Assembly: GCA_029210325.1 (NCBI GenBank)
Contig: JARGPU010000002.1
Coordinates: 224,559-288,558, forward strand
From: Alcanivoracaceae bacterium
GTDB taxonomy: Bacteria > Pseudomonadota > Gammaproteobacteria > Pseudomonadales > Alcanivoracaceae
Length of the DNA stretch: 64,000 nt
Direction: 5' to 3'
Shown: positions 1-64,000 of the stretch, piece after piece
Layout: each line of letters starts with the position of its first letter
Position numbering within the stretch: position 1 is the stretch's first letter
Program-made: the position numbers and the translations under genes
The notes under the pieces: generated by a model
The model's database searches: none
What the model saw: only the letters and a program-made list of their open reading frames with translations
What the model was told of the DNA's origin: nothing

Positions 1-113
1 AGGTAGTGCTCGGCCCTGTTACCGCCCATCGCATTCAGGCCAGCACTGGAGGCGCCAGTGCGACCTCCACCCAGCAATTACTCGAAGCCGTACCGGTGGT
101 TCGGCGCAGCTGA
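1..113 (+). CDS. C-terminus of an upstream protein, probably MoxR-family AAA ATPase (5' truncated)
   Basis: Frame from base 3 reads VVLGPVTAHRIQASTGGASATSTQQLLEAVPVVRRS*; stop overlaps the next ATG (TGATG). Position upstream of DUF58 and transglutaminase genes is typical of MoxR. Confidence 0.6.
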   Translation, partial: VVLGPVTAHRIQASTGGASATSTQQLLEAVPVVRRS

Positions 114-1075
114 TGAAGCGCTTCGGGCGGACGGCCAGGCAGCTGTGGCAGCGCTGGTTGCAGCGGCGCATTCCACCGTCTCGCAAGGTGACGTTGGATC
201 AGCGGCGCATATTTATCTTCCCCACGGGTTACGGCTTTCTATTTTTGCTGATCGCCGCACTTCTTTTTATCGGCGGCATTAACTACGAAAACAATCTGCT
301 ACTTGGCTTTTCCTTTCTGCTGGTTAGTCTTTTCCTGATCGCTATTTTGCATACCTTTCGTAATCTTGCCGGCGTCACTCTGGTCGCTGGGGGTATGCGA
401 CCAGGCTTCGCTGGTGCCAGAGGTGCTTTGGAAGTGCGGGTGCAGGGTGGCGCACATGCGCACCGTAGTTTGTGGCTCAGATGGCCCGGCGCAGTAGCGG
501 AAGAAGTATCGGTGGAGCCGGGGCAGCAACAGAGCCTGTGGCTGACTGTTCAGCTGAGTCGTCGCGGCCGTCAAGATTCTGGCCGGTTGCGCGTGGAAAC
601 CCGTTATCCATTGGGCTTGCTGCGTAGCTGGAGTCTTGTCGATCTGGACCACCAGTGTCTGGCGTGGCCCAAACCATTACCGGGTGGTGAATGTCCCGCC
701 AGCGGCGGTGAGGATGATGCCGGGCAGCAACATCAACGCGGTGGCAATGAAGAGTTTGAAGGGCTGCGTAGTTATGTGGCCGGGGACTCGCTGCGTTTGG
801 TGGACTGGAAAAGTTACGCCCGTGGACGTGGTTTGAACACCAAACAGTTCAGCGACCCGGCGGAGGGTCGCTTGTGGTTAGAGTGGCAAAGACTGCCTGG
901 TGTTGACCCGGAAAGCCGCTACAGCCGTCTGTGCTACTGGGTGCTAGAGCTGGATCGTGCCGGTGAGCGGTACGGTTTGATATTGCCAGACGGCTCGCTG
1001 GAACCGGATCTGGGGCCCCTGCAGCGCGAGCGGGCGCTGGAGATATTGGCATTGTCTGGCGAGGGAGGAGGCTGA
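113..1075 (+). CDS. DUF58 domain-containing membrane protein
   Basis: 320-aa ORF, two N-terminal TM segments, GNEEFEGLRSYVAGDSLRLVDWKSYARG typical of DUF58. Confidence 0.88.
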   Translation: MKRFGRTARQLWQRWLQRRIPPSRKVTLDQRRIFIFPTGYGFLFLLIAALLFIGGINYENNLLLGFSFLLVSLFLIAILHTFRNLAGVTLVAGGMRPGFAGARGALEVRVQGGAHAHRSLWLRWPGAVAEEVSVEPGQQQSLWLTVQLSRRGRQDSGRLRVETRYPLGLLRSWSLVDLDHQCLAWPKPLPGGECPASGGEDDAGQQHQRGGNEEFEGLRSYVAGDSLRLVDWKSYARGRGLNTKQFSDPAEGRLWLEWQRLPGVDPESRYSRLCYWVLELDRAGERYGLILPDGSLEPDLGPLQRERALEILALSGEGGG

Positions 1076-3150
1076 TGGCACGGGTATATCAGGTTCCTCG
1101 GCATGCATTTCCCTGGCTGCTGGCCGGTGCCCTGTTGGCATCATTGCCGCATCTGTGGCGTGGTCCGTTATGGCTGGCGGTGGTGGTGCCGGTTCTACTT
1201 GGCTGGCGCACGCTGATTCAGCGTGGTGTGCTGGCCATGCCGGGCAAGCTGATTCGTTTTCCACTTTTACTTGCGGTGATTGGCGCCACGCTTTACAGCC
1301 ACGGCACGGTGCTGGGGCCGGAAGCAGGGGTGACTCTGCTGGTGGCTGCATTCGCTCTGAAAATGCTGGAAATGTTCCGGCTACGTGATGCCTATGTAGC
1401 GATCATTCTGGCCAGTTTTGTGCTCGCCACCACTTTTCTGTTTTCCCGTGATCCGCTTACCACCTTGTATATTGGTGTGGCACTGGTGGTGGTGATGGCT
1501 GCGCTGGTTGGGATTAATGATCCGGAAAGCGGCGTTTCGCCATGGCGACATCTGCGCCAATCCGGTTTGATGATTTTGCAGGCGCTGCCATTGATGCTGG
1601 TGTTTTTCGTGCTTGTGCCACGAATGCCGCCGCTGTGGAATTTACAGGTTAACCAGCAGCAGGCGAAAACCGGCATGAGCGACTCCATGTCGCCGGGAGA
1701 GATCAGTCGTTTGTCGCGACAAAGTGGCATTGCCTTTCGGGTGGAGTTTGACGGTGAGGTACCGCCGCCGGCTCAACGCTACTGGCGTGGTTTGACCTAT
1801 GGCTGGTTTGATGGTCGGCGCTGGAGCCAGGCGTTGCCGCCGGAAGTCAGGCAGCAGGAATATCTGCGTTTCCCTAACGGCCCGTCGCCAGAATGGTATG
1901 AGCGGTTACTTGCGGAGCGCGGCGAGCCTGATTGGCGCTATCGAGTGGTGATGGAGCGTACTGGTCAGCAATGGCTGTACGCGCTGTCTGTGCCTTTCAG
2001 TAATCGTCAGGAAGTCGGGCTGGCGCGAGATCTTCGGCTGGTGCGTAGAACCGATATTGAATCCACATTTGATTATCAGGTCGACAGTTACCAGATGCCC
2101 GTAGCTCATCAGGGCTTGCCGGAGTGGGAGCGACGTTTCTACACCAGCTTGCCGCAGGAGGGTGGCAACCCAAGAGCAACACAAATGGCCAAAGACTGGC
2201 GCGCCAGTGCTACCGGTGATGGAGCTTATATCACCCGGCTACTGCTTTGGTTCAACCAGGAAGAGTTTTATTACACTCTGGAGCCGCCGTTGCTTGGCGA
2301 GAACACGGTGGATGAATTCCTGTTCCGTACCCGGCGTGGCTTTTGTGAGCACTATGCTTCCAGTTTTGCCTTTATGTTACGGGCAGCGGGTATTCCCGCC
2401 CGTATCGTTGCCGGCTATCAGGGCGGTGAGCTGAATCCGCTGGGCAATCACCTGTTGGTGCGGCAATACGATGCTCATGTTTGGGTGGAGGCATGGTTGC
2501 CGGGGCAGGGCTGGGTCGAGTTCGACCCTACCGGAGCGGTGGCGCCGACCCGTATTGAGCAGGGTCTGGATGCGGCGCTGGCTGAGTACGGAGAGAGTGC
2601 ACTTACCGGCCTGGCGGGCGCCCTTCGTGGGGTGCCGCTGTTTGCCCGATTAAGCCTTCTGGCGGACTACATTGAGTTTGGCTGGGCAAAATGGGTGCTT
2701 GGCTACAGCCAGCAGAATCAACTGGAGTTTCTCAGCCGCTGGCTGGGCAAGGTTACGCCGCAGCGTATGGTGATGGCGCTGGCAGCGGTGGGTGGCGTCA
2801 TTATGCTGGCCATGTTGCTGTGGATGTTGTGGCGGGTACGCCGGCCCCGACTGGTGTGGTGGCAGCGTGAGCACCGTCGCATGACTCAGATGCTGTCTCG
2901 CCGGGGAGTGCCGCTGGCGCCACATCTAACCAGCGCCCAGATTGTGCAGATTGCCAGCGAATATTTTCCTGCTGCGGGTCAGCCGTTGCAGGATTGGCAG
3001 CGGTGTTATGACACCATCGCTTATCGTAAAGAGATTACTGAGCCTATGGTGCTGCGTCGTCAGTTGCGCCGTTTACGCCGACTGGTAGGGCGTCGTCTGA
3101 TTCGGCCTATCAGGCTGAATCCTAAAACAGACCTGCAAAGAGAAGCTTGA
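1075..3150 (+). CDS. tgpA: TgpA-like membrane transglutaminase (DUF3488/transglutaminase-like)
   Basis: 691 aa, multiple TM segments, FCEHYASSFAFMLRAAGIPARIVAGYQGGE...DAHVWVEAW catalytic core. Confidence 0.9.
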   Translation: MARVYQVPRHAFPWLLAGALLASLPHLWRGPLWLAVVVPVLLGWRTLIQRGVLAMPGKLIRFPLLLAVIGATLYSHGTVLGPEAGVTLLVAAFALKMLEMFRLRDAYVAIILASFVLATTFLFSRDPLTTLYIGVALVVVMAALVGINDPESGVSPWRHLRQSGLMILQALPLMLVFFVLVPRMPPLWNLQVNQQQAKTGMSDSMSPGEISRLSRQSGIAFRVEFDGEVPPPAQRYWRGLTYGWFDGRRWSQALPPEVRQQEYLRFPNGPSPEWYERLLAERGEPDWRYRVVMERTGQQWLYALSVPFSNRQEVGLARDLRLVRRTDIESTFDYQVDSYQMPVAHQGLPEWERRFYTSLPQEGGNPRATQMAKDWRASATGDGAYITRLLLWFNQEEFYYTLEPPLLGENTVDEFLFRTRRGFCEHYASSFAFMLRAAGIPARIVAGYQGGELNPLGNHLLVRQYDAHVWVEAWLPGQGWVEFDPTGAVAPTRIEQGLDAALAEYGESALTGLAGALRGVPLFARLSLLADYIEFGWAKWVLGYSQQNQLEFLSRWLGKVTPQRMVMALAAVGGVIMLAMLLWMLWRVRRPRLVWWQREHRRMTQMLSRRGVPLAPHLTSAQIVQIASEYFPAAGQPLQDWQRCYDTIAYRKEITEPMVLRRQLRRLRRLVGRRLIRPIRLNPKTDLQREA

Positions 3151-3156
3151 TTCGCT

Positions 3157-3846
3157 ATGGCCCGACTTCACCCGATGCTCAAGCAGGCTTTGCCCCTATT
3201 ACCCGAAAGTGTGCCGGTGCACCTTTTTACCCGGCACTCGGTGCGCGAGCTGGCTACCGATGGCTTTGCTGACTACCGTCTGCCGTTGACGCCTGAAGGC
3301 ATTGCCATGGCCCGCGGTTGGGGAGCTGATCTGGGCAGGCCAATCAGTCGCTTCAGCAGCAGCCCAGTGGGCCGCTGTGTGGATACCGCGCAGGCCATGA
3401 TGGAAGGTGGCATCGAAGCCGGTTTGCTGGATAAGCCTGTGGAGATTGAACGCAGCATGGTGCTGGTTGAGCCCGGTTGCTATGTGGAAGACGTTGCCCG
3501 GGTAGGTCCGCATTTTTTAAAAATGGGGGCACTGCGCTTTATTAACCAGCACCTCAGTGAAGGAATGGAAGGTCTGCTGAGTCCACAGGCTGGGCGGCAA
3601 AAGCTACTCGCCTTCATGCGTGAGCGTAACCCGCAAGCTGGCTCGCTGGCTGTACACGTTTCCCACGACACTATCCTGATTGCCTTTGTGGCCAGTTTGC
3701 TGGGTCTTGATCAGGTTGCCGAGAAAGACTGGCCGTGGATGATGGAGGGCTGCTGGCTGTGGTTCGATGACAGCGAGTTACATTGGATCTGGCGCGGTGA
3801 CTGGCGCCGCAAGCCGTTGCAGCAGCTGCTGCTTGAGCAGCCCTGA
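3157..3846 (+). CDS. histidine phosphatase family protein
   Basis: LFTRHSVRE (RH motif variant) and HVSHDTILIAF second His motif. Confidence 0.75.
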   Translation: MARLHPMLKQALPLLPESVPVHLFTRHSVRELATDGFADYRLPLTPEGIAMARGWGADLGRPISRFSSSPVGRCVDTAQAMMEGGIEAGLLDKPVEIERSMVLVEPGCYVEDVARVGPHFLKMGALRFINQHLSEGMEGLLSPQAGRQKLLAFMRERNPQAGSLAVHVSHDTILIAFVASLLGLDQVAEKDWPWMMEGCWLWFDDSELHWIWRGDWRRKPLQQLLLEQP

Positions 3847-3934
3847 GCTTGTTTTTGCGATAGCCCGGAGCCAGCTTTGATATGGCCGCTTCTGATATAG
3901 TGTCAGCCCGTCATTAATTGGAGGTCTTTGCACC

Positions 3935-4870
3935 TTGTCTGCTGCCCTTGTATTGCGCGACGTGCGCAAAACCTACGCCAATGGCGTCGAAGCCCTGAAG
4001 GGCATCAGTCTGGAAGTTCAGGCTGGTGATTTTTTTGCTTTGCTGGGCCCCAATGGGGCCGGCAAGTCGACCACTATCGGGATTATTAGCTCTCTGGTAA
4101 ACAGCAGTGGCGGTTCGGTAGAAGTATTCGGCTACGATCTGGATCGCGAGCGGGTATTGGCCAAGCAGCGCGTCGGTGTGGTACCGCAGGAATTCAACTT
4201 CAATCAGTTCGAGAAGGTGTTCGATATTCTTATCGCTCAGGCTGGCTTTTATGGCATCCCCGCAGCCAAGGCCGCTGAGCGCGCCGAGCACTACCTGCGT
4301 AAGCTCGGCTTGTGGGATAAGCGTGAGAGCCAGTCCCGCATGTTATCTGGTGGCATGAAGCGTCGCCTGATGATTGCCCGGGCGCTGGTGCATGAGCCCG
4401 ATCTGTTGATTCTGGATGAGCCCACAGCGGGTGTGGATATCGAGTTGCGTCGATCCATGTGGGACTTTCTGATTGAGCTGAACCAGCAGGGCAAGACAAT
4501 TATTCTGACTACTCACTATCTGGAAGAGGCGGAGTCGCTGTGCCGGCGTATTGCCATTATTGACCGCGGCCAGATCGTCGAGAATACGGATATGAAGTCT
4601 TTGCTGGAAAAGCTCGATGTGGAAACCTTTGTGCTGGATCTGGCCGCGCCACTAGGCGAAGCGCCTTCGCTTAAGGGTCTGGAAGTGCGTCTGCGTGATG
4701 CGCGCACTTTGGAAGTGGCAGTGCCAAAAACCAGGCCGCTGAATGATTTGTTTGTGGCGCTGGGGGAGAAGGGTATTTCGGTGCTGAGCATGCGCAATAA
4801 GAGTAATCGTCTGGAAGAGCTGTTTTTGCGCTTGGTAGAGCGCAATCTACCGGCTGGAGGTGGCGCATGA
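3935..4870 (+). CDS. ABC transporter ATP-binding protein
   Basis: Walker A GPNGAGKST, signature LSGGMKRRL, Walker B LLILDEPTAGVD; TTG start. Confidence 0.93.
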   Translation: MSAALVLRDVRKTYANGVEALKGISLEVQAGDFFALLGPNGAGKSTTIGIISSLVNSSGGSVEVFGYDLDRERVLAKQRVGVVPQEFNFNQFEKVFDILIAQAGFYGIPAAKAAERAEHYLRKLGLWDKRESQSRMLSGGMKRRLMIARALVHEPDLLILDEPTAGVDIELRRSMWDFLIELNQQGKTIILTTHYLEEAESLCRRIAIIDRGQIVENTDMKSLLEKLDVETFVLDLAAPLGEAPSLKGLEVRLRDARTLEVAVPKTRPLNDLFVALGEKGISVLSMRNKSNRLEELFLRLVERNLPAGGGA

Positions 4871-5640
4871 AAGTGTCTTTTCAGTGGGTGGCGTTTCATA
4901 CCATTGTGGCCAAGGAAATACGTCGTTTTGTCCGTATTTGGCCCCAGACTCTGCTGCCGCCAGCGATCACCATGACCCTGTATTTCGTTATCTTCGGTAA
5001 CCTTATTGGTAGCCGAATTGGTGATATGGGCGGCTTTGATTATATGCAGTTCATTGTCCCGGGACTGGTGATGATGAGCGTGATTCAGAACAGCTACGGC
5101 AATGTGGTTAGCTCGTTCTATTCAACCAAGTTCCAGCGCTCGATTGAGGAAATGCTGGTTTCCCCCATGTCCGCCACCACTATTCTCTTAGGCTATATCG
5201 CGGGCGGTGTGGCCCGTGGTTTGTGCGTTGGCGTAATTGTTACTCTGTTATCGCTGTTCTTTACTCACTTGCAGGTGCAGCACATTCTGGTCACGGTGTT
5301 GGTGGTGTTGCTCACCGCAGTGCTGTTTGCAATCGCCGGTTTTATCAACGCCATCTTTGCCAACAAGTTTGATGATGTGGCAATTATTCCTACCTTCGTA
5401 CTGACTCCGCTGACCTATCTGGGCGGTGTGTTTTACTCGATTGATCTGCTGCCGGAGTTCTGGCGTATGGTGTCGTTGCTTAATCCGGTGGTCTATATGG
5501 TCAACGTATTTCGCTACGGCTTGCTGGGTGTCAGCGATGTGAACGTGGTCGCTTCACTGGCAGCGATTGTTATGTTTACTGGTGGTCTGTTTTTCTGGGC
5601 GCTGTGGTTGCTTAAACGGGGTGTCGGTATTCGGCACTGA
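4867..5640 (+). CDS. ABC-2 type transporter permease
   Basis: 257 aa, six hydrophobic segments, overlaps the ATPase by 4 nt. Confidence 0.92.
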
Positions 5641-5675
5641 TTGCAGATCGGTTATCGGTTTTCGGAGAGTCACTT

Positions 5676-6500
5676 ATGGCCAACCCGTTTGATGAAACGC
5701 CGCTTGGTCGGCGTACCGACTATATAGACCAGTACACCCCGTCTTTGCTTTGTCCGGTGCCGCGCTGGGATGCCCGTGAGGTGCTGGAGCTTGATCCGCA
5801 GTCGCTACCATTCCACGGCGTGGACCTGTGGACTGCCTACGAGGTTTCATGGCTGGACAGTCGGGGAAAGCCGGTGGTCGCCATGGCGGAGTTTGCGGTG
5901 CCTTGCAATAGCCGCAATCTGGTCGAGTCCAAATCCCTCAAGTTATATCTAAACTCCTTTGCTAACAGCCGCTTTGGCTCGGCGAAGGAGGTTCGTGAGC
6001 TAATGGAGAAGGATCTTTCTGATTGTGCCGGTGGTCCGGTGGATGTGCGCCTGCTGTCTTTAGATGAGGCAGCACGAGAGCCATGGCTGGAGATCAAGGG
6101 GCAGTGCATTGATCTACTGGACATTGATATTGATGATAGCGCGGAGCAGGTAGCACTGCTGGCGGATCAGGGGGCGGAGCGGAGCGAGACACTTTATAGC
6201 CATTTGCTGCGCAGCCTCTGCCCGGTCACTGGACAACCGGACTGGGCCACGCTGGTAGTACGTTATACCGGTGCGCCGATTAGTCAGGTGACACTACTGC
6301 GCTATGTGGTCGCGCTGCGTAATCATCAGGGTTTTCATGAGCAGATTGTTGAGCAGGTATTCAGCGATATTCTGGAACAATGTGAGCCGCGCCAGCTAAG
6401 TGTTTATGGTCGCTTTACCCGCCGTGGTGGGCTGGACATTAATCCATTTCGGTCCAACTTCGAGGATCGTCCGCTCAATCGCAGGGTGGTGCGTCAATAG
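5676..6500 (+). CDS. queF: NADPH-dependent 7-cyano-7-deazaguanine reductase, bimodular type
   Basis: [26 protein letters not shown] and C-terminal [18 protein letters not shown] motifs. Confidence 0.95.
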
Positions 6501-6503
6501 GCT

Positions 6504-7970
6504 TCAGCTCGGACCGAGGGGTAAACCGATGCTTAGCCAAATCGCCAGCAGGGCTGTCCAGCTCAACAATAGGGCCAGACTGTAGGGCAGCATCATTGCC
6601 ATCAGCGTACCAATGCCGGCATCACTCTGGTGACGGCGGACAAAACCCAGCACCAGAGCAAAGTACGGCATCAGTGGAGTGATGATGTTGGTACTGGAAT
6701 CACCAACGCGAAATGCAGCTTGAGTGGCTTCTGGAGTAACCCCCGCCAGCATCAGCATCGGTATCAGTAGCGGGGCCAGCAATGCCCACTTTGCCGAGGC
6801 ACTGCCGATCATCAGGTTAAGCAAGGCTACCAGCAGTACCAGCCCGGTCATCATTGCAGCTATAGGCATATCCGCAGCTGCAAGCAGTGCCGCACCCTTC
6901 ACGGCAAGCACAAGAGCAAGGCCGGTCCAGTTAAACCAGGCAATGAATTGGGCGGCAAAAAACATCAGCACCAGATAGCCAGCCAACTGCGCCATAGTGC
7001 TTTCCATTGCCGTGATTACATCCGCACCATTTTTGAAACGGCCACTGCTGCGCCCAAAAACCAGTCCGCAAATGGCGAATCCCAGAGCGACAATAATCAC
7101 GATGGAGCTCATAAATGGTGAGCTCAGCAGGGAGCCGCTGTCGGGGTGGCGTAATGGAGCGTCTGCGGGCAATGTCAGCCATGCTAGGCCGGCCAGGTAG
7201 ATTAGTGCGCTGGCCATGGTCAGGAATTTTGCCCGCCGCGAGACCGCTGCATCGTCATCATGCAATGGCGAGGACTGGCAGGTTTTCTCTGGCTGTAGGG
7301 CAGCGACCAGACTGACCACTACGGTGACCAGTAAGGTGGAAACCAGCATGAACCAGTAATTAGCCGCGGCTTCTACTGTTGCTGCCGGGTCGATGCTGCG
7401 TGCTGCTTCAGTGCTGATGCCAGCAAGCAATGCATCGACCGGGCCCAGTAGCAGGTTGGCACTGAAGCCACCGGACACGCCTGCGAAGGCCACCGCGATG
7501 CCAGTTAATGGTGATCGGCCGGCGCGTTGAAACAGCAGGGCGGCGAGAGGAATCAGAACCACATAGCCTGCATCTGCGGCAAGGCTGGAGAGCACCCCGG
7601 CAAAGGCCACTAGCGGCGTAAGCCAGGTCTTGGGCGCGCGGCGAACCACTCCTGCAAGCATATTGCCAAGCAAGCCGGACTGTTCGGCAAGGCCAATGCC
7701 CAGCATCGCCACCAGCACCACTCCTAATGGTGCAAAGCCAGTGAAGTTGCTAACCGCACTGGTCAGCATCCAGCGAATGCCTTCGCCGGATAACAGTGAG
7801 CGTACTTGCAGTGGCTCACCACTAACCGGGTGCAGGGCATCAACGGGGGATAAATTAAACAGCAGGCTGATCGGCAGAATCAGCAGGCTTAACCAGACAA
7901 ACAGCAAAGTGGGGTGGGGCAGGCGGTTACCAATTCGCTCTACCCGTATAAGCCAGTTAGATGCGGACAT
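6504..7970 (-). CDS. AbgT family transporter
   Basis: 488 aa polytopic; IGNRLPHPTLLFVWL, GGFSANLL and GDSSTNIITPLMPYFAL motifs. Confidence 0.9.
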   Translation of the reverse strand: MSASNWLIRVERIGNRLPHPTLLFVWLSLLILPISLLFNLSPVDALHPVSGEPLQVRSLLSGEGIRWMLTSAVSNFTGFAPLGVVLVAMLGIGLAEQSGLLGNMLAGVVRRAPKTWLTPLVAFAGVLSSLAADAGYVVLIPLAALLFQRAGRSPLTGIAVAFAGVSGGFSANLLLGPVDALLAGISTEAARSIDPAATVEAAANYWFMLVSTLLVTVVVSLVAALQPEKTCQSSPLHDDDAAVSRRAKFLTMASALIYLAGLAWLTLPADAPLRHPDSGSLLSSPFMSSIVIIVALGFAICGLVFGRSSGRFKNGADVITAMESTMAQLAGYLVLMFFAAQFIAWFNWTGLALVLAVKGAALLAAADMPIAAMMTGLVLLVALLNLMIGSASAKWALLAPLLIPMLMLAGVTPEATQAAFRVGDSSTNIITPLMPYFALVLGFVRRHQSDAGIGTLMAMMLPYSLALLLSWTALLAIWLSIGLPLGPS

Positions 7971-7978
7971 GCTGCGCC

Positions 7979-9541
7979 TCAGACAATCAGACGGTCTTTC
8001 ACCGTCATGGCGGTTTTGCCAAGTACTTCCATGACCTTGCCGCGATCACGGTCTCGCAGCTTGCTGCTATCGACGTGCAGGGAGAAGCCTTCGGTTTGTA
8101 GGTCAACCGCGGTCTCCTGTGCTTTTTTCAACCCGGTGGCGGCACTGGCAAGGCCAATAAGAATGCGTTTCTTATCAAAATTTCGCACCTTTGGCAGGTC
8201 CATGAAAATGGCGAAGCCCGGCGCTTCCAGAGACAGGAAGCCGGCGCCACTGCCCGCGCGGCTTTTCATTTCCAATACTTCATAAACAGGAATCGGGCGA
8301 TTGAAACCCTTGGCCTGAATGTCGCCCATGGCCCGGCACAGGATGCGGTCCTTGACCAGTTCATAGGTTGTTTGGGAGACAAGGATGTGACTTGGTCGGC
8401 AGGCGGACTCCAAACGGCTGGCCAGGTTTACGTCGGTGCCAAGGATGGTGTAATCAAGTCGTGTGTCAGTACCGAAGTTGCCCACAGTGCAGTAACCGGT
8501 GTTGATGCCGATACGAATTTCCAGCTTGTGCTCGATACCCTCGCGCTTCCACTGCTGGCGTAGCAGCTTCATCTGCTTCTGCATGTCGATGGCCATGGCC
8601 ACGCAGGCAGTAGCGTCTTCTTTGGAGCCTTTACTGCTAGGGTCGCCGAAGAACACCATCACCGCATCGCCGATAAACTTGTCGACGGTGCCGCCGTGGC
8701 GGCTGGCAATGCGGGTCATCTCGCTGAGATAAGTGTTCAGCATTTTTGTCAGGGTATCGAGAGGTAGCTCCTCCGACATGGCACTAAAGCCCTTGATGTC
8801 AGAGAAGAATACGGTGAGCTTTTTACGCCGTGTTTCCAGCTTTGCATCGCGTTTGCCAGAAAATAGTGAGCCCCATATCTGCGGGGACAGGTATTTAGCT
8901 AGTTTGCGCGATAGCTCCACAGCCTGTTTTTGCTGGTTGGCCATCTGTGCCTGAGCGGATAGCAGAATGCGGGTTTGAGAATGGGTTTGAAATGAGGTGG
9001 CGCCGACGAACAAGCCAAGGCCAACCATGGACATAACCGATAGCAGTACTGGTGTCTCCTCCACCGGCAGGACATGGAAACCCATAATCAGTGCGCCGGC
9101 GACTGCGCCCACTACGGTGCCGAAAATATTCATCAGCCAGATGTACAAGCCACCACTGGTTACCGCGTTGGCATGGACAATGATCAGCAGTGCCAGTGCC
9201 GGCACCATTGAGAAGTGCAGGGCGGCAATCGCTACACCAATCATCACGGCATCAATTTGCACCAGTACCCTGCTGGTTTCCTGTTGGCGCTGTCCTTTGC
9301 GCTCCATAAGGGCGGCTACAATTTGGGCGATCAATGGATAGGCCAGCAGCACGGCAAGAATGATCAGGTAATCGAATGGGTAAACACCATGCTGGATTCC
9401 CACCGACAGCAGCAATACCGCAACCACGAACTCCAGCATACGGATGTAGTTGGCCATCCGTCGGGCATGGGCCTGCGGGTCTTCATCAATGCGGCGACGT
9501 TTGCCGGGGACGGGGCTTGCCTTCATGGTGCTCGGGGTCAC
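7979..9541 (-). CDS. membrane class III adenylate/guanylate cyclase with ~100-aa C-terminal extension
   Basis: N-terminal TM domain, VFFSDIKGFSAMSEELP cyclase domain and GINTGYCTVGNFGTDTRLDYTILG. Confidence 0.9.
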   Translation of the reverse strand: MTPSTMKASPVPGKRRRIDEDPQAHARRMANYIRMLEFVVAVLLLSVGIQHGVYPFDYLIILAVLLAYPLIAQIVAALMERKGQRQQETSRVLVQIDAVMIGVAIAALHFSMVPALALLIIVHANAVTSGGLYIWLMNIFGTVVGAVAGALIMGFHVLPVEETPVLLSVMSMVGLGLFVGATSFQTHSQTRILLSAQAQMANQQKQAVELSRKLAKYLSPQIWGSLFSGKRDAKLETRRKKLTVFFSDIKGFSAMSEELPLDTLTKMLNTYLSEMTRIASRHGGTVDKFIGDAVMVFFGDPSSKGSKEDATACVAMAIDMQKQMKLLRQQWKREGIEHKLEIRIGINTGYCTVGNFGTDTRLDYTILGTDVNLASRLESACRPSHILVSQTTYELVKDRILCRAMGDIQAKGFNRPIPVYEVLEMKSRAGSGAGFLSLEAPGFAIFMDLPKVRNFDKKRILIGLASAATGLKKAQETAVDLQTEGFSLHVDSSKLRDRDRGKVMEVLGKTAMTVKDRLIV

Positions 9542-9623
9542 TCTTCTACCGGCGAATTAGGATGGGTAAAGGTTAACCGTAATGAAGCTAAGAAAGAAGG
9601 CGTAGGAGCCATTCTGCCCATCT

Positions 9624-10241
9624 GTGGGGCGGCTCCGTTACAATGTCGGCACTTTATATGGCAGCGAGTCGACAAACATGGATATGCAAACAGCCATCCG
9701 GGAACGAGTCTCCTGTCCGCGGCTGGACGGGCCGGCGCCGAATGCAGGCCAGCTTGAGCAGTTGCTTGCTGCTGCTATCCGCGCGCCAGACCACGGCCTG
9801 CTGCGGCCGTGGCGATTTATTGTTATACAGGGTGAGGAGCGCGTGCGTTTTGGCGAGATGCTGGTCCAGTGCTGCCGTCAGGACCAGCCTGATATCAGTG
9901 AAGCACAGTGCGAGAAGCTACGTCAGGCACCACTGCGTGCGCCGATGATGCTGATCGTGCTGGCAGAGGTGACCACGGGGCACAAGGTGTCAGTAATCGA
10001 CCAGATTATGGCCTGTGCTGCTGCGGTGCAGAACTTGTTGCTTTGTGCCCATTCCATTGGGGTGGGGGCCATGTGGCGCACTGGCGCGCCCGCCTTGAGC
10101 CCGAGCCTGAAGGTACGGCTTGGATTCCGTCCGGAGGACGAGATCGTCGGGTTTATCTATCTCGGCACTCCCTGTGGCAAAAGCAAGACACCCTCTGTCG
10201 ATACGCCGGCAAGCTATATGAGAAGCCTTCCAGATGCCTGA
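9624..10241 (+). CDS. nitroreductase family protein (YdjA-like); start may be the internal ATG at MDMQTAI
   Basis: PAPNAGQLEQLLAAAIRAPDHGLLRPWRFIVI and AMWRTGAPAL. Confidence 0.85.
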   Translation: MGRLRYNVGTLYGSESTNMDMQTAIRERVSCPRLDGPAPNAGQLEQLLAAAIRAPDHGLLRPWRFIVIQGEERVRFGEMLVQCCRQDQPDISEAQCEKLRQAPLRAPMMLIVLAEVTTGHKVSVIDQIMACAAAVQNLLLCAHSIGVGAMWRTGAPALSPSLKVRLGFRPEDEIVGFIYLGTPCGKSKTPSVDTPASYMRSLPDA

Positions 10242-10680
10242 CCTTGTGCAGTTGGCGGCGCGTGTCCGCGAGCATATTCCACTGACTCGATATATGGATT
10301 TTCGGCTGCAGCAGTTTGCCGCAGATCAGCTCACTCTTTGTGCTCCGTTGGCGCCGAATATCAATGATAAGGGCACCATGTTTGCAGGCAGTCAGGCGGC
10401 GCTGATGGCTTTGGCGGGCTGGTGTCTGACCACTTTGCAGGCAGAGATGCAGCTGCCAGGCGCCGATGTGCTGGCCATGCAAAATAGTCTGCGCTACCAG
10501 CGCCCAGTGACTGGCGAGCTAACCATTGTGGTGACAAGCTCGGCTGAATCACTGGCCCATTTTCGCCAGCGGCTGGCTCGTGGCGAACGTGGGGTTCTGG
10601 AGGTTGTAGCTGAGGGGCTCAATGCCGACGGTAGTGTAGCCAGCGTTTATCAAGCGCAATATATGGCCAGAGGCCTGTGA
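10234..10680 (+). CDS. YiiD/DUF4442-like thioesterase domain protein
   Basis: 148 aa hotdog-like sequence NDKGTMFAGSQAALMALAGW; overlaps the upstream gene. Confidence 0.75.
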   Translation: MPDLVQLAARVREHIPLTRYMDFRLQQFAADQLTLCAPLAPNINDKGTMFAGSQAALMALAGWCLTTLQAEMQLPGADVLAMQNSLRYQRPVTGELTIVVTSSAESLAHFRQRLARGERGVLEVVAEGLNADGSVASVYQAQYMARGL

Positions 10681-10716
10681 TTGCTCAGTAATTGGTCAGT
10701 GGGTCCGCTTTTCCCG

Positions 10717-10745
10717 TTGCTACCCCTGCACGCCTCGGGTAACCT
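10717..10745 (+). promoter_or_regulatory. possible sigma70 promoter for tRNA-Ser
   Basis: TTGCTA-N17-TAACCT; weak match. Confidence 0.3.
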
Positions 10746-10794
10746 ACGCGCCTTCAAAAAACCGGCTTCAGTGCTGTTTTTTGATCCAGGTTCC

Positions 10795-10885
10795 GGTGAG
10801 GTGGCCGAGTGGCTGAAGGCGCACGCCTGGAAAGTGTGTATACGTTAATAGCGTATCGAGGGTTCGAATCCCTCTCTCACCGCCA
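10795..10885 (+). tRNA. tRNA-Ser(GGA), CCA encoded
   Basis: GGTGAGG acceptor 5' strand, CACGCCTGGAAAGTGTG anticodon arm with GGA, variable arm, GGTTCGAATCC T arm, CTCACCGCCA 3' end. Confidence 0.96.
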
Positions 10886-10934
10886 GATACTAAAAAGCCC
10901 CGCATCGCGGGGCTTTTTAGTATCTGGCGGTGAG
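10876..10934. terminator. 28-bp perfect inverted repeat; bidirectional terminator that includes the tRNA-Ser 3' end
   Basis: CTCACCGCCAGATACTAAAAAGCCCCGC-ATC-GCGGGGCTTTTTAGTATCTGGCGGTGAG; core AAAAAGCCCCGC/GCGGGGCTTTTT. Confidence 0.93.
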
Positions 10935-10938
10935 GCTG

Positions 10939-11847
10939 CTATGAGCTCGGCGACTCACCAAACGCTTCGGCTAACGCCCCAAGCATCTCCCGTAAAACCC
11001 CACCTTGCAAAGCAATCCGCGCCATCATCTCGGCCAGCGCATCCTCCTTGTCCACCCCTTCAAGACTCTCCCGAATCACATCGAGCGCCTTGATTCGTTT
11101 GATCTGCACTTCTTCGGTTAGATCAAACTCCAGCTCGTCGCGGAAACTAACATTAAGCTTCACCACCTGCATGCCGGCTTCGATATGGTTGAGGATGTCT
11201 TCCTTGCCCAGATCGAATGAAGTAAAGCGCACACTGGCCGCTTCTTCGCCAGTGCCTTTTAGTTCGCAGCGATCGCCCAGGCCGAAGCCGTGGGGCAGTT
11301 GTTCTGGATGCTTTAGCCATTCGGTCATCAGCATGGCGGGTGAGGTTTCTGCGTCGGCGCGGCTCACCGGTAGGCTACCCAGTGCTTTACGCAGGCAGGA
11401 AATAACCTGCTCGGCACGATTATCAGATGAGCTATCTACCAGAATCCGTTTTGTATTCAGGTCAATTAGAAAACCGATGCGCCGTTGGCGGGTAAAAGCG
11501 CGCGGCATCAGCTCGAAGGTGATTTCATCTTTTAGTGCGGCTTTTTCCTTGCGGCCGGGGCGACGACCATCCCGTGCTTCGATAGCGTCCAGTCGCTCCT
11601 CCAGTTCTTCCTTAATGACGCCACCGGGCAGTAACCGGCTGGTTTCCTGCCAGACGCCATAGAGCAGGTTGTCGGTGGCGTGGATCAGGTTGTCATAGGC
11701 TTTCAGGGGGGCTACGAAGCCGTCCACGTTGAGCTGTTGCTGGCTGATTTTTGGGCAACGCAGGGTGGTTAATTTTTCTTCAAGCTGCTGCGCGGACCAG
11801 GGAAAGGGTTCGGCGCTTTGATAAACACAGAGATTGCGGATCCACAT
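10939..11847 (-). CDS. rdgC: recombination-associated protein RdgC
   Basis: MWIRNLCVYQ, LPGGVIKEELEERL, RRIGFLIDLNTKRILVDSSSDNRAE characteristic of RdgC. Confidence 0.95.
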   Translation of the reverse strand: MWIRNLCVYQSAEPFPWSAQQLEEKLTTLRCPKISQQQLNVDGFVAPLKAYDNLIHATDNLLYGVWQETSRLLPGGVIKEELEERLDAIEARDGRRPGRKEKAALKDEITFELMPRAFTRQRRIGFLIDLNTKRILVDSSSDNRAEQVISCLRKALGSLPVSRADAETSPAMLMTEWLKHPEQLPHGFGLGDRCELKGTGEEAASVRFTSFDLGKEDILNHIEAGMQVVKLNVSFRDELEFDLTEEVQIKRIKALDVIRESLEGVDKEDALAEMMARIALQGGVLREMLGALAEAFGESPSS

Positions 11848-11981
11848 GGGGAGGTAAACCGGGTTGCTGTGGGAGGGTGGCCACCATAAAGGAGTGACGG
11901 GGGTGGCTCAACCACCTTGCTAAAGGAGTGGCTTTAACCGCCAAATTTCTGCTTGGGCAGTGACCTTCTCCGGTTCTGTCA

Positions 11982-12075
11982 CCTGTTCGGGGTTTGCGGG
12001 ACACGCCGTGAACCCATCCCTGGGGGCTTGAGTTCGGCATCCCTGCCTCACACAGTCCCGCAAACCCCGAACAGG
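11982..12075. repeat. MITE/REP-like element: 20-21-bp perfect inverted repeat with nested stem
   Basis: CCTGTTCGGGGTTTGCGGGA (11982-12001) / TCCCGCAAACCCCGAACAGG (12056-12075), enclosing ACGCCGTGAACCCATCCCTGGGGGCTTGAGTTCGGC. Confidence 0.75.
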
Positions 12076-12160
12076 CGCCAGAACCTCGCATCCTGCTTTT
12101 TCCAAGCTTTTGGGCTTCACCCCTGGCCCTCGTTGGCTCGGTGTCTCCCTTAGGCGTGAA

Positions 12161-12220
12161 CGCCACCATAATCCGGAGGGTGACTCAGCGTAGCGGTCAC
12201 CCCGGAGGATTATGGCGGCG
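12161..12220. repeat. imperfect inverted repeat downstream of the dehydratase-like gene
   Basis: CGCCACCATAATCCGGAGGGTGAC / GTCACCCCGGAGGATTATGGCGGCG. Confidence 0.6.
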
Positions 12221-12254
12221 GTTGCGCCCGGGCACGGTGGTGAAGGTGGTGGGG

Positions 12255-13766
12255 TCAGGCTTGCTTGATGCCCGCCAGCTTTCTGGCATGCCACTTTTTC
12301 TTCTCCACATCCATGCCGCGCATAATCTGGATGCGTTGGGCCTGTGGGCTGCCCGCACCGTGCATGGATTCGGTCAGGTAGCCGACAGCATTGCGGCCCA
12401 AAGTCATGTTCTCGATCAGGCGCAGAATGCGCATGCGGTCTTCCACTGGAAGATCGTCGCGGCCCTTGAGGAATTTTTTGATGATCTCACCGGCTTCTTC
12501 GTGCTGATAATCCGCCTCGCTGGGCATGGTCACCATGATGCCGCCGGCCAGATCCTGAGCCAGTCGGGAAATTTCGTAGGGGAAGCGAGTGACGTTGTGC
12601 TTGCACACATTGGCCAGCATTGAGTCATTCATATAGATGCCGCTGGCCAGCTTTTTTGCTTCATGGGAGCTGGCAATTCCGCTGGAGTAAATGGTTTCGT
12701 TGAGGTGCACCATTTCCACCAGCTTGTCACGGATATGGCTGACTTTGTCGAGGCCGTTGTACTCAGCAATGGACGCTGCAGCACCCACCAAAACATCGCC
12801 AAGACCTGTTTTACATACATAGCTGGCGCGATGGTAAGAGGTGAAGCGCGCCACCATGTCCTGGGCGAATTCGTACTCGCCGTCCATGAGGACATGCTCC
12901 CACGGAATAAATACGTCGTCGAAGTACACCAGCACTTCCTGACCGCCGTATTCGGCATTGCCAGCATCAATATCACCGGCTTCCATGGAGCGCGTGTCGC
13001 AGCTCTGACGGCCATAGATATAGGTCAGGCCTTCGGCGTCGCCGGGGATCATGCCAACCACGGCGTAGTTTTTGTCTTCTTCGGTAAGGTTCATGGTCGG
13101 CATGACGCAGATCCAGTGCTGGTTCCAGCCGCCGGTCATGTGTGCCTTGGCGCCACGCACAAAAATGCCTTTGTCAGTACGCCCGGAGACATGCATAAAC
13201 ATGTCTGGATCGGCTTGCTCATGGGGGCGTTTGGAGCGATCACCCTTTGGGTCGGTCATGGCAGCAGCAATCAGGATGTTTTTGCGCTGCGCCTCTTTCA
13301 ACCACTCCATGTAGCGCTGGTGATACTGGGTGCCGTGCTTCTGGTCGATGTCATAGGTGATGGAGTGCAGCACGGAAATGGTGTCCAGCCCGGTGCAGCG
13401 CTGAAAACAGGTGCCGGTAATTTGCCCCATGCGGCGCTGCATCTTGTTCTTCATCACCAGGTCATCCGGAGACTCAACAATATGCAGGAAGCGATTCACC
13501 TGGGCGTTGATCAGAGGTGAGTGGGCAGTAGCCAGTTGCGGGTCCTCAATGGCCAGGTCGTAGCTGGCGCGCAGGGCATTGATCGACGGTTTGATCATCG
13601 GGTGGTCGGCCGGCTCATCAACCAACTCACCAAACAGGAACATCCGGGTGCCACGGCCGCGCAGGCTCTGCAGATACTCCTCACCGGTGCTGATGGTGGG
13701 CATGCGCGCCCAGCGTTCGGCGGCGGACTCTTCTCGGCGGGCTTTGATCGGGGTGACGGCGTTCAT
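12255..13766 (-). CDS. 4-hydroxybutyryl-CoA dehydratase/vinylacetyl-CoA isomerase-like flavoprotein (HpaB superfamily)
   Basis: AMTDPKGDRS, RGAKAHMTGG, ANVCKHNVTRFPYEI; CFQRC (CxxxC) and SYHRASYVCKTG resemble the Fe-S ligands of 4HBD. Confidence 0.8.
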   Translation of the reverse strand: MNAVTPIKARREESAAERWARMPTISTGEEYLQSLRGRGTRMFLFGELVDEPADHPMIKPSINALRASYDLAIEDPQLATAHSPLINAQVNRFLHIVESPDDLVMKNKMQRRMGQITGTCFQRCTGLDTISVLHSITYDIDQKHGTQYHQRYMEWLKEAQRKNILIAAAMTDPKGDRSKRPHEQADPDMFMHVSGRTDKGIFVRGAKAHMTGGWNQHWICVMPTMNLTEEDKNYAVVGMIPGDAEGLTYIYGRQSCDTRSMEAGDIDAGNAEYGGQEVLVYFDDVFIPWEHVLMDGEYEFAQDMVARFTSYHRASYVCKTGLGDVLVGAAASIAEYNGLDKVSHIRDKLVEMVHLNETIYSSGIASSHEAKKLASGIYMNDSMLANVCKHNVTRFPYEISRLAQDLAGGIMVTMPSEADYQHEEAGEIIKKFLKGRDDLPVEDRMRILRLIENMTLGRNAVGYLTESMHGAGSPQAQRIQIMRGMDVEKKKWHARKLAGIKQA

Positions 13767-13991
13767 CGGGCTCTCCGGTTGTTCTTGTGGGCGGGGCAGG
13801 GCTTGTCGACAAGCGAGTGACCCGGTGGTCGCTCCATGTTAGACGGCACGGCGGGGAAGGCAATGTCCTCAGATGACAGCTGGCCTTCTCTTTTGGTCGC
13901 TGGTATTGCTGTTATTGCCGCTACGGGGTCGCCAGCGGGGTGGGGCAATCCGCTATAATCGCGGCCCCAACCGAGCCAACCGGAGCCAGTC

Positions 13992-15503
13992 ATGACGGTC
14001 ATTCGCCAAGACGATGTGATCCAGAGCGTCGCCGACGCCCTGCAGTACATTTCCTACTATCACCCGCAGGATTTCGTTGAGGCGGTGCATGAGGCATATC
14101 AGCGCGAAGAGAGTCCGGCGGCAAAGGATGCCATGGCGCAGATTCTGGTGAACTCGCGCATGTCGGCCATGGGCCATCGACCAATCTGTCAGGACACCGG
14201 CATTGTCACCGTGTTTTGCAAGGTCGGCATGAATGTCAGCTTCGAAGGCGATCTGTCGCTAACCGACATGATCAACGAGGGCGTGCGGCGCGCCTACAAC
14301 CATCCGGATAACGTACTGCGTGCCTCGGTACTGTCCGACCCGGACGGCAAGCGTGCCAACACCAAAGACAACACCCCGGCAGTAATTCATTACGACATCG
14401 TGCCGGGCGACACGGTGGATTTTCAGGTGGCAGCCAAGGGCGGCGGCTCGGAAGCGAAGTCCAAGTTCGCCATGCTCAACCCGTCCGACTCGGTGGTGGA
14501 CTGGGTGCTGGAGCAGGTGCCGAAGATGGGCGCCGGCTGGTGCCCCCCCGGCATGTTGGGTATCGGCATTGGCGGCACTGCGGAAAAGGCCATGCTGCTG
14601 GCGAAAGAATCGTTGATGGAGTCCATCGACATCCATGAGCTGAAGGCCCGTGGTGCGCAAACCCGCTCTGAAGAGCTGCGTCTTGAGTTGTTCGAAAAAG
14701 TGAACGCGCTGGGTATCGGCGCTCAGGGCCTTGGCGGCCTGACTACGGTGCTGGATGTGAAGGTCTATGACACCCCGACCCATGCGGCTAATAAGCCGGT
14801 GGCGATCATTCCCAACTGCGCTGCGACTCGTCATGCGCACTTTGTGCTGGATGGCTCTGGCCCGGCACACCTTGAGGCGCCGAAGCTGGAAAGCTGGCCG
14901 GAAATTGCCTGGGGCAATGACGGCAAGTCGAAGCGCGTCAATCTGGATAGCATTACCCCGGAAGAAATCCAGACATGGAAATCCGGCGATACCCTGTTGC
15001 TGAACGGTAAGCTGCTGACCGGCCGTGACGCCGCCCACAAGCGTATGGTCGACATGATCAATCGTGGTGAGCAGCTGCCGGTGGACTTCACCAACCGCTT
15101 TATTTACTACGTTGGCCCGGTGGATCCGGTCGGTGATGAAGTGGTCGGCCCGGCCGGCCCGACCACGGCAACGCGCATGGATAAGTTCACCCGTACCATG
15201 CTGGAAAAAACCGGTCTGATCGGCATGGTCGGCAAAGCTGAGCGTGGTGACACGGCGATTGATGCAATTCGTGACAGTAAGGCAGTCTATCTAATGGCTG
15301 TTGGTGGCGCTGCTTATCTGGTGTCCAAGGCAATTCGCAAATCCCGTGTAGTTGCTTTTGAAGATCTGGGCATGGAGGCGATCTACGAGTTTGAAGTAGA
15401 AGATATGCCAGTCACCGTGGCGGTGGACTCCAGCGGCGTATCGGTTCATAAAACAGGACCGAAGATCTGGCAGGCGAAGATCGCCTTGAAGGAAGAAGCC
15501 TGA
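13992..15503 (+). CDS. class I [4Fe-4S] fumarate hydratase
   Basis: 503 aa; RPICQDTGIVTVFCKVG, GVRRAYNHPDNVLRASVLSDP, GPTTATRMDKF, C-terminal VAVDSSGVSVHKTGPKIW. Confidence 0.95.
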   Translation: MTVIRQDDVIQSVADALQYISYYHPQDFVEAVHEAYQREESPAAKDAMAQILVNSRMSAMGHRPICQDTGIVTVFCKVGMNVSFEGDLSLTDMINEGVRRAYNHPDNVLRASVLSDPDGKRANTKDNTPAVIHYDIVPGDTVDFQVAAKGGGSEAKSKFAMLNPSDSVVDWVLEQVPKMGAGWCPPGMLGIGIGGTAEKAMLLAKESLMESIDIHELKARGAQTRSEELRLELFEKVNALGIGAQGLGGLTTVLDVKVYDTPTHAANKPVAIIPNCAATRHAHFVLDGSGPAHLEAPKLESWPEIAWGNDGKSKRVNLDSITPEEIQTWKSGDTLLLNGKLLTGRDAAHKRMVDMINRGEQLPVDFTNRFIYYVGPVDPVGDEVVGPAGPTTATRMDKFTRTMLEKTGLIGMVGKAERGDTAIDAIRDSKAVYLMAVGGAAYLVSKAIRKSRVVAFEDLGMEAIYEFEVEDMPVTVAVDSSGVSVHKTGPKIWQAKIALKEEA

Positions 15504-15525
15504 AATATCTGATGAGTAGACAGGG

Positions 15526-16140
15526 ATGAGCAGCTTGCATGATGACACCAGCGAGCTGGCTCAGCTACGCAGTGGTGATGAGGCAGCCTTCGCCAGACTA
15601 GTGCGTGCCCATCACCGTGCTTTACTGGCGCTGGCGCGGCCCATAGTCGGAGAGTCCGAGGCGGCCGAAGTAGTGCAGATCGCCTGGATCAAGGCTCACG
15701 CCGCACTAAAGGATTTCGAAGGCCGCGCTGCGCTGCGCACTTGGTTGTCACGCATTGTTATCAACGAGGCGCGCATGATGCTACGCCAGCGCAAGCGCGA
15801 AGTGTTTCTGGAAGACATGCAGCCACAGGGTGCAGGCCCATTTGTAGACCGCTTCCGCAGTGATGGCCATTGGTCAGCACCGCCGGTGAACTGGCACGCA
15901 GACAGCCCCGACAGCCTGCTGACCCGGGAGGAGCTGGCCGATTGTTTGGCGACCCTACTGGATAGTCTGCCGTCGAATCAGCGAGCTCTGCTGGAGCTGC
16001 GCGACAGTGACGGTGTGCCGTTTGACGAGGTCTGTAACATGTTGGGCGTGTCCGCATCCAATGCCCGGGTATTGTTGCATCGCGCCAGAAGCAGATTGTT
16101 TGCTTTGGTGGATCACTTTGAGGAGACAGGCGAATGCTGA
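15526..16140 (+). CDS. ECF-type RNA polymerase sigma factor
   Basis: Region 2 AAEVVQIAWIKAHAALKDFEGRAALRTWLSRIVINEA and region 4 LDSLPSNQRALLELRDSDGVPFDEVCNMLGVSASNARVLLHRARSRL. Confidence 0.92.
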   Translation: MSSLHDDTSELAQLRSGDEAAFARLVRAHHRALLALARPIVGESEAAEVVQIAWIKAHAALKDFEGRAALRTWLSRIVINEARMMLRQRKREVFLEDMQPQGAGPFVDRFRSDGHWSAPPVNWHADSPDSLLTREELADCLATLLDSLPSNQRALLELRDSDGVPFDEVCNMLGVSASNARVLLHRARSRLFALVDHFEETGEC

Positions 16141-16361
16141 GGTGTCGTGATGTTCCTGCAGAAGCAGAAGTGCTGCTGGACGGCGAGCTCGGCTTTGGCC
16201 GACGGGTGGCGCTACGTTTCCACCTGTTTATGTGCGGTAATTGCAGGCGCTACCTGAGTCAGCTACGCCTGTTACTAGGTGCTGTTCCGCAGATGCACGG
16301 TCAAGCCTCGGACGAGGAGGTGGACCAGGTGCTTGAGCGTTTACACGATCATTCGCACTGA
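16134..16361 (+). CDS. putative zinc-finger anti-sigma factor
   Basis: 75 aa; RVALRFHLFMCGNCRRYLSQL (HxxxCxxC); overlaps the sigma gene. Confidence 0.8.
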   Translation: MLRCRDVPAEAEVLLDGELGFGRRVALRFHLFMCGNCRRYLSQLRLLLGAVPQMHGQASDEEVDQVLERLHDHSH

Positions 16362-16405
16362 AGCCTGTAACAAGAAGGGCGCTCACGCATCAGAGTCTCA
16401 ACCCG

Positions 16406-17086
16406 ATGCAGGAGCTAGCTATGTCACCATTCATCCAGTCGTTCGTCCGCCTTCACTCTCTGTTTGATAAAACCCGCAGGCTTGATTTCCTTGCGCCCTT
16501 GCTGCTGCGCCTGTTTCTGGCTCCGGTGATGATTGCCGCTGGCTGGCAAAAGGCGGGTAGTTTCGAGTCTACCGTAGCATGGTTCGGCAATGACGACTGG
16601 GGGTTAGGACTACCGTTTCCTGCGCTATTGGCGGCACTTGCCATCGCTACCGAGTTGTTCGGGGGCATCTTGCTACTGGTCGGGCTGGCAACACGCTACG
16701 TGGCAGTGCCATTGATGATCACCATGCTGGTGGCGGCGCTTAGTGTGCATTGGCATAACGGCTGGTTTGCAGTGGCGCCGTCCAACCCGGAAACCAGCAT
16801 GGCCAGACCATTAGCAGCATTGGGTATTCCGGCGGCGCAGCGCAGTCTTGAGAACAGTGTCGAAGTGGGTCAGCGCCTGCAGGCCGCCAAGGGCTTGTTG
16901 CGAGAGCACGGTAATTACGGCTGGCTGACAGAAAAAGGAAGTGTCGTAGTTCTGAATAACGGTATTGAGTTTGCAGCGACCTATTTCATTATGCTGCTCG
17001 CACTTTTTTTCTATGGCGCCGGCCGCTGGTTGAGCATGGACTATTGGATTGAGCGGCGTTTTCACTCCGCTACAGAGAGGCAATAA
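16406..17086 (+). CDS. DoxX family membrane protein
   Basis: LLLRLFLAPVMIAAGWQKAGSF, LATELFGGILLLVGLATR; HvfX-like length. Confidence 0.85.
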   Translation: MQELAMSPFIQSFVRLHSLFDKTRRLDFLAPLLLRLFLAPVMIAAGWQKAGSFESTVAWFGNDDWGLGLPFPALLAALAIATELFGGILLLVGLATRYVAVPLMITMLVAALSVHWHNGWFAVAPSNPETSMARPLAALGIPAAQRSLENSVEVGQRLQAAKGLLREHGNYGWLTEKGSVVVLNNGIEFAATYFIMLLALFFYGAGRWLSMDYWIERRFHSATERQ

Positions 17087-17089
17087 CTT

Positions 17090-17929
17090 ATGAAGCTGAA
17101 GTCCTTGTTTATTTCGCTTTGGATAACGTTGCTGGTGCTCGGGCTTGGCCATGCGGGCTGGATGCTATGGCAGCAACCAGCCCATGGGGCGGGTTGGGCT
17201 GTGGTTGTTGCGTTGCTGCCTGCGCTGACGTTTTTCCTGTGGTTGCTGGTGGCGACCGTGGCACGCACCGGCGCTACTCTCTGGCCGTTGACTGCCGGGC
17301 CGCTAATTGGCTTGGTAGCGTGGCTGGTGTCGGATCGTGCCAGCCTGATGCCGCTAGTACATATTCTCGGCACAGGTTTGGCCGGCGGTCTGCTTTACCA
17401 GTTCTGGTATTCGCGCTTTAACCGTGAGCAAAGTGCGGTGCTCACGGTGGGCCAGCGGCTGCCGACACTACAGTTTGCTGGTGCCGATGGCAAAGCGGTG
17501 CGAACTGATGAGTTGGCGGGGCCCCTGTTACTGATTTTCTATCGTGGCAACTGGTGCCCGTTGTGTATGGCCCAGATTCGTGAGGTGGCAGGGCAATACC
17601 GTGAACTTCACGCCCGCGGTGTTACCACCTTATTAGTCAGTCCTCAGCCCCATGAAAATACCAGCAGCCTTGCGCAACGCTTTGAGGTGCCATTTTTGTT
17701 TCTGGTAGATGAGGGTAACCGGGTTGCACGGCAGCTTGGCATCGTCGCCGAGAACGGGTTGCCAGCGGGATTGGAAGTACTGGGGTACGACAGTGATACG
17801 GTAATGCCGACAGTGGTAATGACGAATGCGGCCGGCGAGATTATCTTCTCGGACCAGACAGACAATTATCGAATCCGTCCAGAGCCGGATGTGTTCATTC
17901 GTATTCTTGACCAAGCGGGAGTGGGTTAA
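17090..17929 (+). CDS. membrane-anchored redoxin/AhpC-TSA-like protein
   Basis: N-terminal TM segments, then LLIFYRGNWCPLCMAQIREVAGQY (CPLC active site). Confidence 0.85.
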   Translation: MKLKSLFISLWITLLVLGLGHAGWMLWQQPAHGAGWAVVVALLPALTFFLWLLVATVARTGATLWPLTAGPLIGLVAWLVSDRASLMPLVHILGTGLAGGLLYQFWYSRFNREQSAVLTVGQRLPTLQFAGADGKAVRTDELAGPLLLIFYRGNWCPLCMAQIREVAGQYRELHARGVTTLLVSPQPHENTSSLAQRFEVPFLFLVDEGNRVARQLGIVAENGLPAGLEVLGYDSDTVMPTVVMTNAAGEIIFSDQTDNYRIRPEPDVFIRILDQAGVG

Positions 17930-18972
17930 TGCGGGAAGATGTGCGCGAGTACTATGGTCAGACGTTGCAGAGTAGCAGTGATTTACAGACCAATGCTTGT
18001 TGCGACCAGATTCCGCCAGGCTGGCTTAAGCCTGTGCTGGCCCAGCTGCATGACGAGGTGGTTAATCGTTATTATGGCTGTGGCTTGGTGGCGCCACAGT
18101 TGCTCGAGGGCATGCGCGTACTTGATCTGGGCTGTGGCAGCGGCCGTGACGTCTATGTGCTTTCGGCGCTGGTCGGTGAGCATGGAGAGGTAGTCGGTGT
18201 AGACATGACTCCGGAGCAGCTTGAGGTCGCAGAGCGCCATAAGGAGTTTCACCGTCAGGCATTCGGGCATGGCCAAAGTAACGTCCGCTTTCTTCATGGC
18301 TACATTGAGCAGCTTGATTCGTTGGGGCTGCCGGATAACTACTTCGATATTGTCGTTTCCAACTGTGTTATCAACCTCAGTCCGGACAAGGAGCGTGTCC
18401 TGCGCGAAGTGCATCGTGTGTTAAAGCCGGGCGGTGAGATGTACTTCTCCGATGTCTATGCCGACCGTCGTATTGCAGAGCATCTGAGGCAGGATCCTGT
18501 GCTTTACGGCGAGTGCCTTTCCGGTGCGCTTTACTGGAATGATTTTATTGCGCTATCGAAAAAAGCGGGCTTTGCCGATCCTCGGCTGGTGGAGGATCGC
18601 CCAATTACCATTGCCAATGATGAAATTGCGGCCAAGCTGGCGCCGACCAGATTCTGGTCCGCCACTTACCGGCTGTTCAAGCTTGAAGGCCTGGAGCCTG
18701 CCTGTGAAGATTATGGTCAGGCAGTCCTCTATCGCGGCACAGTGCCCGGTTCTGAGCAACTATTTATGCTAGATGGACATCATCTGATTGAACGGGGCAA
18801 GGTGTTCCCTGTCTGTGGTAATACCTGGCATATGCTCAGTGGTACTCGGTTCCGTGAGCATTTTGATTTTATCGGTAACTTTGACAGTCATTACGGTATT
18901 TTTCAGGGCTGCGGAACCAATGTGCCGTTTTCGGATGATGCCGGTGCTGGTGTCGCCCCTTCTTGCTGTTGA
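17929..18972 (+). CDS. arsM: ArsM-like As(III) S-adenosylmethionine methyltransferase
   Basis: SAM motif VLDLGCGSGRD; Cys in YYGCG (C51), SNCVINL (C146), GECLSGAL (C196); C-terminal VCGNTWHML...FIGNFDSHYGIF domain; CC terminus. Confidence 0.75.
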   Translation: MREDVREYYGQTLQSSSDLQTNACCDQIPPGWLKPVLAQLHDEVVNRYYGCGLVAPQLLEGMRVLDLGCGSGRDVYVLSALVGEHGEVVGVDMTPEQLEVAERHKEFHRQAFGHGQSNVRFLHGYIEQLDSLGLPDNYFDIVVSNCVINLSPDKERVLREVHRVLKPGGEMYFSDVYADRRIAEHLRQDPVLYGECLSGALYWNDFIALSKKAGFADPRLVEDRPITIANDEIAAKLAPTRFWSATYRLFKLEGLEPACEDYGQAVLYRGTVPGSEQLFMLDGHHLIERGKVFPVCGNTWHMLSGTRFREHFDFIGNFDSHYGIFQGCGTNVPFSDDAGAGVAPSCC

Positions 18973-18975
18973 GGC

Positions 18976-19893
18976 ATGGTTATGCAATTAATTCGTACTG
19001 AAAGCTGGTATCGCACGCCGAACGACGACCCGCGTGGCTATATTGAAAGCGATTCCTTGCGAGAGCTCTGGTTTCACACTGGTACTGCCTGCAATCTGGC
19101 CTGCCCATTCTGTCTTGAAGGCTCAAAGCCGGGAGATGACCGCCTCGGCTTGATGACGCTGGATGATGTGGTGCCATTTGTTGATGAGGCCTGTGAGCTT
19201 GGTGTTGGGCAGTTTTCTTTTACTGGTGGTGAGCCGTTTGTGGCCAAGCAATTTCCTCGCATTCTTGAGTATGCAGCGGCGCGCAAACCCTGTTTGGTGC
19301 TGACCAATGGTACCCGGCCATTATTACAGCGTATGGATGAAGTGCTGCCGCTGGCCAATGCCGCCAATCCGGTGTCGTTTCGCATCAGTATTGATTACCC
19401 CGACGAAACCAGGCATGAGGCGGGTCGTGGGGATGGTACGTTTGCGGAGTCCTTGCAGGCTTTGCGCGAATTAAGCAAAGCGGGTTTTGCCGTATCAGTG
19501 GCGCGGCAGTGGGAGCCTGATGAGAATACTGCGGAGGTCGAGCAGGCATATCAGAAGATTTTTTCTGATAATGGAATTTCGCGGTCGATCCGGCTGGTGT
19601 CCTTTCCCGATTTTGCCACACCAGGTGCTGAGCGCGTGACTCCGCATATAACAGAGAGCTGTATGACGACTTATCACACGGCGGAAAGTCGCGCCGGTTT
19701 TATGTGTGCTTTTAGTCGTATGGTGGTCAAGGATAAGGGAAAGATGCGGGTGTATGCCTGTACCCTGGTGGATGACGATACGAGTTATGATCTTGGAGGT
19801 ACGTTGCGGGATAGTCTGAATCAGCGAATTATGATGAAGCATCATCGCTGTTTTACTTGCTTCAAGTTTGGTGCTTCCTGCAGCGAGCTGTGA
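18976..19893 (+). CDS. radical SAM protein
   Basis: CNLACPFC (CX3CX2C), FTGGEPFV; C-terminal RCFTCFKFGASCSEL Cys cluster. Confidence 0.9.
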   Translation: MVMQLIRTESWYRTPNDDPRGYIESDSLRELWFHTGTACNLACPFCLEGSKPGDDRLGLMTLDDVVPFVDEACELGVGQFSFTGGEPFVAKQFPRILEYAAARKPCLVLTNGTRPLLQRMDEVLPLANAANPVSFRISIDYPDETRHEAGRGDGTFAESLQALRELSKAGFAVSVARQWEPDENTAEVEQAYQKIFSDNGISRSIRLVSFPDFATPGAERVTPHITESCMTTYHTAESRAGFMCAFSRMVVKDKGKMRVYACTLVDDDTSYDLGGTLRDSLNQRIMMKHHRCFTCFKFGASCSEL

Positions 19894-19904
19894 AAACACA
19901 GCTC
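19885..19904. repeat. hairpin/REP-like inverted repeat spanning the radical SAM stop codon
   Basis: GAGCTGTG-AAAA-CACAGCTC. Confidence 0.5.
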
Positions 19905-19925
19905 CCATAGAGTCAGGCCACACAA

Positions 19926-21734
19926 TCAAGCCGGATACTCGAACTCACGGATCACCTCAAGAAACTCGCCACCGAAGCGCTCCAGCTTGACGTCACCCAC
20001 GCCGCTGACACTGAGCATGGCGCTGGCGGTTGTTGGACGTTGCTCAAGCATGTCGCGCAAGGTGGCGTCGTTGAAAATAACGTAGGGTGGAACACCGTGC
20101 TCCTCGGCCAGCCGCTTGCGGCAGCTGCGCAGTGCCTGCCACAGTTCGCGGTCAGCTGGCTCTATATCCTGATGACGGCGCTTGCTACTAGCAGCCGCGA
20201 TGGGCACAGAAACCTTGTCACGGCGCAGGGATATTTTTTCTTCTCCTCGCAGAATGGCGCGACAGCGCTCGGTTAACCGCAGGGTGCCAAAACCATCCGG
20301 GTCCACGTCCAGATATCCCTGAGCGACAAGCTGGCGCATGATCGCCCGCCACTCATCCTGACCGAGTTCGCGACCAATTCCCCAGGTGGATAGCTTGTCG
20401 TGGCCAGAGCTGGTGACTTTCTCACTACTGCTGCCACGCAGCACCTCAATGACATGGATGGCGCCGTAGCGTTGGCCGGTTCGGTACACGCAGGACAGCG
20501 CTTTCTGTACCGCCTCGGTGGCGTCCCAGGTATCTGGTGGAGTCAGGCAGTTATCGCAGTTACCACAGGGTTGCGGCAGCTCATCACCGAAGTAACGTAA
20601 CAGTGCCTGACGCCGGCAACTGGTGATCTCACACAGGCCGAGCATGGCATTGAGGCGCTGCTGCTCGTGCCGTTTGAATTCCTCATTGCCCTCCGAGCCA
20701 GCCATCATCTGGCGCAGCTTGACCACATCTTCGAGGCCATACAGCAACAAGGCGGTGGCTGGATCGCCGTCACGGCCGGCGCGGCCGGTTTCCTGATAGT
20801 AGGCCTCGATACTTTTCGGCAGATCCAGATGGGCAACAAAGCGTACATCGGGTTTATCGATGCCCATGCCGAAGGCAATGGTGGCCACCATAATGACGCT
20901 GTCTTCGCGTAGAAAACGTTTTTGATGGGTTGCCCGCAAGCCGGCGGGCAGGCCGGCATGATAGGGCAGGGCAGTGAAGCCTTCGCCGCTCAGCCATTCG
21001 GCAGTTTGCTCGACTTTCGCTCGACTCAGACAATAGACGATACCGGCGTTGCCGCTTTGCTCCTCACGCAAAAAGCGCAGCAATTGCTGGCGAGGCTTAT
21101 CTTTCTGACGGATACGGTACTGGATATTGGGCCGGTCGAAGCCGCTGATAAATTGTTGCGCCTTGTGCAGTGACAGGCGCTCGGTAATCTCGTCACGGGT
21201 GCGGGCGTCGGCGGTGGCCGTCAGGGCAATGCGAGGGATATCCGGGAATTGTTCCTGCAACACATTGAGGCGCAGGTAGTCGGCCCGGAAATCATGCCCC
21301 CATTGGGCCACGCAGTGAGCCTCGTCAATGGCAAACAGGGCAATCTGGCAACTGGCCAGCAGGGCAAGGGTGCGAGGCTGGATCAGCCGCTCCGGTGCCA
21401 CGTAGAGCATGTCGAGCTCGCCTTGCTGCAGCGCTTGCTCCGTCTGCCAGACCTCGGCAGCGCTCAGGGTCGAGTTAAGAAAGCCAGCCCGGACACCCAG
21501 TTCGCGCAGGGCGCTGACCTGATCTTGCATCAGGGCAATCAGCGGGCTGACCACTACACCTACGCCATCGCGGGCCAGCGCGGGAATCTGGTAGCACAGT
21601 GATTTACCGCCGCCGGTGGGCATCACTACCAGCGCATCACCGCCGCCGATCAGACTATCGATAATCGCCTGCTGGGGGCCGCGAAAGCTGCTGTAGCCAA
21701 AGGTGTGTTGGAGAATATGGTGGGCATCAGTCAT
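19926..21734 (-). CDS. recQ: ATP-dependent DNA helicase RecQ (start moved to internal [12 protein letters not shown])
   Basis: [35 protein letters not shown] and HRDC domains; upstream residues lack RecQ character. Confidence 0.95.
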
Positions 21735-21911
21735 GGGGGCCGAGTATAGCGGTTGCGGGCTGCACATGCAGAACAGCTGCGAATCAGGTATAAAGCCAGC
21801 GCTACAAGGTTGTCGCACGCAGAGCGCAAAGACCGTGCATAGTTCACGGTGTTCTTGCCCTGTATCGCCGAGGATGCTCACACATTGCTACTGCCCGAGC
21901 TGCACAGACGT

Positions 21912-22787
21912 ATGGTTTCTGTCCTTCCCCGCTGGTCGACGATTGTCTTGACGTCCTTTTGCTTGCTGGCAACTGGCTGCACAGTTTTGCGCGAGAATGC
22001 CCCGGATTCACTGGCAGCACTTATTGATCGAGTCATGCCACCGCAGCAAGTGGCCGGATTGGACTTTCAGGCAATTGATAGTTTAGGTGTCCATGGCGCC
22101 TGCGATGTGCTGGCCGAGATGTGGCGGCAGAATCGTAGTGTTCCTCGACGCGAACTGGAAGGACGTCTGCTACCGGCCTGCGAGGCCGAGGTGCAGGCGG
22201 CGCTTGCCCGTGAGCGCGAGGCACAGCGGCTTGACGGGCTCATTGAGGAGGCTTGGCAGGCCCTGCTGGCCCGGCGCGAGCAGCAACGCTTACTTGCTGA
22301 GCGTCGTCAGCTTGAGGAGGATCTGCGCCGTCGTCAGATGCAGAAACAGCAAGCCAGGCAGGAGCAGATCAAGCAGCAAATGGCCACTCGGCAATCTCGT
22401 ATTGAGTCACTGGCAGTGGCCTTAAAGGGGGCTGCAGTTCATCAGGCACTGGCTGAGCTGAACGTGCAGGACAAGTCATTGGCTTATAGCGCCGGGCAGG
22501 TATCAGAGCGTAGTTTGAGTAACTTCCTTGCTTGCGTGGAGATTGCTTACCCGAACGAAGGTTACAAGGTCCGCCGTGATGGCCGCCGACTGGTGGTGAT
22601 CGCCGAGAAGGCGGCCCTACCCAGAGGGCGCATGCCAATAGAGCTGCGCTTTACCGAGAATGAAGACTACTGGTTGCTGACTTTTCTCAAGGTGGCAGAG
22701 ATTACCGCCAGTAATGCTCAGGATCGCTTCATTCTGGCCCAAAATCTGGTCGCCCAGAGCTGTTATGGCGAAGATGGCAAGCTCTAG
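21912..22787 (+). CDS. putative coiled-coil lipoprotein of unknown function
   Basis: Likely start MVSVLPRWSTIVLTSFCLLATGC with lipobox LATGC; long Glu/Arg/Gln helix. Confidence 0.65.
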   Translation: MVSVLPRWSTIVLTSFCLLATGCTVLRENAPDSLAALIDRVMPPQQVAGLDFQAIDSLGVHGACDVLAEMWRQNRSVPRRELEGRLLPACEAEVQAALAREREAQRLDGLIEEAWQALLARREQQRLLAERRQLEEDLRRRQMQKQQARQEQIKQQMATRQSRIESLAVALKGAAVHQALAELNVQDKSLAYSAGQVSERSLSNFLACVEIAYPNEGYKVRRDGRRLVVIAEKAALPRGRMPIELRFTENEDYWLLTFLKVAEITASNAQDRFILAQNLVAQSCYGEDGKL

Positions 22788-23536
22788 CCGTGGAGCTTCA
22801 GCTTGCCAGCCAGTTCAAACCATAGATGGCGGTAGGCGCGCGCAGCCGGAGTATGGCTGGCAAACTCACCAACAGGGGCACGATGCTCGCCCATCTGCTC
22901 CACATGGGTTGAGTAGGGTATCCAGGTCTGTAGCCCTCCGCGCATTGCGGCCGGTGGCTTGGCGATCATTTCCAGATGCAACAGTCGGCGACGGTCGACC
23001 ATGTTAAAAAATGGCAGCACCTTCAGGTTGCCGTAGTTCTTCTCTTTCAGCCACCCTCGCACCTGTTCCAGGGAGCGTAGCGACAGGTGACTGGGAATCA
23101 CCGGGATTACCAGCACATCGGCGGCAGCAAATATGCTTTCTGCCAGTGGGCTCAGGGTAGGTGGGCAGTCCAGCAGGGTGAGTCGGTAGTGCTCGCCGAG
23201 AGGTTCGATGAGCTTCTTCAAGGCGCTACGCGGGTTGCCTGCCTCACTGAGTTTGACGTCCAGGTTGCGCAGGGTGATGTCCGATGGGATCACATCCAGG
23301 CCGTCCCAGCGGGTGCCGACCTTGAGGCGGCCGATTGGCTGGCGGCCCTTGATAAGACTGCCGGCTTTATAGCCCTTGTCGCTATCCGCTCCCAAATAGA
23401 AGCTGGCGGCGCCCTGTGGGTCCAGATCCCATAGCAGGGTTCGGTGCTTCCAGCGAGCCGCATGCCAGGCAAGATTGACGGCAGTAGAGGTCTTTCCGAC
23501 CCCACCTTTGAGGTTATAGAAGGCAATGGTATGCAT
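22784..23536 (-). CDS. ParA/MinD-like ATPase, orphan
   Basis: MHTIAFYNLKGGVGKTSTAVNLAWHAA deviant Walker A; LLDCPPTLSPL; no adjacent ParB. Confidence 0.9.
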   Translation of the reverse strand: MHTIAFYNLKGGVGKTSTAVNLAWHAARWKHRTLLWDLDPQGAASFYLGADSDKGYKAGSLIKGRQPIGRLKVGTRWDGLDVIPSDITLRNLDVKLSEAGNPRSALKKLIEPLGEHYRLTLLDCPPTLSPLAESIFAAADVLVIPVIPSHLSLRSLEQVRGWLKEKNYGNLKVLPFFNMVDRRRLLHLEMIAKPPAAMRGGLQTWIPYSTHVEQMGEHRAPVGEFASHTPAARAYRHLWFELAGKLKLHG

Positions 23537-23685
23537 GCTGCTCCTTGCTCTGCGGCCCCTTTTTCTTGGCAGGCTAGCATGGCCGGCGAAGGATGTCCGC
23601 CCCTGTTCGGGTTGTGGATGATCGGTAAAGGGGATTAAATACACGCCTACCGCCGCATTAATGTGATCTCTCCCCGGGGCTCTTC

Positions 23686-24714
23686 GTGACCAGCGACAAG
23701 AAGTATCAGGTGTTTGTCAGTTCGACCTTTACAGACCTGCAGGATGCCCGGCAGGAGCTGATGATGGCTCTGCTCTCCATGGGTATGATTCCCACGGGCA
23801 TGGAGCTCTATCCCTCTGAGCAGAATAACCAGTGGCCGATGATCCAGAAGGTCATCAATGAGTGTGACTACTATGTGGTGCTGGTCGGTGGGCGCTATGG
23901 CTCGCTATCGCCCATTGGCCTGAGCTATACGCATCGTGAATATGTCTATGCGGCCACCAAGAAAAAGCCGGTGATTGCCTTCCTCCATGACCACCCCGAG
24001 TCGTTGACGCCTGATCGCCGGGAAACAACCCGTGAGGGTGATGTTCGATTCCGGGATTTTCGTAAGTTGGTGCAGGAAAAGGCGGCCATCTTTCGCCACT
24101 GGAGCAATCCGACGGATCTTGCTGAGGTGGTGCGTAAGTCCATGCCGGTATTGATTCGCCAGAATCCGGCCCCGGGTTGGGTGCGTGCCGGTCAGGTGGC
24201 AGATCTTTCTCAGGTGCGTGAAGTTCAGGATCTGAAAAAGCGCATTGAGGATCTGGAAAAAGAAAAAAGTGAATTGACGGCCGGTTGGCGACCACCGCTG
24301 GACACACTGGCCCGTGGCAGTGACAGCGTAACGCTTCAGTACAGCTGCAACGCTTATATTAAGGGTGATTGCAAGGTCACCATGGCGGACAGCAAGATGA
24401 CCTGGGATCAAGTGTTTGCGGCAGTGGGCCCGCAAATGATGAATGAAGTCCCCGAGGCAGTGATGCGTGAGGCGCTGGAGGAGGCCATTGCCGCCAGGGC
24501 GCTGGTCGATGTTCAGAAGTTAATGCCGAAAGCGCATGCGGTGCGCAATGTGGTGGTGTCTACGGCATCATTTAATCAGGTCAAGATCCAGCTGCGGGCT
24601 CTGGGCCTGATTCGAAAGAACCCGGCGCGCGAGGCCACCGGGCAGACCTGGTGGCAGCTAACGCCCCACGGCGATCACACCATGACACAGGTGCTGTCGC
24701 TGATTCGTAGTTAA
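23686..24714 (+). CDS. DUF4062 domain protein with C-terminal winged-helix-like region
   Basis: KYQVFVSSTFTDLQDARQELMMALLSMGMIPTGMELYPS...; C-term FNQVKIQLRALGLIRKN...WWQLTPHG; GTG start. Confidence 0.85.
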   Translation: MTSDKKYQVFVSSTFTDLQDARQELMMALLSMGMIPTGMELYPSEQNNQWPMIQKVINECDYYVVLVGGRYGSLSPIGLSYTHREYVYAATKKKPVIAFLHDHPESLTPDRRETTREGDVRFRDFRKLVQEKAAIFRHWSNPTDLAEVVRKSMPVLIRQNPAPGWVRAGQVADLSQVREVQDLKKRIEDLEKEKSELTAGWRPPLDTLARGSDSVTLQYSCNAYIKGDCKVTMADSKMTWDQVFAAVGPQMMNEVPEAVMREALEEAIAARALVDVQKLMPKAHAVRNVVVSTASFNQVKIQLRALGLIRKNPAREATGQTWWQLTPHGDHTMTQVLSLIRS

Positions 24715-24730
24715 GTGTGGTCGCCCCGAT

Positions 24731-26680
24731 TTATTGATTTAGTTCGGGGCGGTCGCGGAAGTATTCCAGTGCCTCCGGATTAGTCAGTGCACCCTGATTG
24801 GTCACCGGTCTGTTATGAATGACTTCTCTCACCGCCAGCTCGACAATTTTGCCACTGACGGTTCGCGGAATGGCTTTCACCTGAAGGATTTTAGCCGGTA
24901 CATGGCGTGGGCTGGCCCCGTCCCGTATGGCTCTGCGAATCTTTGCTTGTAACTGTTCGCTCATCTGGTGTTCCGGTTGCAGCACTACAAACAGCACCAC
25001 CCGCACGTCACCCTGCCACTCTTGACCAACCACTATGCTTTCACGAATTTCCGCCAGGGCTTCTACCTGTCGGTAAATTTCTGCCGTGCCGATGCGTACC
25101 CCGCCCGGGTTTAATACGGCATCGCTGCGTCCGTGAATAATCAGGCCGGTGTGGCCCTCATGCAGCCGGGTTTCTGCGTAGTCACCATGGGCCCAGACAT
25201 TGTCGAAGCGGCTGAAGTAGGCTCGCTGATATTTGCTGCCGTCCGAATCATTCCAGAAGCCAATGGGCATGGAGGGGAAGGGGGTACGGCAGACTAGCTC
25301 GCCTTTTTCATTGTCTACTGATACACCAGCGTCATTATATACGGCCACGTCCATGGCCAAGCCAAAACATTGCAGCTCGCCACGGAATACCGGTAACAGT
25401 GGATTGCCCAAGGCAAAGCAGGAGACGATATCCGTACCGCCGGAAATCGATGCCACCTGTAGATCCGCTTTCACATCTCGGTAGATATAGTCGTAACTTT
25501 CGTGCAGCAGTGGCGAGCCAGTAGAGAACAGCACTTGCAAAGTTTTCAGTGAGTGCTGCTGCACCGGTTTCAGGCCGGACTTTTCCACCGCCTGAATGAA
25601 CTTGGCGCTGGTGCCAAAGTGACTGATCTGCTCGGCATCAATCAAATCGAATAGTCTGGCCGTGTCTGGCCATGCCGGGTTGCCGTCATACAGCACGATA
25701 CTGGCGCCGGCTTGTAGACCGGACACCAGCCAGTTCCACATCATCCAGCCACAGGTGGTGAAATAGAAAAGTCGGTCATCGCTGCCAAGATCGCTGTGCA
25801 GTTGCAGCTCTTTGGCGTGTTGCAGCAGGGTGCCGCCGGCGCCATGGACGATGCATTTCGGTACACCAGTAGTGCCAGATGAGTAGAGGATATAAAGCGG
25901 ATGATCGAAGGGTAAGCGAACAAACTCTGGAATGCGGTCAGTGTTGTCTAGCCAGTCCTCCATTGTCACGCTGGGCACCGCAGTGGCAACGGGTGTCTGC
26001 GCCACACAAACCAGGCATTCCACCTGCAACTGATCGGCAATCTCAGATATCCGGGGAGCCAGATCGATTAGCTTGCCGTTGTAGTGATAGTGATCCGCGG
26101 CAATCAGGATGCGCGGTTGGATCTGGCCAAATCGATCGAGTACGGCGCTGACGCCAAAATCGGGCGAGCAGGAGGACCAGACAGCGCCGATCCAGCTTGC
26201 CCCCAGCGCGGCAATCACGGTCTCAATCCGATTGGGCATATAACCGGCGATACGATCCCCCGGAGCAATGCCATGGCGTTTCAGTGCAGCGGCAAAGCGA
26301 CCGGCCTTTTCATATAACTGATGCCAGCTGAGCTCAGTGCGGCCGCCGATTTCATCCAGGGCAATAATCGCCACGCCGTTGTCGCGGCGCTTGAGCAGAT
26401 TTTCTGCAAAATTCAGTCTTGCCTCGGGGAACCAGTGACTGTCCTGAAAGCGCTCCGCGCGTTGCAGTATGGTTGCGCCCGGGTCTTCACCAACGATGTC
26501 GCAGAATTGCCAGATATGCTTCCAGAACGCGTCCGGCTTTGTGACGGACCAACGGTGCAGTTCCTGATAATTGTTCAGTGTGCAGCCATGGAGTCGTTCG
26601 ACGCTATCCACAAAGGCCTGCATACGGCTGGCGAGACGACGCTCTGGCGACGGGCTCCACAGAGGTATTTGCTGAGTCAT
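24731..26680 (-). CDS. acetoacetyl-CoA synthetase
   Basis: 649 aa; [58 protein letters not shown]. Confidence 0.93.
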
Positions 26681-28638
26681 GATTGCTCCGCTTGGCCGGG
26701 CTCGAACTGTACCAACAGAGCGCCCTCGCTGACCTGCTCGCCAACGCTGGCGAGCAGCTCGGTGATGATGCCGTCCACCGGTGCGCGCAGGGTATGCTCC
26801 ATCTTCATGGCCTCCATAGTAACCACGGCGGTACCGGCGCTCACCGCTGTGCCGGGCTCCACATGCAAGGCCACCAGGGTGCCGCTCATCGGTGCAGCGA
26901 AGGGAGCATGGCGGCTACCGTGTTGTTGTTGTCCGCGCCGGCTGTCCACATTGCTGACGGAGATGCTGTTGGCGCACACATTCAACAGCACACCGTTATG
27001 CTGATAAATAAATTGTGCCTTAAGTGTGTCGTTTCCCCAGGCCAGGGATAACTGTTGCTGATCCTTGTGCCAGTGCACGGTGCGCCGCTGACCGTTGACG
27101 CTTGCGCTGCATTGCTGGCCAGCCGAGTCGATTTGCACCAGCAAACTGTTGCCGTCAACCATCAACTCATATTGCTGTACCTGTTTGGCGAATGGGCGCC
27201 AGCCATTTAGTGATTGCCACGGGTCACCGCCCGACTGAGGATCTGTCAGTGCGGCCGCTGCAGCCAGCGCCACCAGCTCAGGTTGGCTGTGTGGCTTTTC
27301 CATGAGCTGAGCATGTTGCTGCAGGAGGCGTGTATCCAGCTCGGCGTTGGCGAAAGCGGCGCTGCCAAGTACCTGATAGAGAAACCCGCAGTTGTGATGT
27401 ATGCCGTCGATCATGGTGTTAGATAGCGCTTGTATTAATTTCAGGCGTGCTGCGTCACGGGTTTCACCGTGACAAATAATCTTGGCAATCATTGGATCGT
27501 AGAAGGATTCGACTCTGTCACCCTGTTCGTAGCCACTATCGACGCGGGCATTGCCATGGGGCCAGACCAGAGTGTTTAGCAAGCCAGAGGAGGGCAGAAA
27601 GTTCTGCCATGGATCTTCCGCATAGATGCGCACTTCCATGGCGGCGCCTTGAATACGAAGCTCATGCTGCTGCTTGGGTAGCAGGTTGCCGGAGGCAACA
27701 CAGAGCTGCCACCAAACCAGATCCTCGCCGGTGATCATTTCGGTGACCGGGTGCTCTACCTGTAGGCGGGTATTCATTTCCATAAAGTAGAAATGACCAT
27801 CGGCAAACAGGAACTCCACGGTGCCAGCACCAACGTAATCGATGGCTTGGGCGGCTTGCACCGCAGCTTCTCCCAGCGCGGTACGCTGCGCTTCAGTTAA
27901 ACCTGGTGCTGGTGCCTCTTCGATGATTTTCTGGTGACGCCGCTGCACCGAGCAATCTCTCTCGAACAGGTGCAGGGTATGACCATGCTGATCGGCAAAT
28001 ACTTGTACTTCGATATGGCGGGCGCTGGACAGGTAACGTTCCAGCAGAACACGGTCATCGCCAAAGGCCGCCTTGGCCTCGCGGCGGGCACCATGCAAGG
28101 CTTCCATGAAGTCCATTTCACCATGCACGACACGCATGCCTTTGCCGCCACCGCCGGCTACCGCTTTGACCAGAAGTGGGAAGCCAATCTGTTTTGCTTC
28201 CTCCAGCAGATGGTTGTCGTCCCGGATATCCTGATCACAGCCGGGTAGTACCGGGACGCCGCTTTCCGCCATTAGCTTGCGCGCTGCTGCCTTGTCGCCC
28301 ATCAGTTCGATAGCTTTCGCCGGCGGACCCACAAAGATAATTCCAGCCTCGCTGCAGGCTGCGGCAAAGGCGGTGTTCTCGGAAAGAAAACCGTAGCCAG
28401 GATGAATCGCATCCGCACCGCTGCTGACTGCTGCGGCCACCACTTTGCTGATATCCAGATAGCTGTCGCGCGCTGGCGCAGGGCCAAGTCGCACCGCCAT
28501 ATCCGCTTCGCGGACATGCGCGAGGTGAGCGTCGGCGTCAGAATACACGGCTACCGTTTCAATGCCGTTGGCTCGACAAGTGCGGATAATGCGCCGGGCA
28601 ATTTCGCCACGGTTGGCGATTAGCAGACGTTTGATCAT
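26677..28638 (-). CDS. liuD: methylcrotonyl-CoA carboxylase biotin-containing alpha subunit
   Basis: Biotin carboxylase core AVAGGGGKGMRVV; biotinyl motif VVTMEAMKMEHTLRAP; operon context. Confidence 0.92.
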   Translation of the reverse strand: MIKRLLIANRGEIARRIIRTCRANGIETVAVYSDADAHLAHVREADMAVRLGPAPARDSYLDISKVVAAAVSSGADAIHPGYGFLSENTAFAAACSEAGIIFVGPPAKAIELMGDKAAARKLMAESGVPVLPGCDQDIRDDNHLLEEAKQIGFPLLVKAVAGGGGKGMRVVHGEMDFMEALHGARREAKAAFGDDRVLLERYLSSARHIEVQVFADQHGHTLHLFERDCSVQRRHQKIIEEAPAPGLTEAQRTALGEAAVQAAQAIDYVGAGTVEFLFADGHFYFMEMNTRLQVEHPVTEMITGEDLVWWQLCVASGNLLPKQQHELRIQGAAMEVRIYAEDPWQNFLPSSGLLNTLVWPHGNARVDSGYEQGDRVESFYDPMIAKIICHGETRDAARLKLIQALSNTMIDGIHHNCGFLYQVLGSAAFANAELDTRLLQQHAQLMEKPHSQPELVALAAAAALTDPQSGGDPWQSLNGWRPFAKQVQQYELMVDGNSLLVQIDSAGQQCSASVNGQRRTVHWHKDQQQLSLAWGNDTLKAQFIYQHNGVLLNVCANSISVSNVDSRRGQQQHGSRHAPFAAPMSGTLVALHVEPGTAVSAGTAVVTMEAMKMEHTLRAPVDGIITELLASVGEQVSEGALLVQFEPGQAEQS

Positions 28639-29423
28639 GATGCACTCCAGCGCGGTGAACGCTTGTCGAGAAAGGCGGTTAGGCCTTCGCGGCCTTCATC
28701 TTCCGTACGCAGGGTGGCAATCAGATCTGCGGTATATCCGATTACGCCTGCATCAATAGGCCGGTCGGCCACGTGTTCAATCAGGTCACGGCTTTTCAGT
28801 TGCGCCTGGGGTGCGCCTTGACGCAGCGCCTGAATAATTACCTGAATGCGCTCATCAAGCTGATCGGCGGGTGCTAGCTGGTGAACAATGCCGAGTCGCT
28901 CGGCAACGGCTGCTGGAATGATTTCTGCGCTCATAAAGTAACGCTGTGCCTGGCGGGCGCCCATGGCGCGCACTACATAGGGAGCAATAACCGCCGGCAG
29001 GATGCCCAGTTTGACCTCGCTGAGACAGAAGCGGGCGTCGTCACTGGCAATAGCGATATCACAAGCGCAAATCAAGCCCAGAGCACCACCAAAGGCAGCG
29101 CCCTGAACCCGGCAGATCACCGGCTTGCCTGCTCGGTCAATGGTTCGCATCAGTTCTGCCAGACGCAGAGAGTCGGCCCGGTTTTGTGTTCGGTCCAGTT
29201 CTCCCATGCGCTTCATCCAGTTCAGGTCCGCCCCTGCGCTGAAGTGCTTGCCGCTAGCGCTGAGAAGAATGATGCGTACAGTGTCGTTGGTAGAGGCTTC
29301 ATTGAAGGCGCCAATCAGCGCCTCAATAATGTCATCATCGAAGGCATTGTGTTTTGCCGGGTTGTCCAGCGTGATGCGGGCCAGATCTTTATCCACTGTC
29401 AGGGAGATGCTCATGGCTGGCAT
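28635..29423 (-). CDS. liuC: enoyl-CoA hydratase family protein, probable methylglutaconyl-CoA hydratase
   Basis: Crotonase motif KHFSAGADLNWMKRMG; CRVQGAAFGGALGLICACDIAIA. Confidence 0.9.
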   Translation of the reverse strand: MPAMSISLTVDKDLARITLDNPAKHNAFDDDIIEALIGAFNEASTNDTVRIILLSASGKHFSAGADLNWMKRMGELDRTQNRADSLRLAELMRTIDRAGKPVICRVQGAAFGGALGLICACDIAIASDDARFCLSEVKLGILPAVIAPYVVRAMGARQAQRYFMSAEIIPAAVAERLGIVHQLAPADQLDERIQVIIQALRQGAPQAQLKSRDLIEHVADRPIDAGVIGYTADLIATLRTEDEGREGLTAFLDKRSPRWSAS

Positions 29424-29425
29424 CC

Positions 29426-31033
29426 TTACATGCGGAACACGCCGTAGCGTGTTTCGCTGATTTCTGCATTGAGGCTGGCTGACAAAGACAAGCCGAGCAC
29501 GTCGCGGGTGTCCGCTGGATCAATCACTCCGTCATCCCACAGGCGTGCGCTGGCATAAACTGGTCGAGCCATGGTGTCGTAGCGATCGACCATTTCTGTC
29601 TTGAACGTTTCTGCCTCCTCGCTGGTCCAGCTTTTCCCCTTGTTACGCAGAGATGCTCCCTTAACTTGAGTAAGCACGCTGGCCGCTTGCTCTCCACCCA
29701 TTACAGAGATGCGCGCGTTCGGCCACATAAACAAAAATCGCGGATCATAGGCGCGGCCGCACATGCCATAGTTGCCGGCGCCAAAACTACCACCGATAAC
29801 CACGGTAAATTTAGGCACTCGCGCACAGGCCACAGCGTTGACCATCTTGGCGCCGTGCTTGGCAATGCCTTCGGCTTCATATTTTTTGCCAACCATAAAG
29901 CCGGTGATGTTCTGTAGGAAGATCAATGGGATCTTACGTTGATTGCACAGCTCTACGAAGTGCGCACCTTTTAACGCAGATTCGGAGTAGAGCACGCCGT
30001 CATTGGCGACGATGCCCACGGGGATGCCATGTATGCGAGCGAAGCCAGTAACCAGCGTGGTGCCATAGCGACTCTTGAACTCATCCAGATCAGAGTCATC
30101 CACAATCCGGGCAATGATTTCCCGCACCGGCATGGGTTGGCGGGTGCTGGGCGGAATAATGCCGAGTAGCTCTTCAGGGTTAAACGCCGGCGGTCGGGCA
30201 GGGCGAATATCAAGCTGGTCAGGCTTGCGCCAGTTGAGCCGCTTGATGCACTGGCGGGTTAGCTGTAGAGCGTGCGGCTCGTCTTCGGCAAGGTGATCGG
30301 CGACGCCGGATTGTTCGCAGTGTAGTGCCGCGCCGCCGAGCTCTTGGGCCGTTACTTCTTCACCAGTGGCCGCTTTGACCAGCGGAGGCCCAGCGAGAAA
30401 GATGGTGCCGTTGTTGCGCACCATAATGGTTTCATCCGCCATGGCTGGCACATAGGCGCCGCCTGCAGTGCAGGAGCCCAGTACTACGGCTATTTGGGGG
30501 ATGCCGCGGGCGGACATATTGGCCATGTTAAAAAAGATTCGGCCGAAATGTTCTCGATCCGGAAATACTTCATCCTGACGAGGCAAGTTGGCGCCTCCAG
30601 AGTCCACGAGATAAATGCAGGGCAGATTATTCTCGGCGGCCACGGCTTGGGCGCGCAGGTGCTTTTTTACGGTGAGGGGATAGTAGCTGCCCCCTTTTAC
30701 TGTTGGATCATTGGCGACGATGACACACTCAACACCCTCGACACGGCCGATGCCGCCAACACATCCTGCGGCAGGGACGTCCTCACCATAGACACCTTCA
30801 GCTGCCAGTGCAGAAAGCTCTAGAAAGGGGGAGCCGGGATCCAGCAGTCGATTGATACGCTCGCGTACGGGTAGCTTACCCCGTTTTCTGAGCTTTTCTT
30901 CCGCAGCTTCGCCTCCGCCATGGGCAATGCGTTCTAGCATGCCTTTAAGGTCGGCGCGCAGTTTCAGATTGTGTTCGCGATTGGCGGCGAACTCGGCGGA
31001 TCCAGTTTGAATGTTGCTATGGATTTTCGGCAT
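29426..31033 (-). CDS. liuB: methylcrotonyl-CoA carboxylase carboxyltransferase (beta) subunit; start at internal ATG
   Basis: [15 protein letters not shown] start; [39 protein letters not shown]. Confidence 0.93.
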
Positions 31034-31143
31034 CGTTCTGGTGCCTCGATTCATGTGACTTATAGTTTGGGTACGGGAGAGCAGCACACGCCTCTCGCCA
31101 TCAATCAGTCCGCACAATCTCTCAGTGCTGGTTCTGCAAGTAA

Positions 31144-32307
31144 TCAGGAAGTCTCCTTAAACAACTCCCGCCCGATCAACATTCTTCGAATCTCACTGGT
31201 CCCCGCGCCAATCTCATACAACTTGGCATCACGCAAAAACCGCCCGGTAGGATAATCATTGATATAACCATTACCACCGAGCACCTGAATCGCCTCCAAT
31301 GCCATCTTGGTGGCATTCTCTGCGCAATACAGAATTGCCCCGGCCGCATCCTTACGACTGGTCTCACCACGATCACAAGCCCGCGCCACCGCATACAAAT
31401 ACGCGCGGCTGGCATTCAGCATCACATACATGTCGGCCAGCTTGCCCTGCATCAACTGGAACTCACCGATTGCCTGACCAAACTGCTTGCGCTCATGCAC
31501 ATAAGGAACAACCACATCCATACAGGCCTGCATCAAACCAATACAACCACCGGACAGCACTGTGCGCTCATAATCCAGCCCACTCATCAGCACCCGCACA
31601 CCATCACCTTCCTTGCCGAGAATGTTTTCCGCTGGCACCTTGCAGTCCTCGAACACCAGCTCACAGGTGTTCGAGCCGCGCATGCCAAGCTTGTCCAGCT
31701 TCTGCGCCCGGGAAAAACCGGGTAAGTCACGCTCGACGATAAACGCCGTGATGCCACGGGGCCCAGCCTGCAGATCGGTCTTTGCATAGATCACATAGGT
31801 GTTGGCATCCGGCCCGTTGGTGATCCACATCTTGTTGCCATTCAGCACATAATAATCGCCGCGCTTTTCGGCTCGCAGCTTCATGCTGACCACATCCGAG
31901 CCGGCTCCTGGTTCGCTCATCGCCAGCGCACCGATATGTTCGCCACTGACCAGTTTGGGGAGATATTTTACCCGTTGCTCATCGTTGCCATTGAGCCAGA
32001 TCTGGTTTACGCAAAGATTGGAGTGGGCGCCATAGGACAGCCCTACGGAGGCAGATGCTCGGGATATTTCTTCCATAACAATGGTATGAGCCATGTAGCC
32101 CATGCCGGTGCCGCCATACTGTTCGCCAACGGTCATGCCGAGCAGTCCCATATCGCCCATCTTGCGCCATAGCTCCATGGGGAATTGATTGCTGCGGTCG
32201 ATCTCCGCCGCCTGAGGGGCAATTTCATTACTGGCGAAGGCACGCACGCTGTCGCGCAGGGCATCTATCGTTTCGCCGAGATCGTGGTTCAGGGAGGGGA
32301 AGGTCAT
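31144..32307 (-). CDS. liuA: isovaleryl-CoA dehydrogenase
   Basis: 387 aa acyl-CoA dehydrogenase; [41 protein letters not shown]. Confidence 0.93.
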
Positions 32308-32322
32308 GGCTCTCTCCGTTGG

Positions 32323-32700
32323 TTATTTGAGGCACTCGAGGCAGCGCTGTTCGGCCTCATCCAGTTCCAGTTGCATCACTTCAATATCGCGCAGTTGCTG
32401 TACCAGCTGGGCGCGACGTTCGTGGATCTTGCCGAGCAGGGCTTCCAGTTGAGCGCGGTTGGCGTCCGGGTTGTACATTTGAATCAGCTGCCGGCTTTCC
32501 GCCAGAGAAAACCCCAGCCGTTTGCCGCGCAGGATAAGTTTTAGAGCGGTACGGTCGGCGGCACTGTAAACCCTCGTTTGCCCCCGGCGTTCGGGCTGCA
32601 GCAGACCCTCATCCTCGTAAAAGCGGATGGTCCGGGTGGTTACGTCAAACTCCCGGGCCAGATCGCCGATGCTCCAGGAGGTTATTTTCTTTGCGGTCAT
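32323..32700 (-). CDS. liuR: MerR family regulator, probable LiuR
   Basis: SIGDLAREFDVTTRTIRFYEDEGLLQPERRGQTRVY; first gene of the liu operon. Confidence 0.88.
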   Translation of the reverse strand: MTAKKITSWSIGDLAREFDVTTRTIRFYEDEGLLQPERRGQTRVYSAADRTALKLILRGKRLGFSLAESRQLIQMYNPDANRAQLEALLGKIHERRAQLVQQLRDIEVMQLELDEAEQRCLECLK

Positions 32701-32741
32701 AGCAAGTCGGCACTAAATAGAGATGAGCTGAGTGTAGGAGA

Positions 32742-32761
32742 AGTTTACGTTAACGTAAACT
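32742..32761. promoter_or_regulatory. 20-bp perfect palindrome, candidate LiuR operator
   Basis: AGTTTACGTTAACGTAAACT, 41 bp upstream of the liuR start codon. Confidence 0.75.
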
Positions 32762-32861
32762 AGCGGCTGGCAGTTTTGCCGGGCGATATCGTCATATAAA
32801 GACGCTTTTCCGCAGATTTCCCTGGTATACACTGTGTTGTCCCCAATGAGAGCCTGCAGCC

Positions 32862-35177
32862 ATGCTTGATCGCTGGAACCGTCTGGTCGTTGACCGCCCC
32901 TGGTTGGTCGTTGTGTTTACCGTGCTGCTGGCCGGTTTGGCCACGGTCAGCTTGAAAGACTTCACCAACAATAACGACCCGCGCATTTTCTTCAGTGAAG
33001 AGAACCCGGACTATCGGTTGTTCCGTGAGCTGGAAGATCGGTTTACCAGCAATGAGGCGGTCTACTTTATTGTCCACCCGGCCAATGGAGACATCTTTAC
33101 CCGCGACAGTCTGACCGCTCTTGAAGAGCTCACTGAAGCCGCCTGGACCCTGCCCAACTCCACCCGTGTTGATTCCTTAACCAACTTCCAGCACACCGAG
33201 GTGGATCAGGATGATCTTACCGTTAGCTATCTGGTGGAGGAGGCTGCCCAGCTCAGTGACGAGCAGATTGGTAAAATTCGCCAGATTGCCCTCAGTGAAC
33301 CTTCGCTGATTGGCCGCAGTATTTCTGCCCGAGGCCATGTGGCCGGCGTAGTAGTGACGGTGACCATGGCAGAGGGAAGCCGCGAGGCGCCAATGATTAC
33401 CGAGGCCTCGCGGCAGTTGGCGTTGCAGTTTGCCGAGCGTTATCCGGACATTGAATTTCTCCTGACCGGCACCGTGGTGTTTGCCGAGGCCACCAGACAG
33501 GCCACCGATCAGGCTATGTCATTTACCCTGCCGCTGGCATTTTTGGCCATGTTGGTCTGTCTGCTACTTATTCTGCGTAGCGCGCTTTTTACCGGCATCG
33601 TGATCGCTGTGGTCGGCTTGTCCATTGGCATGGCGATGGGCGCGTCCGTCTGGTTGGGAATCGAGTTCTCGCCAGTGGTGGGAATGGCTCCCGCCATGAT
33701 CCTTACTCTGGCAGTGGCAGACTGCGTGCATATTCTGGCCACTTACCGTCATGAAAGGCTGGCAGGCAATCTCAAGCGTGCTGCCATGTTGGAAAGTTTA
33801 CGGGTTAACTTTCAACCGGTATGGCTTACCAGCCTGACTACTGCGATCGGTTTTGCCATTCTCAACTTCTCCGACTCCCAGCCATTCCGAGCGCTGGGTG
33901 ATGTGGTGTTTATGGGGGTGCTCATTGCCTTCCTGCTGTCGGTGGCGTTGCTACCGGCACTGGTTATGCTGGTGCCACACCGCGTCACAGCACAGCGGCA
34001 AACCGACTATCAGCCGTGGATGAATGCTCTGGCTGAATGGGTTATCGGCCACCATCGGCGCTTGTTGCTGGGCATGGGCGCATTGGTCGTGTTGCTGATT
34101 GCCTGCATTCCGCTAAACACCATTAATGATGTGTTTAATGAGTATTTCGACCGTTCTTTCGAGGTGCGGCGGGTAAATGACTTTGCCATGCGTGAGCTAA
34201 CTGGCATGCATCGCATTGACTACATGGTGCCAAGTGGTCAGGCAGGGGCCGCCATGGAGCCAGATTTTTTGCATAATCTGGACAAGTTGGTGGACTGGCT
34301 GGAGCAGCAGCCTGAGGTGCGCTACGTCAGTGCCTATACCGACGTTATCAAGCGCCTCAATCGTGACCTTAACGGCGGTGATGAGCAATTTTATCGGGTG
34401 CCGGATCGACGTGACCTGATCAGTCAGTACACCTTGATGTATGAGTTGTCCTTGCCGCAGGGGCTTGGTCTGGAAAGCCAGCTCGATATCAGCAAGGAAT
34501 ATGCCCGGGTCGTGCTGATGCTGGAGAACATCGGCTCGCACCCGGTGCTTGATTTTAATGACCGGGTAGAGGCGTGGATGCATAGCAACTGGCCGCAGCA
34601 AATGCAGGCCAGTGGCACGGGCATGGATATCCTGTTTGGCCGGGTGACAATGAAGAATATCGAGAGCATGCTCAGCGGCGCTGTGCTGGCGTTGCTCAGC
34701 GTGTCTTTGTTGCTGGTATTGGCGCTACGCTCCTGGTGGTACGGATTTCTGTCGTTGCTACCCAATTTGCTGCCCGCTGCCATGGCTTTCGGCCTATGGG
34801 GGCTGGTTAGCGGAGAGATTGGTCTGGCGGTGTCCGTGGTGGCCTGCATGACTCTGGGTATTGTGGTGGATGATACCGTCCACTTTCTCAGCAAGTACGT
34901 CCGCGCCAAGCGCGAGCATGGCCTTGGTACCGAAGATGCAGTGCGCTATGCCTTCCGTACCGTGGGCGTCGCCCTGATCGCTACTTCAGTGGTGCTGGTG
35001 GCTAATTTTGCGGTGATCGGCACCAGCAACTTCTACCCCAATTCGAGCATGGGCCAGCTGTCGGCGATCACCATCGCCATGGCATTGGTGGTGGATTTCT
35101 TGTTCTTCGTGCCAATGTTGATCGAGCTTGACCGGCGTCGCCGTAGTGGCAGGGGAGAGGGGGCGGTGGTAACTTAA
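32862..35177 (+). CDS. RND/MMPL family transporter (HAE3-like)
   Basis: 771 aa, two repeats of periplasmic loop plus TM clusters; MTLGIVVDDTVHFLSKYVRAKRE. Confidence 0.9.
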   Translation: MLDRWNRLVVDRPWLVVVFTVLLAGLATVSLKDFTNNNDPRIFFSEENPDYRLFRELEDRFTSNEAVYFIVHPANGDIFTRDSLTALEELTEAAWTLPNSTRVDSLTNFQHTEVDQDDLTVSYLVEEAAQLSDEQIGKIRQIALSEPSLIGRSISARGHVAGVVVTVTMAEGSREAPMITEASRQLALQFAERYPDIEFLLTGTVVFAEATRQATDQAMSFTLPLAFLAMLVCLLLILRSALFTGIVIAVVGLSIGMAMGASVWLGIEFSPVVGMAPAMILTLAVADCVHILATYRHERLAGNLKRAAMLESLRVNFQPVWLTSLTTAIGFAILNFSDSQPFRALGDVVFMGVLIAFLLSVALLPALVMLVPHRVTAQRQTDYQPWMNALAEWVIGHHRRLLLGMGALVVLLIACIPLNTINDVFNEYFDRSFEVRRVNDFAMRELTGMHRIDYMVPSGQAGAAMEPDFLHNLDKLVDWLEQQPEVRYVSAYTDVIKRLNRDLNGGDEQFYRVPDRRDLISQYTLMYELSLPQGLGLESQLDISKEYARVVLMLENIGSHPVLDFNDRVEAWMHSNWPQQMQASGTGMDILFGRVTMKNIESMLSGAVLALLSVSLLLVLALRSWWYGFLSLLPNLLPAAMAFGLWGLVSGEIGLAVSVVACMTLGIVVDDTVHFLSKYVRAKREHGLGTEDAVRYAFRTVGVALIATSVVLVANFAVIGTSNFYPNSSMGQLSAITIAMALVVDFLFFVPMLIELDRRRRSGRGEGAVVT

Positions 35178-35183
35178 GCCCCC

Positions 35184-37442
35184 TTGAAAGTTTGCCGGGA
35201 ATTGCCCATGCCGAGCCAGTCGCCACCGCCGATGAAAGACCGCAAGGTGCTGCGCAGGATCGACTATGCCGCCGCGCGCACTTCGGTGCCGGGGATGCTC
35301 GCCGCCCTAATGGTGTTTTTCGTCCTTGGCAGTATTGGCCAGCTGTACCGCGAGGAACAATCACTGACCCTGGGTTTTGGCCTGGCTGTTATCGTCACGG
35401 CGATCTACCGCATCTTCCTGATGGCTCGATTCGATAGCCTTTATGGCGCAGCACCCGGGCGCTGGCGGCGACTTTTTGGCTTTGGCTTGCTGATTCATGC
35501 GCTGGTCTGGGGGCTGTTGCTAGCCGTTATAGTGGTGCTGGATGGAACCTCCTTTAACTTCCTGCTGGTGGTGGTCTATGCCATCGGCGTCGCTACCGCA
35601 TTGAGTACATCCTGGATGGCGGCGCTGAGGATTCGACAGAGCTATGCCATTTTGATGCTGGCGCCGGGTATCGCAGCATTATTGTCGTTGAAGAATGTTG
35701 AGGGGCTGGTTCTGGCTGCGTTGTTGGCGGTCTATCTGTTGTACCTGTCCCGCCTTTATCGCGAGCAGTACTTGGCTTTCTGGCATGGCATGAACCGCGA
35801 GCGGCGCGCGCCTATAGAGGCGACTCAGCCAGTCAAGCTTGCCTCCAATCAGATTCAGCTTAGTTTGGTTTACCGGCTGGCTCATGAAATCCGCACGCCG
35901 ATGAACTCAATTATGGGGATGCTTTCTCTGCTGCGCGAAACGCGCATGGATGACGAGCAGCTTGAGTATCATCTGCATGCCACCCAATCAGGCAACCTGC
36001 TGCTTACCCTGATTGATGATGTATTGGATTATAGCCGTGTATTGACACGTCGAATCACCTTGAACCCGGACTGGTTTGATATGCGCACCGCACTGGAAGA
36101 GAGCCTGGATGCTTATGGTGCCGCCGCGCAGCACAATGGTCTGGAGCTGTCTTGTGTGGTTGATCATTATTTGCCAGAGCGACTGCGCGGCGATCGCGAG
36201 CGGCTTATGCAGATTATCAATAACTTGATCAGTAATGCGATCAAGTTCAGTGAGCAGGGTGAGATCTGTGTCGAAATAAGCTTTTCTGCACTGTCCGATC
36301 AGGATGGCATGCTCAAGGTCTCTGTGACAGATCAGGGTGCAGGTATGGAGGCGGCCACGTTGGCGAGTTTGTTCCATGATGAAGCGCTTGAGGAAGGTGA
36401 AGATCTTTTTTCTGCCCGTCGTACCGGCTTTGGTTTGTTGGTATGCAAAGGCCTTGTTGAGGCTATGGGGGGGAGTATCGACGCCACTAGTGAGCCGGGC
36501 AAAGGTAGCCGTTTCTCGTTCAATGCCAAACTTGGCATGCAGCCGGATATGCAAAGCCGGGACAAGTTGCGCACTGTGATGGCTGGCCAGTCGGTGCTGA
36601 TTGCCGGTGCTGCGCCTGGCAATGTTGCTGCTCTGACCGAGGAAATTGAAGCGCTGGATGTCAGCTGCGTAAGTGCCAATGATTACGATCATGCGTTACA
36701 GGCACTGCGTGGTGGTTTGCGCGAGCACACCAGCTTTTCTGTGCTGCTGGTAGATACCTTTGTGCGCCGTGATTCAGCCCTGAATCTGGCCCGTACGGTG
36801 CTGGATGATCCCAAAATGGGGGGCATGCGAGTTATTCTTCTTACCACGTTAGCGGAACGCGGCGACCATTCCGTCCAGCAGCTAACGGGTAAATCTCCGC
36901 GTCTTGATGTGTTAGTTAGACCGGTTCACAGGCGCACATTACGGGAGTCTCTGCGTGGTCTGTTTGATTTGGAAAGTACTCGGCCGGCAGAAGACAGGAG
37001 GGTAGCCACTGGGCTAGATAAAGCTCAGCGAAAGCGCTGGCGCCTGCTATTGGTGGAGGATAATGAAATCAACCAGATTGTTACTCGCGGCATGCTGGAC
37101 AAGCTTGGCTATCAGGTGAAAACCGTTAGTGACGGCAGGGCTGCGTTGACCCTGCTGGAGCGTGAGTCCTTTGATCTGATTCTGATGGACTGCATGATGC
37201 CAGAGGTGGACGGGTTTGAGACTACGCGGATCATTCGAACTCGCGAAGAAGGCACTGAGCACCATGTTCCAATCGTGGCCATGACAGCCAATACCATGGA
37301 AGGCGTCGAGGCGCACTGTCTCGCTGCGGGCATGGATGATTACATGGCCAAGCCGGTACATTTAGAAGACTTGGAAATCATTCTCAGTCACTGGCTGCGC
37401 AATGATGAAATTGACCCCTCAGAAGAAGAGAACACACCATGA
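35184..37442 (+). CDS. hybrid sensor histidine kinase/response regulator
   Basis: LAHEIRTPMNSIMGML H-box, FGLLVCKGLVEAMGG, REC LLLVEDNEINQIV...LILMDCMMPEVDGFE. Start may be ATG at 35208. Confidence 0.92.
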   Translation: MKVCRELPMPSQSPPPMKDRKVLRRIDYAAARTSVPGMLAALMVFFVLGSIGQLYREEQSLTLGFGLAVIVTAIYRIFLMARFDSLYGAAPGRWRRLFGFGLLIHALVWGLLLAVIVVLDGTSFNFLLVVVYAIGVATALSTSWMAALRIRQSYAILMLAPGIAALLSLKNVEGLVLAALLAVYLLYLSRLYREQYLAFWHGMNRERRAPIEATQPVKLASNQIQLSLVYRLAHEIRTPMNSIMGMLSLLRETRMDDEQLEYHLHATQSGNLLLTLIDDVLDYSRVLTRRITLNPDWFDMRTALEESLDAYGAAAQHNGLELSCVVDHYLPERLRGDRERLMQIINNLISNAIKFSEQGEICVEISFSALSDQDGMLKVSVTDQGAGMEAATLASLFHDEALEEGEDLFSARRTGFGLLVCKGLVEAMGGSIDATSEPGKGSRFSFNAKLGMQPDMQSRDKLRTVMAGQSVLIAGAAPGNVAALTEEIEALDVSCVSANDYDHALQALRGGLREHTSFSVLLVDTFVRRDSALNLARTVLDDPKMGGMRVILLTTLAERGDHSVQQLTGKSPRLDVLVRPVHRRTLRESLRGLFDLESTRPAEDRRVATGLDKAQRKRWRLLLVEDNEINQIVTRGMLDKLGYQVKTVSDGRAALTLLERESFDLILMDCMMPEVDGFETTRIIRTREEGTEHHVPIVAMTANTMEGVEAHCLAAGMDDYMAKPVHLEDLEIILSHWLRNDEIDPSEEENTP

Positions 37443-38110
37443 GTCGTCGTGCCGTTGTCCTGGGTGCCACCGGTTTGGTTGGTGGTTTGCTATTAAGTCG
37501 GCTACTGCAGCGAGATGACTGGCAGCAGGTCACCGTGCTTGGTCGTCGGGCGCCGGAATTAACTCACCCGAAGCTCCGTTTTGTCGAGGCGAATCTTGAC
37601 CAGATGGCGAATTATCTAGCCGATTTTTCTGTTGATGATGTGTTTTGCTGTCTTGGTACTACCTTGCGGCAGGCTGGCTCAAAAGAGGCGTTTGCCCGAG
37701 TCGATCTGGATTACTGCGTGGCTGCTGCGGAGCAGGCCAAGTCTGCCGGCGCTGGCCGGTTTATCATGGTTTCGGCAGTTAATGCTGACCCCGGCGCCCT
37801 GGCATTCTATGCCCGCACCAAAGGACTGGCAGAGCAGCAGATCGTAGATAAGAAAATTCCACTGACATTTTTTATGCAGCCGTCGCTTCTCAAAGGTGCG
37901 CGTAACGAATTTCGTTTTGGTGAGGCGTTTGGGCTTAAAGCCATCGGCCTTCTTATGCCGCTGGTGCGTTGGACAGAGGCCGACTGGCTGCCTGTTGAGG
38001 CTCAGACGGTGGCGGATGCCATGGTGGCCGCTGCATTGAGTGATGCCGCAGCAGGCGTGTATCGTTTGCGCTACGCCAAGCTGCAAAAATATGCCCAACA
38101 ACTGAGGTGA
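37439..38110 (+). CDS. NAD(P)-binding Rossmann-fold oxidoreductase (HTATIP2-like)
   Basis: VVLGATGLVGGLLLSRLL; DVFCCLGTTLRQAGSKEAFARVD. Confidence 0.85.
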   Translation: MSRRAVVLGATGLVGGLLLSRLLQRDDWQQVTVLGRRAPELTHPKLRFVEANLDQMANYLADFSVDDVFCCLGTTLRQAGSKEAFARVDLDYCVAAAEQAKSAGAGRFIMVSAVNADPGALAFYARTKGLAEQQIVDKKIPLTFFMQPSLLKGARNEFRFGEAFGLKAIGLLMPLVRWTEADWLPVEAQTVADAMVAAALSDAAAGVYRLRYAKLQKYAQQLR

Positions 38111-38113
38111 TCT

Positions 38114-38596
38114 GTGAGCTTTGTAACCTGTGATATCTGTGACGCCAATGAAGACAAAGTCCGTGTGCTCAGCGGATTGCAGTGGCACAGCTATGGTGGT
38201 CGTAACGTTTTTCATGGTGAGGCGGTCACCGTCAAGTGCTTCGAGGATAACTCTCGAGTCAAGGAAACCCTGGCTACCGATGGCCACGGTAAGGTGCTGG
38301 TGGTCGATGGTGGTGGCTCCCTGCGCATGGCTTTGATTGGTGACATGATTGGTGAGAGCGCGGTCAAGAATGGCTGGAGTGGTGTGCTGATCTACGGCGC
38401 CTGCCGCGATGTTGATGAGCTTGGCAAACTTGATCTTGGCGTGGTGACGCTTGGCTGTGTGCCGTTAAAATCTGTGCGGCGAGGCGAGGGCCAATTGAAT
38501 ATCGATATTAGCTTTGGCGGCGTGACTATTCAGCCAGGCGATCATGTATATGTGGATAACAATGGCGTGGTGGTGTCGAGCGAGAAGTTGCTTTAA
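38114..38596 (+). CDS. rraA: RraA family protein (putative ribonuclease E inhibitor / 4-hydroxy-4-methyl-2-oxoglutarate aldolase-like)
   Basis: NVFHGEAVTVKCFEDNSRVKETL; GWSGVLIYGACRDVDEL; GTG start. Confidence 0.9.
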   Translation: MSFVTCDICDANEDKVRVLSGLQWHSYGGRNVFHGEAVTVKCFEDNSRVKETLATDGHGKVLVVDGGGSLRMALIGDMIGESAVKNGWSGVLIYGACRDVDELGKLDLGVVTLGCVPLKSVRRGEGQLNIDISFGGVTIQPGDHVYVDNNGVVVSSEKLL

Positions 38597-39267
38597 AAAG
38601 AAATTTCTGCAAACGACTGCACGCACTGATGGCTGCTGGCCGGTGCCTTTCCATCCCGGTCAAGCAGCACAGTCTGAAATCCGGCCTGCTGCGCGGCATT
38701 CAATTCACCTTCGATATCGGAAAGAAACACAATCTCCCCGGCGGGCACGGCAATTGCCGTTGCAATTCTCCGGTATGAGTCGTCTTCCTGTTTCATGCCG
38801 GTAGTGGTATCGAAATAGCCACTGAACAAGGGCGTCAGATCGCCTGCATCGCTGTAACCGAAAAATAGTTTCTGTGCGGCAATCGAGCCGGATGAATAGA
38901 CATACAGCGGCAGGCCAGCAGCGTGCCAGCTGCGCAGGGCAGGGGCGGTGTCAGGGTAAAGATGGGCGGTATAAGCGCCGGACTGGTAGCCGTCTTTCCA
39001 GATCATACCCTGCAGCGCTTTCAAAGGTGTCGCTTTGCGATCCTCGCGAATCCACTGTTGCAGAATACGATCAGCTTGATCGGCGGTCGCCACATCGACG
39101 CCGGTATCAGTGGCCAACGCACGGATCTGCTCCTGCACAGCTGGCTCGTCCCAGTGCTGACGCAGGAAAGTTGCCATGTGCGCCGCTGCGTAGGGAAACA
39201 GCACCTCTTTAACAAAGGAAATGCTGCTGGTGGTGCCTTCAATGTCGGTGACGACCGCCTTGACCAT
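38593..39267 (-). CDS. mtnC: enolase-phosphatase E1; start at internal ATG
   Basis: MVKAVVTDIEGTTSSISFVKEVLFPYA; VYSSGSIAAQKLFFG; FLSDIEGELNAA. Confidence 0.95.
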   Translation of the reverse strand: MVKAVVTDIEGTTSSISFVKEVLFPYAAAHMATFLRQHWDEPAVQEQIRALATDTGVDVATADQADRILQQWIREDRKATPLKALQGMIWKDGYQSGAYTAHLYPDTAPALRSWHAAGLPLYVYSSGSIAAQKLFFGYSDAGDLTPLFSGYFDTTTGMKQEDDSYRRIATAIAVPAGEIVFLSDIEGELNAAQQAGFQTVLLDRDGKAPASSHQCVQSFAEISF

Positions 39268-39271
39268 GGAC

Positions 39272-39817
39272 TCAATTCTCCAGACGTGGAAAGCGGCTGG
39301 CGATATCGGAGCCGGTGAAATTGGCGACCCAGCCTTCCGGGTTGTTAAACAAGCGGATGGCAATAAAGTAGGGGTTAGGGCCCATATCAAACCAATGTGG
39401 TGTGTTGGCTGGTACGGAGATCAGGTCGCCTTGTTCGCACAGCACTTCATAGACCTCATTGCCGATATGCAGGCTGAACAGACCGCTGCCGGCAACAAAG
39501 AAACGCACTTCGTCCTCGCTGTGACGATGCTCATCTAGAAACTTCTTCCGTAGCTCCGCTTTTTGCGGATGATCACTGTTCAGACTGACCACATCGACCG
39601 TCTGATAGCCCTGTTCGGCAATCAGGCGGTCGATGTCCGCGCGGTAGGCGGCAATGACTTTTTCCTGACTGTCACCCGGGGCGATGCTGGCGTCGGTCTG
39701 CCACTGCTCAAAACGCACCCCCGCTTCATTTAGCGCGCTGCTGATCTCGCTGCGCTCACTGCTTTCCAGAATGGGGTTGCTGGCATCGTTGTCATGACAA
39801 ATGCGGATTGCGCTCAT
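39272..39817 (-). CDS. mtnD: acireductone dioxygenase
   Basis: FLDEHRHSEDEVRFFVAGSGLF cupin metal site; PANTPHWFDMG. Confidence 0.95.
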   Translation of the reverse strand: MSAIRICHDNDASNPILESSERSEISSALNEAGVRFEQWQTDASIAPGDSQEKVIAAYRADIDRLIAEQGYQTVDVVSLNSDHPQKAELRKKFLDEHRHSEDEVRFFVAGSGLFSLHIGNEVYEVLCEQGDLISVPANTPHWFDMGPNPYFIAIRLFNNPEGWVANFTGSDIASRFPRLEN

Positions 39818-39828
39818 TGGTAATCTCC

Positions 39829-40464
39829 TTAGCAGCCGATCTTGCGGCGTTCCAGTTCAACAGCCAGTAACACTTCCAGAGCCTCTATCTGGCGGAAGCA
39901 GGTGGCCATGTCTTTTGCCCAGGTATATATACCGTGGCCGCGGATCAGATAGGCGTAGCGAATGCGACCATCCGCCATGCCAGCGTCGACATCGCGGGCG
40001 AGGGCGTCGATATCCTGGGTGTTGTCGAAGATCGGAATAACAAGTTCAGTGTCGTGACTGGTTACGCCATCTAGTGCTTTCAAAAGTTCGTAGCCACTCA
40101 GCACCAGCTCATTGCGCTCTGGCCAGTGCATGGTCAGCACAGTGCTGGCCAAGCTGTGGGTATGCAGTACCGCACCGATATCAGCAAAACGACGGTAGAT
40201 CTGGGTGTGCAGGCCTGTCTCCGCAGAGGGTTTGCCGCTGCTCGCCGGCGTGCCTTGCATATCGACAACCATCACATCGGCTTCGTTCAGCGTTCCCTTA
40301 TCCTTGCCGGAAACGGTCACTGCACAATAGTCGGCATTGAGACGCATGGAGTAGTTGGAGCTGGTGGCGGGAGACCAGCCATGTTCATAAAGACGCTGGC
40401 TGATGGCCGCGATGTTACGGGCGGCTTCACGAAAAAGAGTTGGGGACCAGGGACGTGCAATCAT
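39829..40464 (-). CDS. mtnB: methylthioribulose-1-phosphate dehydratase
   Basis: SPATSSNYSMRL; AVLHTHSLASTVL; RGHGIYTWAKDM. Confidence 0.95.
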   Translation of the reverse strand: MIARPWSPTLFREAARNIAAISQRLYEHGWSPATSSNYSMRLNADYCAVTVSGKDKGTLNEADVMVVDMQGTPASSGKPSAETGLHTQIYRRFADIGAVLHTHSLASTVLTMHWPERNELVLSGYELLKALDGVTSHDTELVIPIFDNTQDIDALARDVDAGMADGRIRYAYLIRGHGIYTWAKDMATCFRQIEALEVLLAVELERRKIGC

Positions 40465-41507
40465 CAGCGCGGGTTTCCTGCCGAGGCCAGATGGGCGGCC
40501 ATTTTATCAGTGTCGGGACGCTCAATCACGCCATGCTCGGTGACGATGGCGCTGATTAGTTCCGCCGGAGTGACATCAAAGGCGGGGTTGAATACTGGCA
40601 CCTTCTCCGGGGCCACCTGCACGCCATGAATGCTGCGCACTTCGGCAGCGCTGCGTTGCTCGATGTCGATGGCGTCGCCACTGGCCAGTTGCGGGTCAAT
40701 GGTGGATAGCGGGGCAGCAACAATAAATGGGATGCCATGGTAGCGGGCCAGTACGGCAAGGTTGTAGGTGCCGATCTTGTTGGCGGTGTCGCCATTGGCG
40801 GTGATGCGATCGGCGCCGACGATTACCGCGCCGATGTCGCCGCCTTTAAAGACATGGCCGGCGGCGCTGTCTACCACCAGCGTTACCGGAATATTGTCTT
40901 GCAGCAGCTCCCAGCTGGTCAGCCGTGAGCCTTGCATCCATGGCCGGGTTTCACCGGCGACCACGCCGGTGATTTGTCGTGCAGCCCAGGCCGAGCGAAT
41001 AATGCCTAGTGCAGTGCCATGGCCGCCGGTGGCCAGCGCGCCAGTATTACAGTGTGTGTAAACCCGTTTGCCGGTGGGCAGCAGCGCGACGCCAAATTGC
41101 GCCAGACGATGGTTCATATCCCGGTCGTCCTGATGAATCTGCACAGCCTCCGCGCTGAGCTGTTCAATCAGGGGTTCCCCCTGTAGCTGACACACGGCCT
41201 GCATTCTTTGCAGCGCCCAGAACAAATTAACCGCCGTTGGCCGGCTCGCGGCGAGGACATCAAATGCGGACTGCAGGCTGGCCAGACTGGCACCATTGCC
41301 TAATGCGCGAGCAGCCAGCACCACGCCATAGGCGGCGGTGATGCCGATGGCGGGAGCGCCACGAACCACCATGTCGCGGATGGCATGGGCGGTGTCTTGC
41401 GCGTTCTCATAGCTGAGCCAGCGACTTTCCAGGGGCAGAGCGCGCTGGTCGAGCAGTTCAAGGCGATCGCCGTGCCAGCGGATCGCCGGACTTTCAATAA
41501 TGGCCAT
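40464..41507 (-). CDS. mtnA: S-methyl-5-thioribose-1-phosphate isomerase
   Basis: MVVRGAPAIGITAAYG; THCNTGALATGGHGTALG; VGADRITANGDTANKIGTY. Confidence 0.95.
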   Translation of the reverse strand: MAIIESPAIRWHGDRLELLDQRALPLESRWLSYENAQDTAHAIRDMVVRGAPAIGITAAYGVVLAARALGNGASLASLQSAFDVLAASRPTAVNLFWALQRMQAVCQLQGEPLIEQLSAEAVQIHQDDRDMNHRLAQFGVALLPTGKRVYTHCNTGALATGGHGTALGIIRSAWAARQITGVVAGETRPWMQGSRLTSWELLQDNIPVTLVVDSAAGHVFKGGDIGAVIVGADRITANGDTANKIGTYNLAVLARYHGIPFIVAAPLSTIDPQLASGDAIDIEQRSAAEVRSIHGVQVAPEKVPVFNPAFDVTPAELISAIVTEHGVIERPDTDKMAAHLASAGNPR

Positions 41508-41515
41508 GAAGATTC

Positions 41516-41950
41516 CTAATCACGGTAGTCTGGGTCGTCAGGGTGAATGATTGGGCTGCGATGGTAGCGCTGTCTGATCCAGTTCGCAGCCTTGAAAACG
41601 GTTTGCCGGCGCATGATGGATCGCTCCAGCCTGTATTTACCCGGAAAGGTGCTGACGGCGAGGGCGATCAGGATAGTCAGCAGCCCTTGGCCGGGCAGTA
41701 CCAGCATCAGCAAGCCAGAGATGAACAGGACGGTGGCGACAGTATTGCGCGCCAGCCAGATCAGCCAGCCAAGCAGGCTGCGGTCGGGGGCCGGCTTGAT
41801 CCGACTGACAAAATATTCAGCGGGCATGCGCAGTATCAGCCACGGGATCGCTATGGTGGAGGCAATCGCCATAACAGTGCCGGTTGCCGTCAGCAGCGCT
41901 AGCCACGGTTGCAGAGAGTGGTAGAGCGATTCCAGAAATGCCACGTACAA
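41516..41950 (-). CDS. small membrane protein (PGPGW-like)
   Basis: 144 aa, two or more TM segments, LPGQGLLTILIALAVSTFPGKY. Confidence 0.6.
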   Translation of the reverse strand: MYVAFLESLYHSLQPWLALLTATGTVMAIASTIAIPWLILRMPAEYFVSRIKPAPDRSLLGWLIWLARNTVATVLFISGLLMLVLPGQGLLTILIALAVSTFPGKYRLERSIMRRQTVFKAANWIRQRYHRSPIIHPDDPDYRD

Positions 41951-42074
41951 TTTTCTCCCAATCAGGCCCTGACTCTGGCGACTTGATAGCCTGCCGATGA
42001 TGTCATCCCGTTAGCTATCTTCTTTCGGGTATGATTTCGCGCCAATATCACAGGCTATTCCAGAGTTTGCCAGT

Positions 42075-42734
42075 ATGACTGTTTATGTTGCCTTCCCCGC
42101 GTCAGATAAGCTTCACCGTAATACCGTTGCCCTGGTTGAGGCTGTGGCCAACAACCCTGGTGTGATTCACCAGCAGTTGATCACAGAGATCAGCGAGGAC
42201 TTTATCAGCGAAGTACTGGAGGCCTTTTTCGATGGGCCGGTAAAATCCCTGAATGTGCAGGGCAGTATGGCCAGTGTTATGAATGGGGTCATATCTATTA
42301 TTGGCAAGGCCTCGCGGGCTCTTGTACATAAGGTGTTTCACAAAGTCTCTACGGATGAGCAGCGTGCCCTGACAGACCAGTTCAGCGGTATTCAGGTGAT
42401 CTATGAAGGTAAGCCCTGGTGTGGCTTTCCGCTTGATCCTGAGGTTGCCAATGAGGCTGCGTTGATGTTTGAGTCATTCCGCAAGGGTAGTGGTGAAGAG
42501 GCTCATCTGATACATATCATGGGCCTTTTTGCCGACGGTGCCATCGAACACTTTTTTGACCGCACCATGGGGCTGGTTAAAACCGGTGCTATCACTCGTG
42601 GTCTGGTCGGCGCGGGCAGGGCAACCATCCACAAGGCGGCCCATTCGGCAATGCAGAAGAGCCTGCCGGGATTGCACCCCAAAGTACGCCAGCCTGTACT
42701 AAACTACTTTGAAAGTATGCTGATTGAGGTCTAG
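42075..42734 (+). CDS. conserved hypothetical protein
   Basis: 219-aa ORF with good start context; overlaps the PilZ gene; no family recognised. Confidence 0.7.
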   Translation: MTVYVAFPASDKLHRNTVALVEAVANNPGVIHQQLITEISEDFISEVLEAFFDGPVKSLNVQGSMASVMNGVISIIGKASRALVHKVFHKVSTDEQRALTDQFSGIQVIYEGKPWCGFPLDPEVANEAALMFESFRKGSGEEAHLIHIMGLFADGAIEHFFDRTMGLVKTGAITRGLVGAGRATIHKAAHSAMQKSLPGLHPKVRQPVLNYFESMLIEV

Positions 42735-43134
42735 TGACATGAGTAGCCGTCAGGGAACGATGAGTAATCGGCGCAAGCTGGCACGTATCACTACACGGAT
42801 GCCGGCTAGAGTTCGCAAAGTGTCCGGTTGGTGGCGGCGCGGTAGTCAGGGCCAGTGCGAAGTAATGGACTACAACCGGTTTGGCGCCGGACTGCTGGTA
42901 GCTCGTGCGTTGCCAGTTGGGAGCCGTCTGTTGCTTGATTTGAACGCCGGGCATTTTGTCCTGCGGCGGCTGCCCGCCGAAGTGGTCAGTTGTGTCCGCG
43001 ATGGCCGCAGCTATCGAGTAGGAGTCCGGTTTTACCGAAATCTGGGTGAGCTGGCGTCGGGGGAGGCAAGTGCGTCGTTGACGCTGCTCTATGGACTGGA
43101 AGAGAGCCTCACGCCCCCGCCAGTGGCGGGCTGA
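42724..43134 (+). CDS. PilZ domain protein
   Basis: RRKLARITTRMPARVRK...YNRFGAGLLVARALPVGSRLLLDL; start may be internal. Confidence 0.75.
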   Translation: MRSSDMSSRQGTMSNRRKLARITTRMPARVRKVSGWWRRGSQGQCEVMDYNRFGAGLLVARALPVGSRLLLDLNAGHFVLRRLPAEVVSCVRDGRSYRVGVRFYRNLGELASGEASASLTLLYGLEESLTPPPVAG

Positions 43135-43143
43135 GGCACAGCA

Positions 43144-43172
43144 AAAAGGGGCGCCTTGAGGGCGCCCCTTTT
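43144..43172. terminator. bidirectional intrinsic terminator
   Basis: AAAAGGGGCGCC-TTGAG-GGCGCCCCTTTT between convergent genes. Confidence 0.9.
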
Positions 43173-43209
43173 ATCTTGCACAGCTACTTTTCGCGAGAAG
43201 CTCTGCTGA

Positions 43210-43806
43210 CTACGCCTTCTTGCTGGCTGCAGCCTTTTTTGCCGGAGCTTTTTTGGCAGCGGCTTTCTTTGGTGCGGCTTTTGCCTTCTTGGCGGCAGCC
43301 TTCGGTGCAGCCTTTACCTTCGGCGCTGCGGCTTTCTTGGCTGGGGCCTTTTTGGCGGGAGCCTTTTTAGCTGCAGGGGTCACTTTCTTCTGGATTTGCT
43401 TGGCGCGCTTCTCCAGGTCTTTCTCGTACTTGGAAATCCAGCCTGCCAGGCTGTGAGCCTGTTTGGCGGTGGCTTTCAGTACCTTTACTTCGGTTTCCAG
43501 CAGCGTCTTGCGAGCTTCGGATTCCTTGGCCCGATCAAAAGCTTCGTCGGCAGCTTTCTTCAGCTTGTCGACCTGCTTGTTGACTGCGCCTGAGGCTTTC
43601 TCGCGGTATTCGCTTTGCAGCTCCTCGAGTTTGGAGAGGTTTTCTTTCTGCTTGCTCAGCTCTTCACGAACCCGTTCCCGGGCCACTTCAAGCTGCTTCT
43701 CCAGTGCGGCAACCTGCTTTTGACGTTCGTCATCAAAACGGTTGGCCAGCTTGCGGATCTGATCCTGCAGTTCGCTTACCTGGTCTTTCACTTTTTTTGC
43801 GGCCAT
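43210..43806 (-). CDS. AlgP/histone H1-like protein with coiled coil and Lys/Ala/Pro-rich tail
   Basis: C-terminal KKAPAKKAPAKKAAAPKVKAAPKAAAKKAKAAPKKAAAKK. Confidence 0.85.
   Translation of the reverse strand: MAAKKVKDQVSELQDQIRKLANRFDDERQKQVAALEKQLEVARERVREELSKQKENLSKLEELQSEYREKASGAVNKQVDKLKKAADEAFDRAKESEARKTLLETEVKVLKATAKQAHSLAGWISKYEKDLEKRAKQIQKKVTPAAKKAPAKKAPAKKAAAPKVKAAPKAAAKKAKAAPKKAAAKKAPAKKAAASKKA
43214..43385. repeat. degenerate tandem repeat coding the AlgP-like tail
   Basis: Repeated GCxGCxTTTTTxGCxGGxGC-type units on the + strand. Confidence 0.65.
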
Positions 43807-43927
43807 GGAAGGCTCCCTATTGCCTTGGGTTACGGGTCAAGTCGGGATTACTATAGGCCAGCGACGAAGCGGCGAGAACAGTTTTTGCCAGATCGTCCGA
43901 CGATTTTGTGTACAGGAGCGAGATGAC

Positions 43928-44833
43928 ATGCCGGTAACCTTCGATGGCAAACTGGTGGTCGCGATCAGTTCGCGGGCGCTGTTCAATCTTGAAGAGAGTC
44001 ATAGCATCTACGAGGCGGAGGGTCTGGCTGCTTATCATGAGTACCAGATTGCCCATGAGGAAGATGTTCTTGAGCCGGGCGATGCGTTTCCCCTGGTGCG
44101 TAAGCTGCTGGGTATTAATCAGCGCCTGTCAGGTGAGCCGCGGGTTGAAGTGATCCTGCTGTCGCGTAACAGCTCGGATACCGGTCTGCGGGTGTTCAAC
44201 TCTATTCAGCATTATGGCTTGCCGATCAGCCGAGCTGCTTTTGCCGGGGGGGCCAGTCCCCACCGTTACGTGTCAGCTTTTGGTGCCCATCTGTTTCTGT
44301 CCACTGACTATGAAGACGTTATGGGCGCTCTGGATGCCGGTTTTGCGGCGGCGACTATTTTGCCCGGTGGTAAGGCAGGAGAGGGGGAGGAGCTGCGTAT
44401 TGCCTTTGATGGTGATGCGGTGCTGTTCTCGGATGAGTCGGAGAGAATCTTTCAGGAGTCCGGTCTGCAGGCGTTTACCGAGAACGAGCAACGTTCGGCT
44501 CGCGAGCCTTTGCACGGAGGCCCGTTCAAGGGCTTCCTGGCAGCCCTGCACAATCTGCAGAGTGAGTTTGCCCCGGGTGAGTGCCCCATCAGGACGGCAC
44601 TGGTGACGGCCCGCTCGGCGCCGGCCCATGAGCGGGTAGTGCGGACCTTGCGAGAATGGAATATCCGTATTGATGAAAGCCTGTTTCTGGGCGGGCTGGA
44701 TAAAGGTGTATTCCTTAAGGCATTTGGCGCTGATGTGTTTTTTGATGACCAGCAGGGGCATTGTGAGTCCGCCAGACAGCATGTGCCGGCGGGTCATGTA
44801 CCCCATGGGATCAGCAATCAGGGCCGCCGTTAA
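43928..44833 (+). CDS. 5'-nucleotidase (cytosolic NT5C1-like); start at internal ATG
   Basis: MPVTFDGKLVVAISSRALFNLEESHSIYEAEGLAAY; DTGLRVFNSIQHYGL; RIAFDGDAVLFSDESE. Confidence 0.85.
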   Translation: MPVTFDGKLVVAISSRALFNLEESHSIYEAEGLAAYHEYQIAHEEDVLEPGDAFPLVRKLLGINQRLSGEPRVEVILLSRNSSDTGLRVFNSIQHYGLPISRAAFAGGASPHRYVSAFGAHLFLSTDYEDVMGALDAGFAAATILPGGKAGEGEELRIAFDGDAVLFSDESERIFQESGLQAFTENEQRSAREPLHGGPFKGFLAALHNLQSEFAPGECPIRTALVTARSAPAHERVVRTLREWNIRIDESLFLGGLDKGVFLKAFGADVFFDDQQGHCESARQHVPAGHVPHGISNQGRR

Positions 44834-44893
44834 GTCATCTTCTGCCAGTCTTTTCTCTATGCTGACAGAGTATAGCTGGCTGTGTTCTTATAA

Positions 44894-45898
<1,005 letters not shown>

Positions 45899-45998
45899 TT
45901 GAGGGAAGGGCAGTAACCCGCCCGGCCGGGAATGCTGCCATTGCCAATCCCCTTCAGGACAGGGAAAATGCCGCCTTATTCGTCTGTGGGGGTATGCT

Positions 45999-46616
45999 GT
46001 GGAAATCGTCTGTCTTGATCTGGAAGGGGTGTTGGTGCCGGAAATCTGGATCAACTTTGCCGAGCGAACCGGTATTGATGAGCTACGCGCTACTACCCGG
46101 GATATTCCTGATTACGATGTGCTGATGAAGCAGCGCCTGCGCATTCTCGATGAGCATGGCTACGGTCTGCCGGATATCCAGAAAGTTATCGATGAAATGG
46201 GGCCCATTCCTGGCGCGCCGGAGTTTGTTGACTGGCTGCGTGAGCACTTTCAGGTAATCATTCTTTCCGACACATTCTACGAGTTTGCCAAACCACTGAT
46301 GCGTCAGCTTGGTTGGCCCACATTGTTCTGTCACAAGCTTGAAGTGAATGAGCAGGGTCGGATCACCGATTATAAACTGCGCCAGAAAGATCCCAAGCGC
46401 ATGTCTGTTAAGGCTCTGCACGGTCTGGAGTATCGGGTGATTGCGGCGGGGGATTCGTATAACGACACCACCATGTTGGCGGAAGCCGATGTAGGTATCC
46501 TGTTCCACGCCCCGCAGAACGTGATTGATGAGTTCCCGCAGTTCACTGCGGTACATACCTACGATGATCTGAAACAGGAGATCATCAAGGCCAGTGTGCG
46601 AGATATTCCAGCCTGA
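45999..46616 (+). CDS. thrH: bifunctional phosphoserine phosphatase/homoserine phosphotransferase
   Basis: MEIVCLDLEGVLVPEIWINFAERTGI; VIAAGDSYNDTTMLAEADVGILFHAP; GTG start. Confidence 0.93.
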   Translation: MEIVCLDLEGVLVPEIWINFAERTGIDELRATTRDIPDYDVLMKQRLRILDEHGYGLPDIQKVIDEMGPIPGAPEFVDWLREHFQVIILSDTFYEFAKPLMRQLGWPTLFCHKLEVNEQGRITDYKLRQKDPKRMSVKALHGLEYRVIAAGDSYNDTTMLAEADVGILFHAPQNVIDEFPQFTAVHTYDDLKQEIIKASVRDIPA

Positions 46617-46634
46617 CGTTCTCTGCAAATGTTA

Positions 46635-49600
46635 CTACTGCAGCTGTAGTGAATACTCCAAACGGAAGCCACCGTTGGGTGGCATTACGCCGTCAAATAG
46701 CACCCGGAAGTGGGTCACGTTTGCATCATATCCCGGCGGTGCGCCGCCACCTTCAGATACCGGGGTATATAACCAGGACAGGCCGCCATCCTCCGAGTAC
46801 TCAATCACATCGACGTTCAAGTTAGAGGAAATATAGGGCGCTGGCTCGTCAATAAACTGAATGCTGCCCACAAGAAAATTGGTAAATTGGGGTAGCTGGT
46901 CGGTGACCACCACACCTACCGCATCGCCAGTGCCCAGCACGTGAGTGTTGCTGACCAGCACCTGGTAATCAATGTCTTCGCCCGGTGAAGCAGATCCAGA
47001 GCTGAACAGCGAGGCAGATGCAGTGCTGGCCAGCTTGGACACCGCTAACAGTGGCGGGTCGGTCAATTCAATGCTGGCCGCATTGTAATGGGTCACTGTG
47101 CCCTCAGTGCCTTCGTTTGCTCGTACTCTCAGTGTAAACGGCCCGTCTTGCCAGTCAGCTGGTAACGGCACTTCATACTCAAATACCTTTGTATTGCCGC
47201 TCTGGCTTAGCACTGAAGTCTGCGCATGGGGGCCGCTTACCGGTATACCTCCGCTGTCCAGAACATCGACAGTGCTGTCGTTATTAATATCAGCAAAGCC
47301 GAACGGATCGGTTACCGTGCTGCGTACATATACGGTGGCCGACTCCACCATGCGAGTGATCAGACTACCGGCGGGACTGGCATCATCATAGATATCGACA
47401 CTGTCGACGTTGATAACAGTGGATGCATCCACCTCTACTCGGGATGGCAGGTTGTCTGGTGAAGTACATAAAGTACCGCCACCATTGGAAGTGAAGTCCA
47501 GCGTGCGAAGATTATGGCCGCTTGCCATATCCACTTGTAAACGCAGTCCCGCGCCGGAAGGTATGGTTGTTGGGCCGGTGTGATTGACAGTAAAAATAAG
47601 CCACTGCCAACCTGTTCCTGTGAGGTTTTGAGTTGCCGGAGTGGCGCCGATAATTGCATTAGTGTCGGATCGACGTACCGTCACTCCCACGGTGCGCGCC
47701 TGATCTGTGCGGGTACCGGATTTCCTGACACAGAGATGCACGGCCATATCGCCACTAATTACCAGATCATCGGAGAGTGCCGGGCTAAGGTCCAGGTTCA
47801 TCAGGTTGTTGCGATTGATCGGCGGCGTGGCATTGATATCGGTGGTCGGCACGATGCGTTGCAAGGTGCCGGTGGTGGCCGTATCCGGATAGGCATACAG
47901 CCGCTTGTTGCCACTGACTGAGGCACCGTAAATCGTATCGGTCAAGGTGCTGCTGTTGTTGCCGCTGTCGCCATCCACGTTGCCATTGCCTGTTGCCAGG
48001 GTGACAGTGGCAGTATTGTCAACGCTCTGACTGCCGCTACCCACCGCGCCAACATCAACATCAATGAACAAGTCCGGCAGACTGGCGCCGTTGGCCAGCG
48101 GGCCTGCATGGCTGCAGCTGATCGTTTGTGCCGGTGATTCGCTGCAGCTCCAGCCGGTGCCAGTAAAGCCTGTGTAGCTGAAGCGACTGTCCAGCACGTC
48201 GACTACTTCAATACTATTCAGCGTGGCATCAGGGCCGTTATTGCTAACCTGAATGCGGAACTGGGCTGGCTGGCTGGCTAATAGCAGGCCGCTGCTGCGC
48301 GTCTTGCTAATGGCCAGGTCGGAGCGGACGGCACAGTCGGAGCCGGGGCTGACGCCGTCAATATCATCGGGGTTGGTGTCCTCTACGCCGCTGCCAACGT
48401 CGCCGCCGGCCGGGGTGGCGCCGAAATAATTGCCCGGAGTAATGGTGTAGCCACTCGCCCCCTGAGTGGTATTGATGATGGCGCTGAAGCTATCGTTAAT
48501 AAACACCACGCCGCCACCGCCGCCACCGCCGGGGCCGTGCGCCACGCCACCGGGGTCCGCGTTGCCGCCGTTGCCGCCCTCGGCGTTGATGGTCAGGGTG
48601 CCGGTTTGGCTGTTAGCCAGGACCAGCGCCGAGCCGCCCGCGCCGCCGCCGCCGCCGCCGTCATTGACAGGGTTGGGCGTTGTGCCGTCGCTGCCGTTAA
48701 CGTTAATAACGCCGTTGTCGGCCAGATCATTGGCTCGGATTAATACGATACCACCACCGACACCACCGTGGGGTGGGGGGCTGTTGCCATTATTGCCCGT
48801 GGCTGCGCCGCCACCGCCGCCCATGACCAAACGGTTGGGCAGGGCAGGAAACGCAGTGCCGCCATAGCCGCCCACCGGCAGGTTGCTGTTCCAGGAGTTA
48901 CCGCCTCGCGCCCCAGCGCCGCCATTACTGCCGCCACCGCCGCCGGAGTTTTCATCGTTATTGCTGGGCCGGCCATCAGTGCCACCGCCCCCTGCATTGC
49001 CTGGTGCCCCTCTGGCATAGGATCCGTTTGGATAACCTTCTACGCCAGTGTCAATGCGCGTGCCGCTGCCGGGGTACACATAGCGAGGCGTACCGGCAAT
49101 ACCTTCGCCTTTGGAGCCATGCGCACCAGTGGCTGTGTTGCTTGATGTATTACGGAAATCGGTATTGCTAGCGCCGCCTCGGCCAGAGTGTAGAAAACCG
49201 CCGCCGCCGCGGAAACCGGTGGCATTCATGTTGATGCTAAAGCCATTAAAGTCCAGTGTATTTGCCACATCTAGTGGCAGCACACCGCCGGTTTCGCCAT
49301 TCCATGCTGGCGCAGAGATGTTGCCGGTCAAGGTCAGGTTGTCATACTGCGGTACCCGGATTACCTGATAACGACTTTGCCCGATAGTGCCGCTGGCGTT
49401 GGCCCGTACGTAACCATTTATTAGCGGGCTGTTAAGAGTAATCGTACCGCCGCCGACGGAGGCAACACCGGCATATTCGTAGCGTCCGGCCGTGAAGTTG
49501 CTGTCGTTCAGCCAGCCAGATGCGTCGCCACCAGCAACCCCATCACCGTAGCTGTCAGTGTTCGCCGAGTTAATCCCGGCGCCTTGCATCTGAATGATCA

Positions 49601-49826
49601 AGACCATGTCACCGGCGGCAAGTCCGACCGTGGTCGTCAGGGAAATGCTGGTGGAGCCGGCGCCTACGCTGCCGGTGGGCTGATAAAAACGTAGTGGCCC
49701 CGGAGTGCCAGCCTCCTGTGCATCACCTTCGTCCCCTGGGCCGGCTTCACATTGCAAAGCAGCCGTAGCCTGCGAGGAAAAAAGCAGGGCTATTGTGAGA
49801 AGCAATGTTTTGCGTAGAAGGTTCAC
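46635..49826 (-). CDS. large secreted Gly-rich/DUF11 repeat protein
   Basis: Signal peptide MNLLRKTLLLTIALLFSSQATAAL; Gly-rich N-terminal half; DUF11-like DLAISKTRSSGLLLASQPAQFRIQVSNNGPDAT. Confidence 0.85.
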   Translation of the reverse strand: MNLLRKTLLLTIALLFSSQATAALQCEAGPGDEGDAQEAGTPGPLRFYQPTGSVGAGSTSISLTTTVGLAAGDMVLIIQMQGAGINSANTDSYGDGVAGGDASGWLNDSNFTAGRYEYAGVASVGGGTITLNSPLINGYVRANASGTIGQSRYQVIRVPQYDNLTLTGNISAPAWNGETGGVLPLDVANTLDFNGFSINMNATGFRGGGGFLHSGRGGASNTDFRNTSSNTATGAHGSKGEGIAGTPRYVYPGSGTRIDTGVEGYPNGSYARGAPGNAGGGGTDGRPSNNDENSGGGGGSNGGAGARGGNSWNSNLPVGGYGGTAFPALPNRLVMGGGGGAATGNNGNSPPPHGGVGGGIVLIRANDLADNGVINVNGSDGTTPNPVNDGGGGGGAGGSALVLANSQTGTLTINAEGGNGGNADPGGVAHGPGGGGGGGVVFINDSFSAIINTTQGASGYTITPGNYFGATPAGGDVGSGVEDTNPDDIDGVSPGSDCAVRSDLAISKTRSSGLLLASQPAQFRIQVSNNGPDATLNSIEVVDVLDSRFSYTGFTGTGWSCSESPAQTISCSHAGPLANGASLPDLFIDVDVGAVGSGSQSVDNTATVTLATGNGNVDGDSGNNSSTLTDTIYGASVSGNKRLYAYPDTATTGTLQRIVPTTDINATPPINRNNLMNLDLSPALSDDLVISGDMAVHLCVRKSGTRTDQARTVGVTVRRSDTNAIIGATPATQNLTGTGWQWLIFTVNHTGPTTIPSGAGLRLQVDMASGHNLRTLDFTSNGGGTLCTSPDNLPSRVEVDASTVINVDSVDIYDDASPAGSLITRMVESATVYVRSTVTDPFGFADINNDSTVDVLDSGGIPVSGPHAQTSVLSQSGNTKVFEYEVPLPADWQDGPFTLRVRANEGTEGTVTHYNAASIELTDPPLLAVSKLASTASASLFSSGSASPGEDIDYQVLVSNTHVLGTGDAVGVVVTDQLPQFTNFLVGSIQFIDEPAPYISSNLNVDVIEYSEDGGLSWLYTPVSEGGGAPPGYDANVTHFRVLFDGVMPPNGGFRLEYSLQLQ

Positions 49827-49858
49827 AGCTTAGTCCACCGTTTTATCTTTGCTCAGGT

Positions 49859-49918
49859 CAGAAGAGCCATTGTTTGGCAGTAAAGGCATTCGCATACAAG
49901 AGAGTGCAGGCTCTTCTG
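49859..49918. repeat. intergenic inverted repeat
   Basis: CAGAAGAGCC (49859-49868) / GGCTCTTCTG (49909-49918). Confidence 0.55.
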
Positions 49919-49928
49919 GCATCAGGCA

Positions 49929-52900
49929 TTACTCTGTCTCCGTCACACTATTCTTGAAGCGTTTGGCGCTGCTTTGATCAAACTTGATGCGGAAGTCCAG
50001 CACGATGCCTTGAACACGGCCTTGCGCACCGCTGAAGTCGTCGTCATAGAATCCACGGAAGTTGTAGCCAAGGCTGATCCATACATCACGAATCGGGCTG
50101 TAGCCAGCCATCAGGCCAAAGGAGTTCATGCGCACATTGCTGTTGTAGCTGGCCAATGTGCTGCCGCGGATGCCAACGTCCCAGCGGGGGGTAATATCAT
50201 AGCGGTACTCGCCACCGATCAAGTCGGTGTAACCCGTGAAGCGCTGGCTATCGATAGTGTCGCCCACATATCGGGCACCGTACTGAAGGGATACCTGATG
50301 ACGCTCCTGAGCAACAAAGTTCAGGTGGGTGTTGTTGATCAGGCGATGGCCATAGCGTGAGCCAAAGCCGTCACGCTGCTCGTCGTACACCACGCGGCTG
50401 CGATTCAGCCAGAACCAGCTCTCGGAAAGTGGACGACGGACATAGCTGAAGTCTAGCTCAGAGGAGCGCAGGATATCGCCAGTGCGGAACTTCTGGTCAA
50501 AGTGTAATGCGCGACCGGCAACCGTGTTGACTTCATCAAGACGGTGCTGGAAACCGGACAGCAGGTTCCACTTGTCATCACTGACCGCATGGCGATACTC
50601 GACCCGGTTGGTCCACTGCCAACTGGCGTCCTGATAGCCAAGGCCGCCGGATATGGCGGTGTAGTCGTTGCCATCGGTGCCGCTGGCAGGGGCGCGATCA
50701 GGATCAAAAGAGTCCACCGGGTTACCATCGACTAGTGTTTGGGCGCGGTCAAAGCCCATATCCGCAGTCCAGTGCTGGGAAAGCTCAATAGTCTGGAACA
50801 GCCCCGCATGGGCCATCATGCGAGGACCATACTCATCCATGCTACGGCTAACCGATGTGCTTGCCGTCGCGCCGCGCCATGGTGTTGCGCGGGCGCCTAC
50901 GCGACTATCCTGAGTGCGCTGTTCATGGCTCCAGGTAAACTCCTGATTGGCGAACAGGGAGACTCGGTCAGTCAGGCGGTAATCACTGCCCAGCATCAGG
51001 CGGGAGGGATAGTCAGATTCATCTGAACCACTGTTGACGCTGGTTTCCCCCGTTGCGGACAGGGTCAGGCGCTTATCCAACAGGTCTTTTCTACCGCCGG
51101 CAATAAGTTGCTGGCTTTCAAAAACACCGCCATTGGTCACGCTTTCCACATGGCGTGCACCGGCGAATGCCTGCCAGTCCGGCTGCTGATATTCCACCCG
51201 GCCTTCGACAAGATCACGTCGGTTGCCCGTGCCCGGAACCTGCTGGCGGCTGGCATCAGTGCTTACAGCGACATCTTCACTAAGGCGGTAGCGGATGCCC
51301 GCTTGAATGTTGCGCGAGTCCTCATCACTTGGTGACTGCTGGGTAAGCCCGAAGCCATCATCGGTTTGGTCAACGCGCACACGGGTATCGACTCGTTCAG
51401 AGGTGTACTGATGCTCAAGCAGCCACGCTTGATCATTGCTGGTGCCGGGCTGTAGGTCTTGCCGCGTGCCTGCCAGTTCCGCTTTGATGGTGTGTTGGTC
51501 TGTGGGCTTCCAGAGCACATCAGCGCCGATAAGCGACCCCGGGGCTGCCAGAGTGTCGTCATTAACGGCAGTTATGCCGACAGTCAGACTTTCATCTTCA
51601 TTGAATATAGTGGCGCGGCCGCCGGCCACGGTTTTTTCTGCGCCGACTTCGACTTCGTAAGTCACCACGATGCTAAGCGGGTTGAACGATGCATCCTGAA
51701 CGGGAATAGGCTGGCGGAAGAACATGGTGCCGTCAGCGCTGTCCAGACTGTAGTCAATAAAGCGGGTCATGGGAGTGCTGCTGATCACTTCATTGGTGAA
51801 GCGGTCGCGGACTTCGACGGTGACTGTTTCGCTACCCGGCACAATCGGAGCGCGGCTCAGCCGGTACAGGCCCGAAGTGCCGTCCGGCTCAATATCATCG
51901 CGGATAAAGCCTTGAGAGCTGTCCGCAACAAAGCCCAGTGCGCTGACATTACGGCCACGCCATTCAGCTTTGGCACCGGTTAATACTCTTTGATAGCGTC
52001 CCAGTTCGGTGACGGTCAGGCCGGTGTCGTAGTCACCGAAGAGAGCATAAAAATCACGCTTTTCCATTCTCACATAAAGTTTTTTACTGGATGGAGCATC
52101 GTGGGTACGCTGTGCGTCATCGCCGTAAAGCACGTACCAGCGTTGGGGATCGATGGCCTGGCTTAAGGGGCGGTCAGCGGGTACACGACGAGTGTCCAGC
52201 GCGGCGGTAAGCAGCCATTCTCCGGCAACCGTGCCGCGAGCAAAAAAGGCCATTTCACCATCGACATAGGCATGCTTATCCGGCGAACCCAGATTTTGCA
52301 TATTGCCGCTCAGGGTGTTGTAGCCCACGGTTCCCTCGGCAAAGCCCACCAGAATCCATTCACGTAAATCCGGTGATACAGCAACAGTGAGCTCATCAGA
52401 AACCACTCGGCCATCAGTCAGGCGCAGCCGGTAGGTGCCTGCGGTGCTAACCGGCGCAAAGCGAGCAATGCCATTCTGGTCCACCACCACCACGTCGCCA
52501 CGGTCTTCCAACGGGCTGGTGGTTTGGCTGTAATTGAGAGGTCGCAGGCTGCCACTGACAATGCGCAGTTCAGTTTGCGCCTGTAGTGGTTGATCAAAGG
52601 CGTCGAACAAGTTGAGCTTCAGTTGAACCGGGGTTAAACCGTCTGCCACATTCTCGATGCTGTCGCCGCTGCGGATGCTTTTTAGTTCGCCACTGCGACG
52701 TAGAGTTACCTTCTCGCGGAAGCGTACGACGCCAAACCCGCCCTTGCCTTGCAGCTCAAAGTTATGTTCGCCGACACTGTCAATCTCTACACCAACCCAG
52801 GTGTAAACCACGGTTTTGGTTTTTTCGTCAGCGATTCGTGAGCCGATGCGGGCATCTGAAACTTCGACGCCATCAAGCAGCAGCTTGGGTGTCAGTCGAT

Positions 52901-55352
52901 CATCAAGACGGGCAGTGACACTGACGACGGGGTGAATAACCATCATCCCGTCAGTCAGGTTGAGAAAGCCTTTCTTGGCTTCAGTATCAGCGGAATCGTT
53001 GCGTTCGCTGGCTCGGTCGCGGTTCAGGCCGCTGTCGGCCACAACGGTGGCCAAGGTGGCATTGGACACCTGTTGCTGGGTAAAGAAGCGAACGGTGACA
53101 CGGCGATTAAGCGCGCGGCCATCCGCTGTGCCATTATCTGCAACGGGCTCATCCGGGCCTTTGCCGACAATGGTGATTTGCTCCAACGGAATGAGCAGTA
53201 GCTCGGACAGATATCCTGCTACTGCACGTGCTCTTGCTTCTGAAAGCGCATAGTTATCATTGATCACACGACCAGCACGGGGAACGATGCGCTGGCTATC
53301 TGTGTGACCATAAACTTCCAAGCGTAGACCTGGTTTGCCGCGCAGTGTATCCGCCGCATTGCTTATATCTAAACGGTCACGCTCTGATAAGCCTGCGGAC
53401 ATGCTGGCGAAGCGGGGGCGCAGAACCAGCTCGTTGTCCTTCATCTGTGCGCCGGTGACTCTGATACTGTTTTGTGACGATACTGAAAAACGTTTGTTGT
53501 CCGGCGTGGTGCCAAAGGTGTTAAAGAGAATGCTTTGTTCCACGGTGTCACGGGTGTTCGGATCTACGGCAAGATCCATTTCCAGAGTGTGGCGCCAGAA
53601 ATAACCTTCGACGGGAAACTGGAACTCATAAAAGTTGTCGCGCTTGATAGGGTCCGAGATGGGCTTGCCATCGAAGCGGACGCTGCCGGGCACCGGAGTC
53701 AAGGTATGCGGAAGAAACAGGTGCGTGGTGACATTGGTGAAAAGTGTTTCACCATTGCCAATTGGCAGGGTGATACGTGCCACACCATCTTCCAGGCGAG
53801 TGGTGAGTTGCTGCTGTAACTGAGCATCCAGTGCCGGACGTACGTTGATGTACCAGTTCTCCCGCCACAGTGTGCCGCCCTGAACATTAACGAAACGGGA
53901 ACTGGGGTTGCCAGCCTGCCGGGTGTTGTCATGGCATTGGCTCAGCGTATGCCGCGGTCCCAATGTAATGGTGTCCAGCTGCAGGACATGGGTGCCCGGG
54001 GTGACGCCTTCGATATGCCAGCGGCCATGCTTGTCGGTGATGACGCTGGTGCCATCCTCCATATAAATGCGTACGCCTTCGAGGCCAGGAGCGTCCTGCT
54101 CACCACAGGCCCCTGCAATAACACGGCCCATCAGGAAGGCGCGATCGTTGAAGAATGGCCGCTCCACCAAAACCTCTGCCTTGGCCATGTTTGATCGCAT
54201 GATTCCAGCAATCGCCTGAGCCAGATTGGCGGCACGTCCGGCGCGGGCGGCCACTGTGACCTCAGTAACATAGCGAATAGTTCGGCTGGCTCCTGGAGCG
54301 ATATTGCCGACATCAATAGTGAGCTGGCTGCCGCTTGGATCAATCACCGGGTCTGCAACTGCAACGCCATCAACGCGCAACGAACCCGACTGATAACGAA
54401 AGCCTGCCGGCAGGGAATCGATAACCTGTGTGCCCAGCGCCGGAGCGATGGAGATGTTTTCTACATTGACATCGTAGGCAAGGAAGTCACCAGTCATCAC
54501 CGCGCCGCGCTGGCTGGTCTTGGTTACGAACAGATCAGTGTCTGGCAAAGGCGTAGCGCTGGTGGTGCTGCGCCGTTCTGCCTGAATGCTGCCCAGTACC
54601 AGTGGGTCGACAAACCAGGGCGCGCCAGCAGTCAGACTGTCTGCAACATCTCCGTTGTTATCGTAGCGAATCTCCACGGTACTGTCCGGTGGGATAACGA
54701 TAGGGCTGCCGGGGATATTGGGTTGTAGGTAGCCCACATAAACATTGCTGTTGGTGGCTGTTTCTACTAGCGCGATGGTGTAGCTGTCGCCGCTGCTGAT
54801 ATCAATAGTTACAGCAATAAAGCGCCGACCATCAGGGCGAGTTGCAATGCCGGTCGGTGGCAATATCGGGGTGTTGGCAACAATAAAAATTGGCTCCCGT
54901 CCCTCGTAAAAATCGCTGGGAGCAAGAGGAATAGAGCTGTTTAAGGGCAGGGGGGTGCCTGCGTCATCGATTGGCGCCGGAAGCGTGCCAAGTACTGCGG
55001 GTGTGCCAGACAAGCTATCCGGGGAGGCAAAGTTGCCTTGCCATACCTGGTAAGAGTCAGGGGAGGTCGAGTCGTATCGATAAAGACCAATGCTCTCATA
55101 ACGCAGCACTTCTACATTTGCTGTGGCTGGTACCACAGAGGCTGACCAACTCAACTCTGCTGGTGGCTGAGTGATTACCAGCGCTGCGTTGGAAAAGCCG
55201 CTAAGCAACAGCAGTAAAAGAGCAGCACAGGGCATGCCCTGGCGCTGCCAGCCTTTCAGGCGTGGCAGGGCCAGAGCGAGCCATACAGCAACGAAAAACC
55301 CGCTGGCGTATGCCAGCGGGTTTTTCTCACTGAGGATAAAGCTCCGTTTCAT
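49929..55352 (-). CDS. giant DUF11/OmpA-like/outer-membrane beta-barrel-like surface protein; true start may be ATG at 55235
   Basis: 1807 aa; DUF11 DLFVTKTSQRGAVMTGDFLAYDVNVENIS; SdrD/CarboxypepD-like GVRIYMEDGTSVITDKHGRWHIEGV; OmpA LEVYGHTDSQRIV...RALNRRVTVRFF; long amphipathic C-terminal strands. Confidence 0.88.
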   Translation of the reverse strand: MKRSFILSEKNPLAYASGFFVAVWLALALPRLKGWQRQGMPCAALLLLLLSGFSNAALVITQPPAELSWSASVVPATANVEVLRYESIGLYRYDSTSPDSYQVWQGNFASPDSLSGTPAVLGTLPAPIDDAGTPLPLNSSIPLAPSDFYEGREPIFIVANTPILPPTGIATRPDGRRFIAVTIDISSGDSYTIALVETATNSNVYVGYLQPNIPGSPIVIPPDSTVEIRYDNNGDVADSLTAGAPWFVDPLVLGSIQAERRSTTSATPLPDTDLFVTKTSQRGAVMTGDFLAYDVNVENISIAPALGTQVIDSLPAGFRYQSGSLRVDGVAVADPVIDPSGSQLTIDVGNIAPGASRTIRYVTEVTVAARAGRAANLAQAIAGIMRSNMAKAEVLVERPFFNDRAFLMGRVIAGACGEQDAPGLEGVRIYMEDGTSVITDKHGRWHIEGVTPGTHVLQLDTITLGPRHTLSQCHDNTRQAGNPSSRFVNVQGGTLWRENWYINVRPALDAQLQQQLTTRLEDGVARITLPIGNGETLFTNVTTHLFLPHTLTPVPGSVRFDGKPISDPIKRDNFYEFQFPVEGYFWRHTLEMDLAVDPNTRDTVEQSILFNTFGTTPDNKRFSVSSQNSIRVTGAQMKDNELVLRPRFASMSAGLSERDRLDISNAADTLRGKPGLRLEVYGHTDSQRIVPRAGRVINDNYALSEARARAVAGYLSELLLIPLEQITIVGKGPDEPVADNGTADGRALNRRVTVRFFTQQQVSNATLATVVADSGLNRDRASERNDSADTEAKKGFLNLTDGMMVIHPVVSVTARLDDRLTPKLLLDGVEVSDARIGSRIADEKTKTVVYTWVGVEIDSVGEHNFELQGKGGFGVVRFREKVTLRRSGELKSIRSGDSIENVADGLTPVQLKLNLFDAFDQPLQAQTELRIVSGSLRPLNYSQTTSPLEDRGDVVVVDQNGIARFAPVSTAGTYRLRLTDGRVVSDELTVAVSPDLREWILVGFAEGTVGYNTLSGNMQNLGSPDKHAYVDGEMAFFARGTVAGEWLLTAALDTRRVPADRPLSQAIDPQRWYVLYGDDAQRTHDAPSSKKLYVRMEKRDFYALFGDYDTGLTVTELGRYQRVLTGAKAEWRGRNVSALGFVADSSQGFIRDDIEPDGTSGLYRLSRAPIVPGSETVTVEVRDRFTNEVISSTPMTRFIDYSLDSADGTMFFRQPIPVQDASFNPLSIVVTYEVEVGAEKTVAGGRATIFNEDESLTVGITAVNDDTLAAPGSLIGADVLWKPTDQHTIKAELAGTRQDLQPGTSNDQAWLLEHQYTSERVDTRVRVDQTDDGFGLTQQSPSDEDSRNIQAGIRYRLSEDVAVSTDASRQQVPGTGNRRDLVEGRVEYQQPDWQAFAGARHVESVTNGGVFESQQLIAGGRKDLLDKRLTLSATGETSVNSGSDESDYPSRLMLGSDYRLTDRVSLFANQEFTWSHEQRTQDSRVGARATPWRGATASTSVSRSMDEYGPRMMAHAGLFQTIELSQHWTADMGFDRAQTLVDGNPVDSFDPDRAPASGTDGNDYTAISGGLGYQDASWQWTNRVEYRHAVSDDKWNLLSGFQHRLDEVNTVAGRALHFDQKFRTGDILRSSELDFSYVRRPLSESWFWLNRSRVVYDEQRDGFGSRYGHRLINNTHLNFVAQERHQVSLQYGARYVGDTIDSQRFTGYTDLIGGEYRYDITPRWDVGIRGSTLASYNSNVRMNSFGLMAGYSPIRDVWISLGYNFRGFYDDDFSGAQGRVQGIVLDFRIKFDQSSAKRFKNSVTETE
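55293..55326 (-). terminator. intrinsic terminator/attenuator inside the called 5' end of the 1807-aa ORF
   Basis: GAAAAACCCGCTGGC-GTAT-GCCAGCGGGTTTTTC, 15-bp perfect stem with T5. Confidence 0.85.
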
Positions 55353-55362
55353 CCGGGTTCCG

Positions 55363-56490
55363 TTACTGCACGGTGACCTGGAAAATCACCACGGCGGTTT
55401 CACCGTCAATGATTTCACCAGCAGCGCCGGTTGGGCTGTTGACCTGCAAACCGCCAACAAGTGCGGAGTTCGGGCCAACGTCTGCCACCGGGTTGCCGTT
55501 CAGCGTGGTGCTGTTGGGAACATATGCGGTGAACTCCGGGATGCTGTCGGAGATGGTCGCGCCGGTGATGGTTTCAGTTGGAATGGTGCCAGCAGTCAGA
55601 CGATACTCAAGCACATCGCCGGTGCGTGCAGTAACGCCGCTAGTGGCGAAGGCGCCGCCATCAGTTACGTTGCGTACTTCCTTGGTCAGTGTTGCGTCAC
55701 CTGACAATACGGTTACGGTGCCGCCACCGATATTGTCAAAGGTGATCACGTCACCCGGGCCACCAGGACCAGGGGCCGCTGTTGTACCGTCAATCACGAT
55801 TTCGTGCTCACCTGGAGTACCCGGGGTAAGCGGACTGCCAGCGTCGAGCTCGACGGTGAAGGTCTGGACTTCACCCACTTGAGTACCGACCGGTACATTG
55901 CCCGCAATGATCGCCGGCGCTGATGCTTGAGGCGTCAGAGCCACAGCGGTGGGGGTCTCAGGGGTGGTGGTGTTGCCGGCTGTCGATGCCGGGGTACCCG
56001 GGGTGACAGAGCCGACAGTGTACAGATAGTCCGTACCACCAATATTGATCCGCACGGTATCACCCGGAGTCAAGTTGTCTTCAGAGCCAGCAGCAATGAA
56101 GATTGTGCCTGCCTGAGACGGCCGTGAGGTAATAGACCCTGCCAGAGTAACCTGAGGCGGGGTGATGGTCAGCGACGACGGCGCACCAACGTCGGTGTCA
56201 TTCGTGCTTACCGTGAGGTCGTAGATATCACTACCATTGCTGTTGCCGGTAATGGTGTAGTTAACCGTTATCGAGTCACCAGCATTGGCGACCACAGTTT
56301 CCGACGTGATGGTCGGTGCGGCACCAATGGTGCGCACTTCAACATCTACGGAGGCGGTAACCTGTTGCCCGGTGCCAAACGTCATGGTGGCGGCGTTATG
56401 AATGGTAGCACCGCCACCGGTGGTGGCGAGAGCGTGGCCTGTTGTGGACAGTGCAGCCAATGCCACCAGTCCTGTAAGTAATTTTTTCAT
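55363..56490 (-). CDS. secreted DUF11-like repeat protein
   Basis: MKKLLTGLVALAALSTTGHALA signal; C-terminal TLTKEVRNVTDGGAFATSGVTARTGDVLEYRLT...AVVIFQVTVQ. Confidence 0.82.
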   Translation of the reverse strand: MKKLLTGLVALAALSTTGHALATTGGGATIHNAATMTFGTGQQVTASVDVEVRTIGAAPTITSETVVANAGDSITVNYTITGNSNGSDIYDLTVSTNDTDVGAPSSLTITPPQVTLAGSITSRPSQAGTIFIAAGSEDNLTPGDTVRINIGGTDYLYTVGSVTPGTPASTAGNTTTPETPTAVALTPQASAPAIIAGNVPVGTQVGEVQTFTVELDAGSPLTPGTPGEHEIVIDGTTAAPGPGGPGDVITFDNIGGGTVTVLSGDATLTKEVRNVTDGGAFATSGVTARTGDVLEYRLTAGTIPTETITGATISDSIPEFTAYVPNSTTLNGNPVADVGPNSALVGGLQVNSPTGAAGEIIDGETAVVIFQVTVQ

Positions 56491-56513
56491 ATCAATTCAT
56501 CCTTTGTTGAATT

Positions 56514-56546
56514 TCCGGTGACCGGCGAGGACGCCCGGTCACCGGA
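56514..56546. repeat. intergenic hairpin between two surface-protein genes
   Basis: TCCGGTGACCGG (56514-56525) / CCGGTCACCGGA (56535-56546). Confidence 0.7.
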
Positions 56547-56553
56547 GGTTCCA

Positions 56554-57780
56554 TCAGTCAATGGTGACCTGGAAGATCACATGGCTCACTTCAGTGGCGA
56601 GAAGGGTGCCGCCATCGCCATTACCTGCACCAGCAGTGGTATCGTCGCCACCCGCGCCTGCGTAGACGTAGACGGTTCCGTTGCCGGTAGCATCCAGTTC
56701 GGCAGCATCGCCATCGTCTGCGGTCTCATCCTGAGCAGCGAAGGTGCCTGTGCCCGGATCAAGCTCAATGGAAGAGGCAACAAAGGAGGTGAACTGCGGA
56801 ATCGGATCGGACACCACGATGTTGTTGGCGGTGCCCGCACCAGCGGCACTGTTATCAATAACAATCAGATACTGCATGGTGTCGCCCGGATTTCCGGTGA
56901 CGCCAGATGAGTAGTAATCAACGCCATCCACAGTAATGTCGGCTGCTACCGGGTTGAACGTGGTGAGCGGGGTAGCGTTGCGTACATACTTGGTAACGGT
57001 GAGTACCGGGCGGCGCACGGTGATCACAGTTGCAGTGGCCTGGTCGGTCGATATGGCTCCGTTAAAGTCAGATGTAGCTGTCGACACGATAGAGTGCGTA
57101 CCGGAGGTGCCAGTAGTGATGGTATCCGTGGTGATTGCCACAGTTACTGTGTCACGTTGACCGATGGTTGTGCCGTAGATGAAGCCATTGGCGGTGCCCG
57201 CGGTCAGGGTAATGGTGACCGTGTTAGTGGCTGCGCCAGTGCTTTCATCAACACTCAGAATGGTGGCGACTTCGGCTGTTCCAGTTGGGTCAATGACAAT
57301 CGTATTGCCATCTGTCAAGCCGTTGACGACGCCGTCATCTGTGCCATCAAACGGTACTGTGATGACTGTGTCAGTGGCGACAATAGCGCTGGCCACAGTT
57401 GTTGCACCAAGCGGAATGCTCGGGTCATCGCCGACCGCATCTGCATCCATATTGGTACGGGTGTCAGCGGAGGTGAAGTTGTAGGTGTCAGGACCGTTGG
57501 CTGTGCTGGTAATGGTGTATACCAGATTGACCGCGGTGTCTTCGGTGGCTGGATCTACGTCTGCCGGTGATGACACCAGCGGTGCAGAGGCAACCAGATT
57601 TACGTCAATAGCAACACTGGCTGTTTCTGGCGTCTGCGCGTTATCCGCAGCATCGCTGTAGCTCACTGTTACAGTGTTGGTAATAGTGGTGTTTGCTGCC
57701 GTGGCGAATGCCAGGCCGGGGATTAGTGCCGCACTAGCAAGCAATGCGGTCCCCCCCATTAGTTTTTGTAAATGTTTCAT
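56554..57780 (-). CDS. secreted DUF11-like repeat protein, paralogue of the neighbouring gene
   Basis: MKHLQKLMGGTALLASAALIPGLAFA signal; LVYTITSTANGPDTYNFTSA; LTVTKYVRNAT...HVIFQVTID. Confidence 0.82.
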   Translation of the reverse strand: MKHLQKLMGGTALLASAALIPGLAFATAANTTITNTVTVSYSDAADNAQTPETASVAIDVNLVASAPLVSSPADVDPATEDTAVNLVYTITSTANGPDTYNFTSADTRTNMDADAVGDDPSIPLGATTVASAIVATDTVITVPFDGTDDGVVNGLTDGNTIVIDPTGTAEVATILSVDESTGAATNTVTITLTAGTANGFIYGTTIGQRDTVTVAITTDTITTGTSGTHSIVSTATSDFNGAISTDQATATVITVRRPVLTVTKYVRNATPLTTFNPVAADITVDGVDYYSSGVTGNPGDTMQYLIVIDNSAAGAGTANNIVVSDPIPQFTSFVASSIELDPGTGTFAAQDETADDGDAAELDATGNGTVYVYAGAGGDDTTAGAGNGDGGTLLATEVSHVIFQVTID

Positions 57781-57811
57781 TTTTTTATCCTCAGTGTTTG
57801 CACCCCGATTT

Positions 57812-57855
57812 GCTGATGCGCATCAGGCCTGCTGGAGTGCGAAGGCGGCCTGATG
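57812..57855. repeat. overlapping alternative hairpins in the intergenic leader
   Basis: CTGATGCGCATCAG palindrome (57812-57825) overlaps CATCAGGCC (57821-57829)/GGCCTGATG (57847-57855). Confidence 0.6.
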
Positions 57856-57907
57856 TTTCTGCGGGCTGGCAAAATATTTTTACCAAGGCCTGCAAAAAAC
57901 GGTTTAA

Positions 57908-58408
57908 TTACTGAACGATCACAGAAAATCCACTACTTCCCTCAGCGCCTACACCGACTTCTTCAATGATCCAGCGGATAGAGTTGTATTGCTCGGGGGC
58001 CGCTTGGCGATCTTCCGTCTGGCCATCGTTGCCGGTAACCTGATAAGTCAAATTGCTGGCTTTCTTAAATGTTTTGCCGCCGTCAATGGAGAAAAGAATT
58101 TCGCTGTTTTCTCCCCAGGCACTATTTGCCTGATAGGCGGTTGCTTGCGGCACGGGATTATCAAGCTGCACGTTGCGGGCAGCTTCGTCGCCGGTATTGC
58201 TGTAGCTGATGGTGTAGAACAGCACGTCACCTGGCACGGTTTCGGTCGCCGCAACTCGACGGGTGACTTGCTGGCCGTTTTCATCTACCTCCACAACCTC
58301 TTTCTCCGCCGAGATTTGCAGTGCAATCTGCGGCGCGGCCATCGACATCATGCTTGCCGTGCCCAAGACCAGAGTAAGCAAGGTGTTGCGAATCATATTC
58401 ATCATCAT
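57908..58408 (-). CDS. small secreted DUF11-like protein
   Basis: Signal MIRNTLLTLVLGTASMMSMAAP; VPGDVLFYTISYSNTGDEAARNVQLDNPVP; ends GFSVIVQ. Confidence 0.82.
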   Translation of the reverse strand: MMMNMIRNTLLTLVLGTASMMSMAAPQIALQISAEKEVVEVDENGQQVTRRVAATETVPGDVLFYTISYSNTGDEAARNVQLDNPVPQATAYQANSAWGENSEILFSIDGGKTFKKASNLTYQVTGNDGQTEDRQAAPEQYNSIRWIIEEVGVGAEGSSGFSVIVQ

Positions 58409-58515
58409 TGTGTCTCTCCTTTGATGTTTATTGGTCCAGAGCTGCTCCGGACTTCCCGGCTAGTGGTTCCTAACCCTCAGCATGAGCAGCGGGTAGGAGT
58501 GCCATCAGCTGGTTT

Positions 58516-58531
58516 TGTGACACAGATCACT
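58516..58531. promoter_or_regulatory. CRP/Vfr-like site
   Basis: TGTGACACAGATCACT versus CRP consensus TGTGAN6TCACA. Confidence 0.65.
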
Positions 58532-58563
58532 GATATTTTAGTGGTATCAGCATGCATGTGTCC

Positions 58564-58590
58564 TGAACGCGCTATGAACGGGATATGAAC
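58564..58590. promoter_or_regulatory. three TGAAC direct repeats with exact 11-bp period; candidate OmpR-family regulator site
   Basis: TGAACGCGCTA-TGAACGGGATA-TGAAC, repeats starting at 58564, 58575 and 58586. Confidence 0.65.
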
Positions 58591-58616
58591 ATTTCTGGTT
58601 CTCAAGTACTGGTCAA

Positions 58617-59336
58617 TCATGTATCTATACCTATAAAGCGGTAACCGGCACCTGCCACCGTCTCAATAAGAGGGCCAGGCACGCCGGCGGCTTCCAGCTT
58701 CTTACGCAAGCGGTAGATCAGGACAGTGACCGTCTCCTCGCTGGTGGTTTCCATTGGCGAGGACATGGCACGGGCTAGCTGGCGCCGGTTGCATAGGTTC
58801 CCGTTGGCCTGCATCAGCTCTTTCAGCAGATCACGCTCGCTGCGGGTCAGGCTGACCATGGCCCCTTGGGGGCCAGTAATCCGGTATTGGCTAGGCTGCA
58901 AGTGCCACTCGCCGAAGCTCAGCGATGCTGTTTTCTGGGCCGCTCCGGCGGCCTTGCGCGAGTCCTGCCTGCGCAGGAAGTTGCGGATCCGGAACTCCAG
59001 CTCACGGGCGTTAAAAGGTTTGACAATATAGTCGTCCGCTCCAGCTTCCAGTGCCTCCAGCCGGCTATGCTCATCGCAGCGACCTGATACCACAAACACG
59101 GCTGTATCACCTGCGGCGGCCAGTTCTTTTAGAAGTGCCAGTCCGTCACCGTCGGGCAAATTGAGATCCAGTAGCAACAAGTCGAACTTCTCGGAGGTAG
59201 ACAGCACCCGAAAACTGGCAAGGTCGGGTGCCTCCAGTACTTGATAGTGCATTAATGACAGGAAGTCTCTGAGTACGGCACGCAGGGCGGCATCATCCTC
59301 CAGCACTAGAACTCGGTATGTTGGCGTCGCATTCAT
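58617..59336 (-). CDS. OmpR/PhoB-family response regulator
   Basis: REC LVLEDDAALRAVLRDFL, DLLLLDLNLPDGDGL; winged-helix VTVLIYRLRKKLEAAGVPGPLIETVAGAGYRFI. Confidence 0.93.
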   Translation of the reverse strand: MNATPTYRVLVLEDDAALRAVLRDFLSLMHYQVLEAPDLASFRVLSTSEKFDLLLLDLNLPDGDGLALLKELAAAGDTAVFVVSGRCDEHSRLEALEAGADDYIVKPFNARELEFRIRNFLRRQDSRKAAGAAQKTASLSFGEWHLQPSQYRITGPQGAMVSLTRSERDLLKELMQANGNLCNRRQLARAMSSPMETTSEETVTVLIYRLRKKLEAAGVPGPLIETVAGAGYRFIGIDT

Positions 59337-61513
59337 AAGCCGGCCTCCGCGCTTTGTGTCGGTGGTGGAAATAGCAGGTTAAAAGTAGTCCCGGTGCCGA
59401 GCGTGCTGCTGATCGTCAAGATCGCATTGTGCATACGCACAATGCGATCAACGATATACAAGCCCAGTCCCATTCCCGGTACGTTAGTGGCGGTGTCCGC
59501 TCGGAAGTATTTGTCCAGTACCTGACGGAGTTCTTCCTTATTCATGCCACATCCCTGATCGCTGATCTGTATGCTTATTGAATGGTCTGGGTGTTGCTCC
59601 CCAATTACATAAATAGATGAATTTTCTGCTGAGTACTTTACGGCGTTGTCAATAATGTTATTTAGCATGGTGAGAAGCAGGTCGTAGTCGCCTTGTATGT
59701 GAAGGTGCTCATCGCATACAGCTGAGAAACTCCGCTTTCCAGAGGAGATCATTTCCCCGTAGCTGATACTGTTGTGCAGTAGTTCGCTGACTTGAATAAA
59801 TCTTGCATTTTTGCGCCACTCTGCGCTGTCAAGTTTGTCTTCGCGCAGTGCTTGATTTATGACTGCCGCCATTCTTTCGCTAGCATGCTGTATTCGTTCG
59901 CAGTTCGTTGTGGCGTGTACTTCCGGTGTGCGTGGATCGCTGGCGATAAGGTCGCTGGCCATCTGAATAACGGATAGCGGGGTGCGGAACTCGTGAGCCA
60001 CCATGCGCAGAAACTGTCTTTGCTCCAGTGCTGATTTTTTTTCCGCGTTCAGGGCAAGCGAAAGGCGAGAGTGTGTTTTCTCCAGGTCAATGGATTTTTG
60101 CTTGCTTATATCTAGTTGCTGCTCAAGATTCTGGTTGGCTTGATCCAGTTCGAGCGTTCGCTGACCGACCAGGTTTTCCAGGAGTTTTTCTGACTGGCGT
60201 ATGCTTGCTATTGCTGTCTCTCCGGCGTTCCGCATGGTTTTTTCTAGTTGTACATATTTGGTCGCCAGCGTAATAAACATTATCCCTATATGAATCAGAA
60301 TAATGACTATAAAGTTATTTTCAGAAAGTATGTTCGGCCCGGATAGTCCGAATACCCATACCAAACGAACAAGCAAGCCCGCTGCAATAACGCCAAAGGC
60401 GCTGGCGTACATGTAAGCAATGACTCCAATTTCCTTGCGCAGGAAAAGAGTGGCAGCAGGGATGGAGATAAATATGGCTGCGAAAATCATCCAGTAAAAT
60501 GGGATGCTTATAGCGTAGAGCCCAAACATCATTGGTATCAGGCCGACGATTGCGGCCAGATATGAGGCGCGAATCAGTGATTTTTCTATCTTTGGGTAAT
60601 AAGTCTTCAGGTTGGTGATTTTGCTAAACAGAATGATCAGGCTTACCAGGCCTACGGCTTGAAAGATCACCTGGAGCCATTCCAGGTGCAGCGGTGTTTT
60701 CGGTAAAACAATAAAATGAATTATGCCTTCGATTTGAGCAATGAGAAATGTATATGACATTGCGTAGAGTAGGAAATACAGATATACAGACTGTCTTAGA
60801 AAGGCAAGAAACAGCAGGCTTAAAGCACACACTAAAATGCCAGTACTGAGCAAGGCGCCGTACAGGAACATGACGCTGGCAGATTGGCCTGCAAATGCAT
60901 CGCTCTCCCAAAGTGTCAGATTTGCAGCGATGCTGCTGGTGCTTTGCAGCTTGACGTAGAACGTCGCCTGTCCTTCATTTAGATGAGGGAGCTGGTAAAG
61001 GGGGTGGCGCCAGGGGATGACTCGTTGATGCCAGGGCTCCCGGTCGCCCTGAATGCCAAGATCTTGAATCTGACCGTTCTGTACGCTGAATAATCTGACG
61101 TGGTCGAGAAATGAAGGGGAGATGCCAAGCAGTCTGGGGACGTGCTCGATTTCCTGAGATGTCACGGCGAAGCGAATCCATATGGTGTCGCTTGTGTAGC
61201 CAAAGCTTGGCAGTCCTGCCGCATCAGTGAACATGCCCTGACGATCACTAACGATAATGTCATCAATGCTCATGTTCCCGCTGCCGTCACGATACCAGGC
61301 CAGACTCCCAGACAATGACTGGTATGGCTGACGGCCGTCGATTGTCAGCGTGGTTGCAGTTGACCAAGGCGAACCCAGCAGCATCCAGACAAACATCAGC
61401 GTGCCTGCAAGACGACTTGCGGCCAGACGTGTGTGATCCAGATGTTGGGCCATATCAGCTTCCGGGCATGTGTTGCAATTTATATTCCAAGAACCATGCC
61501 AATCTGATATCAA
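59333..61513 (-). CDS. 7TMR-DISM-type sensor histidine kinase; start may be ATG at 61453
   Basis: DISM-like sensor, 7 TM helices, VAHEFRTPLSVIQMASDLI H-box, ISDQGCGMNKEEL, GMGLGLYIVDRIV; 4-nt overlap with the regulator. Confidence 0.92.
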   Translation of the reverse strand: MISDWHGSWNINCNTCPEADMAQHLDHTRLAASRLAGTLMFVWMLLGSPWSTATTLTIDGRQPYQSLSGSLAWYRDGSGNMSIDDIIVSDRQGMFTDAAGLPSFGYTSDTIWIRFAVTSQEIEHVPRLLGISPSFLDHVRLFSVQNGQIQDLGIQGDREPWHQRVIPWRHPLYQLPHLNEGQATFYVKLQSTSSIAANLTLWESDAFAGQSASVMFLYGALLSTGILVCALSLLFLAFLRQSVYLYFLLYAMSYTFLIAQIEGIIHFIVLPKTPLHLEWLQVIFQAVGLVSLIILFSKITNLKTYYPKIEKSLIRASYLAAIVGLIPMMFGLYAISIPFYWMIFAAIFISIPAATLFLRKEIGVIAYMYASAFGVIAAGLLVRLVWVFGLSGPNILSENNFIVIILIHIGIMFITLATKYVQLEKTMRNAGETAIASIRQSEKLLENLVGQRTLELDQANQNLEQQLDISKQKSIDLEKTHSRLSLALNAEKKSALEQRQFLRMVAHEFRTPLSVIQMASDLIASDPRTPEVHATTNCERIQHASERMAAVINQALREDKLDSAEWRKNARFIQVSELLHNSISYGEMISSGKRSFSAVCDEHLHIQGDYDLLLTMLNNIIDNAVKYSAENSSIYVIGEQHPDHSISIQISDQGCGMNKEELRQVLDKYFRADTATNVPGMGLGLYIVDRIVRMHNAILTISSTLGTGTTFNLLFPPPTQSAEAGL

Positions 61514-61694
61514 GACCGGATTCTCCGATCAAGCCCTTGGTGGCTCCAGTTTACTTCAATAAATTCAATTGGTTGGAGGGGTATTCGGAAGCCCGCCTAA
61601 TGGCGTGGATCTTCACAGAGAGGTGGCCAAAGCGATGGCTTGTGCGCACTGCGTCACATTATGACAGGTGGTCGTGTTTTTCAGGTGAACATAG

Positions 61695-61722
61695 CAACAA
61701 GGGGCCGGCAGGCCCCTTGTTG
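61695..61722. terminator. strong hairpin downstream of mdh (weak T-tract)
   Basis: CAACAAGGGGCC-GGCA-GGCCCCTTGTTG. Confidence 0.6.
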
Positions 61723-61755
61723 GTGTTTCCGCTTTGCCATGGCTAGAGGGCGGTA

Positions 61756-62736
61756 TTACGGCAGCAGGTGCTGCACCGCATCACGCTCTTCGGCCAGCTC
61801 TTGCTCGGTGGCTTTCATGCGCTCGCGGGAGAACTCGTTGACTTCCAGGCCCTGAACGATCTCCCAGTCGCCGTTCTTGCAAACGCAGGGGAAAGAGTAG
61901 ATCAGGCCTTCCTGGATACCGTAGGAGCCATCGCTGTAGATGCCCATGGAAACCCAGTCGCCTTGGCTGGTGCCCAGCGCCCAGCTGCGCATATGGTCTA
62001 CCGCCGCGTTGGCTGCGGAGGCCGCTGAAGAGGCGCCGCGGGCTTTGATAATGGCAGCGCCACGTTGCTGTACTTCTGGGATGTAGGTGTCGGCATACCA
62101 GCTGGCATCCACTTGATCTACGGCAACCTTACCGTCCACTACACAGTGGTGCAGATCCGGGTATTGGGTGCTGGAGTGATTGCCCCAGATGGTCATTTTG
62201 TGGATATCGTTGATGCTCTTGCCCAGTTTGGTTGCCAGCTGCGCCATGCCACGGTTGTGGTCGAGGCGGGTCATGGCGGTGAACTGACGTGGGTTGATAT
62301 CCGGCGCGTTACGCTGGGCGATTAGGGCATTGGTGTTGGCTGGATTGCCGACTACCAGCACCTTGATGTCACGGCTAGCCACTTCATTGATGGCCTTGCC
62401 CTGTACTGAGAAAATGGCGGCATTAGCCTCCAGCAGATCCTTGCGCTCCATGCCCGGGCCGCGCGGACGGGCGCCGACCAGCAGGGCGTAGTCCGCATCT
62501 TTGAAGGCTACTTTCGGGTCGTCGGTCTGAACAATGCCGGCGACTAGCGGGAATGCGCAATCTTCAAGCTCCATGGCTACGCCTTTCAGCGCCTCCAGGG
62601 CCGGAGTGATTTCCAGTAGCTGCAGAATCACCGGCTGGTCCGGGCCGAGCATGGAACCGGAGGCAATACGGAACAACAGGGAATAGCTGATCTGGCCGGC
62701 GGCACCGGTAACGGCTACGCGAACGGGAGCTTTCAT
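61756..62736 (-). CDS. mdh: malate dehydrogenase
   Basis: [58 protein letters not shown]. Confidence 0.96.
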
Positions 62737-62885
62737 TAGGATCTCCTTGTGAAATCGCTTGTGGCGGTAGTGGTTTCCTGACCGGCAGGGTGGCGCCGGT
62801 CGGTTAGGCGGGGCGCATTATAAAGAAGCCGGCGGCGGATGGCACGGTCCGTTTCGTGAGACGAACCCGCCAGCTATCTGGATTG

Positions 62886-63731
62886 TCAGGCGAGCGCTTT
62901 TTCGCCGGCCTCAAGGGTCTGGAAAATCAGGGTATTGATGGTCATCGGGCCGACGCCGCCGGGCACCGGGGTCCAGGCGCTCGCCCGGTCCTTGAGTGGG
63001 GCCAGCTCAATATCACCGACGCCACCGGGGTGGTAGCCCGCATCAATCACCACGGCGCCGTCCTTGATCCATGCCGCTTTGATGAATTCCGGTTTGCCGA
63101 CAGCGCCTACAACGATATCGGCGCGACGGATATGCTCGGCCAAGTCTGTGGTACGGCTATGACAGATAGTGACGGTGGCGTTGGCGCCGAGCAGCATCAT
63201 GGCCATGGGTTTGCCGAGAATGGCACTGCGGCCGACCACCACGGCATGCTTGCCCGCAAGTTCAATATTGTGGTGCTCAAGAAGGCGCATGATGCCCTTC
63301 GGCGTGGCGCTGCCATAGGCAGGTTCACCCATGCTCATTCTGCCGAAGCCGAGGCAGGTTACCCCATCTACATCTTTTTCCAGTGCGATGGCGTCGAAGC
63401 AGGCGCGCTCATCAATCTGTTCTGGCACCGGGTGCTGGAGCAGAATGCCATGCACATCCGGGTCACTGTTAAGCGAGTGAATTGCCGCCAGCAGCTGTTC
63501 TGTGGTGGTGGATTCCGGCAGCTCAATCTTGCGTGAGCCAAGTCCAACACGCTGGCAGGCATTGCCCTTCATCTTTACATAGGTGGCAGAGGCGGGATCA
63601 GCACCTACCAGAATAGTAGCGAGGATCGGTGTCCGGCCGTCGCCCTGTGCTTTCAGCTTTTCCACCCGGATACGCATCTCGTCTTCAAACTGCTGGGCCA
63701 GGGTCTTACCGTCGAGAATCAGGGCTGTCAT
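62886..63731 (-). CDS. folD: bifunctional methylenetetrahydrofolate dehydrogenase/cyclohydrolase; start at internal ATG
   Basis: [71 protein letters not shown]. Confidence 0.96.
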
Positions 63732-63876
63732 GCGTACTCCGCAAATGGTCAGGGTAGGGAAGGGCCGGCAGGGTCCGGTGCGGGCGCGATTTTCGCACGC
63801 TGCTGCCATTGGCGCAAAAGCGCACAAGCAGCTGGCGCTTTTCCGCGCAATCATTTCCACTTGGTGGGCTTTTTCG

Positions 63877-63905
63877 TTGACGCTCCCAAGGGCCGCGAGT
63901 AATAT
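63877..63905 (+). promoter_or_regulatory. sigma70 promoter for tRNA-Pro
   Basis: TTGACG-N17-TAATAT followed by a GC-rich discriminator; tRNA 5' end ~25 bp downstream. Confidence 0.8.
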
Positions 63906-63929
63906 GCCGCCTCGCTCGAGCAGCTAGCT

Positions 63930-64000
63930 CGGGGTGTAGCGCAGTCTGGTAGCGCGCCTGCTTTGGGAGCAGGATGTCGGGGGTTCGAATCCCTCCTCCC
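63930..64000 (+). tRNA. tRNA-Pro(TGG), 3' end cut by window edge
   Basis: CGGGGTGTAGCGCAGTCTGGTAGCGCGCCTGCTTTGGGAGCAGGATG...GGTTCGAATCCCTCCTCCC; TGG anticodon. Confidence 0.95.

Follow-up and report, generated by a model that had tools for sequence, protein, structure and literature searches.

A radical SAM family beside arsM that may stand in for ArsS in an arsenosugar-type pathway

What does a radical SAM protein do next to an arsenite methyltransferase, in an operon that opens with an ECF sigma factor? The question is raised by a six-gene run in the genome of an Alcanivoracaceae bacterium. It lies in a stretch of 64,000 nucleotides from contig JARGPU010000002.1, referred to here as the window. 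Two radical SAM enzymes have been described as making carbon-arsenic bonds: ArsS, the arsenic-adenosylating enzyme of oxo-arsenosugar synthesis, and ArsL, which transfers a 3-amino-3-carboxypropyl group in arsinothricin synthesis (PMC12159101, PMC8552651). In the open-access literature on arsenosugars, ArsM and radical SAM enzymes we found no paper on the radical SAM protein of the present operon (rSAM), which may be described elsewhere.

The operon, its methyltransferase and its sigma factor

The open reading frames of all six genes are present, as follows.

15526-19893, + strand: operon of six genes
15526..16140, + strand: ECF sigma factor gene (Pfam Sigma70_r2, E=4e-14; Sigma70_r4_2, E=2e-12)
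16134..16361, + strand: ZAS-type zinc-binding anti-sigma factor gene (zf-HC2; NF052368 antisigmaE, 55 bits, cut-off 50)
16406..17086, + strand: DoxX-family membrane protein gene, HvfX-like (PF07681, E=5e-23; NCBIfam HvfX NF050144, 232.5 bits, cut-off 80)
17090..17929, + strand: membrane-anchored AhpC/TSA redoxin gene with a WCPLC motif (AhpC-TSA, E=4e-19)
17929..18972, + strand: arsM, As(III) S-adenosylmethionine methyltransferase gene (PDB 5evj, E=5.7e-108; four invariant cysteines)
18976..19893, + strand: radical SAM (rSAM) gene, family unnamed, six-cysteine C-terminal region (PF04055, E=2e-21)

The genes are tightly packed on one strand with the spacing of an operon, as the first-pass annotation had described. 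The sigma gene overlaps the anti-sigma gene (15526-16140 and 16134-16361) and the redoxin gene overlaps arsM by 1 base, while the remaining gaps are 44 bp from anti-sigma to DoxX, 3 bp from DoxX to redoxin and 3 bp from arsM to rSAM. The family calls made for the six products agree with the Pfam, NCBIfam and PDB matches. The redoxin has two N-terminal hydrophobic segments. A same-strand gene of 503 aa, by appearance a class I fumarase, ends 22 bp before the sigma gene (window 15503-15526), and a fumarase-like gene is likewise found upstream of the sigma gene in locus L001. Because this distance is so short, the sigma promoter may sit within the upstream gene. A search for a common ECF-type promoter upstream of the sigma genes returned nothing that fitted the pattern tried.

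The methyltransferase falls inside the ArsM family, as had been proposed: its match to the arsenite methyltransferase 5evj spans residues 2-333, near full length, and PDB entries 4kw7 and 4fr0 are matched at E of about 2e-91. The three cysteine contexts expected of ArsM are present as C51, C146 and C196, and C24 adds a fourth. All four align with known ArsM cysteine contexts and are invariant in the ArsMs of the family (54/54). By its sequence the protein is a complete ArsM in which none of the four arsenic-binding cysteines is missing, and it is predicted to methylate As(III). It scores 137 bits against the arsinothricin ArsM model NF040538, which has a cut-off of 500. The family ArsMs also end in a Cys-Cys pair (window 18960-18969), kept in 53 of 54 members.

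The anti-sigma factor follows the ZAS pattern Cys-Xn-His-X3-Cys-X2-Cys, and its zinc ligands C4, H30, C34 and C37 are invariant in 13 of 13 sequences. The ZAS zinc site in related anti-sigma factors reacts to thiol-reactive stress. In the present operon, arsenite or oxidants may attack the zinc-thiolate site, which would free the ECF sigma factor and switch the operon on. Orthologues of the sigma factor (61-93%) adjoin rSAM in Alcanivorax, Spongiibacteraceae-type and Cellvibrionales genomes, and the ECF/anti-sigma pair recurs beside rSAM in other Gammaproteobacteria and in Emcibacter-type and Verrucomicrobia-type loci.

The radical SAM family and its genomic neighbours

The rSAM protein has 305 residues and carries its CxxxCxxC motif at C39, C43 and C46. 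Six further cysteines (C229, C244, C262, C292, C295 and C302) are invariant in 38 of 38 aligned members. Both the N-terminal motif and the C-terminal cysteine cluster seen in the window's protein thus hold in all 38. The AlphaFold model is confident, with a pLDDT of 90, and among solved structures its fold comes closest to SkfB, a peptide maturase, and BlsE. No NCBIfam model scores above its cut-off. The best score is that of Rv1681 (NF049973), at 93 bits against a cut-off of 380 and over residues 30-208 only, and StsB is also among the best. When one genome per species was scanned, the family comprised 75 loci at 51-94% identity. By record titles, the carriers include Alcanivorax, Nitrosomonas, Emcibacter and other Alpha- and Gammaproteobacteria, and extend beyond Proteobacteria to Verrucomicrobia/Pontiellaceae, Lentisphaerae, Gemmatimonadetes and Latescibacterota.

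Neighbours were counted at the 51 rSAM loci flanked on each side by 5 kb or more; 27 of these are Nitrosomonas-type, which makes the counts non-independent, although each partner still recurs in several lineages. ArsM adjoins rSAM in 43/51 loci, and a pairing kept in so many other genomes is not chance. A MerA-like flavoprotein lies near rSAM in 37/51 loci and a TVP38 (VTT) membrane protein in 35/51. TIGR04283 is linked to rSAM in 34/51 and TIGR04282 in 33/51, both families being called 'arsenosugar biosynthesis glycosyltransferase' by NCBIfam, a name that rests on annotation. The ECF sigma factor is near rSAM in 15/51 loci, DoxX in 6/51 and redoxin in 4/51, and most loci keep the ArsM-rSAM pair without DoxX or redoxin.

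Occasional neighbours are an MTA phosphorylase (MTAP), an arsenate reductase-like protein and a phosphate transporter. MTAP follows rSAM in Emcibacter-type loci and in genome G129. The Emcibacter-type loci have a run on one strand of ArsM, an ArsC-like protein (64 bits, cut-off 174), a Pit-type phosphate transporter, TVP38, the MerA-like protein, ECF/anti-sigma, TIGR04282, rSAM, MTAP and TIGR04283. In some Nitrosomonas loci (L019, L025 10986-14500), genes read from their sequence as pstS-, pstC-, pstA- and pstB-like come after the cassette, hinting at a possible phosphate/arsenate link. A distant rSAM relative at 35% identity (L131, on contig C11 of genome G193) has no ArsM nearby, and its genome has TIGR04283, without ArsS.

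Relationship to ArsS

ArsS loci of the same class show varying subsets of TVP38, a MerA-like protein, another ArsM, TIGR04283 and TIGR04282 around ArsS, with ArsMs at 31-33% identity to the present one. The new rSAM takes the position of ArsS in this common cassette. Among 292 Gammaproteobacteria, ArsS is above cut-off in 144, spread over many families, and the new rSAM is present in five, one of them G193 with its distant form; none of the five has ArsS. TIGR04283 occurs in 145 of 146 ArsS genomes (a set that includes two with incomplete genes), in 4 of 5 new-rSAM genomes and in 12 of the 141 with neither. Its association with the new rSAM among ArsS-less genomes has a Fisher p of 4.7e-4, with G193 included and lineage effects remaining in the counts. 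In the 39 carrier genomes reached via rSAM loci, ArsS was above cut-off in none and TIGR04283 was found at E<=1e-30 in 37. Because the carriers are clustered (Nitrosomonas, Alcanivorax, Emcibacter), lineage may be part of the reason why they lack ArsS. Genome G129 has rSAM and TIGR04282, with TIGR04283 not found at E<=1e-30. Four other genomes (G011, G052, G056 and G110; loci L146, L147, L148 and L149) are positive for TIGR04283 and have neither ArsS nor the new rSAM. No radical SAM gene was recognised there up to about 7 kb away from TIGR04283, a distance reduced on one side of L149 to about 5 kb. It is possible that such genomes use a third enzyme or have lost the pathway.

The window's genome has no ArsS, and rSAM itself scores 46.6-48.6 bits against the ArsS model (TIGR04167), which has a cut-off of 300. 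TIGR04283 (258 bits, cut-off 182) and TIGR04282 (154 bits, cut-off 134) are encoded together on the operon's own contig, about 200 kb away, and a TVP38-MerA fusion on another contig is 60% identical, over its full length, to the fusion that is linked in a related Alcanivorax. In this genus, neither the transferases nor TVP38-MerA show linkage to the operon. The parts of the cassette are thus present and scattered; ArsM and rSAM alone stay together, and in this operon they have ECF, anti-sigma, DoxX and redoxin as companions.

In an hhalign comparison, rSAM scored 96.7 against ArsS and 124.7 against a MoaA control. The C-terminal likeness to ArsS is a weak match of about 20 residues (HCYGC..GQGSSC vs RCFTC..FGASC). 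Membership of ArsS was rejected, given the score below cut-off and the higher score of the MoaA control, and the C-terminal cysteine pattern was dropped as proof of ArsS descent. For these reasons we claim functional replacement and not membership: rSAM is ArsS in position, not in sequence. Of the two known radical SAM partners of ArsM named by the first-pass annotation, ArsS is excluded by profile, and ArsL, compared by architecture, differs.

Proposed pathway, alternatives and known systems

The unnamed rSAM probably replaces ArsS non-orthologously in an arsenosugar-type pathway, of which the operon would be the arsenic-carbon core. ArsM would methylate As(III). A second SAM would then be reductively cleaved by rSAM, placing a 5'-deoxyadenosyl group on the methylated arsenic to give arsinoyl-adenosine, from which an MTA-type nucleoside phosphorylase may strip the adenine. 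The TIGR04283 and TIGR04282 transferases, encoded elsewhere in the window's genome, could elaborate the arseno-ribose, and the TVP38-MerA flavoprotein, with redoxin and DoxX here, might supply or protect reduced As(III)/thiol chemistry. The transferases and the phosphorylase speak for an adenosylated arsenical, later depurinated and elaborated; substrate, adenosyl transfer, products and inducer are all putative. We see an even chance that heterotrophs and ammonia oxidisers share a widespread arsenosugar or related organoarsenic pathway whose key arsenic-carbon bond is made by a second radical SAM family, recruited independently, with an ECF-ZAS thiol/arsenite switch in some lineages. Instead of a known oxo-arsenosugar, such a pathway could yield a new organoarsenical. 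A new arsenic pathway had been suggested at first reading, and its organoarsenic part gains from the complete ArsM, the position of rSAM in the place of ArsS and the lack of any genome with both among those tested; the chemistry is as proposed above.

Other roles for rSAM can be weighed against the same loci. An ArsL-type enzyme with arsinothricin-like chemistry (MTA plus an ACP-arsenical) would account for an ArsM gene adjoining a radical SAM gene, the pair at the heart of the arsinothricin cluster (PMC8552651), and MTAP beside rSAM in several loci fits ArsL chemistry, which releases MTA. We think this unlikely, in view of the linkage and co-occurrence with TIGR04282 and TIGR04283, transferases outside the arsQML cluster as described. 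That cluster also includes the arsQ transporter, whereas the operon has no arsQ and no arsQ-type transporter was noticed among common neighbours; the CX3CX2C motif of ArsL is at residues 194-201 (PMC8552651), whereas the ArsS-like motif here is at 39-46 of 305. Another reading has ArsM alone forming carbon-arsenic bonds, with rSAM catalysing a different arsenosugar step or a SPASM-style protein or peptide modification. The SkfB and BlsE folds and the Rv1681 and StsB scores are in its favour, as are the six extra cysteines, which suggest an auxiliary cluster. No small precursor gene was noticed among the recurrent neighbours (ORFs of at least 60 aa), and with ArsS absent the cassette would have no adenosyl-transfer enzyme, so we consider this role improbable.

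The first-pass annotation had also drawn a link to bufferin-type copper loci, in which case the operon would deal chiefly with copper/oxidant stress, and ArsM and rSAM would be passengers. Bufferin clusters do include ECF and DoxX genes (PMC12452194), and the link holds for DoxX alone, by its HvfX score. However, the operon has no RiPP precursor, MNIO or DUF2063 gene, has a ZAS anti-sigma factor in place of NrsF, and belongs to a family in which most loci dispense with DoxX and redoxin. The absence of a DUF692 gene from the operon, noted at the outset, is confirmed; the genome's one DUF692 (MNIO) locus lies elsewhere, at C13:1432438. We rejected bufferin or copper handling as the main function on the missing genes, and regard it as very improbable. 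At the MNIO locus (L181 5970-8015, C13 at about 1432 kb) an EGKCG-repeat precursor and a DUF2063-like gene can be read from the sequence, and no DoxX gene was noticed near it; the HvfX-like DoxX is in the arsM-rSAM operon instead.

The replacement of ArsS by rSAM, our preferred reading, suggests a second, unrecognised bacterial route to organoarsenic compounds. If true, Nitrosomonas, Alcanivorax and Emcibacter relatives make carbon-arsenic bonds with a third radical SAM family in place of ArsS, which would widen the known sources of organoarsenicals and account for ArsS-less genomes that retain arsenosugar transferases. It would also allow two radical SAM scaffolds to be compared for one reaction. 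The present system is like the ArsS cassette in the size of its radical SAM protein (about 310 residues), in the N-terminal CxxxCxxC (at 32-39 of 321 in ArsS) and conserved C-terminal cysteines of that protein, and in its ArsM, TIGR04282, TIGR04283, TVP38 and MerA-like partners, linked in relatives and, ArsM apart, unlinked in the window's genome. It differs in that the rSAM core is closer to MoaA, the ArsM belongs to another subgroup, and the operon is under ECF/ZAS control with DoxX and redoxin.

Follow-up and report, generated by a model that had tools for sequence, protein, structure and literature searches.

The window, by which we mean the whole 64,000-nucleotide stretch of DNA that was analyzed, holds a two-component system followed on the same strand by a run of genes for DUF11-type surface proteins, with a short repeat array between the two (Table 1). 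The response regulator scores 83.9 bits against Response_reg (cut-off 30.2) and 65 bits against Trans_reg_C (cut-off 26.2), which bears out the winged-helix OmpR/PhoB assignment made in the preliminary description, and its phospho-acceptor pocket is conserved, with D57, S84, and K106 unchanged across eight relatives. The start codon of the kinase gene is probably the ATG at 61453. From their spacing, direction, and conserved order, we infer that the five genes downstream of the array form one operon, the fifth included. The 1,807-residue product of the fourth gene has a weak match, below the cut-off, to the model for the outer-membrane exchange protein TraB, and an N-terminal stretch of the 1,063-residue product of the fifth resembles the gliding-motility protein AgmC, also below the cut-off. 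Our search of the literature on DUF11 operons in this group found nothing direct.

Direct reading of positions 58200-59400 places three copies of TGAAC on the plus strand, starting at 58564, 58575, and 58586, and a weak fourth unit, TGCAT, in phase with them at 58553, exactly as the 11-bp series had been described beforehand. The array follows the 3' end of the regulator gene and precedes the 5' end of the operon, so a divergent promoter region was rejected for it. As every gene here, on either side of the array, is encoded on the minus strand, the site reads GTTCATATCCCGTTCATAGCGCGTTCAGGACACATGCAT along the direction of transcription; its functional form is GTTCAT-N5-GTTCAT-N5-GTTCAG, and the weak fourth unit is ATGCAT.

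Table 1. Features of the regulator-array-operon locus (positions in the window)
Feature	Position	Strand	Basis or remark
7TMR-DISM histidine kinase	59333..61513	-	Pfam; frame overlaps regulator gene by 4 bases
OmpR/PhoB-family response regulator, predicted array binder	58617..59336	-	Pfam Response_reg + Trans_reg_C
Half-site 1, GTTCAT (distal)	58585..58590	-	Sequence; invariant in 6/6 orthologous loci
Half-site 2, GTTCAT	58574..58579	-	Sequence; invariant in 6/6 orthologous loci
Half-site 3, GTTCAG, overlaps predicted -35	58563..58568	-	TTCAG invariant, 6 loci
-35-like hexamer AGGACA, poor	58559..58564	-	Consensus scan
Weak in-phase fourth half-site ATGCAT	58552..58557	-	Relatives: GTTCGG or ATCCAT
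-10-like hexamer TAAAAT	58535..58540	-	Predicted start site near 58528
CRP-like site TGTGACACAGATCACT	58516..58531	.	9/10 to TGTGA-N6-TCACA; overlaps predicted start site
First operon gene, small DUF11 protein, predicted target	57908..58408	-	Pfam DUF11
Second operon gene, DUF11-type repeat protein	56554..57780	-	NCBIfam TIGR01451; synteny
Third operon gene, DUF11-type repeat protein	55363..56490	-	NCBIfam TIGR01451; synteny
Fourth operon gene, 1807-aa protein, DUF11 + OmpA domains	49929..55352	-	Pfam; synteny
Fifth gene, 1063 aa, AgmC-N-like (below cut-off) + DUF11-type repeat	46635..49826	-	NCBIfam; synteny

The array stands out from its surroundings. In the entire 64-kb window, TGAAC alone among pentamers occurs three times in series with a period of 10, 11, or 12 bp, and dinucleotide shuffles of the 208-bp intergenic region yielded a tripled pentamer at period 11 in only 2 of 20,000 cases and at periods 10-12 in 7 of 20,000. 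The pair TGAAC-N6-TGAAC occurs eight times in the 3.03-Mb genome and is by itself uninformative, not special. The genome scan for the three-repeat pattern that the preliminary description had called for found one exact match, the array itself, with the runner-up carrying two mismatches.

The first operon protein was searched against 95 related genomes and the regulator against 46 genomes of the family. The regulator adjoins the operon in six loci, two in the genus of the window and four in a second genus, which represent approximately three independent lineages (the genus of the window, G022 with G030, and G012 with G025). GTTCAT-N5-GTTCAT-N5-[GA]TTCAG lies between regulator and operon in every one of them, the third half-site beginning with G in four loci and with A in the other two, so the conservation in orthologous loci on which the preliminary description had staked its reading is present throughout. 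With no mismatches allowed, the motif occurs at six places in the 46 family genomes, all between an orthologue of the regulator and the first operon gene. The six arrays score 14-15/15, each better than all 500 shuffles of its own intergenic region, and an alignment of 66 columns shows no change in the half-sites or in part of the -10, whereas the majority of the remaining positions differ. The fourth unit retains three or four of five matches to GTTCA, with unchanged phase, in all six loci, which is suggestive of a real half-site but only that.

The genomic settings of these loci differ. In the genus of the window the order is mdh, kinase, regulator, array, operon, and G003, which has no regulator, has mdh followed by the operon; in the second genus the order is gyrB, regulator, array, operon in G022 and G025, and a divergent kinase-like gene precedes the regulator in G012. 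Regulator, array, and operon are thus found together in two chromosomal contexts. The array accompanies the regulator and the operon whatever their chromosomal site and whether or not the kinase is beside them, and no other observation points so strongly to the regulator as the protein that binds the array. The earlier proposal that the adjacent two-component system controls the operon is therefore supported for the regulator, which is tied to the array in six of six loci, but not for the kinase, which is not conserved beside the regulator in the second genus. Between the two genera the regulator proteins are 48-51% identical, and the recognition helix, ETVTVL[IV]YR[LM]RKKL, is nearly invariant among the orthologues. 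An array was also looked for upstream of the kinase gene and none was found, leaving autoregulation through the GTTCA motif unsupported.

Where the operon occurs without the regulator, in four loci of the family (L011-L014) and one at order level (L015), the array is absent, the best scores being 8-11/15 and within the range of shuffled sequence. A degenerate 11-bp series in L011 (ATTCA/ATTCG/GTTTA, 11/15) was rejected for this reason (27/200 shuffles). Conversely, G005 and G016 of the second genus keep a gyrB-linked regulator with the same recognition helix and have neither operon nor array. The acidic pair of the regulator is kept in relatives with the operon and partly lost in the two without it: in the orthologues beside gyrB in genomes lacking the operon (L125 and L126), the acidic pocket has gone from EDD to EAC, position 14 no longer being acidic. 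This change fits either decay or an altered role, and the regulator may have other sites. A two-repeat match common to G005 and G016 (GTTCATATCCCGTTCAG, L165 and L180) was not counted as a target because it overlaps a stop codon between seemingly convergent genes. Siblings of the regulator in other families (L188 and L189, from the order-level search) have other neighbors and no array nearby, and a contig search with the regulator protein returned distant paralogues only (28-39% identity) and no useful loci.

A promoter scan predicts AGGACA-18-TAAAAT, with the third repeat overlapping the poor -35, a layout resembling that of activator-dependent promoters. All six loci have -10-like hexamers (TAAAAT, CACAAT, or AACAAT) at a fixed offset from the array, and this column gives 26 of 36 matches to TATAAT, compared with 20 at the next best offset. 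An inverted repeat, CTGATA-N9-TATCAG (58530-58550), spans the predicted -10 in the genus of the window only. The CRP-like site over the predicted start suggests a second input to the promoter. In the four family genomes that lack the regulator, one or two CRP-like sites precede the operon (9-10/10 matches), the second lying ~116-118 bp further upstream in three of these loci; one such site is kept in the genus of the window, and the second genus has none above 7/10. The simplest reading of this pattern is that control of the operon was handed over from CRP to the regulator.

Taken as a whole, the array is almost certainly a functional regulatory site, and it is very likely that the neighboring regulator binds it. 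The full assignment of regulator (58617-59336), array, and operon (from 58408) to one another can be made with considerable confidence, and, given binding, the regulator probably activates rather than represses. As to binding, its dependence on phosphorylation, activation, and the role of the kinase, we infer the following course. The phosphorylated regulator would bind GTTCAT-N5-GTTCAT-N5-GTTCAG and the weak fourth unit on a single helical face and would probably occupy ~44 bp as two dimers arranged head to tail, the fourth unit completing the pair. The promoter-proximal subunits would then lie against the poor -35 and most likely recruit RNA polymerase, in the manner of a class II activator, to the TAAAAT promoter, and the recruited polymerase would switch on the surface operon beginning at 58408.

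It is possible, though unlikely, that the regulator binds but represses, blocking RNA polymerase at the -35 while an activator such as CRP or a downstream promoter drives the operon. The array does abut the promoter, the CRP-like site is conserved in relatives, and repression is common for ArcA, whose sites have repeats of this kind. However, the -35 is poor, and its distance from the third repeat is the same in every lineage, which is the arrangement of an activator-dependent promoter, and the second genus lacks a CRP-like site that could serve as the activator. Use of the array by a different DNA-binding protein, such as another member of the OmpR family, is considerably less probable still. 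Direct repeats of 11 bp are recognized by a number of proteins in this family, among them ArcA and PhoB (PMC3798270), and a search of the genome found ten Trans_reg_C proteins, yet the presence of the array follows that of the neighboring regulator gene beside the operon. Moreover, the recognition-helix pattern TVxVLI..LR.KL, which is also that of E. coli TorR, occurs in only one of the ten, the neighboring regulator itself, and in none of the remaining nine, although by a plain count of identical residues the PhoB-like protein L220 equals the neighboring regulator in closeness to TorR. That the repeats arose by chance, or that the DNA is conserved for another reason, such as an RNA element or the terminator of the regulator gene, is barely credible: the motif is short and was noticed after the fact, and two of the locus pairs are close relatives, but the shuffles, the strict co-occurrence over two genera, and the confinement of conservation mainly to the half-sites and the -10 argue against chance, an Rfam search of the region gave no match, and the terminator-like match falls within the regulator gene, outside the array.

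The neighboring regulator may also have second targets. A second three-repeat TGAAC array with 11-bp spacing is present in exactly the four second-genus genomes that have the regulator and the operon (L153-L156). It lies ~180-220 bp upstream of an SCPU-domain pilin gene, which is followed by another gene of an apparent chaperone-usher operon, and little besides the cores and their spacing is kept between its more diverged copies. This suggests a pilus operon under shared control, although the opposite orientation of this array and its distance of ~200 bp fit poorly with a simple class II activator. In the genome of the window itself, the best other match (L113:1501-1527, C13:758597-758623; GTTAAT-N5-GTTCAG-N5-GTTCA, two mismatches) is flanked by a hydrolase gene and a CHASE-like/GGDEF gene and retains 26 of 27 positions in the sister genome (L161), compared with 91 of 111 for the intergenic region, making it a possible second target. 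Both are leads rather than established targets.

The assignment matters because it would give a precise regulator, operator, and target to a conserved, uncharacterized surface operon encoding three DUF11-type proteins and the 1,807-residue OmpA-bearing protein. The family also appears to offer a small natural series of promoter rewiring in which CRP-like sites are replaced by response-regulator repeats. The widest reading of these observations, which we put forward tentatively and hold to be somewhat short of an even chance, is that the regulator represents a lineage not described before, which has an 11-bp GTTCAT operator of its own and governs the DUF11/OmpA surface operon as well as, in one of the genera, an SCPU-pilin operon, and that within one family control of the same operon has passed from CRP (cAMP) sites to this regulator, by way of CRP sites only, the array with one CRP site, and the array only.

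Among known systems, TorR of E. coli is similar in several respects. Its typical tor box is CTGTTCATAT, with the core GTTCAT (PMC9239176). The regulator described here likewise belongs to the OmpR/PhoB family, the half-site core GTTCAT is shared with the tor boxes of torCAD in Escherichia coli and Salmonella, and the recognition helices are alike (TVDVLIRRLRHKL here against TVTVLIYRLRKKL in TorR). However, the two proteins are only 33% identical, and the regulator scores 149.5 bits against the NCBIfam TorR model NF008034, where the cut-off is 275 and E. coli TorR reaches 428.7. Boxes in the tor region of E. coli are spaced at 10 bp and irregularly, whereas the array here keeps strictly to 11 bp; the neighbors are a 7TMR-DISM kinase and DUF11 proteins, not torCAD and torS; and the predicted target is a surface operon rather than a TMAO reductase.

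ArcA and PhoB provide parallels for the layout. Direct repeats are used by several OmpR-family regulators, ArcA and PhoB among them, with multiple repeats mentioned for PhoB, and E. coli ArcA has three- and four-repeat sites with 11-bp center-to-center spacing, occupied by two dimers that protect ~44 bp (PMC3798270). The array shares with ArcA the 11-bp direct-repeat layout of three or four units, and would be a compact case of that multi-repeat architecture, but the regulator scores 153.7 bits against the NCBIfam ArcA model NF008378 (cut-off 334), and the full-match site is local and unique in the genome, whereas ArcA governs a global regulon. The ArcA core is GTTAA, in contrast to GTTCA here. 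PhoB belongs to the same fold family as the regulator, but its half-site differs and the score against the NCBIfam PhoB model TIGR02154 is 128.9 bits (cut-off 296.2). In the pho box, whose half-site is CTGTCAT, 11-bp direct repeats stand in for the -35 of the activated promoter. The array has the features of a tandem operator of the OmpR/PhoB type, namely direct repeats that recur once per turn of the helix, lie in a promoter region, and are kept between species, and we can say with good confidence that it is a local operator of this type with an assigned regulator and target. As the regulator falls far below the curated cut-offs for TorR, ArcA, and PhoB, it would work like them while being none of them.
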